Source: Armatimonadota bacterium (GTDB lineage Bacteria > Armatimonadota > Armatimonadia > Armatimonadales > Capsulimonadaceae). Taken from it: 48,371 nt of DNA. Every line of letters begins with the position of its first letter. Positions within the stretch are counted from its first letter, which is position 1. Shown here one piece after another: positions 1 to 48,371 of the stretch. A program made the translations under genes and the position numbers. Below the pieces are notes generated by a model. The model worked only from the letters and a program-made list of their open reading frames with translations. It was not told the DNA's origin and did not search any database. Location of the stretch: the NCBI GenBank assembly GCA_025354405.1, contig JANXMY010000184.1:1-48371 (forward strand), read 5' to 3'.

Positions 1-70
1 GTTGAGGGCGAGTGGTTGAGGGCGAGTGGTTGAGGGCGAGTGGTTGAGGGCGAGTGGTTAAAGGCGAGTG
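1..70. repeat. 14-bp tandem array, 5 units, cut by window edge
   Basis: Four perfect copies of gttgagggcgagtg (1-56) and one variant copy with two changes (57-70). The array starts at the first base of the window, so its true length is unknown. The last unit runs straight into the fold-back element at 65-174, whose arm contains the same cgagtgg core. No gene is visible here. Confidence 0.95.
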
Positions 71-174
71 GTTGAAAACCACTCGCTAGGTTAAGCACCC
101 TCCGGGTGGAGGACAGGAGTCTGAATCCGACGTCCGAAGGACGCCTGACCTAGCGAGTGGTTTTCAACCACTCG
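65..174. repeat. Fold-back element with self-palindromic arms
   Basis: The 27-bp segment 65-91 is repeated as an exact inverted copy at 148-174. Each arm is itself a hairpin: 9-bp stems (cgagtggtt/aaccactcg) around a 3-base loop. The 56-bp centre carries two further small hairpins, caccc-tcc-gggtg (96-108) and cgtcc-gaa-ggacg (131-143). The structure resembles BIME- or MITE-type intergenic elements. No transposase is nearby. Confidence 0.85.
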
Positions 175-282
175 GCCCTGCTCGGCCTTCCCACTCGGCC
201 CTGCTCGGTCTCGCCAATCGGCCCTGCTCGGTCTCGCCACTCGGCCCTGCTCGGTCTCGCCACTCGGCCCTGCTCGGCCTTT
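168..282. repeat. 23-bp tandem array, 5 units
   Basis: Five contiguous units of about 23 bp (168-190, 191-213, 214-236, 237-259, 260-282), each beginning ccactcgg or a one-base variant and containing cctgctcgg. The unit start is the end of the right arm of the fold-back element, so this array mirrors the 14-bp array on the other side. A reading frame crosses it but gives only low-complexity peptide and is not considered a gene. Units abut with no spacers, so it is not a CRISPR array. Confidence 0.93.
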
Positions 283-336
283 ATCACGTATTCCCCGCCA
301 CGTTCTCCCCGCTCAGCGATAACATCCCCCGCCGGG

Positions 337-342
337 TATAAT
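337..342 (+). promoter_or_regulatory. -10 box of the zinc-ribbon gene
   Basis: A perfect TATAAT lies 8 bases before the ATG at 351. A start site 6-8 bases downstream of the box would place the mRNA end at or next to the ATG. No Shine-Dalgarno sequence and no good -35 box are visible. Confidence 0.5.
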
Positions 343-350
343 CATCAACA

Positions 351-1070
351 ATGGCCGCTAAAGTTTGCCCGCGCTGCGGTGCACAGTATCAAAACCTTAA
401 ATCCACTACTTGCCCGCAGTGCTTTGCTGTGCTCGTTCCCGTCGACGACGAGACGGCTCAGGAGCTGACCGCCGCCCGGCGAGAAGTGGAAGAGTCCCAA
501 GAGTTTCAAGAAGTAAAAGCGGCGGATGATGAGCGATTCAGTGAGCAGTCGTTTGGGGCCTGCCTCGGTGTCGTGGTGATTACACTTGTGACGGTGATAC
601 TTGCGATTGTGCTGATTGTACTTGCAGCGCAGCACCGGCGGCCTGCGGCAAAACGGCCCGGGATGCCGTCTGTAGTGGTTCAAGTTAAAGCGGAGCCGCA
701 GACCACATTACCAGTCGCCGCGGCGACATTAGACGAAGTCCTCCCCTCCGTCGTCGGTCCGTTTCAGCGAACTGCCGCCGATCAGGCGACGGTGCTGACC
801 GGGACCCTGACGCCGATCTTCCACGCGGTCTATCTGCGTCCCGGCGGACAGCCGCTGGATATCTACGCCCTCCCCGCTGGGCGGCCCACCCCCGAGCAGA
901 ATGAATTCCGGCTGGGCCTCTCGCTGGCGTCCCAGGTAGGAGGGAGCACCCGCCCTCTAGACTTCTTCTCAACTCAGTACTGGCGATTTGCCCTGCTGGC
1001 AGCCCCCAGCCAGACGACAGCGAACGCTGAGATTCGGGTGGCTCTCATCAGCCACTTTCAGCAGCCGTAA
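351..1070 (+). CDS. Zinc-ribbon membrane protein, unknown function
   Basis: A 239-residue protein. An N-terminal zinc ribbon has cysteine pairs at residues 6/9 (CPRC) and 21/24 (CPQC). An acidic, probably helical stretch follows (about 35-65), then one strongly hydrophobic transmembrane segment (about 70-93). The rest (about 95-239) is a soluble domain with no motif I recognise. The expected topology is a cytoplasmic ribbon and an exported C-terminal domain. The ATG at 351 is chosen because the ribbon begins five residues later and a TATAAT sits just upstream. It converges on the phosphatase gene with a 12-bp gap. Function unknown; possibly a sensor or anchor. Confidence 0.8.
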   Translation: MAAKVCPRCGAQYQNLKSTTCPQCFAVLVPVDDETAQELTAARREVEESQEFQEVKAADDERFSEQSFGACLGVVVITLVTVILAIVLIVLAAQHRRPAAKRPGMPSVVVQVKAEPQTTLPVAAATLDEVLPSVVGPFQRTAADQATVLTGTLTPIFHAVYLRPGGQPLDIYALPAGRPTPEQNEFRLGLSLASQVGGSTRPLDFFSTQYWRFALLAAPSQTTANAEIRVALISHFQQP

Positions 1071-1082
1071 CCTGTCAAATAT

Positions 1083-1604
1083 CTACTTCGCCGCCCGCTG
1101 CTGAACAGCGCTCTTCAGCCGGGTCCAGCGGGGATCAAAGCCATCCGAGCGCATCTCCTTGTAAGTCTGCGTGAACGTCCAGCCTTGCTGCGTTTCGCGG
1201 TAAATTCCCAGCATACACCCGGTTCGATCTGCCCCATGCTGACAGTGGACAAACACCGGCTCCGTCGGCGCAAGCTTGAGCGTCGATAACAGCGTGGAGA
1301 CTTGACGTGGCGTGGGCGGGTCGGCCCCCATCGGAAGATTGATCCAGTGAAAGCCCAGCGAGCGGGCATAGATCCCCTCGCGCTTGACCGTCTTCGGGGC
1401 AATCCGGAGATCAATCACGGTCTTGATCCCCATTGCTTTCAGCTGCCGCAGGCCCGCTTCGGTCGGAGCCGCACCGCGCCAGATTCCCGGTCCGACGGGA
1501 TGAAAGTTCGGCAGGTCCGGTATGGCAGCTGCCGGCAGACAAGCCACAGCGAGTAAACCTATTCCCAGCACTGCATACTGCTTACAAATATGGGTTGTCT
1601 TCAT
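1083..1604 (-). CDS. Secreted dual-specificity/tyrosine phosphatase
   Basis: About 173 residues with the phosphatase signature HCQHGADRTG (HCxxGxxRT: nucleophilic Cys and phosphate-binding Arg). The preceding core region holds the usual IDLR segment of this superfamily. The ATG at 1604 is preferred over the one at 1625: an AGGAG lies about 9 bases before it, and the protein then opens with a good signal peptide (MKTTHICKQY... LLAVACLPAAA). It probably acts in the periplasm or outside the cell. It overlaps the 3' end of the upstream hldD-like gene by 23 bp, suggesting co-transcription. Substrate (phosphotyrosine, phospho-sugar or inositol phosphate) is not evident. Confidence 0.85.
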   Translation of the reverse strand: MKTTHICKQYAVLGIGLLAVACLPAAAIPDLPNFHPVGPGIWRGAAPTEAGLRQLKAMGIKTVIDLRIAPKTVKREGIYARSLGFHWINLPMGADPPTPRQVSTLLSTLKLAPTEPVFVHCQHGADRTGCMLGIYRETQQGWTFTQTYKEMRSDGFDPRWTRLKSAVQQRAAK

Positions 1605-2556
1605 TCTGTAGATACTCCTGTACATAGTCCGTCACCGCAGCTTCAAGGGTATGAAACGGCAAATCGCAGCCCAGAGCACGCAGGTGGGTCAAATCGGCCT
1701 GAGTGTGATACTGGTAGGCGTTGCGAATATTTTCCGGCGTCGGTACGAATTCCACATCAGGCGTCTTCCCAAGGGCCTGGAAGATCGCCGCCGCCAGGTC
1801 GTTGAATGTTCGTGCCTGCCCTGTGCCGACATTGCAGATGCCATTTGCTTCCGGGTGGTCCAGAAACCAGAGGACGACTGCGCAGATATCCTTGACGTAA
1901 ATGAAGTCCCGCTCCTGTGCTCCGTCGGCATAGCCTTCTTTGTGCGACTGGAACAGCTTGATCTGGCCGGTCTCGCGGATCTGGTTCGCGGCGTGCCAGA
2001 TCACCGATGCCATCCGCCCTTTATGATACTCATTCGGGCCAAACACATTGAAAAAGCGCAGTGATGCAATTTTGGAATTCCAACCTTCGCGAATTCCTTC
2101 AGAGTCCGACTGCCACTTAGAAAACGCATAGGGGTTCAGTGGCAGCAGATTCGGCGTCACCGAGTCGGCGTCAGAGAAGCCGAGGGCTCCGTCGCCATAA
2201 ACACTGGCACTCGATGCATACACGAACCGGACGCCATGTGCCATCGCCCAGGCGGCAAGAGTGCGGGTGCAGCGGACATTGCGCTCCTGAAGGATGTCCA
2301 TGTCCGGAAACGAAGTATCCGTGATCGCACCGATATGGAGGATACCGTCCAGCTGCCCATCGTACTTGCCCGCGAGCAAGTCCGTCTCGAACGCTAGCGG
2401 CGTGACCACATCACAAAACTGCTTGGCGCGCAGGTTCTTCCACTTCGGCCCGTCTCCGAACTCATCTACGATGAGGATATCATTCCGCCCCCGCGCATTG
2501 AGCGCGGAGACAAGGACACTGCCGATGAACCCGGCCCCTCCCGTCACAACCAGCAT
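1582..2556 (-). CDS. hldD: ADP-glyceromanno-heptose 6-epimerase
   Basis: A 324-residue extended SDR enzyme. The N-terminal NAD(P)-binding motif is TGGAGFIGS, the catalytic pair is seen as YAFSK after the YASSASVYG strand, and FFNVFGPNE followed by HKGRMASV match the family's substrate region. HldD converts ADP-D-glycero- to ADP-L-glycero-manno-heptose for the LPS inner core. The ATG at 2556 is chosen because AAGGA lies 8 bases upstream and the protein then begins directly with the first beta strand; an upstream in-frame ATG at 2589 would add 11 unrelated residues. No other LPS gene is adjacent. A related sugar-nucleotide epimerase cannot be excluded. Confidence 0.85.
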   Translation of the reverse strand: MLVVTGGAGFIGSVLVSALNARGRNDILIVDEFGDGPKWKNLRAKQFCDVVTPLAFETDLLAGKYDGQLDGILHIGAITDTSFPDMDILQERNVRCTRTLAAWAMAHGVRFVYASSASVYGDGALGFSDADSVTPNLLPLNPYAFSKWQSDSEGIREGWNSKIASLRFFNVFGPNEYHKGRMASVIWHAANQIRETGQIKLFQSHKEGYADGAQERDFIYVKDICAVVLWFLDHPEANGICNVGTGQARTFNDLAAAIFQALGKTPDVEFVPTPENIRNAYQYHTQADLTHLRALGCDLPFHTLEAAVTDYVQEYLQNEDNPYL

Positions 2557-2599
2557 ATTCTTATTCCTTCGGTGATAAATAGGGGCCATGAAAGGCCGA

Positions 2600-2627
2600 A
2601 AAAGAAAGCAGGGCTAAACCCTGCTTT
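2600..2627 (-). terminator. Rho-independent terminator after rlmI-like gene
   Basis: Read on the minus strand, a perfect 9-bp stem (AAAGCAGGG/CCCTGCTTT, 2605-2613 with 2619-2627) with a 5-base loop is followed by CTTTTT. The stem begins at the last base of the stop codon of the methyltransferase gene. Confidence 0.8.
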
Positions 2628-3823
2628 TAGTCGACTGTCAGAATCAAACACTTCAGATATTCGGATTCCGGCGCATCCAGAAGTACCGGATGGTCAGCAG
2701 GCTGACCGCGCTGTTCGATCAGCTTCAGTGAGCGGCCGGCATCCCGAGCTGCGCCCTGAACGATCTCCCGAAACTCGGTGGCTCCCAGGTGATGCGAGCA
2801 GGAACAGGTGACCAGCACCCCGCCTGGCTTCAGCAGACGCACGGCGCCACGGTTAATTTCATTGTAGCCACGAATGGCTCCGTCCCGGCTGCCCCGGTTT
2901 TTCGTAAAGGCGGGCGGGTCCAGTACGACCATGTCCGTTCGATACATCTTGGCATCTAGGGCCCGCAGATAGTCGAAGACATTCTCGGTGACTGTGGTAT
3001 GGGACGTTTCGAGTTCGTTACGCACCCACTGCGCCCGGTTCAAGGCATTAAATTCCGGGCTGATCTCTACGTCAGTCACACTTTTCGCCCCGGCGCGGGC
3101 GGCACGCAGACCAAAGAGACCGGTGTAGGAGAAGCAGTTCAGGACGTCGCGCCCCTTCGCCTGCCGCGCCGCCGCCTTCTGATTCAAGTTCTGATCCAGA
3201 AAGAGTCCCGTCTTCGCCCCAGTTTTAAGGTTCGCCAGCACCGTAGCGCCGTCTTCGTTCCAGTCCAGCACGTCCGGCGGCTCTTCACCGGCCAGCACGC
3301 CTACTCGCTCCTCCAGGCCCTCCAGCTTGCGAACGGTACTGTCCGAACGCTCGTAGATGCCCTTCAGCGGCAGCAGCTCCATCAGAGACTGCACGAGAAC
3401 TTCCCGCCAGGGCTCCAGGCCCAGAGCCAGAAACTGCATCACGGCCCATTCCCCGTAAACATCGACAACCAGGCCCGGGAGACCATCGGATTCTCCGTGG
3501 ATCAGCCGATACGCCGGGGGCAGACTGCCGCCTTCATTCGTAAAATGCGCCTGTCGGTACTGAAGTGCCGCGGTCACGCGATCACGCCAGAACGACGCAT
3601 CGATCGTCACGTCGCCCCGCCGAGTCAGGTAGCGAACGATGATCTTGCTGTGGCTGTTCAGGTAGCCAAGCCCCATCGTCTTGCTGCGTGCATCCTGCAC
3701 ACGCACCACGCCACCATTCTCAAAGCCCGCCGGTGGGCCGGTTGCGATCTCATTATCATAGACCCAGGGGTGCCGAAATCGCTCGGGCCGCTGGGGTTTC
3801 AGTTTCACAATTGGAAATGCCAT
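2627..3823 (-). CDS. rlmI: 23S rRNA (cytosine-C5) methyltransferase, RlmI type
   Basis: A 398-residue protein, about the length of E. coli RlmI. An N-terminal PUA domain (about 1-75, RHPWVYDNEI) and a linking domain lead to a class I SAM methyltransferase fold: LDQNLNQ, NCFSYTG (SAM loop), VLDPPAF (motif IV) and CSCSHH with the catalytic Cys pair. The family methylates C1962 of 23S rRNA. The start at 3823 is supported by the PUA domain beginning at once. A minus-strand TACAAT lies 6 bases before the ATG. It is divergent from the namZ-like gene with only 41 bp between. RlmI versus close COG1092 relatives cannot be separated here. Confidence 0.85.
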   Translation of the reverse strand: MAFPIVKLKPQRPERFRHPWVYDNEIATGPPAGFENGGVVRVQDARSKTMGLGYLNSHSKIIVRYLTRRGDVTIDASFWRDRVTAALQYRQAHFTNEGGSLPPAYRLIHGESDGLPGLVVDVYGEWAVMQFLALGLEPWREVLVQSLMELLPLKGIYERSDSTVRKLEGLEERVGVLAGEEPPDVLDWNEDGATVLANLKTGAKTGLFLDQNLNQKAAARQAKGRDVLNCFSYTGLFGLRAARAGAKSVTDVEISPEFNALNRAQWVRNELETSHTTVTENVFDYLRALDAKMYRTDMVVLDPPAFTKNRGSRDGAIRGYNEINRGAVRLLKPGGVLVTCSCSHHLGATEFREIVQGAARDAGRSLKLIEQRGQPADHPVLLDAPESEYLKCLILTVD

Positions 3824-3864
3824 ATCCCTATTGTACCCGGTGCCTGTTCGCGCTATAATGAAGC
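3824..3864. promoter_or_regulatory. 41-bp divergent promoter region, two overlapping promoters
   Basis: Plus strand: TTGTAC (3831-3836), 17-bp spacer, TATAAT (3854-3859), then 5 bases to the ATG at 3865. Minus strand: TACAAT (3835-3830), 6 bases before the ATG at 3823. The -35 of one overlaps the -10 of the other, so the two promoters probably compete. Predicted start sites fall at or within a base or two of each ATG, and neither gene has a convincing Shine-Dalgarno sequence. Confidence 0.6.
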
Positions 3865-5043
3865 ATGGTCAAAAACGCAGGGATGACAGAAGTATCGACG
3901 GGAATCGACGTTCTTCGGAGAGAAAATTTCGCGCGGCTCCAAGGCTGCCGCGTCGGCCTCATCACAAACCATACGGGGCTGACACGCGAGGGCTTGGCGA
4001 CAATTGATGTGCTGCATCAGGCGCCGGGGGTCTCGCTGGAAGCTCTTTTCGGACCGGAACATGGAATACGCGGCGACCATGACGAAAACGTTGCAGATGG
4101 TGTGGATGGAAAGACGGAACTCGTCGTCTACTCGCTCTTCGGGGCCCGAACCCAGCCAACCTCCGAACAGCTTACCGGCCTGGACACGCTCGTGTTCGAT
4201 ATTCAGGACATCGGCTGCCGCTTCTACACGTATCTCAGCACACTAGGGAATATCCTCGAAGCGGCAAGTACCCATGGTCAACGGGTCATCGTGCTGGACC
4301 GGCCCAATCCTATCACCGGGGCGCACCCCGAAGGGCCGCTGGCAGAGAGTGACGCATTGTCATTTGTTGCCTATCATCCGATCCCCGTGCGGCACGGGCT
4401 GACGCTCGGAGAGCTGGCCCGGTTGATCTACGCCGAAAAGAGGCTGACCTGTCCGCTGGAGATCGTTTCGTGTGAGAATTGGAATCGAGGCGATTGGTAC
4501 GATGCGACCGGGCTGCTCTGGACAAATCCTTCTCCCAATATGCGGCGTCTGTCAGCCGCCGCCCTGTACCCCGGGATCGGCCTGCTTGAGTTCACCAATG
4601 TGTCCGTCGGACGCGGCACAGACACGCCTTTCGAGATCTTCGGGGCACCTTACCTTGACCCGCGTGCGTTTGCATCGGCACTCAACACGGAAAACCTGCC
4701 AGGGGTCCGTTTTATCCCGCTGACCTTCACCCCGGCCACCAGTGTCTTCGCTGGGGAAGTCTGTGGTGGGGTGCAGATTTTCATCGCGGATCGGGAATGT
4801 CTGAATGCCGTGCAGGTTGGCATAACGATTGCCGTCACACTGCTCCGCCTTTATCCCCACGATTGGCAGCCGGAAAAGCTGAAGACATTGTTGTGCTGCA
4901 ATGCAGCTTACGAACGTTTATTGGAGGGGGCAGCGCCAGAGGCAATTACCGCAGGATGGGCAAAAGATTTAGTTGGTTACGCCGACCGTGTTCTCCCATA
5001 TCTTCTCTACACTGCCCGCATCGGAGCCAAAGAGGAGAGGTGA
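3865..5043 (+). CDS. Exo-beta-N-acetylmuramidase NamZ-like (DUF1343)
   Basis: A 392-residue DUF1343/GH171 protein. Conserved blocks include TNHTG, FGPEHGIRG, DIQDIGCRFYTY, DRPNP, SPNMR and the YPG...LE.TN.S.GRGT..PFE segment. Characterised members release N-acetylmuramic acid from the non-reducing ends of peptidoglycan fragments. No signal peptide is visible, in contrast to secreted NamZ, so a cytoplasmic role in muropeptide recycling is inferred. The ATG at 3865 sits 5 bases after a TATAAT; an in-frame ATG at 3883 is the alternative. Its last 75 bases overlap the 3' end of the convergent HD-GYP gene. Confidence 0.85.
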   Translation: MVKNAGMTEVSTGIDVLRRENFARLQGCRVGLITNHTGLTREGLATIDVLHQAPGVSLEALFGPEHGIRGDHDENVADGVDGKTELVVYSLFGARTQPTSEQLTGLDTLVFDIQDIGCRFYTYLSTLGNILEAASTHGQRVIVLDRPNPITGAHPEGPLAESDALSFVAYHPIPVRHGLTLGELARLIYAEKRLTCPLEIVSCENWNRGDWYDATGLLWTNPSPNMRRLSAAALYPGIGLLEFTNVSVGRGTDTPFEIFGAPYLDPRAFASALNTENLPGVRFIPLTFTPATSVFAGEVCGGVQIFIADRECLNAVQVGITIAVTLLRLYPHDWQPEKLKTLLCCNAAYERLLEGAAPEAITAGWAKDLVGYADRVLPYLLYTARIGAKEER

Positions 5044-7074
5044 CAGAACCGGCAGAAGCAAGGTGCGGCGGACAGTCAAAAAAGCCTCTACGCAGTTTTT
5101 ATCCCACTGCTGTCCAGCCCCCTGGGCAAGAATCTCTTGTGCGCACTCCGCTTCCATTCCCTTGCGGTATGGCCGGTCGGTCGTTAGGGCGGAGTATGCA
5201 TCTGCAACCGCCATCAAGCGTGCCAGAAAGGGAATGTCTGTGCCTGCCAGACCATCCGGATATCCACCACCGTCCCAGCGCTCGTGATGGTGCCGAATGG
5301 CGTCCAGTGTCTCCTCCAGGCCGGCCACGGCCCCCACGATCACCGCCCCCATAATCGGGTGCTGCTTGACCGCCCGGTATTCTTCGTCGGTAAGTGCGCC
5401 GGGCTTGCGCAGTATGAAGTTCGGGACACCGATCTTGCCGACATCATGCAGCAGAGCCGCCATCAGTACCGTATTGCAGGCCTTTTCATCCAGATTCAGC
5501 GCTTGGGCGATCTGGTAACTATAGGCCATAACATCTTCCGAATGTCGGCGCGTATAGCGGTCTTTCGTATCGACTGCCGTCACCAGCGCATTCAGCATGG
5601 AGAAGTTCGCCATCGAGCAGGAGAGCTGAGCGCGAAGCTGCTCGGTCAGCTCACCTGCTCCGCTCCCCCCGCATTTGACCCGCATCAGACGTGCATCTGC
5701 CGCTTCCAGTGCTTCCAGTCGCCCGGGCCCGTCCTCAGGGAAGAGTGCCACTCCCAGTGACAGCGTGAGTGGAATGGGAGGACCTGTCGCCGGCTGGTAC
5801 TCAATATCCTCAAATTCCTTGGTCAAACGGGCCGTGATCCCCGCCGCGCTCTGCGATTCCACCCCTGGAAGCAGCATCGCAAACTCATCCCCTCCATAGC
5901 GGGCCAGTGTGTCATAGGAGCGGGAGGATCGCCGCAGGGCACTGGCGACCAGCGTCAAAACTTCATCGCCGACCAGATGCCCGTAGGCGTCGTTGAAAAA
6001 TTTGAAGTTGTCCAGATCGATCACGACCAGAGCAACGCTTTCCCCGGTACGGTGCGCCCGATCAGCTTCCAGTTCGAGGTGTTTATGAAACGCTCGGTGA
6101 TTTAGCAGACCGGTCAGCGGGTCTTTGTCCGCCTGCTCCCGAGCTTCCGCGAGAAGAGATTCCTGCTGGGCTAGCAGCTCTTGCTTGGCTTCGAACTCCG
6201 CGGCATGACTCATAGCGGCGGCAATTAGCCCGGCCATCAACTGCAGCGTCTGCTCATCCAAAGCCGTGAACGCATGAATCTCGGCTGAACCCACTTGCAG
6301 AACTCCCACAACCACCCGGTCATGATGCAGCGGTACAACAATCATTGAGCGAAGCCCCAGGCGGCGACAGGCGGCCAGATCCGCCCGAGAATCGCACTCG
6401 ACATCATCGCAGCGCAGAATTTGTGCGGACGCGACACATTCCCCACTAAGGCTCCCCGCGCGCTGCTGCCGATGCCCGAGAAACGGCACCGCCCGTCCAG
6501 CGACCGCACGGTAAGTGAGAACCTCGCCGTCGACCCAGAGCAATACCGCTTCATCGGCCCGGGTGAGCTTTTGGGAACGGCCCACAATCAAATCCATCAT
6601 CGCCGAGAGATCCCGCTCCGCCGTCGCAATATCGTACTGTGTTGCAATAATTGCAGAAAAACGTTCACTATCCTGCCGCAGGGCCTCCTCCGCCCGGCGA
6701 CGTTCCGCGACCTCCGCCTCGAGGTCCGCGACCCGCCGGTCCACCAGCATGGAGAGACGCCGTTTTTCCTGCCGCAGGGCATCTTCGGCGCACAAGCGCT
6801 TATCGAAGATGCTGCCGACAATCGCCAGTCCCAGGCAGAGAAGAACTGAAAGACCGAAGATTTCCGCTTCAGCGGAAATATCCTGCATATGCAGCCTATT
6901 ATACGACATCAGCCGGAAATAGGCCAGACAAGAGCGGATGCCGGCAGCAGGCATCGCGAGAGCGATAAAAAGCCAGACCCAGTGACGCCCATACGTTCGG
7001 TGCATTTTCAGTGCCAGTATTGCACACAGAAACTGCGTCAGAAGCGATGCACAAAGTATGAGCAATGAAGTCAT
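4969..7074 (-). CDS. Membrane GAF-GGDEF-HD-GYP c-di-GMP protein
   Basis: A 701-residue protein. It has three N-terminal membrane helices (about 2-22, 31-52, 71-90), a coiled coil (about 95-140), a GAF-like sensor (about 150-290), a GGDEF domain and a C-terminal HD-GYP domain (about 490-650). The cyclase site is intact (YGGDEF near residue 395) with an RSYD inhibitory site five residues before it. The phosphodiesterase site is intact too: LLHDVGKIG (near 543) and HHHERWDGGGYP (near 600). It may therefore both make and degrade c-di-GMP. AATAAT lies 7 bases before the ATG and no Shine-Dalgarno sequence is seen. Its last 75 bases overlap the 3' end of the convergent muramidase gene. Confidence 0.88.
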   Translation of the reverse strand: MTSLLILCASLLTQFLCAILALKMHRTYGRHWVWLFIALAMPAAGIRSCLAYFRLMSYNRLHMQDISAEAEIFGLSVLLCLGLAIVGSIFDKRLCAEDALRQEKRRLSMLVDRRVADLEAEVAERRRAEEALRQDSERFSAIIATQYDIATAERDLSAMMDLIVGRSQKLTRADEAVLLWVDGEVLTYRAVAGRAVPFLGHRQQRAGSLSGECVASAQILRCDDVECDSRADLAACRRLGLRSMIVVPLHHDRVVVGVLQVGSAEIHAFTALDEQTLQLMAGLIAAAMSHAAEFEAKQELLAQQESLLAEAREQADKDPLTGLLNHRAFHKHLELEADRAHRTGESVALVVIDLDNFKFFNDAYGHLVGDEVLTLVASALRRSSRSYDTLARYGGDEFAMLLPGVESQSAAGITARLTKEFEDIEYQPATGPPIPLTLSLGVALFPEDGPGRLEALEAADARLMRVKCGGSGAGELTEQLRAQLSCSMANFSMLNALVTAVDTKDRYTRRHSEDVMAYSYQIAQALNLDEKACNTVLMAALLHDVGKIGVPNFILRKPGALTDEEYRAVKQHPIMGAVIVGAVAGLEETLDAIRHHHERWDGGGYPDGLAGTDIPFLARLMAVADAYSALTTDRPYRKGMEAECAQEILAQGAGQQWDKNCVEAFLTVRRTLLLPVLSPLLFGSDAGSVEKIWENTVGVTN

Positions 7075-7106
7075 AGTGGTTATTATTGGCAGGTAGACGC
7101 TCAGAA

Positions 7107-7134
7107 AAGAGGGAGACAGAAAGAGGGAGACAGA
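7107..7134. repeat. 14-bp direct repeat, two copies
   Basis: Two exact adjacent copies of aagagggagacaga (7107-7120 and 7121-7134) lie in the 105-bp gap between the divergent HD-GYP and MFS-HEAT genes. No clear function. Confidence 0.85.
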
Positions 7135-7179
7135 AAGATTGAGGCAGGAATACGGAATTGGATGCCGTAAGTTAATAGC

Positions 7180-9609
7180 GTGTCCCTAATAACTCCATCG
7201 CCAGAGACCGCGCCCCCCGGCCTGTCTCGCCTGCAAGTTCGTCGTTCCCTGCGCCTGTGGACTGTCGAAGGCTGTATCGCCACGGTTCAGGGCTCCCTGA
7301 CTTCCGGGGCGTTTCAAACCGGCTTTGCGCTGTTTCTGGGTTGCAGCCCCTTTTGGATTGGCGCCCTTGGAGGCATCCCTGCGCTGGCAGGGCTGGTCCC
7401 GCTCTTTTCATCCTATCTGGCTCAGCGCTATGGAGACCGAAAGCCGCTCGCCCTCTGGTTTTCCTTTGCCGCTCGAGCGTTCTGGATACCGATACTGCTT
7501 ATTCCATTTGTCCTGCCTCATACTCTCTGGGTCGGAGCATTTCTGCTGCTGACACTGCTCTCTGCTCTCTGCGCAAATGTCTCTGCTCCACTCTGGACTG
7601 CCTGGATCACTGATCTGGTGCCCGACGACAATCGGGGTCGCTACTTCGGGCGTCGCAACATGTTTGCCGGCTGGGTCGGTATGATCGTGCCCATTCTCGG
7701 CGGCTACTTTCTGGACGGCGCGACCAAAAGCCATTCATTCAGCCAGCCAATCGCCTTTGCGGTGATCTTCGCCTCGGCAACACTCTTTGCCTTTGGGTCA
7801 CTTGGGTTAGGGCTGCAAAGTCCGGACGTGCCGGCGGCTAAGCGCGATGTGAACGAGGCACCGGAGAGCGCGCTGGCATTTTACCGGGCTCCCTTTGCAG
7901 ACCAGAACTTTCGGCGCATCATCGCGGCCTTTGCCATGATGGTCATCGCCCAATCCGTCGCCGGACAGTTTTTCGTCGTCTATCAGCTGGAATACTTGGG
8001 GCTCAACTATACAGCTTTTCAGCTTCTGGCAGCCGTCGCGACTCTGGGATCGCTGGCGTCGATGCCGCTCTGGGGGTACCTGGCAGACAAATACGGGAAT
8101 AAGCCTGTTCTGATGATCTGCACCGGGATGGTCCTCCTACCACCTTTGCTGTGGATACTGGCCGTGCCGGATGGCATTCCCGGCCTCTGGGGCTTTGACC
8201 CGGCACATGGATTCTACTTGTCGCTGACCAAACTGGATATTATCGTCCTGAATACGCTGGCGGGAATCGGCTGGGCGGGTGTTGGCCTGTCCCAGTTTAA
8301 TCTGATGATCGGGGCTTCCCCTTCCGAAAAACGGACGGTTTATGTCAGTGCCATGGCCGCCGTCTCCGGCTTGGCCGGAGGACTGGCCCCCCTCGCGGGC
8401 GGTGCGTTGATGGAGGTGCTCGCCCATGTCGCTTTCCCGTCACATGGGCTGATACGCAGCAATTACCATGTGCTTTTCGTGCTGTCCGCCTTGCTGCGCA
8501 TTGCCGCCCTGCTGATGATCAGTCCAATCCGCGAGGCGGGGAGCCGCCAGACCGGCTATGTGCTGAAGCAGCTTAAAGCCTCCAAACCGGTTGGATCATT
8601 CACCAATATCCAAAAGCTTTCCAAAGCGGGAAATTCCATTGCCCGCGTGCAGGCGGCGGAGAGGCTGGCTCGACTAAAGACGCCTCTGGCCGTGGAAGAG
8701 CTGGTACATGCCCTCGACGACATTTCCCTGCCTGTACGCGAAGGGGCGGCCATCGCCCTTGGCGAAATCCGTGATTCACGGGCGACCGCCTCGCTTGTCC
8801 GAAAGCTGACTGACCCGGCTTCGGGCATCATGGGACCAGCGGCCACGGCTCTCGGCAAGATCGGCGATAAGGCAGCCCTGCCTTCCCTGGCGGCAGCGGC
8901 ACAGCTTGGTCCGCCGCCACGCCAGCTCGCCGCCATGGAGGCGCTGGGTCGCCTGAACGACCCCTCGGTCAGCGAGATTCTGGGCCATCTGATGCACGAC
9001 TCCGACTCCTCTGTGCGAACCGCAGCAATCCGCGCCCTGGCCGAGCGCGAAGATCCCGGCACCCTGCCAGGCCTGATCATCCAACTCAACCAGGAACGAG
9101 AACCCGCCAATCTCGCCTTGCTGGCCGACGCATTGGGGCGATTGGCATTTCCCGAGGCCGCTCGCCCCCTGCTCGCGGCACTAAATCGCAGCCAATCTCT
9201 GACGGTCCGCAGGGAGATTTTGAACGCGATCGGCAGCATCGGCGGCGGACGGGATGCGTTTTACCCCTATCTGGCTTTAGATTCGTATGCGCGGGATGAG
9301 ACGGTGGGGAAGATACTGCTCAATATTCAGCGTCGGCACCGGGCACGGGCGGCCCAGGCAAAGGAACCAAATGCGGCCCGTATTTACGCTCTTGCTAAGA
9401 GTGCTTTACTGGCTTATACATTGGGAGACAATACGCGCTGCATCTCTCGGCTGAACCGGCTGGCACAGCTGATGTTGCCGGAAACGCGGACTGCCGTCAC
9501 TCATGAAATACTTAATCTGCTGGCACAGGAAAATCCTGAGGGCAGCCCCCCATCGTCTTCAGACGAGGCGCTGCTGGCCGTGTTTCTCGTTCGTCGCCTG
9601 GCGGGATAA
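7180..9609 (+). CDS. MFS transporter fused to HEAT repeats
   Basis: An 809-residue protein. Residues about 30-450 form a 12-helix major facilitator domain with the basic loop LAQRYGDRKP after helix 2 and the repeat of that loop, LADKYGNKP, in the second half. Residues about 480-700 form HEAT/PBS-lyase-type alpha repeats (AAERLARLKTPLAVEELVHAL..., ALGEIRDSRATASLV..., ALGRLNDPSVSEIL...), and a further helical region runs to the C-terminus. Substrate unknown. The start is GTG at 7180; a stop codon at 7168 rules out any start further upstream. TAAGTT ends 6 bases before it and no Shine-Dalgarno sequence is seen. Lone MFS permeases are about 400-450 residues, so the cytoplasmic repeat tail nearly doubles the size. 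Confidence 0.85.
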   Translation: MSLITPSPETAPPGLSRLQVRRSLRLWTVEGCIATVQGSLTSGAFQTGFALFLGCSPFWIGALGGIPALAGLVPLFSSYLAQRYGDRKPLALWFSFAARAFWIPILLIPFVLPHTLWVGAFLLLTLLSALCANVSAPLWTAWITDLVPDDNRGRYFGRRNMFAGWVGMIVPILGGYFLDGATKSHSFSQPIAFAVIFASATLFAFGSLGLGLQSPDVPAAKRDVNEAPESALAFYRAPFADQNFRRIIAAFAMMVIAQSVAGQFFVVYQLEYLGLNYTAFQLLAAVATLGSLASMPLWGYLADKYGNKPVLMICTGMVLLPPLLWILAVPDGIPGLWGFDPAHGFYLSLTKLDIIVLNTLAGIGWAGVGLSQFNLMIGASPSEKRTVYVSAMAAVSGLAGGLAPLAGGALMEVLAHVAFPSHGLIRSNYHVLFVLSALLRIAALLMISPIREAGSRQTGYVLKQLKASKPVGSFTNIQKLSKAGNSIARVQAAERLARLKTPLAVEELVHALDDISLPVREGAAIALGEIRDSRATASLVRKLTDPASGIMGPAATALGKIGDKAALPSLAAAAQLGPPPRQLAAMEALGRLNDPSVSEILGHLMHDSDSSVRTAAIRALAEREDPGTLPGLIIQLNQEREPANLALLADALGRLAFPEAARPLLAALNRSQSLTVRREILNAIGSIGGGRDAFYPYLALDSYARDETVGKILLNIQRRHRARAAQAKEPNAARIYALAKSALLAYTLGDNTRCISRLNRLAQLMLPETRTAVTHEILNLLAQENPEGSPPSSSDEALLAVFLVRRLAG

Positions 9610-9665
9610 AGCACTCGCGAAACACGAATGCAGATATCTGTGCCCGCTGCGATTTTCGGTGATTG

Positions 9666-12600
9666 TCACTTCAGCGGATCATACGCAGAGACGCTGACCG
9701 TGTGCGCCTTGCCGATCGTCGAATGCACCAACAGCGTGTGCGTTTGCCGCGTCGACTCCGGTCCCAGAAGGCGGCGGGAGGCGATCAGGCCCAGGGTGGA
9801 AGTCTGCTGGCCGTCGATCTCCAGAACCTCATCAAACAAATTCAGACCGGAAGTATTCGCCGGCGCACTCGCGGCGATCTCGGCCACGATTACGTGTGGA
9901 TGGCCGAAGGGGTCCTTCGTCTCGATCAAAGTCAGGCCAGTCGTTTTAGAAACGAATGCCGCATGAACAGCGGGAGTCGGGGCAAAGAACACACGACTGC
10001 GCGGGTAATCGAACGTCACCACAAAGCGGGAAAGCAGCTTCACGCCAAGCGCACCGGCGTTGATCAGCGAAGCGCCCCCTTTCGGGTCCAGCGAAAAGTC
10101 CGTGGGAAGTGATGGAAACGTGACTCCGGCGACCGTAAATGACCCGATGCGTGTCACCCGGGATCGTGACACCCCCCCGATTCCCCCGCCGACGGAAACC
10201 TCTCCGCGCGGGTAGCGCTTATTCAGTCCATTCGCCGAAACAAAGGGGCTGTACAGGCGCAGGGCGGCTTCGTCGCCGGTATCCAGCAGAAATCGAGCGG
10301 GTGGCAGATTGTCCAATTTGGCTGTCACCGAGGGGACATCGCTGTCCAGCTCAATCGGCAGCGATGGCCCATCAGAGGCCGTGGGGTGAAATGCATCCGG
10401 CGCGATAAATGTCAGCTGCTTATGCAAAAAATCTATCCGCACCACGAAATGTGCCAGCAAGTCGTAGCCGACGAACCCGGCAAGCGGGTGCGTGAAATAA
10501 GAATTGAGCGTAGGCGGCAGATCAATTGCAATGGCGGTAATATCCGTCAGCTGCACCGCCCCAGGGACTTCGAAGCGGTTGATCAGAATTGGCCGCAGAT
10601 CCGTCGAGCCGCCGTATCCCCGCGCTTCGAGAAAGCCTGCCGTCTTCAGTCCGAGCTTCGTCGCTACCAACTGCGAGAGCGCGATTCCGCTGGCCCCACT
10701 GTCCAGAAAGACACGCGACGACTGCCCATTGATTTTAACGGTGAAGCCGATCTCCCCATCTTCCATGTCAAAGGGAACCGTCGCCCGGGTCGCACCAGGT
10801 TTGAGAAATCCGAACTGCCTGCCACCGATTGGAGGGGCAAACAGGCTTGGCAGCAATGTGATATTGTTCGCGACTTTGATCACATTTCCGGTTATATCGT
10901 AGCGTGCGGTGCCATTGGTCGTGACCTGATGGAACGGAAACTGAACCCCATCGACCGTGTGATAGTCACTGAAGCTTGTTGCCACGGCGACGTTATCATC
11001 AAAGTGCTGCTCTTTAGCAATCAACCAAGTTTTCGGATCGAAAAACAGCGTTGTCTCCTTGCCTCCGACCGGCAGCGCATCCACGATATAATTCCCCGTC
11101 CCCGCTTCGAGGGCAGTCCGCAAAGTCATCTTGCCAGGGATCCGACCGGGAATGACGTAAGAATTCGTATCGAAATAGAGCTGTACGCGCAGGTCTTTAA
11201 GCTCTTCCCCAGCCAGTGGGCGAACGTTGCCATTCGAATCACGCTGCCAGGCATACTTGCCGTTATAGCCCTGCAGAATATGCAGGATGCCTAAATTGTC
11301 CTCTTCATATTCGAGATCCGGAGCGGCGTAGACAGTCGTGATCGTCCCGTGAATACCGCCAGTCAGTACGTCGGAAGTCATTTTAGTATTCTGGATCGCC
11401 GCCACGGCTTCCCTGCCGCCCAGAGCAGCCAGATGCTTCTCCAAAAGTGTTCCGAGTGTTAGTGTCCCCGTAGGAGCGGGGCTTGCCCCCGCCCTTCCGT
11501 CCACTCCCGCCCCTCCAGCTGTTCCTTCTGCACCGAAACTCTCTGCCTTTTCTGGCCCGGTCTTCTCCAGCCGAATGACCCCGTGCGAATAATCAAATGT
11601 CACCACGAAGCCTTGCAGGGCTTGACTGCCAATCCCCCCGGCCAAAGTGGAAATGCGTGTGATCCCGGGTCCGGTCATCGTCGCCAGTGTGAGATTCGGA
11701 ATTTTGGCCGTCCCCAAACGAAGCGTATGCCCAGGCGTCGCCGTCTCCGAGAGTGCACCGCCAACCCCGACCCCAATGCGCGTCTGAGCAGCCGGATCGC
11801 CGACTTTCGGCAGAAAGCTATTGGCCAGCGCATACTGCGAATAAAGATGGACTGCCCCGGCATCCCCTGTATCCAGCAGAAAACGTGCAGGCGGGCGGTT
11901 ATCGACCGATGCCATCACGGTGGGCATCCGGTTCTCCAGCTTGAGCGGCAGCGTGATCGCTCCGAGTGCCGATTTCCCGGATGGTTCGGCGGGGTCCCGG
12001 AAGACCACCTTTTTCTTTACGTAATCTATCTGCACGACAAACCGTGTAAACAGCTCGTAACCTAGAGCACCATCGACATGGCCGCGTTCGCTGAGGAGCT
12101 TTGCGACATTCGGATCCTTGATGACGACCAGTGGCTGATGATGCAGACGTATCGCCGTGCCGACGTCGATTGTCGCAGCAGTCGCCACTCCAGTTGCCGA
12201 TGCCCCGCCGTAGCCCAAGGCCTGCAAATTCCCCTGAGTCGTGATCCCGGCATTCTGTGCTGCGAGCGAGGTGATAAACGATCCCCCCGCGCCGCTGTCG
12301 AGCAGCAGGCGCAGCGGATGTCCGTCGACGGAGGCGGCCAGGACGATTTCCCCGGCCTCTAACGAGAACGGAACACTGACTTCTTTGCCGGGACTTGGCA
12401 GTAGAAACTCCCAATCTTTCGGCAGAATTGGCGGAGAGAAGAGTGCCTCCGCCATGGTCGTCAGCCGGACTGCTTTTTGCAGATCGGCCTCAATCGCCAG
12501 GGGCAGTCCCCCATACTGGATTTGGAGATGTGCCGGGATTTTCTCCCCAAAGAAGGTCTGGTACGACTGTATCTCGATCGTCCCGGCAATGCCACCCTTG

Positions 12601-13151
12601 CGCTCGATAAACTTACGAACTAGGTAGCTCTTCGGGTCGATAAAGATTGTCTGCCGCGTCCCGCCTTTTGGCCGTGCTTCTAAAACGTAGCACCCCGTTT
12701 CCGGATCGCGTTTGGCGGCGAGCGTCACCGTCCCGGCCATCCCTTTTTTGAAAGGGTCGTAGCTTTCCAGTGAAAACGACGTATCGGCGGTATGCTCCGT
12801 CAGCTCTTCGCCGCCAAGAATTCGGACCGTGCCGCTGCCGTCCTGCTCCCAGTTGACTTTGCCGTTGCTGCCTGTTGTGATTGACAGCGGCCCAAGTACC
12901 AGTTCCGTTCGCAAGCGATGCGGCGGGGCCTCATAACTCGTCATGGTCCCGGTCAAACCACCGGCACTGATGTCATAGACGATCAGATGCGTCGATTTAT
13001 CCCGGGCAGCGTCCGGTGCCCCCGAGGCGGCCTGGTGACGCGCGATAATCTGCGCCAATGTTGGCGAGACGGCAAAGACCGGAGCGGCGAAACAGAGGAG
13101 GCAGAGAGAAAAAGCGCACTGGGCGGCACGAGGGCTGGGTAGTAATTTCAC
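9666..13151 (-). CDS. Exported double pepsin-like protease with PDZ domain
   Basis: About 1161 residues from the GTG at 13151, which gives a standard signal peptide (MKLLPSPRAAQCAFSLCLLC...). TACTAT lies 6 bases before this GTG; an ATG at 13175 would add 8 residues. The protein is two homologous halves. Each has a LolA-like beta domain (TGTMTSYEAPPHR / HGTITTVYAAPD) followed by two aspartic-protease lobes: LLDSGAGG and FLLDTGDAG in half 1, FLDSGASG and FLLDTGDEA in half 2. A C-terminal PDZ domain (about the last 90 residues) follows. Each half could form one bilobal active site. The linker between halves includes RAGASPAPT, encoded by an interspersed palindromic repeat (11470-11495). Substrate unknown; periplasmic or surface location is inferred. 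Confidence 0.85.
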   Translation of the reverse strand: MKLLPSPRAAQCAFSLCLLCFAAPVFAVSPTLAQIIARHQAASGAPDAARDKSTHLIVYDISAGGLTGTMTSYEAPPHRLRTELVLGPLSITTGSNGKVNWEQDGSGTVRILGGEELTEHTADTSFSLESYDPFKKGMAGTVTLAAKRDPETGCYVLEARPKGGTRQTIFIDPKSYLVRKFIERKGGIAGTIEIQSYQTFFGEKIPAHLQIQYGGLPLAIEADLQKAVRLTTMAEALFSPPILPKDWEFLLPSPGKEVSVPFSLEAGEIVLAASVDGHPLRLLLDSGAGGSFITSLAAQNAGITTQGNLQALGYGGASATGVATAATIDVGTAIRLHHQPLVVIKDPNVAKLLSERGHVDGALGYELFTRFVVQIDYVKKKVVFRDPAEPSGKSALGAITLPLKLENRMPTVMASVDNRPPARFLLDTGDAGAVHLYSQYALANSFLPKVGDPAAQTRIGVGVGGALSETATPGHTLRLGTAKIPNLTLATMTGPGITRISTLAGGIGSQALQGFVVTFDYSHGVIRLEKTGPEKAESFGAEGTAGGAGVDGRAGASPAPTGTLTLGTLLEKHLAALGGREAVAAIQNTKMTSDVLTGGIHGTITTVYAAPDLEYEEDNLGILHILQGYNGKYAWQRDSNGNVRPLAGEELKDLRVQLYFDTNSYVIPGRIPGKMTLRTALEAGTGNYIVDALPVGGKETTLFFDPKTWLIAKEQHFDDNVAVATSFSDYHTVDGVQFPFHQVTTNGTARYDITGNVIKVANNITLLPSLFAPPIGGRQFGFLKPGATRATVPFDMEDGEIGFTVKINGQSSRVFLDSGASGIALSQLVATKLGLKTAGFLEARGYGGSTDLRPILINRFEVPGAVQLTDITAIAIDLPPTLNSYFTHPLAGFVGYDLLAHFVVRIDFLHKQLTFIAPDAFHPTASDGPSLPIELDSDVPSVTAKLDNLPPARFLLDTGDEAALRLYSPFVSANGLNKRYPRGEVSVGGGIGGVSRSRVTRIGSFTVAGVTFPSLPTDFSLDPKGGASLINAGALGVKLLSRFVVTFDYPRSRVFFAPTPAVHAAFVSKTTGLTLIETKDPFGHPHVIVAEIAASAPANTSGLNLFDEVLEIDGQQTSTLGLIASRRLLGPESTRQTHTLLVHSTIGKAHTVSVSAYDPLK
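11470..11495. repeat. Interspersed GC palindrome inside a coding region
   Basis: A 26-bp sequence with 8-bp GC stems around a CTTGC loop (one mismatch here). It matches 25 of 26 bases with the intergenic copy at 38918-38943. Here it lies in frame within the protease gene and encodes the linker RAGASPAPT on the minus strand. Confidence 0.85.
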
Positions 13152-13200
13152 GCGGTCATAGTACCCGAAATGCACAAAAACACTCTCGCTCGAGGGTGTA

Positions 13201-13230
13201 TTGCGGCAGCAGCACTTATTCTGTTATAAT
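13201..13230 (+). promoter_or_regulatory. ftsK promoter
   Basis: TTGCGG (13201-13206), 18-bp spacer and TATAAT (13225-13230), 21 bases before the ftsK ATG. An AGGAG Shine-Dalgarno sequence lies 9 bases before that ATG. Confidence 0.6.
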
Positions 13231-13251
13231 ACAATGTAGGAGAACAGATGT

Positions 13252-15669
13252 ATGGCCGTTAAATCCCCCCCAGGCCGCCCAGCCGCGCGTCAGCCGCGAC
13301 CTTCACAGACATCGAAAACCGGTCGGCAGCGGCAGCCGCGTCCACCGCGCCCACCACGTAAAAATGACCGATTTCCCCATGATATGTGGGGCCTGTCTCT
13401 GGTTGCGCTGGGATTTTTGTTAATGGTCAGCCTGGTACTGGGCTCACACGCCGGCCTTCTTGGCACACTGCTGGGCAACGGGCTGCGACAGGTCGTCGGC
13501 ATCGGGGCATGGGGTTTCCCGGTCGTTCTGGTGGCCGTCGGTTTGATATTGATTACCGATTGGGAGCAGCACACGCGCACAAACTTCGCCGGCGGAGCCG
13601 CACTGCTTTTCATCATTGGAATCTCCTGGTGGCACCTCGGTCACACAACACCTGTGAATGAGTTCGAGACGGCCCGTTTGATGGAGGGCGGCGGCTGGGT
13701 GGGGGCGGGCCTCTCTTCCGGGCTGCGTGCCCTAGTCAGCGATCTGGGCAGCCACGTCTTTTTGTTTTTCGTCACGATTGGCGGCATTGTCTGGGCCACT
13801 GACATGCGGCTTTTGCACCTCTTCGATCATGCGGTAGAGGGTGGACGCCGGGTCACGGCTCCTCTCACCGACGGCGCGAAAGCCGGAGCCTCAGCAGCGA
13901 AGGCAGGGGCGCAGGCGGTAAAAGAGCGGGTGGAGAGACGGGCGAAAGAAGAACCGATTATCAGCGTGACCGACACCCCTGACGTGAGTGCCTCCGACTC
14001 CTTCTCCGCGAAGAGCGTGGAGCGGGGCAAAGAAAAGAGTTCATCTGAGGACTTCAAGAGGGCGGCCCCACAATTATCCGAAGACTTGCCTACGGTACCT
14101 CATGGCAGCCTTCCAGCGATGGTACAGATGCCACTTCCGTTCCAGCCACCGATCGAAAAGCCGAAAGCTCCAGAGGGGCCACTGCACATTCCCGAGGCTC
14201 TCGGCAACGACGGTACGAAGCACGAGTATATCCTGCCGCCGCTGGAGCTCCTGAACGAATCACCGCCCAAGCCGATTGTTCGGGAAGAAGATGCCCAGGA
14301 GAAGCAGGCCGTCCTGATGCGTACCCTCAACGATTTCAAGATCGGAGCCAACGTCTCGCAGGTCGCCATCGGGCCAACGGTCACCCGCTACGAGGTCCAG
14401 CTCGAGCCAGGCATTCTAGTCAAAAAGATCGTTTCACTCGCAGACAACCTGGCCATGTCCCTGGCCGCCATCGATGTCCGCGTCGAAGCCCCTATCCCCG
14501 GCAAAGCCGCCATCGGCATCGAAGTTCCAAACGAAGTACGCCAGATGGTGTCGCTGCGCGAGTGCCTGGCCACCAACGAGTTTATGAACGCCCCCTCCAA
14601 GCTGACCTTCGCCCTCGGCAAAGACGTCTCCGGCGAGTTTAAGTATGCCGATCTTACCCGCATGCCACACCTCCTCGTCGGAGGAAGCACCAACTCCGGA
14701 AAAAGCGTGTGTTTGAACGTCATCATCAGCAGCATTATCTACCGGGCCACCCCGCGCGAAGTCAAGTTCGTCATGATCGACCCCAAGCGTGTCGAGCTCT
14801 CTCTCTACGACGGCATCCCGCACCTGCTTTCGCCCGTCATCAAAGACGTGAAGCAGGCGGCAGGCATCTTTCGCAGCGTTCTCAAAGAGATGGAGGAGCG
14901 CTACGACCGCTTTGCCCGCATGGGAACCCGCAACATCGAAGGCTTCAACAGCCGCGTGCCACCCGATGAGCGGCTGCCGTTTATCGTGGTCGTTGTGGAC
15001 GAGCTGGCGGACCTGATGATGCAGCAGGGGCCAGAAGTCGAGACTTCCATCTGCCGCCTGGCACAGCTCGCCCGCGCGACGGGCATCCATCTGGTCATCG
15101 CGACCCAGCGGCCCTCGGTAGATGTCATCACCGGGACCATCAAGGCGAACATCGGGTCGCGCATCGCTTTCAGCGTGGCCACGCAGGTCGACAGCCGGAC
15201 GATCATCGACATGCCCGGTGCGGATCGTTTGATCGGGCGCGGGGATATGCTGTATATGCCGATCGATGCCGCAAAGCCTACGCGCGTTCAGGGCTGCTTC
15301 GTCGGGGAGCGTGAGACGGAAGATCTGGTGAAGTACCTGCGTAACCAGGAAGAGGCCGTCTACACGATGATCCCTTCGGAGATGGGCGGCGGGGGCAGCG
15401 GGGGCGGGGACGATTACGACGATGGCTCCTCGGACGAGCTGTTCGAGCCGTGTGTTCGCTGGCTGGTATTGCAGGGCCAGTGTTCGACATCGAGCTTGCA
15501 GCGCAAGTTCAAGATCGGCTATACCCGGGCGGCCCGGCTGGTGGAGTTCATGGAAGCCCGCCAGATCGTCGGCTCACAGGACGGGGTCAAGCCCCGCGAG
15601 ATCCTGCTGCGCTCTGAAAACGTCGAAGCCTTTTTTCTGGGGACTGGGCAAGGGGATGTCGGGCAGTAG
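13252..15669 (+). CDS. ftsK: DNA translocase FtsK/SpoIIIE
   Basis: An 805-residue septal DNA pump that moves chromosome ends during division. It has a basic N-terminus, four membrane helices (about 40-200), a variable linker (about 200-330), the RecA-like motor with Walker A GGSTNSGKS (near residue 480) and Walker B VVVVDELADLM, and a C-terminal winged-helix gamma domain (about 735-800) that reads orienting DNA sequences. A Gly-rich spacer precedes the gamma domain. The ATG at 13252 has AGGAG upstream and a clear promoter. It is divergent from the protease gene. The linker is short relative to E. coli FtsK and close to SpoIIIE size. Confidence 0.95.
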   Translation: MAVKSPPGRPAARQPRPSQTSKTGRQRQPRPPRPPRKNDRFPHDMWGLSLVALGFLLMVSLVLGSHAGLLGTLLGNGLRQVVGIGAWGFPVVLVAVGLILITDWEQHTRTNFAGGAALLFIIGISWWHLGHTTPVNEFETARLMEGGGWVGAGLSSGLRALVSDLGSHVFLFFVTIGGIVWATDMRLLHLFDHAVEGGRRVTAPLTDGAKAGASAAKAGAQAVKERVERRAKEEPIISVTDTPDVSASDSFSAKSVERGKEKSSSEDFKRAAPQLSEDLPTVPHGSLPAMVQMPLPFQPPIEKPKAPEGPLHIPEALGNDGTKHEYILPPLELLNESPPKPIVREEDAQEKQAVLMRTLNDFKIGANVSQVAIGPTVTRYEVQLEPGILVKKIVSLADNLAMSLAAIDVRVEAPIPGKAAIGIEVPNEVRQMVSLRECLATNEFMNAPSKLTFALGKDVSGEFKYADLTRMPHLLVGGSTNSGKSVCLNVIISSIIYRATPREVKFVMIDPKRVELSLYDGIPHLLSPVIKDVKQAAGIFRSVLKEMEERYDRFARMGTRNIEGFNSRVPPDERLPFIVVVVDELADLMMQQGPEVETSICRLAQLARATGIHLVIATQRPSVDVITGTIKANIGSRIAFSVATQVDSRTIIDMPGADRLIGRGDMLYMPIDAAKPTRVQGCFVGERETEDLVKYLRNQEEAVYTMIPSEMGGGGSGGGDDYDDGSSDELFEPCVRWLVLQGQCSTSSLQRKFKIGYTRAARLVEFMEARQIVGSQDGVKPREILLRSENVEAFFLGTGQGDVGQ

Positions 15670-15680
15670 TACGCAGGATC

Positions 15681-17144
15681 TCAGCGTGCGAAAATGATAT
15701 TCTCTTCTCCGTACTGCGCAATGCAGTCCGCACCGCGTGATTTTGCCTCACGAAGTGCTGCCAGGCCTTGCTGCAAAAACATCTCAGTATTCAGCGTTTC
15801 GGGAGACAGCACGCTGACCCCGAGGCAGGCGGTCAGAGACTGATCATCCAGCCCGATCCCCGCAATACCGGCAAGGATACGTTCGGCGGCCATTCGTGCG
15901 CCCGCCTGGCCGGTTTCGGGCAGGATCACCGCGAACTCGTCTCCGCTCAGCCGCGCAATAACGTCGACGGTGCGCATTTTGGAGTTGATCAGAGCCGCCA
16001 CCGAACGCAGTGCCGTGTCCCCCGCTTCATACCCCTGGGCCTGATTCAAAGACCCAAAATCATCCAGATCCACTACGACCAGTGTGAGCGGATGGTGATA
16101 GCGGGCGGCACGCTCCATCTCCGCTTGGAGATGCTCATGAAAAGCACGATGGCCCCAGGCTCCAGTCACAGAATCGCGCAGGGAGGGCAGCAGGCGCTCA
16201 TTTTCCGCCTGCTGCTTAGCCAGGGCGCACCGCGCGTTCTCAATTGCGGCCCAGGTATCTTCCAGTGCCGTGATCGCCTCCAGATTTTCAGGAACTTCAA
16301 ACACCGGCGGCTCAGGAACTTCAGAGACCAGCGGTTCAAGGACATGGACAGCCTCTGCGCCGATGCTCGCACTTAAGATCCCGATAATCGTGCCATCGGA
16401 GTCGTGCATCGGAACCATGCTGGACTTAACGCAGCAGAGGCCATCTGCGTGTCGGTCCTGGCGTAGCATATCCACCAGGGACTCTCCTGCCAGCACCCGG
16501 CGGACGCAGCCCTCGGTGGCTTCACGCTCCTGCGGCGAAACGACTTTCTCCCACAAGGTCGAGGACAGCATTGTCGCCGACGAAATCCCATACAGCTGCT
16601 CACAGGCTGCGTTCCACCGGATGATTTTGCCATTGGGCGCGAAACAAAAACAGGCGACGGGGAGCGTCTGAAAGAACTCCTGAAACTGGCGGGACGCATG
16701 CTGCCGCAGAGTATCCATCTCGTCTTTTTTCGTCTGTGCCACTTGCAGCTCCGCAATAAGCTGATCCCGCTGGGCATCATAGACACTTTGCTTTTTTTCC
16801 CACGCTTTGCGCTCGTCTTTGAGAAAAGACTGTGCCGTCGCAAACTGCGTGCCTAGCACGGAGCGGGCCAAGCCAAGGGCTAAAAACACGGAGAGTATCA
16901 ACCCGATCCCACCCGTCCGCATAAGTTTAAGCGAGAGATCGGGGGCTGCTCTATCGGCAGAAAGCGCAGGGGGGATATTCACTGACACCGCTCGTGCCCG
17001 CCCTCCATGGATAGCATGCTTAGCGCGGGCAGTCAATGGGGCGAGGGGCGGCTTCGGAGAGGATAAGAAAAAGGCTCCATATGAGAAGGCGGCGAGCGAG
17101 AGCAAAGCGACTATGATCGTAATGGGAAAGGCCGTGTGACGCAT
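15681..17144 (-). CDS. Membrane PAS-GGDEF diguanylate cyclase
   Basis: A 487-residue protein with an N-terminal membrane helix, a second helix at about 78-95 flanking a short exported loop, a coiled coil (about 105-150), a PAS domain (about 150-255) and a C-terminal GGDEF domain. The signature is SGDEF (near residue 401) in place of GGDEF; this variant is reported in some active cyclases. An RTVD inhibitory site lies five residues before it. The metal-binding aspartate is present in VVVDLDDFG. It is therefore probably an active, product-inhibited c-di-GMP synthase. It converges on ftsK with an 11-bp gap. Confidence 0.82.
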   Translation of the reverse strand: MRHTAFPITIIVALLSLAAFSYGAFFLSSPKPPLAPLTARAKHAIHGGRARAVSVNIPPALSADRAAPDLSLKLMRTGGIGLILSVFLALGLARSVLGTQFATAQSFLKDERKAWEKKQSVYDAQRDQLIAELQVAQTKKDEMDTLRQHASRQFQEFFQTLPVACFCFAPNGKIIRWNAACEQLYGISSATMLSSTLWEKVVSPQEREATEGCVRRVLAGESLVDMLRQDRHADGLCCVKSSMVPMHDSDGTIIGILSASIGAEAVHVLEPLVSEVPEPPVFEVPENLEAITALEDTWAAIENARCALAKQQAENERLLPSLRDSVTGAWGHRAFHEHLQAEMERAARYHHPLTLVVVDLDDFGSLNQAQGYEAGDTALRSVAALINSKMRTVDVIARLSGDEFAVILPETGQAGARMAAERILAGIAGIGLDDQSLTACLGVSVLSPETLNTEMFLQQGLAALREAKSRGADCIAQYGEENIIFAR

Positions 17145-17250
17145 GCGAAGTCCATGAATTCCCTGCGGGTAAAGTAGTCAGTAAGCAGTGTGGCGTTGTT
17201 AATTTTTCGGAAGGAAAGCCAGATCTCTTTATCGGTCTTTTGACTAGTAT

Positions 17251-18153
17251 TTACAGATCACGTCGCTGAAAAAGCAGAAGGCCGAGGACGAAAAAGACGG
17301 CCATGTAGACCAGGATGTAGACAAGATCGGCCTCGGAAGTCGATCCGACGGTCGCAGCCTGGCTGGGGTCGCGGCGGGCCAGAAATAAGCTGAAGTCAAA
17401 GCCAGCACTTCCGGGCGGACCATGTCCTATCCCAAAGATCGAGGTTCCGCCCCCGTCGGCATTGAGGCCACGCGAGATCCAGTGGTTCATCCGGCTGAGA
17501 GGGACGATATATCCGGTGAAACGGCTCAGCGTTTCCAGCAGTGGAATATCCAGCCAGCGCGATAGAATATGCAGCAGGTCTTCACCAAGTGCGACGCCTG
17601 CCGCGATCAGGGCCAGCGACGAAGAGAGCGCATAAGTCGCGAATGTCGAAAAACAAAGGGTCAAGGTAGTGAAGAGCAGAGGGAAGAGGCCCGCCGCCGC
17701 GATACCGCCCCAGATACGCGGATGGTATGTCCCCGTCTGATGCCAGATCGCCCCGGCCAGGAGCAGCCCCCACCCCGCCACGCAGACGGCCAGCAGCAAG
17801 TTGATCCCCAGCCATTTGCCCAGGTAGATGGCGGCACGCGGAATCGGCTTCGGCACGATCACCGACAGCACTCCCCGATCGATCTCCGACGTGATCGCCC
17901 CCGCCGACAGGGCGACCGCCAGCACGGCCCCAAAAAACTTGATCGTGCCGCAGCCCAGCCACGCAAAAATCCGCCCGGTGTTGTTCTTAGCCGTCGGCAA
18001 ATCCAGCCCTACAAATAGTCCGACGTGGATATGCAGCGGCAGGAACGCAAACCCAAGGTAGAGCGCGGAGATGATCAGTGCCGCCAGAAATACCCGCCGC
18101 CGGATGGCCTCTTTGATCGTCAATCCAGCCAGAATGAGAATGCCGTGAATCAA
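17251..18153 (-). CDS. ABC-2 type transporter permease
   Basis: A 300-residue integral membrane protein of the ABC-2 exporter class with about six hydrophobic segments. The opening ILAGLTIKEAIRRRVF and the central ITSEIDRGVLSVIVPKPIPRAAIYLGKW match the family's conserved blocks. Its ATG overlaps the stop of the upstream ATPase gene by 4 bp (ATGA), so the two form one exporter. Substrate unknown. It is the last gene of a run that begins with the lycopene cyclase subunits, so a role in envelope or lipid handling is possible but unproven. Confidence 0.85.
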   Translation of the reverse strand: MIHGILILAGLTIKEAIRRRVFLAALIISALYLGFAFLPLHIHVGLFVGLDLPTAKNNTGRIFAWLGCGTIKFFGAVLAVALSAGAITSEIDRGVLSVIVPKPIPRAAIYLGKWLGINLLLAVCVAGWGLLLAGAIWHQTGTYHPRIWGGIAAAGLFPLLFTTLTLCFSTFATYALSSSLALIAAGVALGEDLLHILSRWLDIPLLETLSRFTGYIVPLSRMNHWISRGLNADGGGTSIFGIGHGPPGSAGFDFSLFLARRDPSQAATVGSTSEADLVYILVYMAVFFVLGLLLFQRRDL

Positions 18154-19079
18154 ACCGCGTCCCTCTCAACTACTCGAATAAATAAGTCTTCCAGCGTTTC
18201 TCGCATTGGAACGAGGGATAAAAGGCGGCCGCCATGCCCGACCACAGTCGCGGCCAGCTCCGAGATGGCTCCCTCTTCGCTGATCGTCGCCGCAATCTCC
18301 TCACCCGTGACTTCCACCGTCCGCGAGAGTGTTTCAAGAGCCGTGATCAGCCCAGGAGTCTGCGCCTGAACCCGCATCTTCACGATGGTCGGTGCCGCCA
18401 GCAGGTCATCGATTTTACCCTGCCGGATCACCTGACCAGACTTCAGAATCGCCACTTGGTCGCAGGACATCTCGATCTCGGAAAGCAGATGGGAGTTCAG
18501 CAGAACTGTCTTTCCGGCAGCTTTCAGGCCCGCCACGATATCGCGCACCTCTCGCCGCCCCAGAGGGTCCAGCGCACTGGTCGGCTCGTCCAGTATCACC
18601 AGGTCCGGGTCGTTCAGGATCGCCTGTGCCAGCCCCACACGCTGCTGCATTCCTTTGGAGAACTCACTCAGGCGGCTTTTGCGGCGGGCGATCAAGCCGA
18701 CCTGTTCCAGCACTTCGGGAATGCGTCGTTTCCGCGCCGCCTTACTCATGCCGTAGAGCTTCCCATGCAGGTCCAAAAACTCCTCAGCAGACAAAAACTC
18801 ATGGAACTGAAACTTCTCCGGCAGAAATCCCAGATGTGCCCGTGCCTCCTGATTCCCTACCGGCTGCCCCAGAAGAAAGGCTTCTCCCGAAGTTGGCTTG
18901 ATATTCCCCAGCAGCATATTGATCGTGGTCGTTTTGCCTGCGCCGTTTGGCCCCAGCAGCCCGAAGACCTGACCACGCGGCACCGAGAGACACAGATCCT
19001 GCACGGCGGTAAATGCCGGACGCCCGACTGCTCCCCCATATTCTTTCCGCAAATTCTTTGTTTCGATTGCTGCGCTCAT
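18150..19079 (-). CDS. ABC transporter ATP-binding protein
   Basis: A 309-residue ATPase. It has Walker A GLLGPNGAGKTT, a Q-loop region near GFLPEKFQFHEF, the signature SEFSKGMQQR (degenerate LSGGQ), Walker B LVILDEPTSALD and the switch histidine in LLNSHLLSE. It belongs to the NatA/CcmA-like class that drives ABC-2 permeases. The C-terminal 80 residues are an accessory domain typical of these exporters. Its ATG directly follows the stop codon of the upstream lycopene cyclase gene, and its stop overlaps the permease start. Substrate cannot be read from the sequence. Confidence 0.9.
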   Translation of the reverse strand: MSAAIETKNLRKEYGGAVGRPAFTAVQDLCLSVPRGQVFGLLGPNGAGKTTTINMLLGNIKPTSGEAFLLGQPVGNQEARAHLGFLPEKFQFHEFLSAEEFLDLHGKLYGMSKAARKRRIPEVLEQVGLIARRKSRLSEFSKGMQQRVGLAQAILNDPDLVILDEPTSALDPLGRREVRDIVAGLKAAGKTVLLNSHLLSEIEMSCDQVAILKSGQVIRQGKIDDLLAAPTIVKMRVQAQTPGLITALETLSRTVEVTGEEIAATISEEGAISELAATVVGHGGRLLSLVPMRETLEDLFIRVVERDAV

Positions 19080-19421
19080 TCAGTCCTCTTTACGGCTTAT
19101 TCCGGATTTCCGCTCCCGCAAATATCCGGCGATCATCACAAATCCCTGCGCGGCCATGATATTGGTCACAAAGTAAAACACCAGCTCTTCAAGCGGCAGC
19201 GGCCCGGCATAGAGGCCCACAACCCGTGCAGGATCCACCCGCCAGATCCCGTGCCCTAGTGCAAAGGCATCGCAGGCTCCAAGATAGGCAGTTGCCAGAA
19301 ATACGGTCACAAGCAGCAGGCGACGCCAGCGCCACAGCTCACGCCCGGCCACGATCCATTGCACGGCAACGACTGGCAATGCCCACCACAGCTCGTAGCT
19401 TAGATACGCCAGATGGCTCAT
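19080..19421 (-). CDS. Lycopene cyclase domain protein, second subunit
   Basis: A 113-residue, three-helix membrane protein. The conserved PLPLEELVFYFVTN (P..EE motif) identifies the CrtYc/CrtYd-type lycopene cyclase domain. These proteins work as heterodimers that cyclise lycopene or related carotenoids. Its ATG overlaps the stop of the first subunit by 4 bp, and its stop is followed immediately by the ABC ATPase start. No other carotenoid gene lies in the window. It could instead be an epsilon-, beta- or C50-carotenoid cyclase subunit. Confidence 0.85.
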   Translation of the reverse strand: MSHLAYLSYELWWALPVVAVQWIVAGRELWRWRRLLLVTVFLATAYLGACDAFALGHGIWRVDPARVVGLYAGPLPLEELVFYFVTNIMAAQGFVMIAGYLRERKSGISRKED

Positions 19422-19804
19422 AGTTCGTGCCCTTTCGAGGAGGGCTTGAAATAGCGCGACAGCAGCACCAGCAGGAGGCAGAGAAAAATACCCTGGGCGA
19501 AATAAAACGCGTACTCTTCCCAGGGCAGAAAGAGCACGAAATGACTGGGCGGTGCGAACACGGGATCATAGGTCCAAAGCTTGATTTTTGCCGCGTGATT
19601 GTCCCATGGTGACGTGTAGACAAATGCCAGTCCGCAGACCGCTGCGCAGGCGGCGAGATAGCGCCCCTGCCAGCGGCGGCGGACCGCCAAGGCAAGTATT
19701 ATGATCGGAATCAGAAGGAAAACCAGTAGAAAGACGGCGTAAGTCATGTGACGGTAAATATTTTCATCAGAAGATAGGTCAAGATTCACTCTCTCCCAAA
19801 CCAT
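19418..19804 (-). CDS. Lycopene cyclase domain protein, first subunit
   Basis: Up to 128 residues, with three membrane helices and the domain motif LPWEEYAFYFAQ. Paired with the next gene it forms a heterodimeric carotenoid cyclase. The ATG at 19804 lies 7 bases after TATTCT, which has a TTGGCA 18 bp further up, giving a likely leaderless start. An in-frame ATG at 19747 (MTYAVFLL) would start right at the first helix and is the alternative; it has no Shine-Dalgarno sequence either. First gene of a four-gene run through the ABC transporter. Confidence 0.85.
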   Translation of the reverse strand: MVWERVNLDLSSDENIYRHMTYAVFLLVFLLIPIIILALAVRRRWQGRYLAACAAVCGLAFVYTSPWDNHAAKIKLWTYDPVFAPPSHFVLFLPWEEYAFYFAQGIFLCLLLVLLSRYFKPSSKGHEL

Positions 19805-19811
19805 TTTTTAG

Positions 19812-19841
19812 AGAATACCGCATCCGGTCGTTTTTTGCCAA
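19812..19841 (-). promoter_or_regulatory. Promoter of the lycopene cyclase-ABC run
   Basis: On the minus strand, TTGGCA (19841-19836), an 18-bp spacer and TATTCT (19817-19812), 7 bases before the ATG at 19804. Confidence 0.55.
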
Positions 19842-19842
19842 A

Positions 19843-19873
19843 TTGCGCAAAAACCCTGGTCATGGGGTATCAT
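19843..19873 (+). promoter_or_regulatory. Candidate promoter of the desaturase gene
   Basis: TTGCGC (19843-19848), a 19-bp spacer and TATCAT (19868-19873). The spacer is longer than ideal. It lies back to back with the cyclase promoter. Confidence 0.35.
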
Positions 19874-19921
19874 TAATCGTTAGTAAATCGTGTTTACCCA
19901 AAAGATTTAGAAAAGGCATCT

Positions 19922-21031
19922 ATGACCGTCAATACGCTTCCCGGCAATGGCAGCCAGCAATACGAATATGTCTCTCCCCCGGATTTTCTTGAGGATGCAC
20001 CCAAAGATTTCCCGGTGACACTGCTCAGCCGCGCTGAGCGTGAGCGACTGGTGGAACGGGCCATTCTGGGCCTTTACCGCTGGTATGTCGCACGCTCACA
20101 GCAGATGCGTAACTGGAACCCCGATTCGGAATTTGCCTGGCGCGAACTCCGTCAGGATCATTCTGCCGATGTGATTCAGCTGATCGAGGGCTTCTTCGCA
20201 GTTGAGCAGTATACACCCGACTACACGAGTGAGATTTTGCGCATCGTTCGGCAGAGCAGCGGCCGATCCAACTTCCAGCTGCGCTGGGGAGCGGAAGAAG
20301 AGCGCCATGCCAACACCTGGGAAAACGCCCTGCTGTTTTCACGCGGACGCACCCCAGAAGCCATTGAGCATTACAAGTGGCAGCTGCGTAACAACAATTG
20401 GACCCTGCCCTGGGATGACCCGCTGCACATGCTGCTTTACACAGTCTTTCAGGAACGGGCAACGCAGATCAACTATTTGAACTTTGCCAAAATCGCCCGG
20501 GGGGAATCCGGCAAAGTTGGCGCTTCCGCCACCGACCCCGTGCTGGCGCGTGCCTGTACCCTGCTGGCCGTCGATGAAGCCGCACATTATGCATTTTTCC
20601 TGGAAGGGGCGCGGCTCTTTCTCTACTACTTCCCGGAGGAAACTTTGCAGGGCATACACGACGTGATCTCCCACTTCGCCATGCCGGCACAGGATATCAT
20701 CCCCAACTGGCCGGCCATCGCTGAAACGATCTATCGCACGGGAGTTTACGGCCCGAAAGAGTTCCAGCGTGACGTCATCGGCCCAGTTCTTGAGAACATG
20801 ACCGTCGCCGGCCGCAAAGCCCTCGATAACGGACTGAAGCGCAGCAAACAAATTCCCGACGATCAAGGTGTCATGCGCCTGACCGCTTTGTGGGATGTTT
20901 TCGATCCCGGCGAGGCCGAACGCAGTGTCATGCGCATGCATGATAAAATCAATACCTATGAGACGAGTATCGGGCGTGATGCCTTCGATCCCATTCGGTT
21001 TGGAGCGAATCCCGACTGGCCCCAGGCGTAG
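19922..21031 (+). CDS. Acyl-ACP desaturase (diiron)
   Basis: A 369-residue soluble ferritin-fold desaturase of the plant/mycobacterial DesA type. The diiron ligands are seen as EEERH (in WGAEEERHANTWENAL) and DEAAH (in LLAVDEAAHYAFF). Members insert a double bond into acyl chains carried on ACP or CoA, using ferredoxin and oxygen. The ATG at 19922 has AAAGG upstream. It is divergent from the carotenoid cyclase operon, and both pathways affect membrane fluidity. An oxygenase of the same fold with another substrate is possible. Confidence 0.85.
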   Translation: MTVNTLPGNGSQQYEYVSPPDFLEDAPKDFPVTLLSRAERERLVERAILGLYRWYVARSQQMRNWNPDSEFAWRELRQDHSADVIQLIEGFFAVEQYTPDYTSEILRIVRQSSGRSNFQLRWGAEEERHANTWENALLFSRGRTPEAIEHYKWQLRNNNWTLPWDDPLHMLLYTVFQERATQINYLNFAKIARGESGKVGASATDPVLARACTLLAVDEAAHYAFFLEGARLFLYYFPEETLQGIHDVISHFAMPAQDIIPNWPAIAETIYRTGVYGPKEFQRDVIGPVLENMTVAGRKALDNGLKRSKQIPDDQGVMRLTALWDVFDPGEAERSVMRMHDKINTYETSIGRDAFDPIRFGANPDWPQA

Positions 21032-21039
21032 TAACTACA

Positions 21040-21768
21040 ATGCGGATACGCACCTTACACAGAGCCGTTTTTTTCTTCAGCCTCGCATTGGCTCTGCTTG
21101 GCAGCACCGTCAACGCGCCTCGGCCCGCCTTCGCGGGTCCCTTCCAGCAGAATGCCCCCCTGCGTCCCGACCCGGTGATGACGCCTGGGGGGGTACTTCC
21201 CGTGACAAAGGAAGATATCTGCGTTCCCGGCTACAGCAAAAAAGTCCGCAACGTCCCCATAGGCGTCAAGCGCAAGGTCTACGCCGCGTATGGGATTACA
21301 CAGCATAAGACCGGAGAGTACGAGATTGATCATCTCATCAGCCTGCAGCTTGGCGGTTCCAATTCGGTAAAAAATCTCTGGCCGCAGTCCTATCTCACGC
21401 AGCCCTGGAATGCCCACGTCAAAGATGCGCTGGAAAACCGGCTGCATTCCGAAGTGTGCAAGGGTCATCTCGACCTGGCAGCGGCCCAGCGGGAGATCGC
21501 GACCGATTGGATCGCTGCCTATCAGAAATATTTCCGCACGCAGCTGCCACTGACAAAAGGTGCCGGCCGCGCCCGGAACAGCCGCCGCTCCCCGATCACT
21601 TCCAGCTCGCCTGCCCAGTCTCACACCGGTGATAAAGTCTGGGTCAATTTGAAGTCCGGCAAATACTTCCCACCCGGCTCGCGCTATTACGGAAAGACCA
21701 AGCAGGGTCTCTATCTGTCCGAAGCGGATGCGCAGTCGCAGGGATATGTCGCCGCAAAAAGCCGTTAA
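21040..21768 (+). CDS. Secreted HNH-type nuclease
   Basis: A 242-residue protein with an N-terminal signal peptide (about 1-32, hydrophobic core VFFFSLALALLGS). The HNH-like core is YEIDHLISLQLGGSNSVKNLWPQ, with the DH pair and the NLWPQ end typical of this subfamily. After a Ser/Arg-rich linker (about 180-195), a small C-terminal module (VWVNLKSGKYF... SRYYGKTKQGLYLSEADA...GY) follows; I recognise similar tails on small exported proteins but assign no function. It starts 8 bp after the desaturase stop. The likely role is extracellular nucleic-acid degradation. Confidence 0.8.
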   Translation: MRIRTLHRAVFFFSLALALLGSTVNAPRPAFAGPFQQNAPLRPDPVMTPGGVLPVTKEDICVPGYSKKVRNVPIGVKRKVYAAYGITQHKTGEYEIDHLISLQLGGSNSVKNLWPQSYLTQPWNAHVKDALENRLHSEVCKGHLDLAAAQREIATDWIAAYQKYFRTQLPLTKGAGRARNSRRSPITSSSPAQSHTGDKVWVNLKSGKYFPPGSRYYGKTKQGLYLSEADAQSQGYVAAKSR

Positions 21769-21800
21769 TCCCCAAAAAAAGACCGAAACGAGGCTCCCAA

Positions 21801-22094
21801 TTGGCAAGAAACCAGAAGCTGACACGCCTGATCTTAGGCCGCACAATTACCGGAACTAGTACCGTCGATCCAGTTTTGACCGTGCAGTTTAGCGATGGGT
21901 CGCAGATGACCGTGCAGACGGATGGAACAGCGCTCACGATTGCCGATGGCGGCACGGTATCCGCTGTCCGTCAGGCGGACACGACACTGCAGCTCGTATT
22001 TGAAGACGGCAGCACGCTCGATATTGCGACCGCCGAGGAAACCTCCTGTGTCATGGTACGCGATCGCAATCATGTCATGGAGTACTCGGATTGA
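21801..22094 (+). CDS. Small beta-rich protein, unknown function
   Basis: A 97-residue protein with a basic N-terminus and alternating beta-type segments (VQFSDGSQMTVQTDG, LVFEDGSTLDIATAEE). No family recognised. The start is TTG at 21801, supported by a GAGG 7 bases upstream. It follows the HNH nuclease gene by 32 bp on the same strand and converges with the small gene at 22106. No signal peptide. Confidence 0.65.
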   Translation: MARNQKLTRLILGRTITGTSTVDPVLTVQFSDGSQMTVQTDGTALTIADGGTVSAVRQADTTLQLVFEDGSTLDIATAEETSCVMVRDRNHVMEYSD

Positions 22095-22105
22095 CCTCTA
22101 GGGAG

Positions 22106-22495
22106 TCAAGTCGGCAGCGTGATCACCCGCAGCGCTTCTCGGAAATCCGTTTTCTGCTTCTCCTGGGCACTAGAAGTATGCAGGTCCGCCGTCCGATGCG
22201 CCTCAGCATTTGACACTTTTAACACACCCGCCAAAAAATCGAAAAAGCCGGCTAGCTCGCCAACATAGCGCGGCAGAAAGATGACGTACAGCACATCGCC
22301 TTCCAGCCGCAGCGGCGGCTTGAGCGTATGCTGCATATGCAGATATGATTGGTTGAATTCGTTCCGCCACACTTCAGTGGGCACACCGGAGAGCTTCACC
22401 CGAAATTCCACCGCTTCTCGGTTTTCCTCGACATTCTCCAGATGATCCATGTCGATTTCCTTCAGCGAAATCTCCGAGGTCTGTTCTTCACTCAT
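22106..22495 (-). CDS. Small acidic protein, unknown function
   Basis: A 129-residue protein with an acidic N-terminus (SEEQTSEISLKEID), a central region of mixed strands (FRVKLSGVPTEVW, DVLYVIFLP) and a hydrophilic C-terminus. No family recognised and no signal peptide. Its ATG overlaps the stop of the cyclase-family gene by 4 bp (ATGA). It is the last of five tightly linked minus-strand genes that begin with glutathione peroxidase. Confidence 0.72.
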   Translation of the reverse strand: MSEEQTSEISLKEIDMDHLENVEENREAVEFRVKLSGVPTEVWRNEFNQSYLHMQHTLKPPLRLEGDVLYVIFLPRYVGELAGFFDFLAGVLKVSNAEAHRTADLHTSSAQEKQKTDFREALRVITLPT

Positions 22496-23142
22496 GTAAT
22501 TTCTCCTTCTATCAGCAGGGCGCGGCAGGGACTGCCTTCGAGGCCTTGAAACTTGGGAGGCAAAGCGATCAGGGTGTACTTGCCGGGAGCGATGTTGTCC
22601 AGCACCAGCGTCTCCACGACCACCATCCCGGCCCCTAAAACTATCTTGTGCGTCTCCGTATTCATTGGCCCATACGGCCCAATCGAAAGATAATCAATCC
22701 CGACCAGACGGATTCCATGGCTCGCCAGCCACTGCGCCCCGCTGGGGGCGAGGCCGACATAGCCACTGTCGAAGTGAGGGTTATCTTTTCGCCGCAGCCG
22801 CGTGTTGTCAGTCTTCAGCAGTACCCGCACCGTCCCCCACGTGATTCCTGCCCCTTCCAAATCCGCTGACGTCACTTGATCCCGGCCAAAAATCTCGACG
22901 ACTTGGGCAGGGCCGACCAATGTGCTGAGATCGAGAGCGTCGAGGCTCATACCCTCGGGGATAAAGTGCAGCGGGGCATCGAGATGGGTTCCGGTGTGCG
23001 TTCCAGTGGTCAGCACGGACACGTTGCAGCTCGCTCCCAGATTGCCGAGTTCCGACGTCCACACTTTCGAAAATCCCTGCTCCGTATTATCCCACGTGAC
23101 AGTCTTTTCCGAAACCGCGAAGCTGATGTCATGTATCTTCAA
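22492..23142 (-). CDS. Cyclase family / kynurenine formamidase-like hydrolase
   Basis: A 216-residue metal-dependent hydrolase of the cyclase family (COG1878). The metal-binding motif HTGTHLDAPLHF is intact (HxGTHxDxPxH). Family members include bacterial kynurenine formamidase and isatin hydrolase. No tryptophan-degradation gene lies nearby, so the substrate stays open. It overlaps its neighbours on both sides by 4 bp. Confidence 0.83.
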   Translation of the reverse strand: MKIHDISFAVSEKTVTWDNTEQGFSKVWTSELGNLGASCNVSVLTTGTHTGTHLDAPLHFIPEGMSLDALDLSTLVGPAQVVEIFGRDQVTSADLEGAGITWGTVRVLLKTDNTRLRRKDNPHFDSGYVGLAPSGAQWLASHGIRLVGIDYLSIGPYGPMNTETHKIVLGAGMVVVETLVLDNIAPGKYTLIALPPKFQGLEGSPCRALLIEGEIT

Positions 23143-24170
23143 AGCTTTTTCCTATCCGCTGGGGCGGCAAACGCGCCCAGTTGCAGCGGCACTTGCGGCG
23201 GCCGCGCTTTTGTGCCCGTCGGCGCAGCGTACTGCAGATGCGGCGTCAGGTCGTAGTCCCCCAGCCTGCCCGGGCTGTTCCCTTTGTTGTCTTCCGGCAC
23301 CAATGCCCCAACGATATGTTGTCCAGACCCCTCAAACAAATTATTGACGACACGTAAGTCAGAGGGCATTTTCACACGGAGATAAATCGCATTTGGCCGA
23401 ATATTCACAAGTGTATTATTGACCAGTGCCAGCGCCTGTTTCGGATTGACCGCGCCTTCTTCCGCAAAATCGATCAGCGTTCCATTTGCCGCGCTCGTGC
23501 CGCGCTCAAACAGGTTGCCTATGACCCGGCACTCACCACCGTTAGGGAAATCCAGCAGGTAAGAAGTGTCTGAACCTGCGTCATCATTGATCTGATTGGC
23601 GATGATGCTATTGACATCCGCCCGCGATTTGACGTCATGCCCCGCATGGGCATCATGGGACCAGCAGCCGCGCAGAGTAAAGCTGCGAATGTGTCCAATA
23701 TACAGGTTATGCGAGTAGCCATCCCCCTGTCCGTTGTGCCGGAACTCGGAGTTTTCGACGACAATATCGCTTTTGGGCGATGCACCTGCCAGGATGCCAT
23801 TTTCATTATCATGAAAAAAGCAGTTGCTCACGATCAGTCCCTGCCCTTCCTGCCGAATACCCGCCCCATTCCGGTCGGGGACCGACGCTCCAGTGAACAC
23901 GATATTCTCCACCCGCGTGTCATTGCCCTTTATGACCCAGATCGCTTTTCTCTCGGCACTCTGCCCCCGGGCATCGAGCACTACCCGGCCACCTTTGCCG
24001 CGCAGCGTCAGGCGGCTGGCCCGCCAGACCGCCACGTCGCCCGGATAGGCTCCCGCCGCAATTTCCACCATATCGCCGTCCCGTGCAGCCGCCGCGGCTT
24101 GACTGGGTTTCGCATAGGTTTTGCCTGGTCCGACCGAGAGCAGAGCGAGCAGCAGTGCGGCGCAAATCAT
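23139..24170 (-). CDS. Secreted parallel beta-helix protein
   Basis: About 343 residues. The ATG at 24170 is chosen: it overlaps the stop of the upstream alkyltransferase-like gene (ATGA) and gives a signal peptide (MICAALLLALLSVGPGKTYA). Repeated turns such as VENIVFTGASV, IVSNCFFHDNENGI, VVENSEFRHNGQG and VVNNLFEGSG mark a right-handed parallel beta-helix of the pectate-lyase type. It may bind or cleave an acidic polysaccharide. No catalytic residues can be assigned with confidence. Confidence 0.82.
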   Translation of the reverse strand: MICAALLLALLSVGPGKTYAKPSQAAAAARDGDMVEIAAGAYPGDVAVWRASRLTLRGKGGRVVLDARGQSAERKAIWVIKGNDTRVENIVFTGASVPDRNGAGIRQEGQGLIVSNCFFHDNENGILAGASPKSDIVVENSEFRHNGQGDGYSHNLYIGHIRSFTLRGCWSHDAHAGHDVKSRADVNSIIANQINDDAGSDTSYLLDFPNGGECRVIGNLFERGTSAANGTLIDFAEEGAVNPKQALALVNNTLVNIRPNAIYLRVKMPSDLRVVNNLFEGSGQHIVGALVPEDNKGNSPGRLGDYDLTPHLQYAAPTGTKARPPQVPLQLGAFAAPADRKKL

Positions 24171-24514
24171 AGTTCCAGCTCCAGAGTCTTGAGTGCCTTT
24201 TCCCCGATGATTCCCACTTGGTGCTTCGCCATATTCACGCAGCCATTCGCTTTGAACGTGACACCCTCCGCTTCCAGCAGCTCCCGTTGTGCCTGCATGA
24301 GTGACGGCGACCGTTTTCCAATCCGGAGAGTCCCGTCGCTGCCCATCACACGCTGCCAGGGAATCTCTTCCCGGAGTGCCTGGTTCATCGCCCAACCCGC
24401 CTCCCGCGCCGAACAGCCGACCTCATCCCCAACCTGACCATAAGACATGACCTGGCCAAGCGGGATCAGCCGGACACGGGCATGGACCAGCCCTAGAAGG
24501 GTTTGTTCTTCCAT
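24167..24514 (-). CDS. Alkyltransferase-like protein (ATL)
   Basis: A 115-residue protein with the DNA-binding fold of O6-alkylguanine-DNA alkyltransferase (IPLGQVMSYGQVGDEVGCSAREAGWAMNQ). The active-site PCHR is replaced by PWQR (IPWQRVMGSDGTL), so it cannot accept an alkyl group. Known ATL proteins with this Trp bind O6-alkylguanine and hand the lesion to nucleotide excision repair. It starts 18 bp after the glutathione peroxidase stop and overlaps the beta-helix gene by 4 bp. Confidence 0.88.
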   Translation of the reverse strand: MEEQTLLGLVHARVRLIPLGQVMSYGQVGDEVGCSAREAGWAMNQALREEIPWQRVMGSDGTLRIGKRSPSLMQAQRELLEAEGVTFKANGCVNMAKHQVGIIGEKALKTLELEL

Positions 24515-24532
24515 AGTTTCTCAAGACCAGTG

Positions 24533-25132
24533 TCAGTGGGCAGGCTTCTTCAGCTCCCCCTCCACCGCCCCCACGACATCCGCCGAAAGCGGGTCGTGAC
24601 CGGCCGGGAAGCGGGCGACAATTTTGCCGGAGCGGCCTATCAGGAATTTGGCGAAGTTCCATTCGATCTCTCCGCCGAACTTCGGGTCAGTAGACTTACT
24701 GATCAGGAATGTATAGAGCGGAGCCTGATTCGGGGCCTGAACGGAGATTTTGCTGAATAGGTCGAAGGTCGTGGCGTATTTCGCGGTGCAGAACTGGTGG
24801 ATCTCCGCGTTTGTACCCGGCTCCTGCTGAGCGAAGTTATTGGCAGGGAAGGCCAGAATCCGCAGTCCCGAGCCTTTGTACTTCTCGTACAGACCTTCGA
24901 GCGATTTGTACTGGGGGGTGTTTCCGCAGAGCGACGCCGTATTGACGATCAGCAGCACCTTCCCCGCGTAGCGAGACAGGGGAACGGATTTGCCGTTGAT
25001 GTCCTGCACCGTGTAGCTGAGGACGCCGGTCGGTTTGGTGGTGGGCTTGGCTGCCGCGGAGTGCGGTGCTAGAAAGCCAAGCGCGAGAAGAGCCAGCCCG
25101 GCACCGAATGTGGTGATTCGCGAAAGTTGCAT
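24533..25132 (-). CDS. Exported glutathione peroxidase
   Basis: About 199 residues with a signal peptide (GLALLALGFLAPHSAAA). The peroxidatic Cys lies in NTASLCGNTPQY, the catalytic Gln in FPANNFAQQEPG and the catalytic Trp in WNFAKFLI. It is the Cys, not selenocysteine, form and reduces peroxides with thioredoxin-type or glutathione donors. The ATG at 25132 is preferred over 25162: AGGGAA lies upstream and the signal peptide starts there. First gene of the five-gene run. Confidence 0.88.
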   Translation of the reverse strand: MQLSRITTFGAGLALLALGFLAPHSAAAKPTTKPTGVLSYTVQDINGKSVPLSRYAGKVLLIVNTASLCGNTPQYKSLEGLYEKYKGSGLRILAFPANNFAQQEPGTNAEIHQFCTAKYATTFDLFSKISVQAPNQAPLYTFLISKSTDPKFGGEIEWNFAKFLIGRSGKIVARFPAGHDPLSADVVGAVEGELKKPAH

Positions 25133-25184
25133 GGAGGTTCCCTGTTCTATCCGTGTATACACGATGCCATTGATAACCTAAGTC

Positions 25185-25322
25185 GCCACGGATTGGAAAT
25201 CCGAGGCTCCGAAAAGCCCAGCGTCCAAGGGAAGCAAGAAATTGATTGGAAGGCCGCGCATCACTCTCTGAACGTCGCTTTGACGGTGGGCTTTTTCCAG
25301 CCTCGGATTTCCAATCCGTGGC
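25185..25322. repeat. 138-bp palindromic MITE-like element
   Basis: Perfect 24-bp terminal inverted repeats, 25185-25208 and 25299-25322. Pairing continues imperfectly inward to about 25230/25279 (gaaaagccca with tgggcttttt, then cgtc-caag with ctttgacg). Each terminal arm also holds its own hairpin (cggatt-gga-aatccg). It fills most of the gap between the glutathione peroxidase and SDR genes, and no transposase is present. No target-site duplication is obvious. Confidence 0.88.
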
Positions 25323-25354
25323 TCCTGCTTCGACATTACATTTCAGAGACTCTG

Positions 25355-26140
25355 TTAGCGCATTTCCTGTCCGCCCGTCACATTGATCGCCTGTCCCGTC
25401 ATGTAGGCGGAATCATCAGAGGCGAGAAAGACGGCGACGTTCGCGATATCTTCATAGGTGCAGCTGCGCCCGAGGGGCACTTGAGATTCGTATTTCGCCC
25501 GCACTTCGTCTGGGGACAAGCCCTGCGTTTTGGCGTATTGACCGAGCAGGGACTCCTGCCACAGGGTGCCATCCAGCAGGTTGCCGGGGCAGATCGCATT
25601 CACCCGAATGTTATGCGGGGCCAGGTCGAGCGCAATGCTCTGCGTCAAACCGATGCCACCAAATTTCGAGGCGGCATAGGCGGAATTGCGAAATGAGCCT
25701 TTTTTGCCCGATTTGGAGTTGATCTGAATAATAGCGCCACTTTTACCAGGAATCATCGCGCGGGCAGCGGCCTGTGCACAAAGGAAATACCCGGTCAGGT
25801 TAATATCTAAAACGGATTGCCACTCGGCCAGCGGCATTTCGGTGATGTCGTGGGCACGGACGATCCCCGCATTCGCAACCAGAATATCCAGCTTGCCGAA
25901 CGCACGAACCGCTTCGTCCACCATCGCCGCCACGTCGGCCTCATTGGCGACATTCGTCTGGGTCGCCCCGGTTCGCCGGCCCGTTTCCCGCTCGATGGCG
26001 TCGGCGGCAATGCGGGCCTTATCCAGGTTGATATCCGCCAGCAGGACGTCGCAGCCTTCCAGCGCCAGCCTCCGAGCCAGTGCCTCGCCGAGGCCCTGGG
26101 CCGCGCCGGTGACGATCGCCGATTTGTTAAGGAGTCGCAT
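25355..26140 (-). CDS. SDR dehydrogenase, sorbitol-6-phosphate dehydrogenase-like
   Basis: A 261-residue classical SDR. The cofactor motif is TGAAQGLG, NAG is present, the catalytic Ser-Tyr-Lys is seen as INSKSG and YAASK, and the C-terminal TGQAINVTGGQ block matches. The segment INSKSGKKGSFRNSAYAASKFGGIGLTQS closely resembles sorbitol-6-phosphate 2-dehydrogenase (SrlD). It interconverts a polyol phosphate and a ketose phosphate with NAD. It starts 3 bp after the stop of the zinc dehydrogenase gene, and the two probably act in one polyol pathway. Confidence 0.82.
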   Translation of the reverse strand: MRLLNKSAIVTGAAQGLGEALARRLALEGCDVLLADINLDKARIAADAIERETGRRTGATQTNVANEADVAAMVDEAVRAFGKLDILVANAGIVRAHDITEMPLAEWQSVLDINLTGYFLCAQAAARAMIPGKSGAIIQINSKSGKKGSFRNSAYAASKFGGIGLTQSIALDLAPHNIRVNAICPGNLLDGTLWQESLLGQYAKTQGLSPDEVRAKYESQVPLGRSCTYEDIANVAVFLASDDSAYMTGQAINVTGGQEMR

Positions 26141-26143
26141 GGA

Positions 26144-27769
26144 TTATGTTCCTAATTTCAGATTGAGAAGTTCTTCTTCAGCCGCCAGTGTCCAGAATGT
26201 GCCGTCCTCAAGTTTCGCGTAGACCGTTGGAAGATTCACTTTCAGATCATCGATCGACAGCAATGGCAGGTCGTCAATTCCAGGAAATATCACAACCTTG
26301 CCGGGAAACCGCCCCGCTTTGACTGCCGCCAGGCCGTCCCGGAACGCAGGCAGACCACCGATAGCCGCAAGACTGGCATTCGTCGAAAGCTTCCTGGTTT
26401 CCACCAGCTCCAGCGTCCGCCGCAGGTCCGCAATACTCGAGCCCGAAGTACCGACAAGCCGCTGGTTTTTCGTGAGAATCGTGCCCAGGTCTAAATTCGC
26501 TGTGACCCCTTTGGCAAGGCCCGCAAAAATATTATAGATTCCGTTCTCAGCGAGATGCGGCACGGTAGCAGCGATCAAACCAGGGCTGGGAACCATATTC
26601 ACGATATCGTCAAAGGGTCCGTGTGCCGCTGGGTCGCCGCCTGCTTCAACATTGACTAAGATAAGCTCGATGCCGCGCTCATCCATCAGCTTGCCGAATC
26701 GTGATCGGATACGCTGCAGTCGCTCATCGCTCATGTCGGTTACGACAATAGTCTTCGGGGGATTGTCCAGCATCACGGCCCGCTGCAAATGCATCTGGCC
26801 CATCGGCCCGCCCGCGCCAACAAACCACACCTTGCCGCCCGGCAGGATTTCAGACCGGGTGTTGCTTGAATAGGCATTGTTAAGTTTATTCGGGTCATCT
26901 GTGGAAACAAACAGGTGCTGCTCGTAATGCACCCGGCCCACATCCACTGGAACCGTCCCTTCCAGCGGCTTGTCCAGCACCAGATTTAGGATGCCACCCA
27001 GACCTAAACACCCCATGATGGCGGTCAGTACGTCCGGCTCCGGTGTCCCGTAAACCAAAATATCGTCGAACCCGCCGCCCTCCAATTTAAGATGAGCGAA
27101 GTCCGCTCCTGCGGCATTTACCTTTACTATCGACGCTGGCTGCTGCCCCGGCACGTCGTCCGGTGTCAGATCTGCACCGTTAACAGAGACAATCAGCAGG
27201 CGCCCACCATCCTTTAGTCCCCTCCGGTAAGGATACTCATACGCCGCGACAACACAGGCCCAGGGCTCCACCAGCGCCGCTTCCACATATCCCGTGCCGT
27301 CCTGGATGGGGAGAAGGTAGCAGCCTTCATCGCCCTGCAGGACTTCCTTTGTCACCAGGCCGTATTGCGCCATGCCGCCATCGAGCTGGTAGCCATACGC
27401 CAGGTTCTGGTGCTGGTAGTAAACGTCCGCCTGAATGATAAACCGCTGACCGATTTTGAATTGCCCTTTGACGTTGTCGCCTACTCCCACAACCGTCAGT
27501 GCGACTTCATGGCCCATGACCACAGGCTCAGACTGCATATCACGCCCCGTGAGGCGTGGATGCTCCGGACCAAGGTTAATAATTTTTATGTCTGAGAAAC
27601 AGATACCGCACGTGTCATGCCGCACCAGAAGCTCATCCGGCCCAAAGGTCGGCAGCAGCACCGTCGCCTCATGCAGCGCGTCCAGGCCTGCCCCCGTCAA
27701 GTGCCACCGCTTGATCTGCGGCGGCAGCACTGCTGCCGCTTCCCGGTATGTTTCTAATATCTGCTTCAT
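26144..27769 (-). CDS. Zinc-type sugar/polyol dehydrogenase with two Rossmann regions
   Basis: A 541-residue medium-chain dehydrogenase, possibly related to sorbose-1-phosphate reductases. The N-terminal GroES-like domain has CGICFSD and MGHEVALTVVGVG (near residue 86). Two nucleotide-binding-type regions follow: about 190-275 (GGRLLIVSVNG... GLGGILNLV) and about 318-440 (GGKVWFVGAGGPMGQMHLQRA... NIFAGLAKG). Usual family length is 340-410, so about 130 residues are extra. AGGAG lies 8 bases before the ATG. First gene of the pair with the SDR. Confidence 0.8.
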   Translation of the reverse strand: MKQILETYREAAAVLPPQIKRWHLTGAGLDALHEATVLLPTFGPDELLVRHDTCGICFSDIKIINLGPEHPRLTGRDMQSEPVVMGHEVALTVVGVGDNVKGQFKIGQRFIIQADVYYQHQNLAYGYQLDGGMAQYGLVTKEVLQGDEGCYLLPIQDGTGYVEAALVEPWACVVAAYEYPYRRGLKDGGRLLIVSVNGADLTPDDVPGQQPASIVKVNAAGADFAHLKLEGGGFDDILVYGTPEPDVLTAIMGCLGLGGILNLVLDKPLEGTVPVDVGRVHYEQHLFVSTDDPNKLNNAYSSNTRSEILPGGKVWFVGAGGPMGQMHLQRAVMLDNPPKTIVVTDMSDERLQRIRSRFGKLMDERGIELILVNVEAGGDPAAHGPFDDIVNMVPSPGLIAATVPHLAENGIYNIFAGLAKGVTANLDLGTILTKNQRLVGTSGSSIADLRRTLELVETRKLSTNASLAAIGGLPAFRDGLAAVKAGRFPGKVVIFPGIDDLPLLSIDDLKVNLPTVYAKLEDGTFWTLAAEEELLNLKLGT

Positions 27770-27797
27770 CGCGTTGTCTCCTATAACTTCGACAGGT

Positions 27798-27830
27798 ATG
27801 GCTTCGCCATGCAGGAAGATCTCTCCTGCA
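27798..27830. other. Two adjacent hairpins between genes
   Basis: ATGGC-TTC-GCCAT (27798-27810) abuts a 7-bp stem TGCAGGA/TCCTGCA (27810-27830) in the 75-bp gap after the SNF2 stop. There is no T-tract, so intrinsic termination is doubtful. Confidence 0.5.
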
Positions 27831-27844
27831 CGAATAGCCGTCGT

Positions 27845-30800
27845 CTACGTAAACAAGGCCTCGATATCAGACCGGGTGAGCGACTTAAACAAACCCGTCT
27901 CCGTGCCGATGAGCTGGCTGACCAGCGCCCGCTTGCGGTCCTGCAGCTGCAGAATCTTCTCTTCGACCGAGTCGCGGGCGATCAGCTTATAGACGAATAC
28001 CGGCTTGTCCTGACCGATCCGGTGGGTTCGGTCCGTTGCCTGCATCTCGACGGCTGGGTTCCACCAGGGATCGACGTGGATCACGTAATCTGCCGCGGTC
28101 AAATTTAGGCCGACGCCCCCCGCTTTGAGACTGATGAGAAAGAAAGGGATCTCTGGATCATCCTGGAATGTATCCACCCGGGACTGCCGATCTTTCGTGC
28201 TGCCGTCAAGATAACTGTAAGGAATGCCACGGGCATCCAACGCTTCACGAATGATCTTCAGCATCTGCACGAACTGCGAAAACACAAGGGCTTTGTGCCC
28301 CTCAGCCCGGAGCGTCTCCAGCGTCTCCATCAGCATATCGAACTTGCCGGAGCCGGCTTTAGTCAGCGGCTCGACCAGCCTCGGGTGATTGCTGATCTGA
28401 CGCAGCCGCAGCAGGCCTTCGAGTATCTTCATGCGCGCATCATTGATACCCTCTTTTTCGGGTTCCGTGTCCATGATGCCTAGAATCTGTGCCCGGTACT
28501 GATCACGCATCTTATCGTACAGCTTCCGCTGCGGCGGCTCCATTTCCGTATAGATTAGCCGCTCGGTGCGCGGCGGAAGCTCCGTCGCCACCTGGTCTTT
28601 GGTGCGTCGCAAAATGAACGGATGCACCATGCGCCGCAGGAACGCCGCCGCCTTTTCATCCTGATGCCGCTCGATCGGTCCGGCAAACTCTCCCCGGAAT
28701 GTGTCCAGTGTCCCGAGAAGGCCCGGGTTCAGAAACGAGAACTGCGACCATAGCTCCAGAGTCGAATTCTCAACCGGCGTGCCGGTGAGAGTCAGGCGGT
28801 GGTCTGAGTTCAGCAGTCGTGCCGCTTTAGCAGATTGAGACACGGGGTTTTTAATCGCCTGAGCTTCATCCAGGACGACATAGTGAAAGCGGTGCTGCCG
28901 CAGCATCTCGATGTCGCGCAGCAAAATGCCGTAGGTCGTCAGCACCAGATCATATTCGTCAAACTGTTTTAAGTCTTTGGCCCGTGTTGCATGCGCGTGG
29001 TTAAGCAGGCGCAGGTTAGGCGTAAACTTCTCAGCTTCGCGCTCCCAGTTGAAGATGAGGGATCGCGGCAGCACCAGCAGCGTCGCGGCTTTGGCCTCAT
29101 GGCTCTCGGAAAGCGACTGTAAAAATGCCAGACATTGAATCGTCTTACCCGTCCCCATATCGTCAGCGAGGCAGCCGCCAAAACGGTACTCATGCAGGAA
29201 ATGCAGCCAGTCGTATCCCGATTTCTGGTAGGGGCGCAGCTCCCCGCACAGACCATTCGGCAGGGCATGCGGCTTGATCTCCTTGAACTCGCGGAGCTGG
29301 CGCAGACGGTTCTGAAACTCTTCGTCCGCCTGCACACGCTCGCCTTCGCTGAGAAGTTGATCCAGCAGGGTAATCTGATGCCCCGCCAGCCTCAGGCCCG
29401 TTTCACCGTCCTCGGCCATCGCAAAGAGGTACCGATACTTTTCCACCCACTCGTCCGGGATCGCGCCGATTGAGCCGTCCGCCAGCTTCAGGTAACGCTC
29501 TTTACGGCGCACGGCTTTGCGTATCTCTTTCAGCGACACTTGAGTTTCGCCAAACTCCACGACGGCATCCACATCAAACCAGTCGATACCCGAGGAGACC
29601 TGGAACGAAATCTTCGGCTGGCTGCGGTTGACCCGGGCCGACGCCAGCTCGCGTTCTCCATAGATCTCGAAGCCCGCTTCAGTGAGCTTGGGAACCTGCT
29701 TGAGCAGAAAATCCACGACATCCGTGCGGGCACGGAGCACAAACTGGTTTGGCTCATCCCCGCGCTTCAGGCCGAAGTCGGAGACCCGGCTCCACGTCTC
29801 CAGCTCGGTTTCGGGGCGGCGTGTAATACGCACGAGCGTCATCGTCTCCGGCTTACGCAAAAGACTGGTCATCGGCAGGGACTTCTCGTAGGGCAGATCG
29901 AACTCCCCGTACCCAAAACGCAGGCTGACCAGCATCTGACCGCCCTCTTCGCCAAGATAGAGGCGTGGGCTGGGCACCGTATCGTTCAGCTCATCCCAGG
30001 CGAGTGTTTGTCCCGTGACTGCGACCTTCTCTGCCAGGGGCAGCAGGAATTTGTCTAAAAACTTACTCGTTTCAGCGGCAGGGATGGAAAGATTCGGGTT
30101 TTCGAGCAGCGTCTTGACCACTTCGCCGGAGTCTTCCACCTGGAAGATTGTCCGATCCGACAGCAGCCAGAGCGGGTCGGCCAGGAGGATCTGAGACTTC
30201 TCCGGCTGCAGGGAAAACGTCTGTGGTCCCACCTGCACTGTGCCCTGCAGCTCGAAGCCGCCGCCGACTTCCTGCAAATCCAGCGACGGTTTCCCGCTCT
30301 CCGCAGCCACATACAGCAGGCTGCGCAGGGGATCGTTTTCCGTCCCACGAAAGATCGCGCCCCCCGCCAGCAGTGGAAGCAGTGCTTTGATGTCCGTAGA
30401 CCGCTCGTAATAGTAAGAATAGGTGTTCTCAAATGCACTCAGCAGCGAGATCAGGGTCGCCCGATCTCCCCCGAAGGCCAGCGCAAACCGCCGGGGGTCA
30501 CCCAGGCTGCGCACGGCCTTGACCTGACTGGAAAGGTTTTGCACCGTGATATGCTGGGCCAGAGCCTCTGGATCCTCCAGCATCTCTTCCGTGAAGTGAC
30601 TGATTGGCAGTGCATACGGATAGCCGCCCCAGGCATTTGCACGGGATTGAAGGCTGAAAAACAAGATAAAGCGTCCCGGCACAATGGTGCGCGGCGAGAC
30701 CTTGAGTGCCTGCGTCAAAACCGTCTCCCAGGTCACCGGCGGGTTCTGAATGAGATGGTTCCGAAGTGCCAGTGCCCCGGCGACCTTATGCTTGCAGATA

Positions 30801-31039
30801 ATCTCCGCATCTCCTTCGGCGACCGGGCAATCACAGCTAGCGACCACGCTGCCGTCACTGTTCAGCCGGAACCGAAGCTGATACAGGCGTGTGCCCTGCA
30901 CCGTCAGCTCCGCGTACTGCTGCTCGATTCGCCGAATTCGCGCCTTCCCCTGCAGGAAATAGCTCCGTCCCCGCTGCGCTGTGCCCGTGTCCGTACGTGC
31001 GATAAACTGGGGAATATTCAGACTCTCCACTGTCAACAT
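27845..31039 (-). CDS. SWIM-domain SNF2 family helicase
   Basis: A 1064-residue Swi2/Snf2 ATPase. A SWIM zinc finger (CDCPVAEGDAEIICKHK, near residue 76) comes first, then a long middle region, then the two helicase lobes: Walker A DDMGTGKT (near 629), DEAQ box (near 724), GGVGLNLTAADYVIHVDPWWNP and the final THRIGQ motif (near 1006). Such proteins remodel protein-DNA complexes such as RNA polymerase. The ATG at 31039 has AAAGG 13 bases upstream and the SWIM region follows soon after. No defence-island partners are adjacent, so a housekeeping rather than antiviral role is likelier. Confidence 0.9.
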   Translation of the reverse strand: MLTVESLNIPQFIARTDTGTAQRGRSYFLQGKARIRRIEQQYAELTVQGTRLYQLRFRLNSDGSVVASCDCPVAEGDAEIICKHKVAGALALRNHLIQNPPVTWETVLTQALKVSPRTIVPGRFILFFSLQSRANAWGGYPYALPISHFTEEMLEDPEALAQHITVQNLSSQVKAVRSLGDPRRFALAFGGDRATLISLLSAFENTYSYYYERSTDIKALLPLLAGGAIFRGTENDPLRSLLYVAAESGKPSLDLQEVGGGFELQGTVQVGPQTFSLQPEKSQILLADPLWLLSDRTIFQVEDSGEVVKTLLENPNLSIPAAETSKFLDKFLLPLAEKVAVTGQTLAWDELNDTVPSPRLYLGEEGGQMLVSLRFGYGEFDLPYEKSLPMTSLLRKPETMTLVRITRRPETELETWSRVSDFGLKRGDEPNQFVLRARTDVVDFLLKQVPKLTEAGFEIYGERELASARVNRSQPKISFQVSSGIDWFDVDAVVEFGETQVSLKEIRKAVRRKERYLKLADGSIGAIPDEWVEKYRYLFAMAEDGETGLRLAGHQITLLDQLLSEGERVQADEEFQNRLRQLREFKEIKPHALPNGLCGELRPYQKSGYDWLHFLHEYRFGGCLADDMGTGKTIQCLAFLQSLSESHEAKAATLLVLPRSLIFNWEREAEKFTPNLRLLNHAHATRAKDLKQFDEYDLVLTTYGILLRDIEMLRQHRFHYVVLDEAQAIKNPVSQSAKAARLLNSDHRLTLTGTPVENSTLELWSQFSFLNPGLLGTLDTFRGEFAGPIERHQDEKAAAFLRRMVHPFILRRTKDQVATELPPRTERLIYTEMEPPQRKLYDKMRDQYRAQILGIMDTEPEKEGINDARMKILEGLLRLRQISNHPRLVEPLTKAGSGKFDMLMETLETLRAEGHKALVFSQFVQMLKIIREALDARGIPYSYLDGSTKDRQSRVDTFQDDPEIPFFLISLKAGGVGLNLTAADYVIHVDPWWNPAVEMQATDRTHRIGQDKPVFVYKLIARDSVEEKILQLQDRKRALVSQLIGTETGLFKSLTRSDIEALFT

Positions 31040-31084
31040 TTACTGCGGCAACCTTTCAAGCCAAATCTTCTGTGTAGCGAATAG

Positions 31085-31540
31085 TTATTCAGCGCGAACG
31101 TCATCTGGGGTGAGAACAGCCAGCCCGGGAACAAATGGCAGGAACCGAACAAAATCCTTCGTGTTCCGTGTGAGAATAGTCTGGACGCCGGAGCAAATAC
31201 AGACGGCTGCCAAGCGTGTATCATGGACCTGCTTGCCGGAAACGCCTGCTGACCGGCATAGCCGACGCCACACCGTATACACGTCCTCAAGCTCAGGCAA
31301 GTAGGTAAATATGATTTCCAGACGATCCAGTTCCGCATCCACTTCTTCCGGTGACATTCCCAAGCCATTTACGTCAATAGGCCTGGATGCTGCACCACGG
31401 AACTCCACAAAGTTCTGGCGTACGACGACGACAGGCTCACCGCGCCCTTTGAGAGTGGACAGTGACGCCTCCGTCACTGCTCGCCGGGGGTCAATAGGAT
31501 TCGGCAAACGGAGAAGGATCGAAGTATCCGCGAGTGTCAT
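31085..31540 (-). CDS. PIN-domain ribonuclease toxin (VapC-like)
   Basis: A 151-residue PIN domain with the acidic site spread over LADTS (first Asp), NFVEFRG (Glu), VHDTRLAAVC (Asp) and the final TRNTKDF. VapC-type toxins cleave tRNA or rRNA. Its ATG overlaps (ATGA) a frame that looks like the end of an antitoxin, but that antitoxin frame is broken (31537-31800). The toxin itself looks complete and uninterrupted. Confidence 0.83.
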   Translation of the reverse strand: MTLADTSILLRLPNPIDPRRAVTEASLSTLKGRGEPVVVVRQNFVEFRGAASRPIDVNGLGMSPEEVDAELDRLEIIFTYLPELEDVYTVWRRLCRSAGVSGKQVHDTRLAAVCICSGVQTILTRNTKDFVRFLPFVPGLAVLTPDDVRAE

Positions 31541-31800
31541 CGCATATCGTCCTCATAAATGCTCTCGCGGCTAGTCGCTTCAATGGACAAGATGACACCT
31601 TGCCGTCCCTTCCCCATATCTCGCAATGCTGTCCTTCATTCATCGGAGCCTTGCGGCAAAGGCAAAAAGGTTTCTCGTTTTGCTGCTTCCACGAGATCGG
31701 CAAAAGGATTGACTTCGATTGGTAGCAAGGCAGACTTTTCAATATCCCGTTTGAGCAAATCTGCCGCGTAAGCCTCCGCCTCTTTACCCCTTCTCCCTCT
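31537..31800 (-). pseudogene. Broken antitoxin gene upstream of the PIN toxin
   Basis: One minus-strand frame reads GKEAEAYAADLLKRDIEKS... ending QGSDE, then a TGA (31638-31636), then continues in the same frame RTALRDMGKGRQGVILSI...YEDDMR to a stop that overlaps the toxin ATG. The first part resembles the helical part of ParD/RelB-type antitoxins. The N-terminal DNA-binding part and any ATG are missing; upstream lies a 17-bp tandem repeat with stop codons. A short product from TTG 31626 (AAGGA 5 bases before it) or ATG 31617 remains possible. Confidence 0.55.
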
Positions 31801-31830
31801 TTACGCCTTCTTCCTCTTTACGCCTTCTCC
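31780..31830. repeat. 17-bp tandem repeat across the aspS stop codon
   Basis: Three 17-bp units (31780-31796, 31797-31813, 31814-31830), each a near copy of the last codons and stop of the aspartyl-tRNA synthetase gene (minus-strand ggagaaggcgtaaagag). Unit 3 contains the true stop at 31818-31820. Confidence 0.9.
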
Positions 31831-33608
31831 CCTTTTTTCGGCGGATAGTTCACTGTCAGGTGCAGCTCTTTCAACTGTATCTCTTCGACTTCCGACGGGG
31901 CGTCCATCATCGGGTCAAAGCCGCCGCCGGATTTCGGGAAGGCGATGACTTCGCGGACGTTGTCGTCGTCAGTCAGGTACATGATCAGACGGTCCAGTCC
32001 GGGAGCCATGCCGCCATGGGGCGGTGCGCCGTAATCAAACGCATCCAGCATGTGGCCGAACTGCGCCTGAATCTGCTCGTCGCTCTTGCCCAGCATCTTG
32101 AAAATACGCTCCTGAATATCGCGCTTGTGGATACGGATACTGCCCGATGCCCCCTCGGAGCCGTTGCAGACCAGATCGTAGGTGTACGCGCGGCAGCGAG
32201 CAGGATCAGATTCGAGAAAGTCCAGGTGCTCGGCATGCGGCATCGCAAAAGGGTTGTGGGCAAAAGTCCACTGCTTCGCCTCTTCGTCCCAGTCAAACAC
32301 TGGAAAGTCGGTGACCCAGGCAAAGTGCAGAACGTTCGGGTCAGCCAGCTTCTGCCGAGCCGCGATCTCGCGGCGCAGGCGGTCCAGCGTCTTGGCTACA
32401 GTCTCCGGCGTATCGGCGACAAATGCCACCAGGTCGCCTGGCACAGCTTCGGCCAGAGCCACCAGCCCGGTGATTTCTTCTTCGGACAGGAACTTGGCGA
32501 TCGGCGACTTGACACCTTCCTCCGTGACGAGAAGGTAGGCCAGCCCCTTCGCGCCCATGGTTTTCGCCAGTGTCGTCAGATCGTCAATCTCTTTGCGGGA
32601 GAGCGCCGCGCCCTGGGGGTAGCGGATCAGCTTGACCTGTCCGCCGCTGGCAAGGACGCTCTGGAAGACTGAGAACTGCGTGTTCGCCAGCACCGGGGCG
32701 GCGTCTTTCAGCTCCAGGCCATAGCGCAGGTCCGGTTTGTCCGAGCCGTAACGTGCCATGGACTCATCGTAAGTCAGGCGTGTAAAGGGTGTGACGACTG
32801 ATTTTGGCGAAATCTTAGGAATAATCTCGGAGTAGAGAGACTCAACGACTTCCAGAACATCGTCCTGCTCAACAAAGGACATTTCCAGGTCGAGCTGCGT
32901 GAACTCCGGCTGGCGATCGGCACGCTGGGCCTCATCGCGGAAGCATTTGGCGATCTGAAAATACCGCTCGATGCCGCCGACCATGAGGAGCTGCTTGAAC
33001 TGCTGGGGAGCCTGCGGAAGTGCGTAAAACAGGCCAGCCTCGAGGCGGTACGGCACCAGATAATCGCGTGCGCCCTCCGGAGACGAGCGAGTCAGAATAG
33101 GTGTCTCGATCTCCAGAAAGCCGCGCCCGTACATGAATTCACGTATCAGCCGGATGGCTTCGTGGCGAAGACGCATCTTCTCATACATTACCGGGCGGCG
33201 AAGGTCGAGGTAGCGGTATTTAAGCCGCAGCATCTCGTCCACATCTTTATCTTCGGCAATGGGAAAGGGAGGTGTTTTTGCGGCATTCAGCACTTCGATG
33301 CTTTGAGCGGCCACTTCGTACCCACCCGTGGCGAGATTGGGGTTTTCCGTGCCTTCCGGGCGGGGGCGAACAACGCCGCGGACACTGAGGCAGAATTCAG
33401 AGCGTACTTTTTCCGCAATCGCCAGCGCCTCGGGGGCATCGCTGCCGTTAACGGCAACCTGCACCACGCCAGACCGATCACGCAGGTCCAGAAAGACGAT
33501 CCCGCCTTGGTCCCGGTTCCGGTTGACCCACCCGTTCAGGGTCACGGTCTGTCCGACCACCGTTTCCGACACTTCGCCACACGCTACAGTTCGCTTCCAC
33601 ACAACCAC
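31818..33608 (-). CDS. aspS: Aspartyl-tRNA synthetase
   Basis: About 596 residues, the size of bacterial AspRS. It has an N-terminal OB-fold anticodon-binding domain (LNGWVNRNRDQGGIVFLDLRDRSG), class II motifs (RYLDLRRP, FRDEAQRADRQPEFTQLDLEMSF, and GLDRLIMYLT), and a bacterial-type GAD insertion. The GTG at 33608 is preferred: AGGAG lies 7 bases upstream and the protein then starts close to the OB fold. An in-frame ATG at 33644 would add 12 residues. The residue that usually separates tRNA-Asp-only from Asp/Asn enzymes is Gln here (NRDQGG), so specificity is not settled. Confidence 0.95.
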   Translation of the reverse strand: MVVWKRTVACGEVSETVVGQTVTLNGWVNRNRDQGGIVFLDLRDRSGVVQVAVNGSDAPEALAIAEKVRSEFCLSVRGVVRPRPEGTENPNLATGGYEVAAQSIEVLNAAKTPPFPIAEDKDVDEMLRLKYRYLDLRRPVMYEKMRLRHEAIRLIREFMYGRGFLEIETPILTRSSPEGARDYLVPYRLEAGLFYALPQAPQQFKQLLMVGGIERYFQIAKCFRDEAQRADRQPEFTQLDLEMSFVEQDDVLEVVESLYSEIIPKISPKSVVTPFTRLTYDESMARYGSDKPDLRYGLELKDAAPVLANTQFSVFQSVLASGGQVKLIRYPQGAALSRKEIDDLTTLAKTMGAKGLAYLLVTEEGVKSPIAKFLSEEEITGLVALAEAVPGDLVAFVADTPETVAKTLDRLRREIAARQKLADPNVLHFAWVTDFPVFDWDEEAKQWTFAHNPFAMPHAEHLDFLESDPARCRAYTYDLVCNGSEGASGSIRIHKRDIQERIFKMLGKSDEQIQAQFGHMLDAFDYGAPPHGGMAPGLDRLIMYLTDDDNVREVIAFPKSGGGFDPMMDAPSEVEEIQLKELHLTVNYPPKKGEKA

Positions 33609-33789
33609 GTTTTCTCTCCTCTGCCCATCCCCTGGGGTTTCCATTCGATTAGTGGGAATTAGTATACCACAGAAGAGCTTCCGGCCTTCAGTTTCATCGC
33701 TCGTATTCAGACCTTGTCGGCCGCAAATCGGAAACGGTGAAGATGCTCAAGGGAGACGGGCGGCTCTGCGAGCAGGGGGGCAAATACGG

Positions 33790-33821
33790 AAAAGGCCCGG
33801 ATTGGGAAATCCGGGCCTTTT
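33790..33821. terminator. Bidirectional terminator upstream of aspS
   Basis: A perfect 14-bp stem (33790-33803 with 33808-33821) around a 4-base loop, with A4 on one side and T4 on the other, in the gap after the sugar-nucleotide fusion gene. It most likely ends that minus-strand transcript. Confidence 0.85.
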
Positions 33822-33873
33822 GATCCTCCGCTGCTGTCAGTCACGAATTCAGAACTGATAGCGTCCCCTGCTT

Positions 33874-36384
33874 TTACGCCACCGTCTTCAGACCGCCAAT
33901 TTTCATCGTATACCGATGCACCAGCTCATTGGCCGCGTCCTGATTGGCGGCCTCGGCATAGATGCGGAAAAACGGCTCGGAAGCGTCGGGCAGTACCAGC
34001 ACCCAGGAGCCGTCGTCACGGTAGGTTTTAATCCCATCCACCAGCTCCGTGTTTGTCCCTTCGCTTTCAGCGGTTAGAACACGCATGATCCGCCCTTTGA
34101 GTTCCCAGGGACAGGGGACAGTTTCCGTCGCCATGTAGTAAACGGGCAGGGCCGCACGGACCTGACTCAAAGTCATTTCCTGCAATGCCAGCATCTCCAG
34201 CAGCTTGGCGAACGCAAACAAACCGTCGAATGCCGGGTGGAACTCCGGGAAGATAAAGCCGCCGGACATATCCCCGGCTAACGCAATCCCCTGCCTGCTC
34301 TCAGCAGCGGTCGTCATCAGCGCACGAACATCGGTCTTTGTACGGATGACGCCACCACCGTTCGCCTGCAGAATACGTTCGATAGAGGACGGTGCCGTAA
34401 CTGGAACCGCAACCTGTGCGCCCGGGTTTGCGCGGGACACCAGAAAGGCAAAAACCGCCAGCAGATCCGGGCCGGAAAGAACACTCCCCGTCTCATCGGC
34501 CACTGTCAGCCGCTCGCCGTCGTCGCCCAGAAATATTCCCAGGTCGGCTTTCATCGTGACCAGGTAGGTACTCAGGCTTTTGACCAGTTCAGCCCGATCC
34601 GCCGGTGTTTTGGGGGACTTCTTCGGGTCAGTGTAGGCGTTTAAGGCGACCGTCTCGGTCTCGAGTCGTCCCAGCATCTGAGGAAGGACACCCGAGATGC
34701 GGTTGAATGCATAGTCAACGATCAAACGGAAATTGCGCTTCTGTACCGCCTCCGTATTCAGGTGCCGGAAGAAATCCTGGCTGTACTGCTCGATGGCACG
34801 CGGCACATAGTTGATCTCACCGACTTCATCGGCATCGGTGCGCCCGAAGTCCTCGCGGTAGAAGATCGTCTCGATCTTACGCTGCCCGTTGGTGGAGAGA
34901 TAAATGCCGTTCTTATCAAAAAACTCAACCAGTGCTAAATTCGGCTGATCGGGAGCCAGACGGATATGAATACCTCCGGCGGCGTTGCTGGAACGGATCG
35001 TGTGCCGGGTAATCGGCAACGGCATGCCTTCGTTATCCAGCACGTTGACCCCAACAGAGACCAGCCCGGCGATCAGGCCACGTTTCAGCATTCGGCAGAC
35101 CAGTGTCGAGTCCCGCGAGGTGATCACAGTCGCGCCTTTTTTCAGAAACGCCCCGTAGCTCGCGCCCAGCTTGCAGGCAAAGTCCGGGGTCATTTCAACA
35201 TTGGCAATGCCGGACACGCCAAGATTCTGGAACAGGGCACCCTGCCACTTTGACCCCCAGATCAGGCTCATCGTAACCATCGACCCAGCTTCGATCACTT
35301 TATCCGGCCAGAGTTTGATCAAAGGCCGGATCGTACTTCCGCCTTCGATGTGGCAGCGGTCGCCGACGACCGCCCCTTCCTGGATCGTCACATCTTCTTT
35401 AATCATGCAGCGGAAACAGACGGTCGAGGCCGTGATCTGCGTCCGCGCCCCAATATAATTGGAGTCCCAGATGATCGCCCGCTGCAGGATCGCGCCCTCT
35501 TCGATCAAGCAGTTGTCGCCGATCACCGTCTCCGGTCCAACATGAGCGTCAGCCTTGATTCGGCAGTTTTTGCCGATGCAGACCGGTCCGATGATCTGTG
35601 CCGACGGGTCGATTTCCGTTCCCGCTCCAATCCAGATATCTCCGCCCATCCGCGCGCCTTCGATGGGAAGATTGGTCTGGCCGCCGAGCATCTCATATTG
35701 TGCCTGTCGATACTGCTGCAAGGAACCGACATCGCACCAGTATTCGCCCATGACGTAGCCGAACATGGCCTTTTCATCCGCCAGAATCTGCGGAAAAATA
35801 TCCTGCGACCAGTCGTAGTTTTTCTCCGGCTCCATGTAATCAAAGATGGACGGCTCCAGAATATACATTCCGGTGTTCACCGTGTCTGAAAACACTTCGC
35901 CCCAGCTTGGCTTCTCCAGAAAGCGCCGAATGCGGCCACTCTCGTCCGTGATAACGACCCCGAATTCCAGCGGATTGTCTACATGCTGCAAAACCAGTGT
36001 CGCCACCGACTGCTTCTCCCGGTGATAAGCCAGGGCTTTATCCACATCGAGATCAGTCAGCGCATCGCCCGAGACGATGATAAACGTATCGTCTTTGAGA
36101 TACTCCTGGGCCTTCTTGACACTCCCTGCGGTGCCGAGAGGCGTATCTTCGACCGTGTAAATCAGATTGACGCCCAGCTCAGAGCCGTCCCCGAAATAGC
36201 CTTCGATCTCATCCGCGAGATAATACAGAGTGACTACGATATCGGTAATGCCATGACGCTTCAGCAGCTCGATCGTATGCTGCATACAAGGCTTGTTGAG
36301 AATAGGAACCAGTGGCTTGGGGCGGCTGGAAGTGAGCGGGCGGAGGCGTGTGCCTTCCCCGCCGGCCATGACGACGGCTTTCAT
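33874..36384 (-). CDS. NDP-sugar pyrophosphorylase / phosphomannomutase-like fusion
   Basis: An 836-residue protein. Residues 1-230 are a nucleotidyltransferase ([27 protein letters not shown]), 240-380 a left-handed beta-helix (hexapeptide turns), and 385-836 a phosphohexomutase-like domain. The mutase domain lacks the usual TASHNP serine loop ([10 protein letters not shown] instead) and has GDDGERL instead of the DGDGDR metal loop, so it is probably not an active mutase. The fusion is known from Cyanobacteria and other deep lineages as putative mannose-1-phosphate guanylyltransferase. AAGGAG lies 9 bases before the ATG at 36384. Exact nucleotide sugar unproven. Confidence 0.85.
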
Positions 36385-36536
36385 CAGTGCGATCTCCTTA
36401 AGGTATGTATAATTCTTATATGTCAGGCTCTCGAATTTACATCAAGAGCGTCGGGCCTGCCCCTGCCCTCTGAACGGCCGAGGGTGGCTGATCCCAATAC
36501 AATCACGATCCTACGAGTTAATTCTACGCTTCAGTT

Positions 36537-38279
36537 TTACTCCGCCGGATGCTCCACCTCGGCGAACCACCTCGGTTCAATATCAGGGAAGACACAATCC
36601 CGAGCTTCGCATTCGGCAATATTTTTCCAGTCACCCACGGAGAGTTTCTCTCCGACCCCAGCACGGCGCACCAGTCCGGCCAAGGCCTGAAAATTGTCGA
36701 AGTGGTTCCGGAGCCGCACTTCAGAATAGTCTTTCGCCCCGCCAGTAGAAATGCAGAACTGCCAGTCCGACGCCATCAGCAGCAGAGCTTCACGCGCGGC
36801 CTGGTTTAAAATCGTGCGACAGGCAGGGTTATCGCTGTAATCTTTGGCGAGCTGAGACATCTCGGATTCGACTTCATAGACTAGCTTCCAGGACCAGGCC
36901 GTTTCTTCGTTGAGCCAGATATAGTGGAAACCGCCCTCCCCCCATGAGCCTTCAGGAAGTGTTACCGGCAGTGTCGCCGGGTTCTTTTCCAGATATTCGC
37001 CGACGGTTTGCAGCGTCACTTCCGGGTCAAGGGCTAGCTCCCGCAAGGCATGATAGAGAAACTGGGGCCCTTCAAACCACCAGTGGCCAAAAAGCTCCGT
37101 ATCGTAGACCGCTGTGACAATTGCAGTCGGATCGTTCTGCGCCTTCAGCACCTCTTTGATCAGCGGAACAAAATGGGCGGCGTGCACTTTAGCCCGCTCC
37201 TCTGCCTGGTGCGGCTCATAGGGCGACTTGGAGCCAATATCCGCTTTGTCTTGACTGATACGCCAGAAGCGCAGGCCCAGAGACTTTTCTTTTTCCAGCA
37301 CGAACTTCTTGTGAAATTCCAAATACCACTCATCGCCGGGATAGCCGCGTTCGCCGCTCCAGACCTGCTCACCAGTGGCCGTATCCCTGCCGAAGACCGC
37401 CAGTGGCGGGTTTTTCCCCTCGCCAGAAGAATCAACCAGGTACGGATGATAGGTGGTGTAGGGGCGGTACTCAACCTGCACCGTCTCCTTCTGAAACTGC
37501 TTGTACAGCTCTTTGAGAGGGCCAAACTTGTCCGCATACACGCCCAGGGACTCACCGCCGTGCAGCAGGCTGCCTTCGACAAAGAAGTACTGTATCCCGT
37601 TCTCCGCCAGAAATTCATCGACGCCTTTGCGCAGAATTGGCTCCCAGGGGACGTCCGGCACGACTACGGACGGTGCCCACTTGTAGCGGGGTCGGTAAGA
37701 GCACTCCGGCAGCCAGTACCCGCGCGGCTTGCGTCCGAAATGCCGCTCATACGACTGTATGCCCGTTTTTACCTGTGCTTGAACACTGGTATCCTGAGAA
37801 AGCAGGGCCGAGTAGCCGTGGGTCGCGCTGCTCGTAATGATCTCGATGTGTCCGGCGTCCTGGAGTGCTTTAAACGCGCCCACAATATCACGACCGTGCC
37901 GCTCCTCGAAATCAACCAATGCCCGCCCGTACCAGTCTTCCCAGTACCGGGCGAGATACGCCATATGGTAGTTCCCTTCGCGCCGAAAATGCTCCTGGTT
38001 GGCCTGTGCTGCGCTGACCTTACCGCGTAAATAGTCCGAAAGCTCATCCTGGAAACTGGGGTCGCGCAGCTGCTCGACCAGCACCGGAGTCAGGCCCAGT
38101 GTGATCTTTGGAGACAACTCCTCGGCCACCAGACGCAGGCAGGCGTCAAGCAGAGGGAGATAGGTTTCCGCTGCCGCTTCCGAAAGCCAATCCGTGCCAT
38201 GCGGGGAGCGCCCATGCGCCAGCACATAGGGAATATGAGAGTGCAAAACAAACGAAAATGTGCCGAGCGGTTGTGCCAA
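36537..38279 (-). CDS. GH57 1,4-alpha-glucan branching enzyme
   Basis: About 580 residues of a GH57 branching enzyme. It opens with TFSFVLHSHIPYVL, holds the nucleophile Glu in WLPECSYRP (near residue 190) and the acid Asp in YDTELFGHWWFEGP (near 394), and ends with the DUF1957 helical domain. It forms alpha-1,6 branches in glycogen. The start is set at TTG 38279: GAGGTG lies 6 bases upstream, and the ATG at 38324 lies inside the promoter, upstream of the predicted transcript start. A GTG at 38288 is another option. It is adjacent to the sugar-nucleotide fusion gene on the same strand. Confidence 0.87.
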   Translation of the reverse strand: MAQPLGTFSFVLHSHIPYVLAHGRSPHGTDWLSEAAAETYLPLLDACLRLVAEELSPKITLGLTPVLVEQLRDPSFQDELSDYLRGKVSAAQANQEHFRREGNYHMAYLARYWEDWYGRALVDFEERHGRDIVGAFKALQDAGHIEIITSSATHGYSALLSQDTSVQAQVKTGIQSYERHFGRKPRGYWLPECSYRPRYKWAPSVVVPDVPWEPILRKGVDEFLAENGIQYFFVEGSLLHGGESLGVYADKFGPLKELYKQFQKETVQVEYRPYTTYHPYLVDSSGEGKNPPLAVFGRDTATGEQVWSGERGYPGDEWYLEFHKKFVLEKEKSLGLRFWRISQDKADIGSKSPYEPHQAEERAKVHAAHFVPLIKEVLKAQNDPTAIVTAVYDTELFGHWWFEGPQFLYHALRELALDPEVTLQTVGEYLEKNPATLPVTLPEGSWGEGGFHYIWLNEETAWSWKLVYEVESEMSQLAKDYSDNPACRTILNQAAREALLLMASDWQFCISTGGAKDYSEVRLRNHFDNFQALAGLVRRAGVGEKLSVGDWKNIAECEARDCVFPDIEPRWFAEVEHPAE

Positions 38280-38314
38280 AAGCTGCACCTCATGGAAGAG
38301 AGTAGTTCTCAAAA

Positions 38315-38343
38315 AGAATAGCATTTTTCACAGTGTTTGTCAA
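38315..38343 (-). promoter_or_regulatory. Promoter of the GH57 gene
   Basis: On the minus strand, a consensus TTGACA (38343-38338), a 17-bp spacer and TATTCT (38320-38315). The expected transcript start is near 38308. Confidence 0.75.
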
Positions 38344-38348
38344 ACACT
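38332..38348. promoter_or_regulatory. Operator-like palindrome over the -35 box
   Basis: AGTGTTTGTCAAACACT, 7-bp arms around a 3-base centre, covers the -35 box of the GH57 promoter and lies 54 bp before the divergent Rieske gene. A repressor site is inferred. Confidence 0.5.
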
Positions 38349-38401
38349 CGCCGGAACTAAACGCCTGCCGAATTACGTAATCCTACAAAAAAGGAGATTT
38401 T

Positions 38402-38896
38402 ATGTCAAACACCCCCGATATTGCACCCGAAGACCAGCCAGATATCCTTTCCCGGCGTGAGGTTCTCAAGACGGTTGCCGCCGGCCTTGTCCTACTGCTG
38501 CCGCTAGCTTCGGCCACCGCCAAACCTACCCCGGAGCAGTGGACGGCAGTCGGCAAATCCGCAGAGTTCGTGGCAAACACGCCGAAGAAAGTCACATTGG
38601 CCGACGGCTCCGTACTTTATGTCACGCGCCAGACCGCAGCCACTGTAATTGCAGTCTCTTCCAAATGCACCCACAAAGGCTGTCAGGTCGGGTGGAAGCC
38701 AGGCGAAACAAAGTTCGAATGTCCCTGCCACGGAGCCGCCTTTGCCGCCACCGGCAAAAACCTCAGCGGGACCATGCGGCACCCACAGGAAATCCTGCCG
38801 AACCTGCCCTCCCTGCCGACTCGCCTCAAAGACGGCAGCATTGAAGTGGACCTGGCCGCCGTGCCGGTTGAAAAGCGTCGTCCAAATCCAGAGTAA
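38402..38896 (+). CDS. Tat-exported Rieske iron-sulphur protein
   Basis: A 164-residue protein with a twin-arginine-type leader (SRREVLKTVAAGLVLLLPL, about 17-36) and a Rieske [2Fe-2S] domain with CTHKGC and CPCHGAAF supplying two Cys and two His. Such proteins transfer electrons at the outer face of the inner membrane, often in cytochrome b complexes or with an oxidase. No cytochrome gene is adjacent. AAGGAG lies a few bases before the ATG. It is divergent from the GH57 gene. Confidence 0.9.
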   Translation: MSNTPDIAPEDQPDILSRREVLKTVAAGLVLLLPLASATAKPTPEQWTAVGKSAEFVANTPKKVTLADGSVLYVTRQTAATVIAVSSKCTHKGCQVGWKPGETKFECPCHGAAFAATGKNLSGTMRHPQEILPNLPSLPTRLKDGSIEVDLAAVPVEKRRPNPE

Positions 38897-38917
38897 TAAC
38901 GCACAGAATATCACTCT

Positions 38918-38943
38918 GTAGGGGCGGGGCTTGCCCCCGCCCT
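38918..38943. repeat. Interspersed GC palindrome, intergenic copy
   Basis: A 26-bp element with an 8-bp perfect stem GGGCGGGG/CCCCGCCC and a CTTGC loop. It is the twin of the in-gene copy at 11470-11495. It sits 22 bp after the Rieske stop codon. Confidence 0.85.
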
Positions 38944-38958
38944 CTTTTCTCTGCCCCA

Positions 38959-38998
38959 CTTTCTCTCTCTGCGCCCCGCTTTCTCTCTCTGCGCCCCG
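38959..38998. repeat. 20-bp direct repeat, two copies
   Basis: Two exact copies of ctttctctctctgcgccccg, with a degenerate third copy just before (38944-38958). The gap between the Rieske gene and the next gene (38897-39137) holds no coding sequence. Confidence 0.85.
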
Positions 38999-39137
38999 AG
39001 TTCCAACTAACTTACTTTCTCCACACCCTTTACCCCTAAGAAATCTCCCCGCAGCCCCCGATAATTCTGCCTGTAAGACGAAGGCCCATTTGATGCACAA
39101 CCTCGACTAAAGCAGTAGAAAATAAGGAGAGATCACC

Positions 39138-39521
39138 ATGGAAGTTTACACAAGGGAGAAAATCACGCCACCTGCCCCGATTCGCGGTGCAGAGTTCTAC
39201 CACACCCACCGGGAAGTCAATCGAACAATGCGCATGGATACCGGTGGACTATGCCAGTTCTGCGCCCGGAAGGCCGATCAGCGGGTCGAGCTCTATTCCC
39301 CGCTCTGGCAGGCCGGACCGATCATGTACGGCGAATGCTGCCTGCCACAGGCGGAAGCTGCCCTGCGAAAAACCGCACCCGAAGCGCCAGTGGCGGCAGT
39401 CATGGCTCGCAAGCCGGACGGACGGAAGCCGCAGACGTTCTGGCTGACAGCGCTCATCGCGGGCATCACTGGATTTTTCAGCCTCAGTACTGAGCGTCTC
39501 CTCCAGGTCAAATTATTTTAA
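39138..39521 (+). CDS. Small Cys-containing protein with C-terminal helix, unknown
   Basis: A 127-residue protein. A CQFC pair (about residues 39-42) and a later ECC could bind a metal. A hydrophobic stretch near the C-terminus (TFWLTALIAGITGFF) may be a membrane segment. No family recognised. The ATG at 39138 has a good AGGAG upstream. A strong terminator follows at 39608. Confidence 0.65.
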   Translation: MEVYTREKITPPAPIRGAEFYHTHREVNRTMRMDTGGLCQFCARKADQRVELYSPLWQAGPIMYGECCLPQAEAALRKTAPEAPVAAVMARKPDGRKPQTFWLTALIAGITGFFSLSTERLLQVKLF

Positions 39522-39607
39522 AGTGTGGAAGAAGAAGATTTACGCTGCGCCCAATGTCTCAGCAGTAGCGTTTGAAACGTTGGGCCGGCTTTGACCGGGT
39601 CAAACAC
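39522..39607. other. Untranslated stretch with several stem pairings
   Basis: The 300-bp gap 39522-39821 holds no gene. Before the terminator, GCCCAA (near 39549) can pair with TTGGGC (near 39578), with a cgttt-g-aaacg hairpin inside and a TTTGAC-CGG-GTCAAA hairpin just after. This could be part of a structured 3' UTR. No known riboswitch core was recognised. Nothing notable was seen at 39654-39821. Confidence 0.35.
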
Positions 39608-39653
39608 AAAAGGCAGAATGGAGCGCCCCTGTGCTCCGCTCTGCCCTTTTTTT
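39608..39653 (+). terminator. Rho-independent terminator
   Basis: Stem GGCAGA-at-GGAGC / GCTCC-gc-TCTGCC (39612-39645) with an 8-base loop, followed by a run of seven T. Confidence 0.88.
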
Positions 39654-39821
39654 GTCTTCGGGAGCCATGTCTAAGCCCACAAAATCCTCCCGGCCTTGCC
39701 ACTTCTGGAACAGCGACCAGACAGCCTGAGAGGGCTTCTATGCACCAGTGGGCATCGCAAATCGCCAATGCGCCTGGAAGTCAGTCGTTTGGAAATCCCG
39801 TGTGTAATCAAACTTTTGCGT

Positions 39822-40379
39822 TCAGGTCGCAAGTGATTCCCGAGAAAGTGTCGCCAGAGATTCCTCCAGCACGCGCCGGAAACGCAGGTCGACGGCATCC
39901 GCATTGGTGTATTCCGCTTTGCTCTGTGAGAAACGCTGCGTGTCACCCATCTCCAGCAGGCCGCGCAGTGGCAGCAGCGCCTCCCTAAGGTCCAGCTCCG
40001 CGGCCGTCTTGGCCCCCACCAGCTGCAGCCAGCGGTCATTCGCTGTCAAAAGCCGCAGAAGCACTCGGCGCAGGGTCGCTTTCTGCTCCGGGCCGAGTGT
40101 CTTATCCAGTGCTACGAGCTGGGTATTCAAACTCCAGAACTCTTCGGCGTAGGTCTGACGGTTGAGGTGCGCGAGCGTGTCGCGTATCTCCGCCAGCAGG
40201 TCCGGATCATCGCCGTCTTTGAGACGTGGGTGAAAAACCGCTTCAAGCAGGGCGACATCCACCAGCGGCGTGGTCAGCATCGCGCGGGCTTTGTTGCCCC
40301 CGCGCCACTTGCCAACGAAACGCGCGATAAAATACGCCCCCACTCCGATCCCGCCCCGCTCCAGCCACACTGCGTTCAT
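39822..40379 (-). CDS. Unknown helical protein
   Basis: A 185-residue, mostly alpha-helical protein. A short N-terminal hydrophobic segment (GGIGVGAYFIARFVG) may be a weak membrane anchor. The rest is charged and Leu-rich with no motif recognised. The ATG at 40379 has only a weak GGGA about 9 bases upstream. Base composition is like its neighbours. Upstream, 40380-40614 holds the promoter of the divergent mannosidase gene and no coding sequence. Confidence 0.65.
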   Translation of the reverse strand: MNAVWLERGGIGVGAYFIARFVGKWRGGNKARAMLTTPLVDVALLEAVFHPRLKDGDDPDLLAEIRDTLAHLNRQTYAEEFWSLNTQLVALDKTLGPEQKATLRRVLLRLLTANDRWLQLVGAKTAAELDLREALLPLRGLLEMGDTQRFSQSKAEYTNADAVDLRFRRVLEESLATLSRESLAT

Positions 40380-40573
40380 GACACTTTTCCCATTCTGATC
40401 GTCTTTTCCATTCTCCTCGTCACATCGTTAACTTTTTCTGCACCAAATCGCTCCTCAGACTTCTGCGACTGACTCCTTGAGAGGCTTGATGCCCCACCCT
40501 CGCACTTTCTTCGCGGAATTCGACGACTTTCTCAATTGTACCCAGTATCCTCGCGTTCCCTGAAAAGATACGC

Positions 40574-40579
40574 TATAAT
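40574..40579 (+). promoter_or_regulatory. -10 box of the mannosidase gene
   Basis: A perfect TATAAT, 35 bases before the ATG at 40615. No convincing -35 box at the right distance. Confidence 0.45.
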
Positions 40580-40614
40580 AAAAACTAGAAGCTCCTCGAG
40601 AAAGCATCCACTTC

Positions 40615-43600
40615 ATGCCAACACACAAAACTTACAAAGCCAAAACGCTGAAAGCCAAAACGCTGAAAGCCGGGACGCTGAAAACGTTGGTCGCCGCCTG
40701 CGGACTGGCCCTGATGGGCACGTTGGCAATTGCACAGGCTCCGCCCCCCGTCGATCTTACCAAAGACCCGACTCTGTACCTCATCGGCTATTCCCACCTG
40801 GACACGGAGTGGTGCTGGAGCTACCCGCAGGTGATCCGGGAATACCTGCCGAACACACTGCGCGATAACTTCAAGCTTTTCGAAAAGTATCCCGATTATA
40901 CATTTAACTGGACCGGTTCCAATCGCTACCAGCTGATGAAAGAGTATTACCCGGCAGACTACGCCAAGCTTAAAAAATACGTCGCTGCCGGACGCTGGTT
41001 CCCGGCCGGTTCCAATGTCGAAGAGGGAGATGTGGATATCCCGTCGGAAGAGTCGGTGATCCGTCAAATTCTCTACGGCAATCAGTTTTTCCGGCGAGAA
41101 TTTGGTGTCGCAAGTAATGAGTTTATGGTGCCGGACTGCTTTGGCTTTCCCGCTTCGATGCCCTCGATCTTTGTTCACTGCGGCCTCACGGGCTTCAACA
41201 CACAGAAGCTCTCCTGGGGATCTGCAATCGGTATCCCCTTTAACGTCGGCGTCTGGGAAGGAACCGACGGGCAGTCAGTGGTCGCAGCACTCAATCCTGG
41301 GGCCTATGTGCAGGGCGTTCCCGGTGATCTTAGCCATGACCAGGGCTGGATCGACCGCGTCAATGCCGATGGCAAAAAGTCCGGTGTTTTCGCGGACTTC
41401 CGCTACTACGGCACCGGCGACCGGGGCGGGGCACCCGGCGACGACGATGTACGCCGCATGGAGGAGAGCGTCCATGGCGGCGGCCCGCTGCATGTGATCG
41501 CTGCCACGACGGCCCAAATGTTCAGCGACATCACACCCGCTCAGAAGGCTGCCCTGCCGCATTATAAAGGTGATATTCTTCTGACGCAGCACTCCACCGG
41601 GTCGCTGTCATCTCAGGCGGCGATGAAACGCTGGAACCGCAGGAATGAAATCCTGGCGGACGCGGCCGAACGGGCCTCCGTCGCTGCCGACTGGCTGGGA
41701 GCCGCGCCCTACGATCAGTCCCGTCTCCATGATGCCTGGCTGCGCTTTCTCCCCGGTCAGTTCCATGATATCATGGCCGGAACCGCTTTGCCGGCCGCCT
41801 ACGAATTCGCCTGGAACGATCAGCTCATCGCGATGAATGAGTTCGCAGGGGTGCTGCAAGAGTCTGCGGGAGGAGTCGCCCGTTCCCTGGACACGCGCAC
41901 GCAGGGTGTTCCTCTGATGGTCTACAATCCCCTCTCCTGCCCACGTCAGGATATGGTGGAAGCCTTAGTGACGTTTCCTAAAACTGCACCGCTGGGCGTC
42001 CGCGTTTTCGGTCCGAACGGCAGGGAAGTCCCGGCCCAGGTCAGCAGCCGCAGTGGAAACACACTGACCGTGAAGTTTCTCGGCAGTGCCCCTCCGATTG
42101 GCTTTGCGGTCTATGATGTCCGCCCGGCAGCCACGGCGCAGGCGGCAGATCCTGCGCTGAAAGTCTCACGCACCGGCCTGGAAAACGCGCGCTACAAAGT
42201 TCGCCTCGATGCAGGCGGTGATGTCGCGAGTATCTACGACAAACTCGCCAGGCGCGAGATGCTCTCCGCCCCGGCCCGGCTGGCGTATCAGTACGAGAAC
42301 CCTGGCAGCTTCCCAGCCTGGAACATGGACTGGGAAGATCAGCAAAAGGCTCCCCGTGCATATGTCACGGGAACGCCGACGATCAAGATCGTCGAAAATG
42401 GCCCCGCCCGCGTGGCGCTTCAGGTCACGCGAGATTCTGAAGACTCGCACTTCGTACAGACGATTCGGCTGGCCTCGGGAAGCGCAGGAAACCGTGTCGA
42501 GTTCGCGACAGTGATCGACTGGAAAGGCAAGCAGTCGGCATTGAAAGCCGTCTTCCCGCTCACCGTCTCCAACCCTCTCGCGACCTACAACTGGGAGCTG
42601 GGAACGATCCAGCGCGGCAATAACGATCCTAAGAAATACGAAGTTCCGTCGCATCGCTGGTTCGACCTGACCGACACCAGCGGCAAATACGGCGTCTCCG
42701 TACTCGACGACTGCAAGTATGGCTCTGACAAGCCCGATGACAACACGGTGCGGCTGACCCTGCTCTACACGCCGGGCGTGCGCGGCGGCTATCAGCATCA
42801 GGCGACGCAGGACTGGGGACGTAACGAGTTCACCTACGCCCTCCAGGGCCACATTGGGGATTGGCGATCGGGCCAGACCCAGTGGGAAGCCGCCCGTCTG
42901 AACCAGCCCTTGATTGGGTTCCAGACGATGCCGCACGGCGGTGCACAGGGCCGGGAATTCTCCCTGGCCCGGGTCAATACGCCGCAGGTGCAAATCCTTG
43001 CACTCAAGAGAGCGGAAGACAGCAAAGAAACAGTCGTGCGCTTCAATGAACTGTCGGGTCTGCCCGCGCATGCCGTACGGCTGACACTCGCGACGCCGAT
43101 TCTTTCAGCCCGGGAGATCAACGGTCAGGAGCAGCCGCTCGGACCGGCCACCGTGCAGAACGGCCAGCTGATCTTTGATATGAACCCGTACCGGCCTCGT
43201 GCATTCGCGCTCACGGTTGCCCCGGTTCCCAGCCGATTGGCTGCTCCGCGCAGCACGCCGATCCCTCTGCCGTTTAATGCCGATGTCGCCAGTGCGGCGG
43301 CAGGCAAAGCAGGCGGTGGGGACTTCGACGGGCGCGGCGAGAGTCTTCCCGGCGAGCTGCTGCCTGCAACACTGGTTTCGGACGGCACAACATTCCACCT
43401 CGGCTCTTCCGCGGAAGGTCGCAAAAACGCTGTGATCTGTGCCGGGCAGCGCCTGATTCTCACTCCTGGTAAGAACCGCCGGGTCTCCCTGCTGGCGGCA
43501 GCGGTCGGAGGCGACACGCCCGCAACTTTCCTGGTGGACAGCCATCCGGTTACTTGTGTTATTCAAAGCTGGGACGGCTATGTTGGCCAATGGGACAACC

Positions 43601-44505
43601 GGACATGGCGCGGGAAGGTCCCTGAGCTGACCTATGACTGGTCGAACAAGCTCGCAGGTCTGACCCCCGGCTATATCAAGCCTGCCTCCGTTGCCTGGTA
43701 TGCCAACCACAAGCGGCTGGCGGACGGTACCAATGATCCGTATCGTTTCTGCTACCTGTTCCGGTATTCGATCGCCGTTCCCGACAGTGCGAAGACATTC
43801 ACTCTTCCGGTCAACAGCCGTGTTCGGGTAATGGCCGCTTCCTTAGGGCAGGACCCCAACACGGAGACAGTCCCCGTGCAGCCTCTGGGTGAGACCCTTG
43901 ACCATAGAACGAGCGCATTAAAGCCTTTCTATGCTTCATTCACGCAAACGGTCACTGTGAACAAGATCGTTCCAAAAAATGAGCCGGTCTATTCGGTTCC
44001 CGCCGTTCAAATCTTCGATGGCACTAGAGCCGGGACACCGGCACTGAATATTGCGGGCCTTCCGGTCGGCTCCAGCGATCCCTGGACGATGAACCAGTTC
44101 GTCTACCTGGACCAGCAGCCTACCGAGCTGACTGCCATCGGTGGCTTCGGCACCGGAACGGAAGTTGGAGGAACTCAGCGGTACCTGATCAAGTTCCACG
44201 ACGGCATCCACTTCTGGGGCAGCAATGTGGACGTGACCACCGGAGTACCGTTCGACCTCGGGAAGTGGCAAATGATCACCCTGACCTATGACGGAAAGAC
44301 CCTGACGATCTATAAAGACAGTCAGGCCATCAAGTCCGAAGCGATATCCCTGGAAGACGCCGAAAACGTTGTCCGTATTGGTGCTCCCGGCCCGTGGGAC
44401 ACGGCCAAGCCATTCGCCGGGAAAATCGCTGGGTTTGCCATTTGGAATCGCGCTCTTTCCCAGCCCGAAATCCAGGCACTGGGAGCAGACACACCGAAGA
44501 ACTAA
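40615..44505 (+). CDS. Secreted GH38 alpha-mannosidase with LamG-like domain
   Basis: A 1296-residue protein. The signal peptide has an unusually long Lys-rich start (KAKTLKAKTLKAGTLK) encoded by a 15-bp tandem repeat, then LVAACGLALMGTLAIAQA. The GH38 catalytic domain (about 50-330) has metal ligands in GYSHLDTEWCW (near 60) and the nucleophile Asp in VPDCFGFPASMPSI (near 175). The helical mid-domain has FHDIM (near 385). A GH38 C-terminal beta domain runs to about 880, then a beta region. A LamG/concanavalin-like domain (about 1150-1290, WQMITLTYDGKTLTIYKD) may bind glycan. It removes mannose from mannans or glycoprotein glycans outside the cytoplasm. A strong terminator follows. Confidence 0.88.
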   Translation: MPTHKTYKAKTLKAKTLKAGTLKTLVAACGLALMGTLAIAQAPPPVDLTKDPTLYLIGYSHLDTEWCWSYPQVIREYLPNTLRDNFKLFEKYPDYTFNWTGSNRYQLMKEYYPADYAKLKKYVAAGRWFPAGSNVEEGDVDIPSEESVIRQILYGNQFFRREFGVASNEFMVPDCFGFPASMPSIFVHCGLTGFNTQKLSWGSAIGIPFNVGVWEGTDGQSVVAALNPGAYVQGVPGDLSHDQGWIDRVNADGKKSGVFADFRYYGTGDRGGAPGDDDVRRMEESVHGGGPLHVIAATTAQMFSDITPAQKAALPHYKGDILLTQHSTGSLSSQAAMKRWNRRNEILADAAERASVAADWLGAAPYDQSRLHDAWLRFLPGQFHDIMAGTALPAAYEFAWNDQLIAMNEFAGVLQESAGGVARSLDTRTQGVPLMVYNPLSCPRQDMVEALVTFPKTAPLGVRVFGPNGREVPAQVSSRSGNTLTVKFLGSAPPIGFAVYDVRPAATAQAADPALKVSRTGLENARYKVRLDAGGDVASIYDKLARREMLSAPARLAYQYENPGSFPAWNMDWEDQQKAPRAYVTGTPTIKIVENGPARVALQVTRDSEDSHFVQTIRLASGSAGNRVEFATVIDWKGKQSALKAVFPLTVSNPLATYNWELGTIQRGNNDPKKYEVPSHRWFDLTDTSGKYGVSVLDDCKYGSDKPDDNTVRLTLLYTPGVRGGYQHQATQDWGRNEFTYALQGHIGDWRSGQTQWEAARLNQPLIGFQTMPHGGAQGREFSLARVNTPQVQILALKRAEDSKETVVRFNELSGLPAHAVRLTLATPILSAREINGQEQPLGPATVQNGQLIFDMNPYRPRAFALTVAPVPSRLAAPRSTPIPLPFNADVASAAAGKAGGGDFDGRGESLPGELLPATLVSDGTTFHLGSSAEGRKNAVICAGQRLILTPGKNRRVSLLAAAVGGDTPATFLVDSHPVTCVIQSWDGYVGQWDNRTWRGKVPELTYDWSNKLAGLTPGYIKPASVAWYANHKRLADGTNDPYRFCYLFRYSIAVPDSAKTFTLPVNSRVRVMAASLGQDPNTETVPVQPLGETLDHRTSALKPFYASFTQTVTVNKIVPKNEPVYSVPAVQIFDGTRAGTPALNIAGLPVGSSDPWTMNQFVYLDQQPTELTAIGGFGTGTEVGGTQRYLIKFHDGIHFWGSNVDVTTGVPFDLGKWQMITLTYDGKTLTIYKDSQAIKSEAISLEDAENVVRIGAPGPWDTAKPFAGKIAGFAIWNRALSQPEIQALGADTPKN

Positions 44506-44512
44506 CTTAACA

Positions 44513-44560
44513 AACAAAAGACCACCCCGTAGGTTACTACTGGGTAGTCTTTTGTTTTTC
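44513..44560 (+). terminator. Rho-independent terminator after the mannosidase gene
   Basis: A 14-bp stem with one mismatch (ACAAAAGACCACCC with GGGTAGTCTTTTGT) and a following TTTTTC. Also A-rich upstream, so it may act for the convergent PPOX gene. Confidence 0.85.
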
Positions 44561-44566
44561 TCAGGC

Positions 44567-45115
44567 TCATTCAGAGTCAAATGCCGGAAGGCCGTCGACG
44601 CTCCGGACGTTCTTTTGCGCCCGGTACTCCTTCAGGCCCTGTTCTCCCTTAGACAACGCCCACTTATCCAGAGTTTCCCGGTTCTCCCGGAAGTCCATCC
44701 GCGGCACGGCAAAGCCGCAGGAGGTGGAAACGCGTGTGACCGATACGCGGACAATGGCCCGTGCACCGGGGTTGGGTGGAAAGTATTTCGCGATCCCATC
44801 ATAGGCACTCTCGCCCGGAAGTATCACTTCGCCCTGCCCGTGCAGGCGGGCGATTTCCGGCTTGCCCTCAAACGCACAAAACATCAAAACAAGCCGGCCG
44901 TTCTCGCGCAAATGCGCCATGGTTTCCGCTCCGCTGCCAGTGTAATCCTGGTACGCCACCTCCATCGGCCCTAGAATACGGAAGCTGTCGCCGCCTTTAG
45001 GCGAGCAGTTAAGGTGCCCGTCATTTGATTCCGGTGCTGTGGCGACAAAAAACACATGCTGCTGTCGAAGCCACTCGGCAAGGTCATCATCGATAAAATC
45101 TCGCTGTTTACTCAT
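44567..45115 (-). CDS. Pyridoxamine 5'-phosphate oxidase family protein
   Basis: A 182-residue flavin-binding split-barrel protein (PPOX class). The start ADDDLAEWLRQQHVFFVATA-like segment, SPKGGDSFRILG and YQDYTGSG followed by ENGRLVLMFCAFEG are the family's strands and loops. FMN or F420 use and substrate are unknown. GGGGAG lies 6 bases before the ATG at 45115. It diverges from the arsR-like gene by 126 bp. Confidence 0.85.
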   Translation of the reverse strand: MSKQRDFIDDDLAEWLRQQHVFFVATAPESNDGHLNCSPKGGDSFRILGPMEVAYQDYTGSGAETMAHLRENGRLVLMFCAFEGKPEIARLHGQGEVILPGESAYDGIAKYFPPNPGARAIVRVSVTRVSTSCGFAVPRMDFRENRETLDKWALSKGEQGLKEYRAQKNVRSVDGLPAFDSE

Positions 45116-45170
45116 GACTTACTCCCCACTATTCGTAATGCTGAGTATACCTGATTCCAAAGTCTGCCTA

Positions 45171-45186
45171 TTTCGCAATTGCGAAA
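45171..45186. promoter_or_regulatory. Perfect 16-bp palindrome, ArsR operator candidate
   Basis: TTTCGCAATTGCGAAA overlaps the -35 box of the arsR-sulP promoter. Dyad operators of this kind are bound by ArsR/SmtB dimers, so autorepression is inferred. Confidence 0.65.
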
Positions 45187-45206
45187 GTCCTAAAATAAGG
45201 TATAGT
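45179..45206 (+). promoter_or_regulatory. Promoter of the arsR-sulP-HATPase operon
   Basis: TTGCGA (45179-45184), 16-bp spacer, TATAGT (45201-45206), then about 35 bases to the ATG at 45242. Confidence 0.6.
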
Positions 45207-45241
45207 GAAGGAGTTTACTCGACCGAAAGGCTCACTACATC

Positions 45242-45604
45242 ATGCCCGATGCACTCCGTAAGTTCAAGGCAACTATCTTCCAGGCCCTCGCCCACCCAAC
45301 ACGCATCGCGATCTTGGAGACGCTTCGGGGGGGAGAGCTGCCGGTCTCGATTATTATTGAGCGGCTGATGCTGGAACCTGCCAACGCTTCCCAGCATTTC
45401 GCAGTGTTGCGGGCCAAGCATATCGTTACCAGGCGTAAAGCGGGCAGCCAGGTCTACTACAGCGTGCGTGACCCACTTATTCTTGAAGTGCTGGACATCA
45501 TGCGCCGCTACTTTCAAGTGCATTTGGAGGAGTCACTCTCTTTGCTCAAAGAGGCGGAGCGCGAGGAAACGGAACGAATTTTGATGACAACGGTGTGCAC
45601 ATGA
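45242..45604 (+). CDS. ArsR-family transcriptional regulator
   Basis: A 120-residue winged-helix repressor: FQALAHPTRIAILETLRGGELPV, recognition helix EPANASQHFAVLRAKHIVTRRKAGSQVYYSV. The metal-binding Cys motif of arsenic or cadmium sensors in helix 3 is absent, and the only Cys is near the C-terminus, so it probably senses something else or acts without metal. Its stop overlaps the sulP start by 4 bp (ATGA). A perfect palindrome covers its promoter. Confidence 0.9.
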   Translation: MPDALRKFKATIFQALAHPTRIAILETLRGGELPVSIIIERLMLEPANASQHFAVLRAKHIVTRRKAGSQVYYSVRDPLILEVLDIMRRYFQVHLEESLSLLKEAEREETERILMTTVCT

Positions 45605-47316
45605 GTTCGGCATTTGCGGGTGGCGGGAAACGCTGGACACCCAAAAGTATCCTCAGTCTCCAGGGCTACACCCTGCAGGCCTTTTCTGCTGACCTGATTG
45701 CGGGCTTGACCGTCGGCCTGGTTGCATTGCCGCTGGCGATGGCCTTTGCAATCGCCAGCGGAGTCCCTCCGCAGACAGGCATCTACACGGCCGTGATCGC
45801 AGGCTTCTTGATCTCGGCTCTGGGCGGGTCGCGCTTTCAGATCGGAGGGCCGACCGGGGCGTTTGTCGTGATCGTCGCCGGTATCATTGCGAAGTTTGGC
45901 CTTTCCGGCCTGCTCATGGTAACACTCATGGCCGGAGCAATATTAGTGCTGATGGGTGTGACGGGTCTTGGCACGGCGGTCAAGTTTATTCCGCGCCCTG
46001 TGACCATCGGCTTCACTAACGGCATTGCACTGCTGATCGCATCCACCCAGCTCAAGGACTTTTTGGGACTGGCAACACCCCCTGTGCCAAGTGATTTCTT
46101 CGGACGTATGCGGGTCCTTCTGGCACACATCGGCACGGGGGACTGGCCCACGGTGATGGTGGCCATAGCCTCACTGGCCGTAATTCTTCTCCTGCCGCGC
46201 CTTACCAAACGGGTCCCCGGCTCTATCGTCGCCCTGCTGCTCGGAACAATCGTGACCGCCCTGCTTCCTCTGCATATCGCGACTATCGGAACAAGATTCG
46301 GCGGGATCCCCACAGGCTTGCCGCCCTTTGCGCTTCCTCACCTGCGTGCCGACTTGATTCTGCCGCTGCTGCCCTCGGCGCTGACGGTAGCCCTGCTCGC
46401 GGCAGTCGAGAGCCTCCTGTCGGCGGTGGTGGCAGACGGCATGAGCGGCGATAAACACAACTCCAACGTCGAGCTGATTGCGCAGGGAATCGCTAACCTT
46501 GCCTGCCCATTCTTCGGTGGAATTCCCGCGACAGGGGCAATCGCTCGGACGGCGACCAATATCCGTGCCGGTGCGAAGACTCCCATTGCAGGCATGGTTC
46601 ACGCGCTTGTCCTGCTGCTCATCCTGCTGGTGGCCGCGCCTCTGGCACGCTACATCCCGCTGGCGACCCTGGCGGCGGTGCTGTTTGTCGTTGCCTACAA
46701 CATGGGGGAATGGCGGGAGATCGGCACGATCCTGCGGCTCTCCAAAGCGGATATCGCGGTGTGGCTTGTCACTTTCACACTGACCGTCCTGGCCGACCTC
46801 ACAGTGGCGGTGGAGGTCGGAATCGTACTGGCGGCGCTGCTCTACATCTACCGAGTTTCCCAGACGACCTCAGTATCTACTGTTACCAACAAATACATCG
46901 AAGACGGACGGGCGCACGTTCTTCAGGACAAAGTGGTTCCGCCCTATGTCTCGATCCTCCGTATTCACGGGCCGTTTCTGTTCGGGACGACAGACAAGCT
47001 CGCGGAAGAAACTACGGATCTGAACGGACTGGGCCAGATCGTGATTTTACGACTGCGAAATATGACCGCAATCGACGCCACCGGCCTTCACGCTCTGGAA
47101 TCTCTGGCGGGGCAGCTCAAGGCATCGGGCCGGACGCTTCTGCTGTGCGGCGCACGCGACCAGCCCGCAAAACTGCTGGAGCAGTCGGCGTTTGTTGAGC
47201 ACATAGGACCAGATAATATCCTGCCGCATGTCGATGCGGCCCTGGGCCGCGCCCGGGAGTTGGCCGAGGGCTTCGATGGTGTAGGCCGGGAGATCGCCGA
47301 GGAATTCAGGGGGTAG
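45601..47316 (+). CDS. SulP/SLC26 anion transporter with STAS domain
   Basis: About 571 residues. The membrane domain has about 12-14 helices with family blocks such as DLIAGLTVGLVALPLAMAFAIASGV and GGIPATGAIARTATNIRAGAKTP. A cytoplasmic STAS domain follows (about 445-560, VVILRLRNMTAIDATGLHALE). SulP proteins carry sulfate, bicarbonate or other anions. The ATG at 45601 overlaps the arsR stop; GTG 45595 is an alternative. It is followed after 7 bp by an RsbW-like gene. Substrate unknown. Confidence 0.92.
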   Translation: MSSAFAGGGKRWTPKSILSLQGYTLQAFSADLIAGLTVGLVALPLAMAFAIASGVPPQTGIYTAVIAGFLISALGGSRFQIGGPTGAFVVIVAGIIAKFGLSGLLMVTLMAGAILVLMGVTGLGTAVKFIPRPVTIGFTNGIALLIASTQLKDFLGLATPPVPSDFFGRMRVLLAHIGTGDWPTVMVAIASLAVILLLPRLTKRVPGSIVALLLGTIVTALLPLHIATIGTRFGGIPTGLPPFALPHLRADLILPLLPSALTVALLAAVESLLSAVVADGMSGDKHNSNVELIAQGIANLACPFFGGIPATGAIARTATNIRAGAKTPIAGMVHALVLLLILLVAAPLARYIPLATLAAVLFVVAYNMGEWREIGTILRLSKADIAVWLVTFTLTVLADLTVAVEVGIVLAALLYIYRVSQTTSVSTVTNKYIEDGRAHVLQDKVVPPYVSILRIHGPFLFGTTDKLAEETTDLNGLGQIVILRLRNMTAIDATGLHALESLAGQLKASGRTLLLCGARDQPAKLLEQSAFVEHIGPDNILPHVDAALGRARELAEGFDGVGREIAEEFRG

Positions 47317-47323
47317 GTGCAGC

Positions 47324-47881
47324 ATGAAAGAGCAGACTTGGCCGGAAGTGCATGAGCGGTGCAGCCGTCGGGCTGACGAAAAATATCAGGAAGACGAGCA
47401 GAACTGCCGCCTTACCCTGCATACCGAACTGTCCGATCTCACGAATGGGGCATTTCAGCTTTGCAGCAATTCCGGCGATCTGCCGCGTCAAGCCCCTCCC
47501 CCTTGCGACTCAGTTCAACTTTCCCCTCCCGCGCTCGCCGGGCTTCGTCTCCGTGTTCTGGAAGCAGCGACCAAAGTCGGAATGACGAAGGAGCATTGCC
47601 ACGGCCTGACAACAGCGGCCAGCGAAGCAGCGATGAATGCCATCGTGCATGGAAACGAGGGCGTAGGGCAAATTGGCATCACAACCACGGGATGCGTCCA
47701 GGTTTGGATACGAGACTCAGGCAAAGGGATACCGCAGGAACACCTGCGTGATGTTGCATTGACCCCAGACGTCTCAGCAGCAGGGACCCTCGGCGAAGGT
47801 TTTGAGATGATGCAGATCGTGGACCGCCTGTGGCTCCTGACGGGGCCAAGCGGAACCACAGTCGTCTTAGAACAGGCGTAG
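47324..47881 (+). CDS. RsbW-like HATPase, anti-sigma factor/serine kinase
   Basis: A 185-residue protein. After a low-complexity N-terminus of about 60 residues comes a GHKL ATPase fold: N box EAAMNAIVHG (near 101), G1 IRDSGKGIP (near 131) and a G2-like GTLGEGFEMMQIVDR. RsbW/SpoIIAB-like proteins bind sigma factors and phosphorylate STAS partners. It starts 7 bp after sulP, whose C-terminus is a STAS domain. AGGTG lies close before the ATG. The long N-terminus is unusual, and the true start could be later. Confidence 0.85.
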   Translation: MKEQTWPEVHERCSRRADEKYQEDEQNCRLTLHTELSDLTNGAFQLCSNSGDLPRQAPPPCDSVQLSPPALAGLRLRVLEAATKVGMTKEHCHGLTTAASEAAMNAIVHGNEGVGQIGITTTGCVQVWIRDSGKGIPQEHLRDVALTPDVSAAGTLGEGFEMMQIVDRLWLLTGPSGTTVVLEQA

Positions 47882-47897
47882 TGGAATGTAGACCAGA

Positions 47898-48371
47898 CTA
47901 GTTCGGGACACTCTTCATCAATGATTTCAGCACCCAATTTCCTGATCCCCTTTCGTGGACGATACCGTCAGGGGTTGTCACCGTCGCTGTCGTATTTGCC
48001 GGGATCATGATCTTCTGAGTGACGTTCTTCCCGCTTCGAGTCCAATTTGAGACAATCAATCCATGCGGAGAGCTGAAGCTGCAAATAACCCATTTCAGGT
48101 CTCCAAGCATCTGTGGGTGGATGATTATGTGCGAAAAACCTGGTTTTTGCGGATCGTACTTGACGCTGGGAAGGGTCGGACGGAACCAGGCCGAATGCCA
48201 GAGAAAGCACGCAGGAGCACTGTGTCCCACCTGTAAACGTGTTTGTCGCCGGGTCGCAGAACTTATGCAGGAAGGCCGCTGACAATGCGTCTCCACTGCT
48301 TCGCCAGAAAAGCGCGTCGTCCGTCTTCCCGAGGCGCTCCGCGGCATGCTGCAGGATTCGCTCGTTGTTGT
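47898..48371 (-). pseudogene. Alpha-L-rhamnosidase (GH78) pseudogene, partial
   Basis: On the minus strand from the window edge, one frame reads NNERILQHAAERLGKTDDALFW... AAFLHKFCDPATNTFTGG... LAFGLVPSDPSQ, matching the late catalytic domain of GH78. Near 48165 similarity jumps to another frame, KPGFSHIIIHPQMLGDLKW... HGLIVSNWTRSG... IPANTTATV, which is the family's C-terminal beta domain, ending at 47898. About 100 residues normally between these parts are missing. A deletion with frameshift is inferred. The N-terminal part lies beyond the window. Confidence 0.8.

Follow-up and report, generated by a model that had tools for sequence, protein, structure and literature searches.

GTAG-tagged REPs, short non-autonomous mobile palindromes, were described by Di Nocera, De Gregorio and Rocco in 2013 as 20–40 bp palindromes with a stem of 5–13 bp and a loop of 2–20, lying mostly in intergenic positions behind genes and forming head-to-head dimers (PMC3733652). 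The TAG of GTAG was reported often to be a stop codon, some copies were found to be translated within ORFs, for which flexible linkers were suggested, and recB was noted to carry different REPs at nearly the same position in two Xanthomonas species (PMC3733652). That survey names Proteobacteria, Cyanobacteria, Chloroflexi and the PVC group, and 'Armatimon' is absent from its main text. A consensus similar to the one described below, GTAGGAGCGAGGCTTGCCCGCGA, was given for fluorescent pseudomonads (PMC3686654), and as of 2021 the spread of REPs was still poorly understood (PMC8266576).

The window analysed here, 48,371 nucleotides in length, is contig C86 of the 3.6-Mb draft genome (233 contigs; G000) of an uncultured Armatimonadota bacterium. 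Two forward-strand copies of a 26-bp palindrome were present, as the initial annotation had noted: GTAGGAGCGGGGCTTGCCCCCGCCCT at 11470–11495 and GTAGGGGCGGGGCTTGCCCCCGCCCT at 38918–38943, identical at 25 of 26 positions, with 0 matches to the 11470 repeat expected from 100 shuffled windows. The 38918 copy is intergenic, about 22 bases past the stop of an ORF ending at 38896. The 17-base core, with at most one mismatch allowed, occurred 40 times in G000, and the core read backwards, used as a control, 0 times. In the sister species G001 the same core had 78 occurrences, and each of 19 other relatives had 0 or 1; this family, termed A, is restricted to the genus of G000 and G001.

Copies of family A start with GTAG. 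Folded as DNA, the consensus copy forms an 8-bp stem with a 5-base loop (−11.4 kcal/mol) and leaves the GTAG unpaired, and the copy at 11470–11495, with its 5' GTAG, forms a hairpin of −9.2 kcal/mol (z = −3.2). Opposed pairs are frequent, for example at 6130+/6222− on contig C149 of G000 and at 4440+/4550− on contig C152 of G001. With its unpaired terminal GTAG, palindrome, stem and loop of the described sizes, dispersed lineage-specific copies, inverted dimers and use of TAG as a stop codon, the 26-bp element belongs to a family of GTAG-tagged REPs. Inspection of the sequence at 11499–11516 (+) points, speculatively, to GTCCACTCCCGCCCCTCC as a possible degenerate partial second copy (12 of 18 positions shared with the adjoining repeat arm); truncated tandem arms beside REPs are clear in other genes, namely ThyX (RAGADPRAGADPRAGASPAPT) and E2 (AADKEGAADKEGAASSAPT).

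The 11470 copy lies inside an aspartic-protease-like gene on the minus strand (1169-codon ORF, 9666–13175; HMM gene call, 9666–13058), the product of which has two homologous halves and two Asp_protease_2 stretches (E = 6e-28). Alignment to orthologues and of the halves to each other placed the N-terminal half at about residues 35–540 (11556–13073, minus strand) and the C-terminal half at about residues 571–1169 (9669–11465, minus strand). Between them is a variable linker (11466–11555, minus strand), differing in length and sequence in every orthologue, which holds the repeat. The minus-strand codons AGG GCG GGG GCA AGC CCC GCT CCT ACG specify RAGASPAPT (residues 561–569), immediately N-terminal of the second half, which starts with TLTLGTLLEKHLAALGG; codons and Asp_protease_2 matches both agree with the earlier observation that the palindrome is in frame and encodes this peptide between homologous halves. 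In an AlphaFold model of the protease built from four sequences (mean pLDDT 42), residues 541–573 of the linker had no predicted structure, which is uninformative since much of the remainder also scored low. Two D-S/T-G motifs are apparent in each half (LLLDSGAGG and FLLDTGDAG; VFLDSGASG and FLLDTGDEA), and the protease-like domains in the product of 9666–13175 may number four.

Three further palindrome families were encountered. A looser search starting from GTAG recovered a second, related family in G000, family B (GTAGGGGCGCTGCTTGCCGCGCCC). Family C, the GTAG palindrome GTAGGGGCATGGTGTGCCATGCCC, gave 45 matches in G004, a count in which some palindromic copies were scored on both strands, and 0 in 20 other genomes. 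Family D, written TCCCCCAGAATTGGGGG, reached 207 copies in G004 compared with 2–6 in other genomes, and 39 of 72 D copies sampled in G004 were inside called genes. The D copies of G004 often form opposed pairs, read APPAPNSGGAG...PAPPELGAGG, and the proteins concerned are heavily decorated.

Full orthologues of the protease with both halves were found in G001, G004 and G002 (86%, 53% and 49% identity, respectively); in public collections, the records for these orthologues come from Armatimonadetes MAGs, with the G004 protein also encoded by JAFAZD01. In G001 the linker contains the same family A REP with one synonymous change, and the linker N-terminal of the REP is unalignable. The linker in G004 holds one copy of family D, CCCCCAATTCTGGGGG, followed by two tandem family C copies, read APNSGGAGQGMAHHAPTGQGMAHHAPT. 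In G002, a single-contig genome of the same family, the duplication is present and the linker is short and repeat-free. A maximum-likelihood tree of the eight halves of the four orthologues and four single-half outgroups separated the four N-halves from the four C-halves with support of 100/100 and 100/99, and N- and C-halves are only about 31% identical, compared with 84–87% for the same halves between the sister species. Since both halves occur in all four orthologues and group by position in the tree, the duplication predates the split of the genera. Judged from these sequence comparisons, the repeat is a later arrival, apparently inserted into a linker that already existed. Alignments of G000 and G001, in which a base-precise empty site was sought, gave no readable exact insertion boundary, because the flanks are too diverged to yield such a site or a pre-existing GTAG target.

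The position of the repeat at the junction of the protease halves had led to the suggestion that it helped create the duplication; one conceivable route would be recombination between copies on either side of a gene with a single half. We consider this highly improbable, because the duplication is common to two genera without family A, the halves fall into fully supported N and C groups, and their mutual identity is so low; within the sampled family, the tree of halves rejects it. It is even harder to credit that ordinary Ala/Pro/Gly-rich coding sequence of a GC-rich genome came to resemble the repeat by chance: RAGASPAPT is a typical low-complexity linker, but the DNA matches a 40-copy genomic family at 25 of 26 positions where no match is expected, and G001 has kept the repeat DNA, apart from the synonymous change, beside linker sequence that can no longer be aligned. 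The other part of the initial annotation, that a mobile-type repeat became protein linker sequence, was upheld by the confinement of family A to one genus and by the short repeat-free linker of the G002 orthologue, and no distant genome was seen with the same linker and the repeat absent elsewhere. Very probably, family A spread in the genus and one copy entered the linker that already joined the two anciently duplicated halves of an aspartic protease, where it was tolerated. The insertion would have taken place during the spread of this GTAG REP family within the genus, probably before its two species split. Tolerance of the nine inserted codons is proposed because the insert is in frame, is stop-free in that frame and adds only the small, flexible residues of RAGASPAPT; the protease is presumed to be made as a protein, with a linker that would be functionally neutral.

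Other copies were fetched and classified with a small codon-usage HMM gene caller written for this analysis, and most proved to be intergenic. Beside the genome-wide count of 40 core copies, the listing of coding copies yielded 12 clearly internal copies of family A, seven read as RAGASPAPT and five as VGAGLAPAL, with only two of the five stop-free frames in use. The probability of this restriction by chance is about 2e-4 if the five frames are equally likely, allowing for frame choice, a value to be read with the knowledge that the copies are not fully independent and that the gene caller favours such codons; the two-frame bias is only supportive. The genes with internal copies belong mostly to known families, including ThyX (with two ThyX stretches), dihydrolipoamide acyltransferase (E2), molybdopterin oxidoreductase, GMC oxidoreductase, FlgA and FliK. 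In every gene with Pfam domains the coding copy was outside those domains: between the lipoyl and E3-binding domains in E2, between the two stretches in ThyX, between the domains of the molybdopterin oxidoreductase, and behind the fused Gluconate_2-dh3 domain of the GMC oxidoreductase. A REP dimer in a membrane-protein gene (L113, 2038–2222) encloses a translated tandem repeat of SGTSAP/FGTSAP units.

Copies also meet genes at their ends. The TAG of GTAG (once TAA) is the exact stop of the upstream gene in 26 copies, including L215 2653–2656, L110 2065–2068, L170 2498–2501, L137 1501–1504 and 22 others, and no other offset was represented by more than six; some of this excess would arise anyway, since a frame that enters the repeat in that phase has to terminate at this point. 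At one orthologous stop, the flanks are alike up to ACCCCGTAG (GTAG), beyond which G000 has family B and G001 family A (L012, 1777–1800; L164, 2588–2612), where the site appears to have been retained and the repeat class switched.

Comparison of orthologous linkers across genera revealed different palindromes in the same places. In ThyX, family A occupies the interdomain linker of both sister species, as a degenerate copy in G000 and, in G001, as an opposite-strand copy accompanied by tandem partial arms; G004 carries a copy of D there, and the G002 linker is short. Between the lipoyl and E3-binding domains of E2, an A copy in G000 corresponds to a B copy on the other strand in G001; a palindrome-like stretch with five mismatches in E2 of G004 was not counted, since the control also gives many matches at that level. 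In a membrane protein, one and the same loop, with well-conserved flanks, is occupied by a dimer of family B in G000, by family A in G001 and by an exact copy of D in G004. In the molybdopterin oxidoreductase, the linker carries A in G000 and two degenerate D copies (three and four mismatches) in G004, and the G002 protein had no such palindrome copy. Four linkers were looked up in G004 without preselection, and three of them, in the protease, ThyX and the molybdopterin oxidoreductase, contain G004-type palindromes, with no clear case in E2; the membrane protein, having been found via the D sample itself, was left out of this count. If G004 is assumed to have about 4,500 genes, no more than a few percent of them should contain a D copy, and three of four is then unlikely by chance (roughly 1e-4).

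It is close to an even call, in our judgement, that a few interdomain linkers are standing landing sites which each genus refills with its own repeat family, the linkers of ThyX and dihydrolipoamide acyltransferase evolving largely by REP turnover instead of point mutation. Somewhat doubtful, though a serious possibility, is that the linker was already repeat-bearing in the ancestor of the genera and that the A, B, C and D copies are replacements, arising by insertion into or recombination with a resident REP, such that the site is inherited and its sequence turns over. Consistent with replacement, the GTAG palindromes in the protease linkers of this genus and of G004 differ but share orientation and frame (...APT), the flanks at the L012/L164 stop are alike up to GTAG with B facing A, E2, ThyX and the membrane protein have linkers that differ between orthologues in family (A versus B) or orientation, and G004-type palindromes recur in three of the four unselected linkers. 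However, the distances from repeat to domain in the protease differ between this genus and G004, recurrent fresh insertion at the few sites that tolerate it would give a very similar picture, and the sample of orthologous sites is enriched for those with repeats in both species.

As for the mobilizing enzyme, family A may have been moved by a RAYT/IS200-like single-strand Y1 transposase. No family A copies flanked the four Y1 transposase (Y1_Tnp) genes of the G000 draft (233 contigs) or those of G001, and no RAYT gene was found beside copies of family A or C. The three Y1 genes tested scored better as IS200 than as RAYT, two of them matching RAYT at 27.8 and 30.2 bits against a cut-off of 80. 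Elsewhere in the window, a long inverted repeat at 25185–25322 (CGGATTGGAAATCCG core) resembles palindromes flanking an IS200-type transposase gene (L220, near 366–785; L112, near 11363–11806) and appears to be a miniature element of a second type. The contig end (1–282) contains a 41-nt inverted repeat as well as two different tandem arrays, one with units of 14 bp and the other of 23 bp.

The protease shows cleanly the states before and after a mobile repeat became protein sequence, with orthologues that carry the same repeat, different repeats or none. If recurrent refilling of the same linkers is true, REPs would be a regular source of linker diversity rather than rare accidents, and the insertion and replacement of REPs would be naturally recorded in orthologous linkers. 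Rickettsia palindromic elements, discussed in PMC3733652, are likewise palindromes in frame inside ORFs, but the rickettsial units of the GTAG REP superfamily are tagged CGTC, whereas family A is tagged GTAG, and RPE-1 is longer than the family A repeat. The REPINs and RAYT systems (PMC3116915, PMC2817692, PMC8266576) share with family A the dispersed REP singlets and inverted pairs, and differ in that the analysis turned up no RAYT gene with family A copies at its flanks. The closest likeness is to the GTAG REPs of PMC3733652, which have GTAG at one end, a 20–40 bp palindrome, dimers, stop-codon use and translated copies. Translated GTAG REPs, TAG stops, the linker suggestion and the recB case were already known from that work; new here is a phylum unmentioned in its main text. 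In addition, orthologues of five multi-domain or membrane proteins were compared across genera in the present analysis, the same linker holding unrelated families; that unrelated families in different genera should repeatedly occupy the same linkers is an extension worth following.
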